Shown piece by piece: positions 1 through 14,401 of a DNA stretch of 14,401 bases. Source of the DNA: a bacterium. GTDB lineage: Bacteria; B130-G9. Where the stretch lies: positions 1-14,401 of the forward strand of contig JAGHCW010000123.1 in assembly GCA_021160245.1 (NCBI GenBank), read 5' to 3'. The notes beneath the pieces are model-generated. The model was not told where the DNA came from. It ran no database searches and worked only from the letters and a program-made list of their open reading frames with translations. The first letter of the stretch is position 1, and every line of letters starts with the position of its first letter. Position numbers and translations under genes: made by a program.

Positions 1-1309
1 GAGCAAGAGCCTCAGTCGTCTGGCTTTTCAGTAATTCATCGGCAAACCTGATGGCCTTTAGAACCAGCTCATCAAGAAGCGCCTCATCGCATTTGGTCGA
101 TTCATCACGGAGCTTCTCGGCGTATTCTTTGATGATCTCGGGCTGATTCTCGCCGAGAGCCGCCACGAGGTTGCATAAGGTCGCAAAATCAATCCTTCCA
201 GGCTGGCTTGGAGCAGGAGAGTAGAGAGTCAGGAACTCGTAGGTGTGCCTCTCCCCAGGCGCTCGGGCATCGGCGTCCTCGGCGTAATAGTCAGCTGCCA
301 CCTCGAACGCGTCGCTCACGTAGCTGGGCATCTTCATTATATCGAGCCGCTTTGCCTGTTTGGGCTTGCGGAAGAGAATTAAGTGCAGCGAATCCCGCGT
401 CCCGTAGCGCAACCACAAAGTCGGATCGATTGCAGCTCCCTTGGATTTGCTTATCTTCTTGCCCTCCGCGTCCAGAAAGAGCTCATAGACCATTGTTAGA
501 GGAGGACGTTTGCCGAAGACCTTTGAGATGATGCGCTTCCCAAGATCCACAGACTCAATCAGGTCCTTGCCATGTATTTCATAGTCAACATCAAGCGCAA
601 ACCACCTTGCTGGCCAATCGACCTTCCAGGGCAGCTTGCCCCCGCCATTTAGATAGGATGACGTCCCGTTGTTGCCGCAGCCTCTGACCTCGCCGAATTC
701 CCCATCGCAAACATAATCGACCGTCTGCGCCTCGATGTCCGCCGAAAGCACCCGCGTTGTATAGAGCTTGCCACATTGCTCGCAACGCACGAAGAACGGG
801 AACCACCTTGCCCCCACCTCTTCCGACAGCGTCGGAACGATAATGCTCTTAAGCAGCGACTCGTTCCGCAACGCCATGTCAATGACCGGGTTGAATCTGC
901 CCTTGCGATACTCCTCGGAAGAGAGAACGAAATCGCATTCCACGCCCACATCGTCAATCATGTCAACTAGTAGCTTGCGCATGTGGTCGGCATAGCTTTT
1001 GCAGCAATCGAAAGGGTCTGGAATGTCACAAACCGGACGGCCAAGATAATCTGAAAGCCACGCTGGAAAGCCCCCGGGGACCTTTCTTAGGCCATCCAGA
1101 TCGTCCAGAAAGGAGATGATCTTAGGCTTGTAGCCCAGGTCCCTGACCGCAAGAGCCACGAAACCGGTCCGGACTATTTCGCCGTATGTCCCAATATGAG
1201 GCGGACCAGACGGGCCGAAGCCGGTCTGAAGTACAACGTCCTTTCGGTCGCCAGCAAGGGTGACGATTCGTTTTGCCTCCTTTTGAGGCCAGAGTGTCTG
1301 AGATGACAT
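1..1309 (-). CDS. lysS: Class I lysyl-tRNA synthetase, C-terminus beyond left edge
   Basis: This enzyme charges tRNA-Lys with lysine in the cytoplasm. It is the class I form (also called lysK), unrelated in fold to the usual bacterial class II LysRS. I translated the minus strand from the ATG at 1309-1307 and found 436 uninterrupted codons to the window edge. The class I signatures are present: GPSGPPHIGT near residues 32-41 (the HIGH motif, here HIGT) and KISKS at about 285-289 (the KMSKS loop). Between them, Cys176, Cys179, Cys201 and Cys211 form a plausible zinc-binding set. Family members are usually about 500-540 aa, so roughly 80-100 residues lie outside the window. The Shine-Dalgarno sequence is weak (GGAA about 8-11 bases upstream). 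The gene follows glgA on the same strand after a 132-bp gap. The family assignment is secure; whether the genome also has a class II enzyme cannot be seen. Confidence 0.93.
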   Translation of the reverse strand, partial: MSSQTLWPQKEAKRIVTLAGDRKDVVLQTGFGPSGPPHIGTYGEIVRTGFVALAVRDLGYKPKIISFLDDLDGLRKVPGGFPAWLSDYLGRPVCDIPDPFDCCKSYADHMRKLLVDMIDDVGVECDFVLSSEEYRKGRFNPVIDMALRNESLLKSIIVPTLSEEVGARWFPFFVRCEQCGKLYTTRVLSADIEAQTVDYVCDGEFGEVRGCGNNGTSSYLNGGGKLPWKVDWPARWFALDVDYEIHGKDLIESVDLGKRIISKVFGKRPPLTMVYELFLDAEGKKISKSKGAAIDPTLWLRYGTRDSLHLILFRKPKQAKRLDIMKMPSYVSDAFEVAADYYAEDADARAPGERHTYEFLTLYSPAPSQPGRIDFATLCNLVAALGENQPEIIKEYAEKLRDESTKCDEALLDELVLKAIRFADELLKSQTTEALA

Positions 1310-1441
1310 TATTTCATTCCATTTGAGGTGATATATGGTCTTCCTATTCGGAGGATGATGCTACGCAGGTCATGCTGGAAGTTCAAGGTTACAGTCGTCA
1401 GGAGCTTCCGTAATCCTGGATTCGAAGTCGCGGCCTTCCAG
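1310..1441. other. Spacer between glgA and lysS with a distant inverted repeat
   Basis: This 132-bp gap holds no gene. An 8-bp perfect inverted repeat, GCTGGAAG at 1374-1381 and CTTCCAGC at 1435-1442, reaches the glgA stop codon. The 53-nt loop and the absence of a T tract make it a poor intrinsic terminator. I see no convincing promoter for lysS here, so lysS may be read from upstream. Confidence 0.35.
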
Positions 1442-2896
1442 CTACAGCAACCTGCGGTAGAGCTCTATGTAGTCCCGGCTTGAGCGGTTCCACGAGCTAT
1501 CGTATTCCAGCGCATTGCGAACCAACTTCTTCCAGCGATTCTTATCCTTAAAGAGGTTCAGCGCTCGCTTGACTGTCTCCGTCAGGGCCCCGGCGGTGTA
1601 CTCAGTGAACAAAAAGCCTGTGCCTCGGCGGGTCGCTGGGTCAAACTCCGTTACCGTGTCTGAAAGGCCACCAGTATTGCGAACTAGCGGAACCGTGCCG
1701 TAACGCATACTGATAAGCTGGCCCAGCCCGCACGGCTCATAGCGCGATGGCATAAGGAATATGTCGGAGCCGGCATATATCCGCTGGGCCATCGAGGCGT
1801 CATAGAGGATGTTGATGCCGACTTTCCCGGCGAGGCGCTTTTTGAGGTCGCCGAAGATGCGGTGATATTCATCATCCCCGGTGCCGAGAATCACGAATTG
1901 GATGCCGAGCTCGACCAGTTGCTCAATACACTCGGAGAGTATGTCGAGGCCTTTCTGCGCGGCGAGCCTCGTGATCATGCCGATTATTGGCACACCTGGC
2001 GAGTATTTAAGGCCATTTTCCGCGGCCAGCGCGATCTTGCAGTCCCTTTTCCCATCGGTGTTGCGCACGCCATAGTGCGCCGGAATCGCCTCGTCTGTGG
2101 CCGGGTCCCACTTCTCCGGATCGATGCCGTTCGGGATGCCAAAGAGAGACTCTTTGCGTTCATAGAGTATCTCTTCAAGGCCAAAGCCGAACTCGGACGT
2201 CTGAATCTCTTGGCTGTACTTGTGGCTGACTGTGCTAACCGCGTCGCTGAATAGGATGCCGCCCTTTATGAAGCTGACTTTGCCCCAGAACTCGAGGCCG
2301 TCAATGACGAAAAGGTCCGGTGAGAGCCCGAGCTCGGCAAGGACATCCTTCTTGAAAAGCCCCTGATATGCGATGTTGTGGATTGTGAAAAGAGTCTTGG
2401 CTTTCGACAAAAAACCACCTCTTTTGGCTATCTCCTTCAGATATATCGGAACAAGGCCCGTCTGCCAATCGTTGCAGTGCAGGATGTCCGCCTCAAAGCC
2501 AATCGCCTCAAGCGCAGCAAGCACGGCTTTTGCAAAGAAACCGAAGCGGAGAGCGTTGTCCTTGTAATCGCCGTTTGGAGTCCCGTAGAGCTCATCCCGA
2601 TCATAAAATGCCGGCGCCTCAATAAAGAACGTCTTAACGCCGGGGATATGCTCGCTTACGAAGAGGCGGTGTTTATTAGGCTTGCCGCCGAACTTCACTG
2701 TCACTTTTGTTCCAGTGTCCTTCAGGCCGAACTTGTCGTCATCGATGGTGATGTACTTGGGCATGATGACAATCACGTCGTGCCCATTGCGGGCAAGGTA
2801 TTTGGGCAACGCGCCTGCTACATCGGCAAGGCCCCCCGTCTTTGCGAAGGGGAATACTTCGGACGATATCAGCGCGATCTTCAGTTTCTCTATCAT
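1442..2896 (-). CDS. glgA: Glycogen synthase (ADP-glucose type, GT5)
   Basis: The enzyme transfers glucose from ADP-glucose to the growing alpha-1,4-glucan chain in glycogen synthesis (EC 2.4.1.21) in the cytoplasm. The 484-aa protein has the normal family length and begins with the GT5 Rossmann strand followed by the KTGGL motif (Lys19), which contacts the ADP-glucose phosphates. Other landmarks are HCNDW at 140-144, the NIAYQG stretch near 174-179, Arg310 and Lys315 in ITRLAAQKG, and the C-terminal EPCGLGQL motif from Glu387, followed by RNTGGL. The start is supported by AGGAGAA (minus strand, 2908-2902), about 7 bases before the ATG. It lies between the LolA-like gene and lysS on the same strand. 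No other glycogen gene (glgB, glgC, glgP) is visible nearby. Some bacterial GT5 enzymes use UDP-glucose, so donor choice is inferred from the family. Confidence 0.96.
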   Translation of the reverse strand: MIEKLKIALISSEVFPFAKTGGLADVAGALPKYLARNGHDVIVIMPKYITIDDDKFGLKDTGTKVTVKFGGKPNKHRLFVSEHIPGVKTFFIEAPAFYDRDELYGTPNGDYKDNALRFGFFAKAVLAALEAIGFEADILHCNDWQTGLVPIYLKEIAKRGGFLSKAKTLFTIHNIAYQGLFKKDVLAELGLSPDLFVIDGLEFWGKVSFIKGGILFSDAVSTVSHKYSQEIQTSEFGFGLEEILYERKESLFGIPNGIDPEKWDPATDEAIPAHYGVRNTDGKRDCKIALAAENGLKYSPGVPIIGMITRLAAQKGLDILSECIEQLVELGIQFVILGTGDDEYHRIFGDLKKRLAGKVGINILYDASMAQRIYAGSDIFLMPSRYEPCGLGQLISMRYGTVPLVRNTGGLSDTVTEFDPATRRGTGFLFTEYTAGALTETVKRALNLFKDKNRWKKLVRNALEYDSSWNRSSRDYIELYRRLL

Positions 2897-3043
2897 TTAT
2901 GTTCTCCTAATCAACAACCATGTGGTCTCTAGACTTTGGCGAAACTTCAGCTTCAGTGCGTGAATATCGAAACAACGCTAAGAGGCCGTTGTTCCATTCT
3001 CAGCGATTGCGATAGCGAGATTGTCAGCTGCGTCTGTCGGGCG
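2897..3043. other. Spacer between the LolA-like gene and glgA
   Basis: This 147-bp gap holds no gene. The only signal I am sure of is the glgA ribosome-binding site at its left end (2902-2908). The stretch at about 3002-3018 repeats GCGAT/GCGAG-like units but forms no clean hairpin. No terminator with a T tract is visible, so readthrough into glgA is possible. Confidence 0.3.
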
Positions 3044-3853
3044 CTAATCTCTCTTCCTTTGCTGCATCATAAGCTCTTGAAGGCTAGGCCCCTCTGCCTT
3101 CAATTTGCTGGGGTCGAACAGGTCATCGGAAAGGCCCGAGTTCAACTTGATATTCTTGGTTATCATCTTGCTCTGAAGCTTGCCATCGACCGACACCTCG
3201 GTCAGGTATGGCCACTCAAAGCCGCCACGAATCGCACGGAAGTCTGATGAGTGCATAACCACATTGCCGTCCGGCGAGCTATAAGAGCCCTTGAGCATGC
3301 GGTAGCTCTTTGTGTCTATCCACAGCTTCTCAAATGGCATCTTGCCATCCGCCGGCGCCTTTGTGCCTTTGGATTCAATCACGAAGGCGTCTCTACCCGA
3401 GATAGTCTCCTTGCCCGTGAGCGCAAGATCACCACCAACCATGTCCGTCCAGTGCATCTGCGCGCTGAAGGCCTTCGACTCCTCCTTATTCAGCCGATGC
3501 TTGCCGGCAAACGGGCTGACCATCCACATATCTTTACCATCAGAGAGCACAATGGTTGTCATTGCGGGCATGTCCGATCCCGGCCGACCGGCGCCTGTCA
3601 TTCGCGTCTCCGCGCGAAATCTATTGCCCTTGTGCATCATTTTGATGGTTGCCTTCTGCCTAGCGTTCTTGCCAGGAAAGACCATCTCTTGGTCCATAGT
3701 CATGTCCTTGAATGAAGAGAGGAACTTCTCGTGCGCGGCTTTCGCCTTCTTGAAGATCCCCTCCGCAGTCTCTGAACTTGCATTCTGACTGGCGGTTAGA
3801 GCCAGAAAAAAACAGATGAATAGGCTTAAATACATGGAATTGGTCCGGCTCAT
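3044..3853 (-). CDS. LolA-like exported protein (outer-membrane lipoprotein-sorting family)
   Basis: This 269-aa protein has an N-terminal hydrophobic segment at about residues 8-22 and a Sec signal-like end near Ala25-Ser27, so it is probably exported to the periplasm. It has no lipobox cysteine. The rest fits the LolA/LolB-like half-barrel fold: a start with TAEGIFKKAKAAHEKF, then alternating strands of the pattern RFRAET, MWMVSP, FEKLWIDTKSYRMLKGSY and WPYLTEVSVDGK. Family members bind lipid or lipoprotein acyl chains. True LolA carries lipoproteins from the inner to the outer membrane, but many LolA-like proteins have other or unknown cargo, so the exact role is open. The start is supported by AAGGAG (3868-3863), 9 bases upstream. 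The C-terminus is short, polar and rich in Gln and Arg. Confidence 0.7.
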   Translation of the reverse strand: MSRTNSMYLSLFICFFLALTASQNASSETAEGIFKKAKAAHEKFLSSFKDMTMDQEMVFPGKNARQKATIKMMHKGNRFRAETRMTGAGRPGSDMPAMTTIVLSDGKDMWMVSPFAGKHRLNKEESKAFSAQMHWTDMVGGDLALTGKETISGRDAFVIESKGTKAPADGKMPFEKLWIDTKSYRMLKGSYSSPDGNVVMHSSDFRAIRGGFEWPYLTEVSVDGKLQSKMITKNIKLNSGLSDDLFDPSKLKAEGPSLQELMMQQRKRD

Positions 3854-4069
3854 GGCTCGCGACTCCTTTTCGATGAATAGATGTTATTGGACAGCTGTAT
3901 AGTGATGTACGGAACTTACCAAATACAGATCTCAGTTTCCAATAGGATCATAATGAGCCGTATTCGCGTCAGGTCGCTCTGGTTTACTGAGCTCCGTCAA
4001 ATGTCGGTTGACTGGTTGATTGATTGAACCACCAACAGCCTACTGCAACTCCTTCCCTCCCGTTTTCGT

Positions 4070-4098
4070 CGAGGGGAAACTCCTCGTTGACAGAGGAG
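4070..4098. repeat. Two overlapping, mutually exclusive inverted repeats at the -35 box
   Basis: Repeat A pairs 4070-4076 (CGAGGGG) with 4080-4086 (CTCCTCG): seven pairs including one G-T, around a 3-base AAA loop. Repeat B pairs 4080-4085 (CTCCTC) with 4093-4098 (GAGGAG): six perfect pairs around a 7-base loop. They share the CTCCTC arm. The loop of B contains exactly the -35 hexamer TTGACA. Transcription from this promoter would start downstream, so the repeats act, if at all, as DNA and not as an RNA leader. An operator for a dimeric regulator is the simplest reading; this is inference. Confidence 0.55.
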
Positions 4099-4116
4099 TG
4101 GGCGCTAATATATAGT
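4087..4116 (+). promoter_or_regulatory. Sigma70-type promoter for the 4170-6083 gene
   Basis: A perfect -35 consensus TTGACA lies at 4087-4092. It is followed by TATATA at 4109-4114 (16-bp spacing) or TATAGT at 4111-4116 (18-bp spacing). The predicted start would be at about 4121-4125, leaving a 5' leader of about 45 bases. A strong ribosome-binding site, AGGAGGAG at 4156-4163, sits 6 bases before the ATG at 4170. Confidence 0.7.
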
Positions 4117-4169
4117 CCGCTGTAATTGAGTTTACGGAATTCACTATTTTTTGCCAGGAGGAGCGTTAT

Positions 4170-6083
4170 ATGTTCGAGCGCAGAGCTATTTATTTGTTGA
4201 CGCTTGTGTTGGCTTTCTCAGCTTTTGGGACGGCCTTTGCTGATGATTTATTGGTTGGAAAGCTGGCTACCCCGGTTCTCGAGGGGCGCGTTTTGCCTGA
4301 AGGCATGAGAATCGAGTTGAGTTTTGATGATGTGCAAGCCGCATTCGAGTATCTTATCGAGAGAGACACAACGCCCGAGTTTTCGAGCGGGATTGGCCTG
4401 CCTTATCGCAATTCCAGCACCTCACGCCATATATATTGGGACAATGGCATAACAGAGGAAATGCAGACGCTCTATTATCGTGTCAAGGCCTTGCCGTCCG
4501 TGCAAGACATCTCCCATGAGGAGAGCGAGTATTCGAATACTATCACGTTGACACCGATAAACCCGGCTCCTGAGAAGGACGTTCACGTTCTGATTAACCC
4601 CGCGTCGCTGGACTTCCAGACCTTCGTATTCCACAGGGATTTGGTTGTCAAGAATGAGTCGGCAAAGCCGTTGAAGATCTCGCTTTGGCCAAACAAGCAT
4701 TGTCTAGGCCTTTCGACCTATGGCTTTTGGCTGGACCCATGGCGTTCTAAGATTGTTGAGGTCGGACTAGACCGGTCGGAAGTTGAACCCGGCCTGCACG
4801 ATGATTTCGCAGTTATGTTCTTGTCGAATGCTGAGACAGTTGGACCGGCGGGTGTCGCAGACGGCCAGATAGACATTGAGGCGGAGGTTGCCGGCCCGGT
4901 GAAGGTTGCCGACATAGGTCCTTACTTCCTACTAGATGAGACCCCGAATGGGAATGGCCTGATCGAAAGCTGGGAGCATGTCAACTGTCAACTCAAGCTC
5001 ACAAATACAGACAAAAATGTTGAGTCGCTGAATCTTACAGTTAGAATCCTTCCGACAAGGTATGTGGCCTCAGCGTCGCCGACCGTGGTTCATGTCAACA
5101 ACCTGTCTCCGCTTGCGAGCACTTTCGTTCCGTTCTCATTTACTTCTACTCCACCCTCTTTCGATTGCGATTCATCGGAGGGCCCCGTATTCGATGCTGA
5201 GTTCCTTGTCTTGATCAACGACACTCGCGGCTACTCCTGGGAGCAGGTCGTCAAGGTGGGCGTGCTTGCGCCTCTTCAGGTTGCAGTGATGGATTTTGAG
5301 GTTGATGACGACGATCAGGGCGTTTCGGCGACGGTTCCGCACACTCACAACAAGATGATAGAGTGCGGCGAGATAATCGAGGGTCGGATAACATTCATCA
5401 GCAATTACGACCTCCACGAGGTTTCATTGACGCTGAGAGATGACAAGGGGTTTGAGTATCTTCCAGCAGGCGACAATTTCTCCTACGAGAGCGTAGCGAA
5501 TTTGCGGTTCATCCCAATGTGTGGGGAGGTTACACCTGACAGAGATTTTGAGTTCAGGGCGCTTTCCTATGACGCGTCGCCAATTGTCTTTACGCTTGAT
5601 GTGAGCGCCAGCATCGCTCCGGATGTCGCTTACACAAGTCGGCTATATCATCCTGTTGAGTTCCAACGCAACTTCTTGGCCAACGGTCCTTGTGGCCCGG
5701 ACGTAACGATTACAACCACGAATTCCGGACCGCGGAGCAGCGTTCATGATGGGTTTCAGATTCACGCCAATCTCAGGAATCTTGGCCTGGTGGACACGGT
5801 AGTGGACCTCTATGTAGGCGCAATTTATAGAGGCGATGTTTACTATTTCTCATCGGGGTCATTGTTGCCTCAGGCCGGCATTGCCCCGTTTGATTCAGGC
5901 GTATATCTAACGAGGAAGTTCTCGGGGCCAAGTCGCGTGCCGGTGTTTTCAATTGACGATGTCTCGTATCTTAACCGAGGGGAGATCATCTTCGTTGCGG
6001 TTCTCCAAGTGCCTGGTCTGCCGCTTGTTGATAGATGGGCGTGGTATTCGATGGACTGGGATACGGTAAACGTAGATTACTAG
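4170..6083 (+). CDS. Large secreted protein with tandem Ig-like/fibronectin-like beta-domains, unknown function
   Basis: I do not recognise a named family. The 637-aa product starts with a clear Sec signal peptide: FERR, a hydrophobic core at about residues 8-20, and AFA|DD cleavage near residue 24. Residues 28-130 resemble a fibronectin type III-like domain, ending in a YSNTITLTPI strand typical of such domains. From about 137 there is an INPASLDFQTF segment resembling BACON/ASH-type beta-sandwich domains. Two later segments look related to each other: the one around LDETPNGNGLIESWE (near residue 252) and the one around DFEVDDDDQG (near 374). Both are followed by a cysteine and a strand-rich stretch, so a degenerate tandem domain is likely. 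No catalytic motif, C-terminal sorting signal, LPxTG motif or transmembrane anchor is visible. The start is fixed by an excellent ribosome-binding site. A surface or extracellular structural or adhesive role is only inference. Confidence 0.85.
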   Translation: MFERRAIYLLTLVLAFSAFGTAFADDLLVGKLATPVLEGRVLPEGMRIELSFDDVQAAFEYLIERDTTPEFSSGIGLPYRNSSTSRHIYWDNGITEEMQTLYYRVKALPSVQDISHEESEYSNTITLTPINPAPEKDVHVLINPASLDFQTFVFHRDLVVKNESAKPLKISLWPNKHCLGLSTYGFWLDPWRSKIVEVGLDRSEVEPGLHDDFAVMFLSNAETVGPAGVADGQIDIEAEVAGPVKVADIGPYFLLDETPNGNGLIESWEHVNCQLKLTNTDKNVESLNLTVRILPTRYVASASPTVVHVNNLSPLASTFVPFSFTSTPPSFDCDSSEGPVFDAEFLVLINDTRGYSWEQVVKVGVLAPLQVAVMDFEVDDDDQGVSATVPHTHNKMIECGEIIEGRITFISNYDLHEVSLTLRDDKGFEYLPAGDNFSYESVANLRFIPMCGEVTPDRDFEFRALSYDASPIVFTLDVSASIAPDVAYTSRLYHPVEFQRNFLANGPCGPDVTITTTNSGPRSSVHDGFQIHANLRNLGLVDTVVDLYVGAIYRGDVYYFSSGSLLPQAGIAPFDSGVYLTRKFSGPSRVPVFSIDDVSYLNRGEIIFVAVLQVPGLPLVDRWAWYSMDWDTVNVDY

Positions 6084-6120
6084 CAATTCGCATCTTGCAG
6101 AGTCGAGAGCGGTTGGGGTC

Positions 6121-6150
6121 CCGGCCATGAGCAATGTGACTCGGGGCCGG
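6121..6150 (+). terminator. Weak hairpin after the secreted-protein gene
   Basis: CCGGCC at 6121-6126 pairs with GGCCGG at 6145-6150 around an 18-base loop, about 40 bases past the stop codon. No T tract follows, so an intrinsic terminator is only a possibility. Confidence 0.2.
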
Positions 6151-6285
6151 ATGCACAGTATGTTCAAGAGGGCTTCCGAAGGGCTGATCAGATGCTGGCT
6201 AATGTTTTATGAGCGCTCAATACTGAGCGGCAGGTCTTTACTTGACGCCATATTCCCCCATCGTCAGTTGATCGGCTTGCGATAA
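6127..6285 (+). CDS. Possible 52-codon small ORF just upstream of accA
   Basis: An ATG at 6127 opens a 52-codon frame (product starting MSNVTRGRMH and ending LIGLR) that stops at 6283-6285, four bases before the accA ATG. accA itself has no visible Shine-Dalgarno sequence, so translational coupling from this frame would make sense. Against it, the ribosome-binding site is poor (only GGTTGGGG upstream), the sequence matches nothing I know, and it overlaps the weak hairpin at 6121-6150. It could equally be chance. Confidence 0.2.
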   Translation: MSNVTRGRMHSMFKRASEGLIRCWLMFYERSILSGRSLLDAIFPHRQLIGLR

Positions 6286-6289
6286 CGAC

Positions 6290-7258
6290 ATGCCTAGGAC
6301 AATCAAGGATTTTGAGCGACCGATAATTGAGCTTGAGGATGCGATAGACGAGTTGACGAGGGCGAAAGATCCCCGCTACGCGTCCCGTATCAAGGCTCTG
6401 AAGAAGAAACTTCGGAAGCTCTATGATGAGACATTCTCGAACCTCACCGCCTGGCAAAGGGTCGATCTGGCCCGACACCCGGACAGGCCGTACATGCTGG
6501 ATTACGTCGCTCAGATAACGACAGATTTCGTGGAACTGCACGGGGATAGGTTTTTCCGTGATGATCCGGCGATTGTCGTGGGTCTTGGGATATTCAAAGG
6601 TCGGGATGTCGTGATAGTTGGGCACCAGAAGGGCAGAGATGTTAAGGCGAGAATTCACCGCAACTTCGGCATGCCTCATCCGGAGGGGTACAGAAAGGCT
6701 CTGAGAGCGATGAAGCTTGCAGAGAAGTTCAAGAAACCCGTAATCTCTATCGTGGATACGCCAGCGGCTTACCCGGGGATAGGGGCAGAGGAACGCGGTC
6801 AAGCAGAGGCAATTGCTCGGAACATTTACGAGATGTCGAGGCTGAGGACACCCATCGTCGTCGTCGTAACAGGCGAGGGTGGAAGCGGCGGCGCTCTTGG
6901 TTTGGGCGTGGGTGACAGAGTGATGATGCAGGAGAATAGCATATATTCTGTGATTCCGCCCGAGGGGTGCGCGGCGATACTGTTTAGAGACGGCAAACGC
7001 GGTCCCGAGGCGGCCGAGGCGCTCAAGATAACTGCCAAGGACCTATTGGGTCTTGGGATAATCGATGACATAATTGAGGAGCCTCCGGGAGGGGCTCACA
7101 GAGACCCTGTTGCAGCAGCTTCTGTGCTTTCCGAGAAGTTGGATGCAACGCTTGACACTATCTGCAAGATGACCCTTGATGACCTGCTGGAAGCGAGATT
7201 CCGGAAGTTCAGAGCAATGGGGCGCTATATAGATAAGAGCACTGAGAAAAGCCCTTGA
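6290..7258 (+). CDS. accA: Acetyl-CoA carboxylase carboxyltransferase subunit alpha
   Basis: With AccD this subunit forms the carboxyltransferase that moves the carboxyl group from carboxybiotin to acetyl-CoA, giving malonyl-CoA, the committed step of fatty-acid synthesis. The 322-aa length fits the family. The N-terminal helical region (FERPIIELEDAI, near 8-19) is the usual AccA start. The crotonase-like core shows HGDRFFRDDPAIV (84-96), DTPAAYPGIGAEERGQ (156-171), GEGGSGGAL (195-203) and PEGCAAILFRD (224-234). The AccD zinc finger is absent, as expected for a separate alpha subunit; accD is not in the window. An in-frame TGA seven codons upstream makes ATG 6290 the only ATG start for this reading frame. 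No clear Shine-Dalgarno sequence precedes it, which suggests leaderless-like or coupled translation. Confidence 0.96.
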   Translation: MPRTIKDFERPIIELEDAIDELTRAKDPRYASRIKALKKKLRKLYDETFSNLTAWQRVDLARHPDRPYMLDYVAQITTDFVELHGDRFFRDDPAIVVGLGIFKGRDVVIVGHQKGRDVKARIHRNFGMPHPEGYRKALRAMKLAEKFKKPVISIVDTPAAYPGIGAEERGQAEAIARNIYEMSRLRTPIVVVVTGEGGSGGALGLGVGDRVMMQENSIYSVIPPEGCAAILFRDGKRGPEAAEALKITAKDLLGLGIIDDIIEEPPGGAHRDPVAAASVLSEKLDATLDTICKMTLDDLLEARFRKFRAMGRYIDKSTEKSP

Positions 7259-7348
7259 CTTGGATTGGGTGTGGCGTGCAGAATGCCATACGTGATCTAT
7301 GAGATTAAGGATCTATTATGGAATCAATCTGAAAGGAGTCTCCGAGAG

Positions 7349-7996
7349 ATGAAGCGCATCGCTCTAAGTATAGTGTTATTATATGTTCTGGCAGCATCGC
7401 TCAGTCTGATGTCTTGCCATTCAAAGGAAGTGGGTACCGATCCAGATGACACTCGCCCGAGAGTACTTGGGGTTGACATTAAGCAGGGAGAATTCATTCT
7501 CAATCCGCCCTACGTTCTTCAGAAAAGTCGCTTCGAGGATATAACGATTGAAGTAGCGGTTTACGATCCTCAAGCTACGCCCAACGATCCCCAAGGGAGT
7601 GGGGAGATATTGAGGGTCCAGGGGGCGTTCGAGGACCCCGACTTCGGCAATCCTGAGTATGAGGAGAGAGTCACGAATTTTTGGGGCAGTTTCCCGGGTT
7701 GGGAGAACACGATTGGTTCGATTAAGGCCCTTTTGACAAGGGATGAGTACCTCGCAGGTGAGGTCTTTTATGGCCTGGGCTTCGAGGGCGAATTATTGGA
7801 TTCGGGTCCGGGCATGAATAACGCATTCCCAGATAGGATAGCCGGCGACGGCATATATACGATCAAGAAGAATTCCAGGCTCGATCCTAGGACGAAATCC
7901 CACGCGACACGTCCGTGGCATTTCTACTTCTGGGCGACGGACAACGAAGGGCACTCCTCGATTCCCTATCGCTTTGATATATTGATTACGGAATAG
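7349..7996 (+). CDS. Lipoprotein with extracellular beta-domain, unknown function
   Basis: The frame is open from 7265, but I place the start at the ATG at 7349. AAGGAG at 7333-7338 lies 10 bases upstream, and the product then begins with a proper lipoprotein signal: MKRIALSIV, a hydrophobic core and the lipobox LMSC with Cys23 as the lipidated residue. The mature protein would be about 193 aa. Its C-terminal part has the pattern AFPDRIAGDGIYT followed by aromatic strands ending WHFYFWATDNEGH. I know this Asp/Gly-rich GDGIY turn from Ig-like domains of secreted and anchored bacterial proteins (choice-of-anchor X type). A role at the envelope is likely; a precise function is not visible. The gene follows accA after 90 bp. 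Serine after the lipid cysteine gives no inner-membrane retention signal in the classical rule, so outer-membrane sorting is possible. Confidence 0.78.
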   Translation: MKRIALSIVLLYVLAASLSLMSCHSKEVGTDPDDTRPRVLGVDIKQGEFILNPPYVLQKSRFEDITIEVAVYDPQATPNDPQGSGEILRVQGAFEDPDFGNPEYEERVTNFWGSFPGWENTIGSIKALLTRDEYLAGEVFYGLGFEGELLDSGPGMNNAFPDRIAGDGIYTIKKNSRLDPRTKSHATRPWHFYFWATDNEGHSSIPYRFDILITE

Positions 7997-8005
7997 ATAA
8001 TTCTA

Positions 8006-8029
8006 GCAAGGAAGGCTCTTCCCTCTTGC
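8006..8029 (+). terminator. Candidate hairpin terminator after the lipoprotein gene
   Basis: GCAAG at 8006-8010 pairs with CTTGC at 8025-8029, and inside it GAAG at 8011-8014 pairs with CTTC at 8018-8021 around a 3-base loop, with a bulge on the 3' side. It lies 9 bases past the stop codon. No T tract follows, so it may be only partly effective or protect the 3' end. Confidence 0.35.
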
Positions 8030-8120
8030 GTGGCCTTGACCTGACGGCTTTCAAGAGTCGCACACGCCCGTTGCTGGGGTGTTCGTCGTTATTTGCAGGG
8101 AACTGGGCTGGAGGCGGCGA

Positions 8121-8137
8121 CTGGCATAATTATCCAG
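8121..8137. repeat. 17-bp near-palindrome
   Basis: CTGGCATAATTATCCAG reads as a 16-bp palindrome with one extra C at 8125: CTGG/CCAG arms around the perfect palindrome ATAATTAT. It lies about 150 bp upstream of the dnaG promoter. Such a symmetric site could bind a dimeric protein; nothing else supports this. Confidence 0.3.
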
Positions 8138-8164
8138 CGGAATCTTGGATAGACGGGTTGGCAG

Positions 8165-8219
8165 AGGTCATAATGCAGGCCTTTGTTATACCGAATAGGC
8201 CTTGATCCTGTGCAGACCT
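8165..8219. repeat. Nested inverted repeats
   Basis: AGGTC at 8165-8169 pairs with GACCT at 8215-8219. Inside that, AGGCCT at 8177-8182 pairs with AGGCCT at 8197-8202 (self-complementary). The arms are short and the loops 14 and 12 bases or less, so this could be chance or a small structured element. Confidence 0.2.
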
Positions 8220-8288
8220 TTACCCACGGGCCCATCGAAACATCATATTCTTGGAAGGACCGATCTCGAATCGTAAACATCCCCTATG

Positions 8289-8317
8289 TTGAAAGCAGAC
8301 ACCAACTGCAATACTAT
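8289..8317 (+). promoter_or_regulatory. Sigma70-type promoter for the dnaG-tyrS gene group
   Basis: TTGAAA at 8289-8294 and TACTAT at 8312-8317 are spaced by exactly 17 bp. The predicted start near 8324 leaves a leader of about 55 bases before dnaG. Both hexamers differ from consensus at one or two positions. Confidence 0.6.
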
Positions 8318-8378
8318 TTTTCGTGACATGATCTTCTGATCTATGGGTTCTCTTGTCAGAAACGGATAAGGTGGGCGC

Positions 8379-10175
8379 TTGAGGATGGCGGCATTTTACG
8401 ACGATAACACGATTGAAGAGATCAGGAGCCGGGCCGATATAATTGAAGTCCTGTCGCAGTATCTCACACTAAAACGCTCCGGCAGCAACTTCAAAGGGCT
8501 CTGTCCATTCCACAAGGAGAAGACCCCGTCGTTCATGGTCAGCCCTGAGCGTCAGATATACAAGTGCTTCGGCTGTGGAGAGGGTGGCAATGTCTTTACT
8601 TTTTTGATGAAGATTGACGGACTCACGTTCGGGGAGGCCGTTCGGACACTCGGCAAGAGGTATGGCGTGGAGCTGAGATCGAGCGGCTCAACGGCAGATA
8701 GGGAGAGCGTTCGGAAGCGTGAGCGGCTGTTTGAAATCAATAGGAGGATCTCAGCCTATTTCCAGCGGACTCTAGCCGATGTCTCAACTGGCGTGCCCGG
8801 TCTTGAGTACTTGCTGGCAAGAGGCGTTAGCGATGAGGCGATCAGGAAGTTCGAAATCGGCTATGCGCCGGAAGGCTGGGACAATCTGCTCGTCAAATTC
8901 GGCAAAAATGAGAGGGATAGAGAAGCTCTGCTTGAACTGGGTCTGATAATCAAGAAGCCGCGAGGGGGTTTTTACGACCGGTTCAGGAGGCGCATAATGT
9001 TCCCGATTGTGGATATTGCGGGGAACGTTCGCGGCTTTGGCGGGCGAATACTGCCCTCCGTATCCGATGACAAAGAGGGGGGAGCGGAACCGAAGTATTT
9101 GAACTCACCCGAGACCCCGCTTTACCATAAGGGGAGATTGCTTTACGGCCTGAACGTTGCGCGGGAGGCGATTCGGGGGGAGGGCTTTGTGGCGCTTGTG
9201 GAGGGCTACATGGATGTGATCGGGTTATTCGACGCGGGCATCAGAAATGTGGTCGCATCTTTGGGCACGGCCCTGACGCCTCAGCAATGCAGACTTATCA
9301 AGCGCTACACAGAGCATCCTGTCGTGTTTTTTGATTCGGACGGAGCTGGGACAACTGCCTCGTTGCGCAGTTTTGAGGTCTTCAGCAACGAGGGTTTAAG
9401 CCCTCGAGCCCTTAGAATTGAGGAGGATAAGGACCCGGATGATTACGTCAGGCGGGTTGGGGCAGACGAGGCGAGGAAGTCGCTCGCATCAGCAAGCCCA
9501 TACCCTGAGTTTCTGATCAAAGAGACGATCAAGAGGCACAATCCCACCAGCATAGATGGCAAGCTCAAGGTCATGAAGGAGGTTCTGCCGCATCTTGCTA
9601 AGCTGGAAACACAAGTCGAGATCGACCACTATACGGAGATGCTTGCTGAGTCGCTTAGTATCGATGCGACGGCCGTATTTCACGAGCTTTACAAGCTGCG
9701 TCGTGGTGGGAAGGTCAAGGGAGAGATAACTGGGCCGAGCTCTTTGGAGTTTTGGGGTGATGAGTGTGGCTTGTTGAGGCTAGTCCTTCTAGATGGAGAC
9801 ATGCTGCATCAGGCCTCGGAGGTTGTGGACTTGGAGTTGATAACCAGTTCGTTCTTGCGAGATGCTTTGAACTTCTGCTTCTTTTCTCACAGGGAGGGGA
9901 GGACTCCGGACCTATCGGCACTCTTAGACCATGTTGATTCTGACGAGAAGAGAGAGCTCCTGACGAAACTTGCTTTCTGCAAGGTGAGCGAAGTGGATAA
10001 GAGAAAGTTCTCGACACTTCTGGATCGGTTGAGGCGTCGTTCGACCGCGAACCAGGCGCGGGATGTTCACAAGCGTTGTTTGGCGGCCATCTCCAGTGAT
10101 GGCGCTCAGGACAAGGACTCGCTCGAGCTTTGGACAGAGTTTATGAGGCTCAAGAAAACAGCGGTATTGAAGTAG
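8379..10175 (+). CDS. dnaG: DNA primase
   Basis: The primase makes RNA primers for Okazaki fragments and works with the replicative helicase. The 598-aa protein has the CHC2 zinc finger at the N-terminus (Cys42, His45, Cys63, Cys66 within CPFHKEKTPSF and CFGCGEGG). It is followed by the RNA-polymerase-like basic stretch RFRRRIMFP (201-209) and the TOPRIM core with VEGYMD (Glu275) and DSDGAG (Asp319, Asp321) as metal-binding acids. The C-terminal part after about residue 400 is divergent, as is usual for the helicase-interacting region. The start is a TTG at 8379, with AAGGTG at 8368-8373 five bases before it; an ATG at 8385, two codons later, is an almost equally good choice. dnaG is followed by tyrS, not by rpoD as in the enterobacterial macromolecular-synthesis operon. 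Confidence 0.96.
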   Translation: MRMAAFYDDNTIEEIRSRADIIEVLSQYLTLKRSGSNFKGLCPFHKEKTPSFMVSPERQIYKCFGCGEGGNVFTFLMKIDGLTFGEAVRTLGKRYGVELRSSGSTADRESVRKRERLFEINRRISAYFQRTLADVSTGVPGLEYLLARGVSDEAIRKFEIGYAPEGWDNLLVKFGKNERDREALLELGLIIKKPRGGFYDRFRRRIMFPIVDIAGNVRGFGGRILPSVSDDKEGGAEPKYLNSPETPLYHKGRLLYGLNVAREAIRGEGFVALVEGYMDVIGLFDAGIRNVVASLGTALTPQQCRLIKRYTEHPVVFFDSDGAGTTASLRSFEVFSNEGLSPRALRIEEDKDPDDYVRRVGADEARKSLASASPYPEFLIKETIKRHNPTSIDGKLKVMKEVLPHLAKLETQVEIDHYTEMLAESLSIDATAVFHELYKLRRGGKVKGEITGPSSLEFWGDECGLLRLVLLDGDMLHQASEVVDLELITSSFLRDALNFCFFSHREGRTPDLSALLDHVDSDEKRELLTKLAFCKVSEVDKRKFSTLLDRLRRRSTANQARDVHKRCLAAISSDGAQDKDSLELWTEFMRLKKTAVLK

Positions 10176-10188
10176 GAGATAGGTCAGT

Positions 10189-11415
10189 TTGGATTTGGAT
10201 AGGGCTCTTATGCGACTGCTGGACGCAACGACAGCAGAGGTTTACACGAAGGATGAGCTTCGCCAGAAGCTCGAGAAATCAGCCAAGACAGGAAAGCCCC
10301 TGAGGGTCAAATTGGGCGTCGATCCGACTGCCCCGGACATCCATCTCGGGCACGCCGTGGTCTTGCGGAAGATGCGCGCCTTCCAAGATTTGGGCCACAT
10401 TGGCGTTCTGATTATTGGCGATTATACAGCTAGGGTTGGTGATCCGACCGGAAGGAGCAAGACGCGACCGCAGCTGAGCGATGACGAGATCGAGGCCAAT
10501 GCTAAGACCTACAAAGAGCAGGTCTTCAGGATACTCGACCCCGAACGAACCGAGATCGTATGCAACGGTGACTGGTTCAAGGAGCTCGCCTTCTCCGATG
10601 TGATAAGGCTCGCCTCGCGTTTTACGATCGCCCGTCTTCTTGAGCGGGATGACTTCACGATACGGTTGGGAAAGAACCTGCCCATCAGCCTTCACGAAAT
10701 ACTGTATCCCGTTATGCAGGCCTACGATTCTGTGATGGTCAAAGCGGACGTTGAACTTGGCGCAACGGAGCAGACCTTTAATATACTCATGGGCCGGCAA
10801 TTACAGGACCAAATGGGGCAAGAACGACAGATAGGGCTGCTTGCTCCGATACTAACGGGCATTTGCGGCTCAGTGCGAATGTCCAAGAGCATTGGCAATT
10901 ATATTGGCATCATGGAAAAACCTAGCGATATGTTCGGCAAGACAATGTCGATTAAGGACGAGTTGATAGGAGAATACCTGCGACTGGCAACGGATTTTGA
11001 GGCCAGCCATATCGAACGGTTAGAGCGTGCTCTTGCGGATCAAAGCAAGAACCCAAGAGACATTAAGTTCGAGGTGGCAAAGAGGATAGTCGCCATATAT
11101 CACGGGGATGAGGCCGCCGATGAGGCCGCCTCGGAATTTGAGCGAGTTTTCAGCAGGGGAATGGCCCCGAGCGAGATGCCGGTGATGACGCTCCATGAGC
11201 AACACATCACCGACGGGCGCGTCTGGATAGCGAATTTGCTCAAAATCGCCGGAGTCGCGACATCCAACTCCAGCGCGCTTGGGCTTGTGCGCCAAGGAGC
11301 AGTCTCCTTGGATGGAAAGCAGGTCACATTGGACCACGCCGACGTCAAGGTCGCCTCAGGTATGGTGTTGAAGGTCGGTAAGCACAGATTCTTCAACATT
11401 CAGCTCGAACGGTAG
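10189..11415 (+). CDS. tyrS: Tyrosyl-tRNA synthetase
   Basis: This class I enzyme charges tRNA-Tyr with tyrosine. The 408-aa protein carries LGVDPTAPDIHLGH (HIGH motif HLGH at 52-55), GDYTARVGDPTGRS (77-90), and the second signature as RMSKS at 230-234. That variant puts it in the TyrZ-like branch (usual KMSKS), not the E. coli KFGKT type, and has Arg at the first position; the catalytically more important second Lys is kept. Residues of about 345-408 form the C-terminal S4 RNA-binding domain (GLVRQGAVSLDGKQV). The start is a TTG at 10189 preceded by AGGAG at 10174-10178, which overlaps the dnaG stop codon. The later ATG at 10210 would cut off seven residues. The 13-bp gap to dnaG points to one operon. 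Confidence 0.95.
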   Translation: MDLDRALMRLLDATTAEVYTKDELRQKLEKSAKTGKPLRVKLGVDPTAPDIHLGHAVVLRKMRAFQDLGHIGVLIIGDYTARVGDPTGRSKTRPQLSDDEIEANAKTYKEQVFRILDPERTEIVCNGDWFKELAFSDVIRLASRFTIARLLERDDFTIRLGKNLPISLHEILYPVMQAYDSVMVKADVELGATEQTFNILMGRQLQDQMGQERQIGLLAPILTGICGSVRMSKSIGNYIGIMEKPSDMFGKTMSIKDELIGEYLRLATDFEASHIERLERALADQSKNPRDIKFEVAKRIVAIYHGDEAADEAASEFERVFSRGMAPSEMPVMTLHEQHITDGRVWIANLLKIAGVATSNSSALGLVRQGAVSLDGKQVTLDHADVKVASGMVLKVGKHRFFNIQLER

Positions 11416-11436
11416 GAAAACACACAGAAAACGGAG

Positions 11437-12666
11437 ATGGTTGTGGAGAAAGAGAATATACAGGATGGGAGCCCGAAGGGGACAGATCAACCAACAAGAA
11501 GCAGAAGAAGGCCCAGCCGACGACGCAGGTCACCCGGGAGCCAGCAACGGCAGTCCTCCGGCGACCAGCAGCGGCAGTCCTCTGGAGATCAGCAACGGCA
11601 CTCCTCTGGAGACCAACGACGTCAGTCCTCCGGCGGCCAGCGGCGTCAGTCTTCCGGCGAGCAGCGCCAATCATCCGGGAGCCAGCAGCGGGAGTCCTCC
11701 GGTGACCAGCAACGCCGGTCATCAAGAGGACGACGACCATCAAGAGGACGCTATCGCAGTCAGCGATCAGGAGAGGGCACAACAAAGCAGCGCCCTGACC
11801 TTGTAGCCGTTAAGGACAAAGAGATAGATGTCGATAGAATCATGAAGCGCCTTTCGGAACGCGCCTCACAGATTCATCACGAGATACTCGATGGTCCCAC
11901 GGGAAGAGTCATTGATACGACAAGGCCACCCTCCGAGCGATCGAGGGAGAATCCCAGGGAGGCTCTGGCGATCAAGTTCGTGAAGGCGGCAGTCGGAAAT
12001 GACGATGTGCTGGAGATGATGGCCTCCCAGGAATGGAATCTGGTCATGGACTATAAGATAGAATCGCATCGAGCGGGACTCGTCGCGGCGCCTCTTATGC
12101 TCATGAAGCGCATCATAAGAAGATTCACCAGACTCTACACTGATTTCATCGTTACTCGCCAGAATCGAATCAACACATATCTTGTAAATCTGTGCACCCA
12201 GCTTGTAAGAGAATTGGCGCAGATTCAGATAGAACACGAACGTGAAGTCGCGAGGCTGCAAGGGCTATCACAGAGTCAGGATGCAAGAATCTCCTCCAGT
12301 GTTGCCGCCATAAACGCTCGGTTTGACAATGACGAGGCGCGGTTGGACCTGCTTCGGAGCGAGCTCGAGGTTTTGGCTCAAGCGGCTGAGGAAGCGCGAG
12401 CCCCGATCGCCAGAGCCCATGAGCATTTTGATGACGATATGTCAGAGGGGCTTGCCGAGGAATTTGCCGCGTCAAGAGAGATAGCAGATGCTTTTGAGTC
12501 ACCGGCGGATGAAGTAGTCGGCTTCGACTCAGCGTATGAGTCGGCAAAGGTTCCAGAAACGAAGGCGGAGATTCCTGAGAGTCCCAAGGATGACATGGAA
12601 GCGCAAACTCCCTCGAACTCTCCGGATGACAATGATAAGCCTGCGGAGGATAACAGGGAGCTTTGA
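11437..12666 (+). CDS. Repeat-rich basic/acidic coiled-coil protein, novel architecture
   Basis: No named family is recognised. In the 409-aa product, residues 21-110 are strongly basic and dominated by eight copies of an octapeptide G-D-Q-Q-R-Q-S-S, then SRGRRPSRGR, so this part is almost certainly disordered and could bind nucleic acid or polyanions. Residues 131-143 (DVDRIMKRLSERA) and 220-262 (LMLMKRIIRRF to RQNRIN at 241-246, then LVRELAQ) resemble, from memory, a module found ahead of polysaccharide glycosyltransferase or methyltransferase domains. No such catalytic domain follows. Instead there is a coiled-coil-like helix at about 255-325 and an acidic tail from about 331 rich in Asp, Glu and Pro. 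The start is uncertain: ATG 11437 has GGAG directly against it, while GTG 11443, two codons later, has the same GGAG at six bases. It lies 21 bp after tyrS. Confidence 0.8.
   Translation: MVVEKENIQDGSPKGTDQPTRSRRRPSRRRRSPGSQQRQSSGDQQRQSSGDQQRHSSGDQRRQSSGGQRRQSSGEQRQSSGSQQRESSGDQQRRSSRGRRPSRGRYRSQRSGEGTTKQRPDLVAVKDKEIDVDRIMKRLSERASQIHHEILDGPTGRVIDTTRPPSERSRENPREALAIKFVKAAVGNDDVLEMMASQEWNLVMDYKIESHRAGLVAAPLMLMKRIIRRFTRLYTDFIVTRQNRINTYLVNLCTQLVRELAQIQIEHEREVARLQGLSQSQDARISSSVAAINARFDNDEARLDLLRSELEVLAQAAEEARAPIARAHEHFDDDMSEGLAEEFAASREIADAFESPADEVVGFDSAYESAKVPETKAEIPESPKDDMEAQTPSNSPDDNDKPAEDNREL
11536..11724 (+). repeat. In-frame tandem repeat, 8 units of 24 bp (one of 21 bp)
   Basis: Units start at 11536, 11560, 11584, 11608, 11632, 11656 (21 bp), 11677 and 11701. 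The consensus encodes Gly-Asp-Gln-Gln-Arg-Gln-Ser-Ser. The units differ mainly at third codon positions (serine as TCC, TCT or TCA; arginine as CGG, CGT or CGC). That pattern fits a repeat kept as protein, not a recent DNA expansion. The sixth unit lacks one codon but keeps the frame. Confidence 0.9.
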
Positions 12667-13895
12667 ACGAAGCTGTAAAGGACGGGTCGCTGCCTCATTC
12701 TGCGATGAAGGCACTTGATGCCGCGCTGGGTCGAAATGACGAGACGCTCCTGCGAATTAGCACCGAGCTGTTCGAGAACCCAGAATTGAGCGGAGCAGAG
12801 AGCCTGGCATCGACCCTTTTGTCTGAGGTATTGCAGGAGCGGGGATTCGATGTTGACATCGCGATACCTGACCTCCCTACGGCATTCGTTGCGAAGTTTT
12901 CCATCGGCAAAGGGGGAGGCCCCAGGATAGGCTTCTTCTGCGAATATGACGCTCTGCCTGAACTCGGCCACGCCTGCGGCCATAACCTGATTGCAGCGGC
13001 AAGTCTCGTGGCGGGCATTTCTGTCGCCGACAGTCTTGTGGCCGAGAGTGGAGAAGTTTGGGTTATCGGCTCGCCGGCCGAGGAGACCTTCGGAGGCAAG
13101 ATTGGGCTTCTGCGGTCCGGCCAGCTCGACGGCCTTGATGCAGCCATGATGTTTCATCCGGGACAAAAGACGAGAGTCTGCTCGCTCCGGTCGGTGGGGA
13201 CCGAGCCGCTGGAGGTTACGTTCTATAAAGAGAAAATACCCGGCAGCGGAAGGTGCATACCCGCAAGCCCCGTGCTGGCTATCACAGCGCTCTTTCAGTC
13301 CATCCCATCCGTGGCATCGCTCTTTCAAGAACGCGTGCTGTTCCCCGGTGTCATCATCGAGGGCGGAAGCCGGCCCAATGTTATCCCTAAGAAGACCGTC
13401 GCCCGGTTCAGCCTAAGGGCAGGAAGCAGAAAGGTCCTCAGACAACTGATGAGCGAATTCCAACGCTGCGTACGCGCCTCAGCCCAGATATCCGGCTGCA
13501 GCTACTCAATCCGCCAGCACGAGCCCGGATACAAGCCGATCATCGTCAACCAAACAATCGGTCACATCTGCGAGGAGTACCTAATTCAGGAGAATATGCC
13601 CCCGTGCGCGGAGCCGCCGGAATCGCCCGGCGCATACGATATCGGGAACGTTAGTCGTATTCTTCCGGTGATTCATCCGATTATCAGCAAGGGTTTTGAG
13701 AACGTCTCGCCGCACACCCAGGAGTTCGCGGAGGTGGCCGGCTCTGAGGTGGGGCTCGATTGCGCGAGGCTTGCGGCCAAGATTCTTGCTCGCACCGCGC
13801 TCAGACTGCTCCTTTGCCCCGAGGAGCTTGAGGCCAGCAAACGAGAGCTTGACCGGCAGGGAGATCGTGGCAGGACTCAATCGCCGTTTTCATAG
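12663..13895 (+). CDS. M20-family amidohydrolase/peptidase (ACY1L2/AbgB-like)
   Basis: This is a metal-dependent hydrolase of amide bonds, probably cytoplasmic, closest to the M20 proteins that cleave N-acyl amino acids, p-aminobenzoyl-glutamate or beta-alanyl dipeptides. The 410-aa protein keeps the family metal site: EYDALPELGHACGHN (93-108, with Cys105 and His107), catalytic/ligand Glu140-Glu141 in SPAEETFGGK, His165 in MMFHPG and His351 in SPHTQEF. YDIGNVS (325-331) and GGSRPNVIP (234-242) are also typical. The lid-domain signature GKxAHA is missing: the matching stretch is VTFYKEKIPGSGR (185-197), with proline where the histidine should be. The start is a TTG overlapping the previous gene's stop by 4 bp, which suggests translational coupling; ATG 12705 is an alternative 14 codons on. 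Substrate is unknown. Confidence 0.85.
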   Translation: MNEAVKDGSLPHSAMKALDAALGRNDETLLRISTELFENPELSGAESLASTLLSEVLQERGFDVDIAIPDLPTAFVAKFSIGKGGGPRIGFFCEYDALPELGHACGHNLIAAASLVAGISVADSLVAESGEVWVIGSPAEETFGGKIGLLRSGQLDGLDAAMMFHPGQKTRVCSLRSVGTEPLEVTFYKEKIPGSGRCIPASPVLAITALFQSIPSVASLFQERVLFPGVIIEGGSRPNVIPKKTVARFSLRAGSRKVLRQLMSEFQRCVRASAQISGCSYSIRQHEPGYKPIIVNQTIGHICEEYLIQENMPPCAEPPESPGAYDIGNVSRILPVIHPIISKGFENVSPHTQEFAEVAGSEVGLDCARLAAKILARTALRLLLCPEELEASKRELDRQGDRGRTQSPFS

Positions 13896-13930
13896 CGGTC
13901 GTTTCGAGGCCATCGGCATCGTATTCCCAG

Positions 13931-14220
13931 CTACCTAAAGGTGAGCACACCAAAGTCTTCCTTCGGCATACGCGCTTCCTTTGACACTCCGATCCCACCC
14001 ACCAGATGACCGTCCTTCTTGAAGCACTCGCTGCAGCCCCGCCGATGTGAATACGGTAACTTCTCAGGCAAAATGCGTTGACAGCGCACTTCTGAGAAAT
14101 CACGTCTATTTTCTGGAGATCCTGATAATAGGTTCTGTTACCCACATCATATTTGCAGCGCCTCAAAACGAAAAACGAGGGGCGTGCTGCATTTAGTGAA
14201 GATTCGCAGGATTGACAACG
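13931..14220 (-). pseudogene. Possible frameshifted Cys-rich gene remnant
   Basis: Two minus-strand frames look protein-like in succession. The upstream one (about 14220-14080) reads LRCQSCESS, then RRCKYDVGNRTYYQDLQKID and QKCAVNAFC. The downstream frame, open from 14137 to the TAG at 13931-13933, reads PEKLPYSHRRGCSECFKKDG, then HLVGGIGVSK and KEDFGVLTFR. Joining them near 14070 gives one C-terminal fragment with several cysteines (CxxC pairs, metal-site-like). The downstream frame has no ATG start, and the upstream frame runs on into the M20 gene in antisense, which is not believable. I do not recognise the family. Position beside an IS end fits a gene damaged by insertion. It could also be chance. 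Confidence 0.25.
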
Positions 14221-14229
14221 AAGGGGTGA

Positions 14230-14401
14230 GCTGTGTCTCCCCCCGAAAATGTTGAGTTACCATCATTAAGTGTGTAAATAGAAGTTAACCGGCTTGGTTT
14301 GTTTTGTCAATCTGTTTTTCTTTGCCATCGATATAAACGGTGCCGTCAAAGACCCGTTTCATAAGTTCTGGCGCCTTTAGTCGTCTGAACCTCCTTTCTG
14401 C
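14230..14401. mobile_element. End of an insertion sequence, probably IS256/mutator-like
   Basis: The element continues beyond the right edge. Its transposase ends at 14285. Between that and about 14230 lies non-coding DNA ending with GTTGAGTTACCATCATTAAG and then TGTGTAAATA at 14271-14280. A TGTGTAAA motif roughly 20 bases inside the tip is a feature I associate with IS256-type terminal repeats. The exact tip and target duplication cannot be set without the other end. Confidence 0.4.
14285..14401 (-). CDS. Transposase C-terminus, truncated by the right edge
   Basis: The last 38 codons and the TAA of a minus-strand gene are visible, reading AERRFRRLKAPELMKRVFDG, then TVYIDGKEKQ and ending NQAG. 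The pattern E-R-R-F-R-R-L-x-A-P-E-L, then V-x-x-G and D-G, is one I know from the C-terminal ends of IS256/mutator-type transposases. This is recognition from memory on a short fragment, so the family label is tentative. The catalytic DDE residues would lie outside the window. The frame is open from the window edge with no start codon needed. Confidence 0.5.
   Translation of the reverse strand, partial: AERRFRRLKAPELMKRVFDGTVYIDGKEKQIDKTNQAG

What the first reader, a model, noticed from the sequence alone, without database searches (positions are those of the whole stretch)
11437..12666. Protein with octapeptide-repeat basic head, glycosyltransferase-associated module and acidic tail but no enzyme domain
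The order is charged repeats (residues 35-97), DVDRIMKRLSERA, the RRF...RQNRIN segment, a coiled coil and an acidic tail. The middle resembles a module I recall ahead of polysaccharide glycosyltransferases and methyltransferases, here standing alone. A polyampholyte scaffold that could recruit cell-envelope enzymes or condense with nucleic acid is conceivable. This is the most unusual protein in the window.
Basis: partly seen in the sequence, partly recalled or inferred. Interest (0 to 1): 0.6.

Follow-up and report, generated by a model that had tools for sequence, protein, structure and literature searches.

The report
Stand-alone sugar-chain assembly scaffold protein
A protein with no enzyme of its own carries the same membrane-anchor module that elsewhere sits beside sugar-chain building and capping enzymes, so it is probably a detached scaffold for making surface polysaccharide in a little-known bacterial phylum.

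Summary
The ORF at 11437-12666 (409 aa) is real. It has orthologues in all four genomes of its phylum that are held (NCBI label of the nearest: Candidatus Coatesbacteria), always between tyrS and an M20 peptidase gene. The octapeptide array exists, but only in this species; the sisters have an unrepeated basic tail of the same length and similar charge. A profile built without Coatesbacteria finds all four proteins (E 1e-14 to 1e-16), and hhalign gives 98.5%. The module has no Pfam or NCBIfam entry. In other bacteria it occurs alone, immediately upstream of a particular GT4 gene, or at the N-terminus of coiled-coil methyltransferases. It tracks Wzm/Wzt-type glycan export: 34 of 35 module genomes have Wzt_C, against 83 of 351 others. 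It also tracks the partner GT4 subfamily (16 of 17 genomes), which Coatesbacteria encode elsewhere, along with wzm and Wzt_C (4/4) and a second, methyltransferase-fused module (3/4). Best reading: a trans-acting membrane scaffold of a WbdD-like polymerise-and-cap machine, lacking the capping enzyme, with charged disordered tails added in this lineage. Homology and genome context are shown; the biochemical role is inferred. The tails remain unexplained.

The parts
11437..12666 (+). whole gene, 409 aa, stand-alone module protein
   Evidence: ORF; orthologues in 4/4 phylum genomes at 45-47% identity over the full length
11437..11790 (+). basic low-complexity N-terminal tail, residues 1-118, predicted disordered
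   Evidence: pLDDT about 36-46; net +18 here and +13 to +19 in three orthologues, lengths 114-125
11539..11727 (+). octapeptide (24-bp) repeat array, residues 35-97
   Evidence: absent in sister species
11818..12243 (+). conserved module shared with GT4-adjacent and methyltransferase-fused proteins, residues 128-269
   Evidence: hhalign; HMM; alignment A6
11830..11889 (+). first helix of the module, DVDRIMKRLSERA motif, residues 132-151
12073..12171 (+). basic amphipathic segment (SHR..K..RR..Y..RQ..N signature), residues 213-245; likely membrane-surface anchor
   Evidence: best 18-mer muH 0.64, charge +4, shuffle P 0.0065; R212, K224, Q242, N246 nearly invariant
12172..12429 (+). continuation of the long helix, residues 246-331, putative coiled-coil stalk
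   Evidence: AF2 pLDDT about 88-96 from 241 to 320; heptad periodicity not significant
12292..12372 (+). Coatesbacteria-specific near-invariant block SSSVAAINARFDNDEARLDLLRSELEV, residues 286-312
   Evidence: alignment A1; outside the shared module match
12430..12663 (+). acidic C-terminal tail, residues 332-409
   Evidence: net -20 to -33 in the four orthologues for the tail counted from residue 313
10189..11415 (+). tyrS, conserved upstream neighbour (not part of the proposed function)
   Evidence: synteny
12663..13895 (+). M20 peptidase-family gene, conserved downstream neighbour, overlaps by 4 nt

Best explanation
The protein is a stand-alone, enzyme-less version of an undescribed module that belongs to ABC-transporter (Wzm/Wzt)-dependent polysaccharide assembly. 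Shown: homology to the module; the module's fusion to methyltransferases through long helical stretches; its position directly upstream of one GT4 subfamily; its near-complete restriction to genomes with Wzt_C; and the presence of those partners in Coatesbacteria. Inferred: a basic amphipathic helix (213-245) lies on the cytoplasmic membrane face, residues 246-331 form an oligomeric stalk, and the module recruits the orphan GT4 encoded elsewhere in the genome (G000 contig C236) so that glycan extension takes place beside the methyltransferase that carries the second copy of the module (contig C106) and beside Wzm/Wzt. This would be a WbdD-like scaffold in reversed order (anchor, coil, enzyme), here without the capping enzyme. 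The basic and acidic tails, confined to this lineage, probably tune membrane, lipid-carrier or self-association; that step is a guess.
For: Profile built without Coatesbacteria finds all four orthologues at E 1e-14 to 1e-16; hhalign 98.5%. Stand-alone modules 21-86 bp upstream of GT4 in G079, G221, G366, G089, G100 and G238. Methyltransferase fusions; one directly follows a Wzt (L060), and Wzt_C lies within 300 bp of the module in five genomes. Module x Wzt_C 34/35 vs 83/351, P 1.4e-18; module x GT4 16/17, P 8e-18, and within Wzt_C genomes 16/16 vs 18/101, P 1e-10. All four Coatesbacteria have one GT4 of that subfamily that groups with the module-adjacent GT4s of G079/G221 (99/98), plus wzm and Wzt_C; the module-methyltransferase fusion is in 3/4 and in G001 about 10 kb from wzm/wzt. 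Known precedent: WbdD-type coiled-coil proteins are membrane-associated scaffolds with an amphipathic helix and a polymerase-recruitment site (PMC11231755; PMC3482155).
Against: The gene sits in a housekeeping locus (dnaG-tyrS-M20), not with any polysaccharide gene, and the GT4 partner is unlinked. Heptad periodicity is not significant. Membrane binding and GT4 binding are untested. Amphipathicity is weak in several homologues (shuffle P 0.1-0.25). Co-occurrence statistics are not corrected for phylogeny, and the four Coatesbacteria count as one lineage. G003 lacks a detectable methyltransferase fusion (its genome is 83% complete).
Confidence: 0.66

Rival explanations
1. A polyampholyte that binds or condenses nucleic acid through its R-rich tail and acidic tail; the helical core only oligomerises it.
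For: N-tail net +13 to +19, R/S/Q/P/G-rich, in all four orthologues, with dN/dS 0.29; the gene lies in an operon-like run with dnaG and tyrS.
Against: The most conserved part is the glycan-pathway module, not the tails; homologues outside the phylum start close to the module and lack the tails; no nucleic-acid-binding domain.
Confidence: 0.1
2. The module was co-opted in Coatesbacteria for a task linked to its conserved neighbours (tyrS, M20 peptidase, accA, dnaG), for example a membrane tether for that gene set, and no longer works in glycan assembly.
For: Synteny tyrS-this-M20 is conserved across three genera, with accA-lipoprotein-dnaG upstream where the contig reaches; lineage-specific near-invariant block 286-312.
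Against: The module's signature residues are all kept; the matching GT4 subfamily and wzm/Wzt_C are kept in all four genomes; polysaccharide genes are scattered in this genome anyway (C172, C236, C106), so the neighbours say little.
Confidence: 0.16
3. General coiled-coil membrane protein (PspA-like), with similarity to the module caused by shared helix composition.
For: One of the four members hits PspA TIGR02977 at E 2.5e-4.
Against: The match to the module spans distinct motifs in order (IDV..IM, W, SHR, K, Y, RQ..N) and is specific in both directions; only one member hits PspA.
Confidence: 0.04

Closest known systems
WbdD (E. coli O9a / K. pneumoniae O3 chain-terminating kinase-methyltransferase)
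   Same: Long helical stalk plus amphipathic membrane segment in a Wzm/Wzt_C glycan pathway; proposed role of recruiting a glycosyltransferase and scaffolding the complex (PMC11231755, PMC3482155).
   Different: No kinase or methyltransferase; anchor is N-terminal to the stalk instead of C-terminal; two charged disordered tails; unlinked gene; sequence relation to WbdD was not tested.
Unnamed module + coiled coil + class I methyltransferase proteins (L013, L047, L057, L058, L059, L060, L061)
   Same: Homologous N-terminal module and following helix.
   Different: They carry a C-terminal methyltransferase (Methyltransf_23/11 in L047, L057-L061); the window protein ends in an acidic tail.
Stand-alone modules directly upstream of GT4 genes (L049, L050, L051, L053, L020)
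   Same: Same module, no enzyme domain; closest by identity are those of G079 and G221 (30-32%).
   Different: Only 150-190 aa, no tails, gene abuts the GT4 gene and in two checked cases follows a UbiA gene; here the GT4 is on another contig.

Membership tests
Unnamed GT4/methyltransferase-associated module | Sequence homology over the module (profile built without the query lineage) | tested here: met
Unnamed GT4/methyltransferase-associated module | Signature residues of SHR..K..RQ..N (R212, K224, Q242, N246 here) | tested here: met
Unnamed GT4/methyltransferase-associated module | Genome also encodes Wzt_C export and the GT4 subfamily | tested here: met
Unnamed GT4/methyltransferase-associated module | Gene adjacent to GT4 or Wzt, or fused to methyltransferase (common but not strictly defining: adjacency to the GT4 subfamily also fails in G131, G150, G268 and G350) | tested here: not met
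   window; GT4 locus L069
WbdD-type chain terminator | Methyltransferase and/or kinase catalytic domain | tested here: not met
WbdD-type chain terminator | Extended coiled coil used as ruler | tested here: inconclusive
   long confident helix but heptad signal not significant
WbdD-type chain terminator | Membrane-associated amphipathic helix | tested here: inconclusive
   predicted amphipathic and basic in the window protein; binding not tested
WbdD-type chain terminator | Recruits the polymerase glycosyltransferase | not testable with these tools
   only monomer prediction available
Glycosyltransferase or methyltransferase enzyme | Catalytic domain | tested here: not met
Nucleic-acid-binding polyampholyte | Binds or condenses RNA/DNA | not testable with these tools
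   composition only
PspA/IM30 | Match to TIGR02977 across members | tested here: not met
   1 of 4 members, E 2.5e-4; none for the window protein

The most novel reading that the evidence does not exclude
An undescribed, widespread anchor/recruitment module defines a second, reversed-order architecture of WbdD-like polymerise-and-cap machines, and in Coatesbacteria a detached copy with charged disordered tails acts in trans from an unrelated locus as the scaffold for an unlinked polymerase.
Probability: 0.45. Interest if true: 0.6.

Novelty: new variant of a known kind. Interest (0 to 1): 0.5.

Why it matters
How Wzm/Wzt-dependent glycan machines bring polymerase, terminator and exporter together is known mainly from Enterobacteria. 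A module with no Pfam or NCBIfam entry that marks 34 Wzt_C genomes, links one GT4 subfamily to coiled-coil methyltransferases, and also exists as an enzyme-free scaffold would give a search handle for such machines across many lineages and a direct test of whether anchor and ruler can be separated from the cap.

Tried and rejected
Pfam, NCBIfam and PHROG hits: none above cut-off. PDB by sequence: none for the core. Plasmid records: no match for the core or for a methyltransferase-type module, so no annotated names could be taken from there. GT4 against PDB: weak hits to PimA and Tll1590 only, and no NCBIfam equivalog above cut-off, so its sugar is unknown. A module beside the orphan GT4 of Coatesbacteria: none found by HMM in L069-L072; the gene upstream in three genomes is an ATP-cone/P-loop protein. 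Fold search of the model was not run: outside one long helix confidence is low and matches would be meaningless. A heptad test failed to support a canonical coiled coil. One Pfam scan first used the wrong strand for L057 and was corrected.

Full report
WHAT IS THERE. The window is contig C205 of a 3.43-Mb assembly; the nearest named records are labelled Candidatus Coatesbacteria. ORF 11437-12666 encodes 409 aa. All four genomes of the phylum that are held have one orthologue, 45-47% identical over the full length and 59-65% in the core, always between tyrS and an M20 peptidase gene, with dnaG upstream of tyrS in the two named records where the contig could be followed further, and accA and the lipoprotein gene before that in one of them. 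Between the two nearest orthologues dN/dS is about 0.23 in the core, 0.29 in the N-tail and 0.84 in the C-tail (a rough NG86 estimate on one pair).

ANATOMY. Residues 1-118 are a basic disordered tail. The octapeptide array at 35-97 is real (lag-8 identity 40/55, shuffle maximum 26) and is a 24-bp minisatellite in the DNA, but no sister species shows any repeat there. What is kept is length (114-125) and net charge (+13 to +19). AlphaFold2 with three sequences gives helices at 132-151 and 173-187 and a single helix 213-331, with pLDDT about 88-96 between 241 and 320; both tails are disordered. The start of the long helix is basic and amphipathic (muH 0.64, charge +4, shuffle P 0.0065). A heptad pattern further on is not significant. 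The last 78 residues are acidic. A second block, 286-312, is nearly invariant in Coatesbacteria but outside the shared module.

THE MODULE. An HMM of the Coatesbacteria core found distant hits. Each was either a short protein, in two cases beside a GT4 gene, or part of a longer methyltransferase protein. A new profile made only from those non-Coatesbacteria sequences then found all four Coatesbacteria proteins at E 1e-14 to 1e-16, as well as 31 of 382 other genomes. hhalign of the two families gives 98.5%, E 2.5e-15, over window residues 128-269.

ARCHITECTURES. (a) Stand-alone 150-190 aa, 21-86 bp before a GT4 gene in six genomes; the upstream gene was checked by Pfam in two and is UbiA in both. 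(b) N-terminal to a class I methyltransferase with helical sequence between; L060 lies directly after a Wzt with Wzt_C. (c) The window's own genome has a second copy of type b, 830 aa, on C106. No Pfam or NCBIfam family covers the module.

GENOMIC CONTEXT. Of 386 genomes, 117 have Wzt_C; of 35 with the module, 34 do (P 1.4e-18; without Coatesbacteria 30/31, P 1.5e-16). Wzt_C lies within 300 bp of the module in five genomes. The GT4 subfamily occurs in 17 genomes, 16 with the module (P 8e-18), and within Wzt_C genomes 16/16 against 18/101 (P 1e-10). These tests are not corrected for phylogeny, and the GT4 query was chosen because it abuts a module in G079. In Coatesbacteria the GT4 is present once per genome, unlinked, with no module beside it, and it groups with the GT4s that abut modules in G079 and G221; these are also the modules most like the window's. 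wzm and Wzt_C are present in 4/4; the methyltransferase fusion is in 3/4, in G001 about 10 kb from wzm/wzt. Glycan genes are thus scattered in this lineage, which makes the tyrS neighbourhood less informative.

HOW IT MOST LIKELY WORKS. In enterobacterial prototypes a membrane-bound coiled-coil protein carries the chain terminator at its far end, recruits the polymerase near the membrane through a region with an amphipathic helix, and so sets chain length; Wzt recognises the capped end (PMC11231755; PMC3482155). The methyltransferase proteins here have the same elements in reverse order. The window protein has the anchor and stalk but no cap. The best reading is a scaffold that holds the GT4 at the membrane within reach of the methyltransferase and transporter. 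Binding, membrane attachment and any ruler function are inferred.

WHAT IS NOT EXPLAINED. Why the lineage added about 120 basic and about 100 acidic residues, why the N-tail seems constrained in charge, what block 286-312 does, and why the gene lies apart from the glycan genes.

VERDICT. The protein is a new variant of a known kind (coiled-coil scaffold of ABC-dependent glycan assembly), not a new kind of system. The wider finding, an unnamed module tracking Wzt_C and one GT4 subfamily, may be of more use than this one gene.

Noticed in passing
G000 contig C106, L047:2678-5170 (-): 830-aa protein: module, long helical repeats with a recurring WLSNLE-like unit, then methyltransferase; beside it a gene that by its sequence looks like a lipid A-type acyltransferase. 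Stretch before the methyltransferase varies in length between Coatesbacteria, as a ruler would.
   Followed up: partly
L090 (G100:C132), L093 (G366:C6), L082 (G031:C54): About 800-aa proteins whose C-terminal half is the partner GT4; the N-terminal half looks like a second GT-B domain by eye. In G031 a module match follows 177 bp later.
   Followed up: partly
L070:6398-7573, L071:1654-2841, L072:3348-4523: Gene directly upstream of the orphan GT4 in three Coatesbacteria; in L070 and L071 it encodes an ATP-cone plus P-loop kinase-like protein (weak zeta-toxin similarity), L072 has an ORF of the same length and place; absent there in the window species.
   Followed up: partly
window 4170-6083 (+): 637-aa protein with apparent signal peptide and only a weak below-cut-off Pfam match (Transglut_i_TM); possibly a secreted or envelope protein.
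   Followed up: no
window 7265-7996 (+): Lipoprotein-like gene with no Pfam match, conserved between accA and dnaG in L005.
   Followed up: no
L015/L064 (G163), L052 (G350), L016 (G089): Other stand-alone modules of 190-270 aa with no GT4 gene recognised in the stretch read (neighbours include a caspase/FGE-sulfatase protein and, by eye, a GalT-like gene), so detached modules are not unique to Coatesbacteria.
   Followed up: partly
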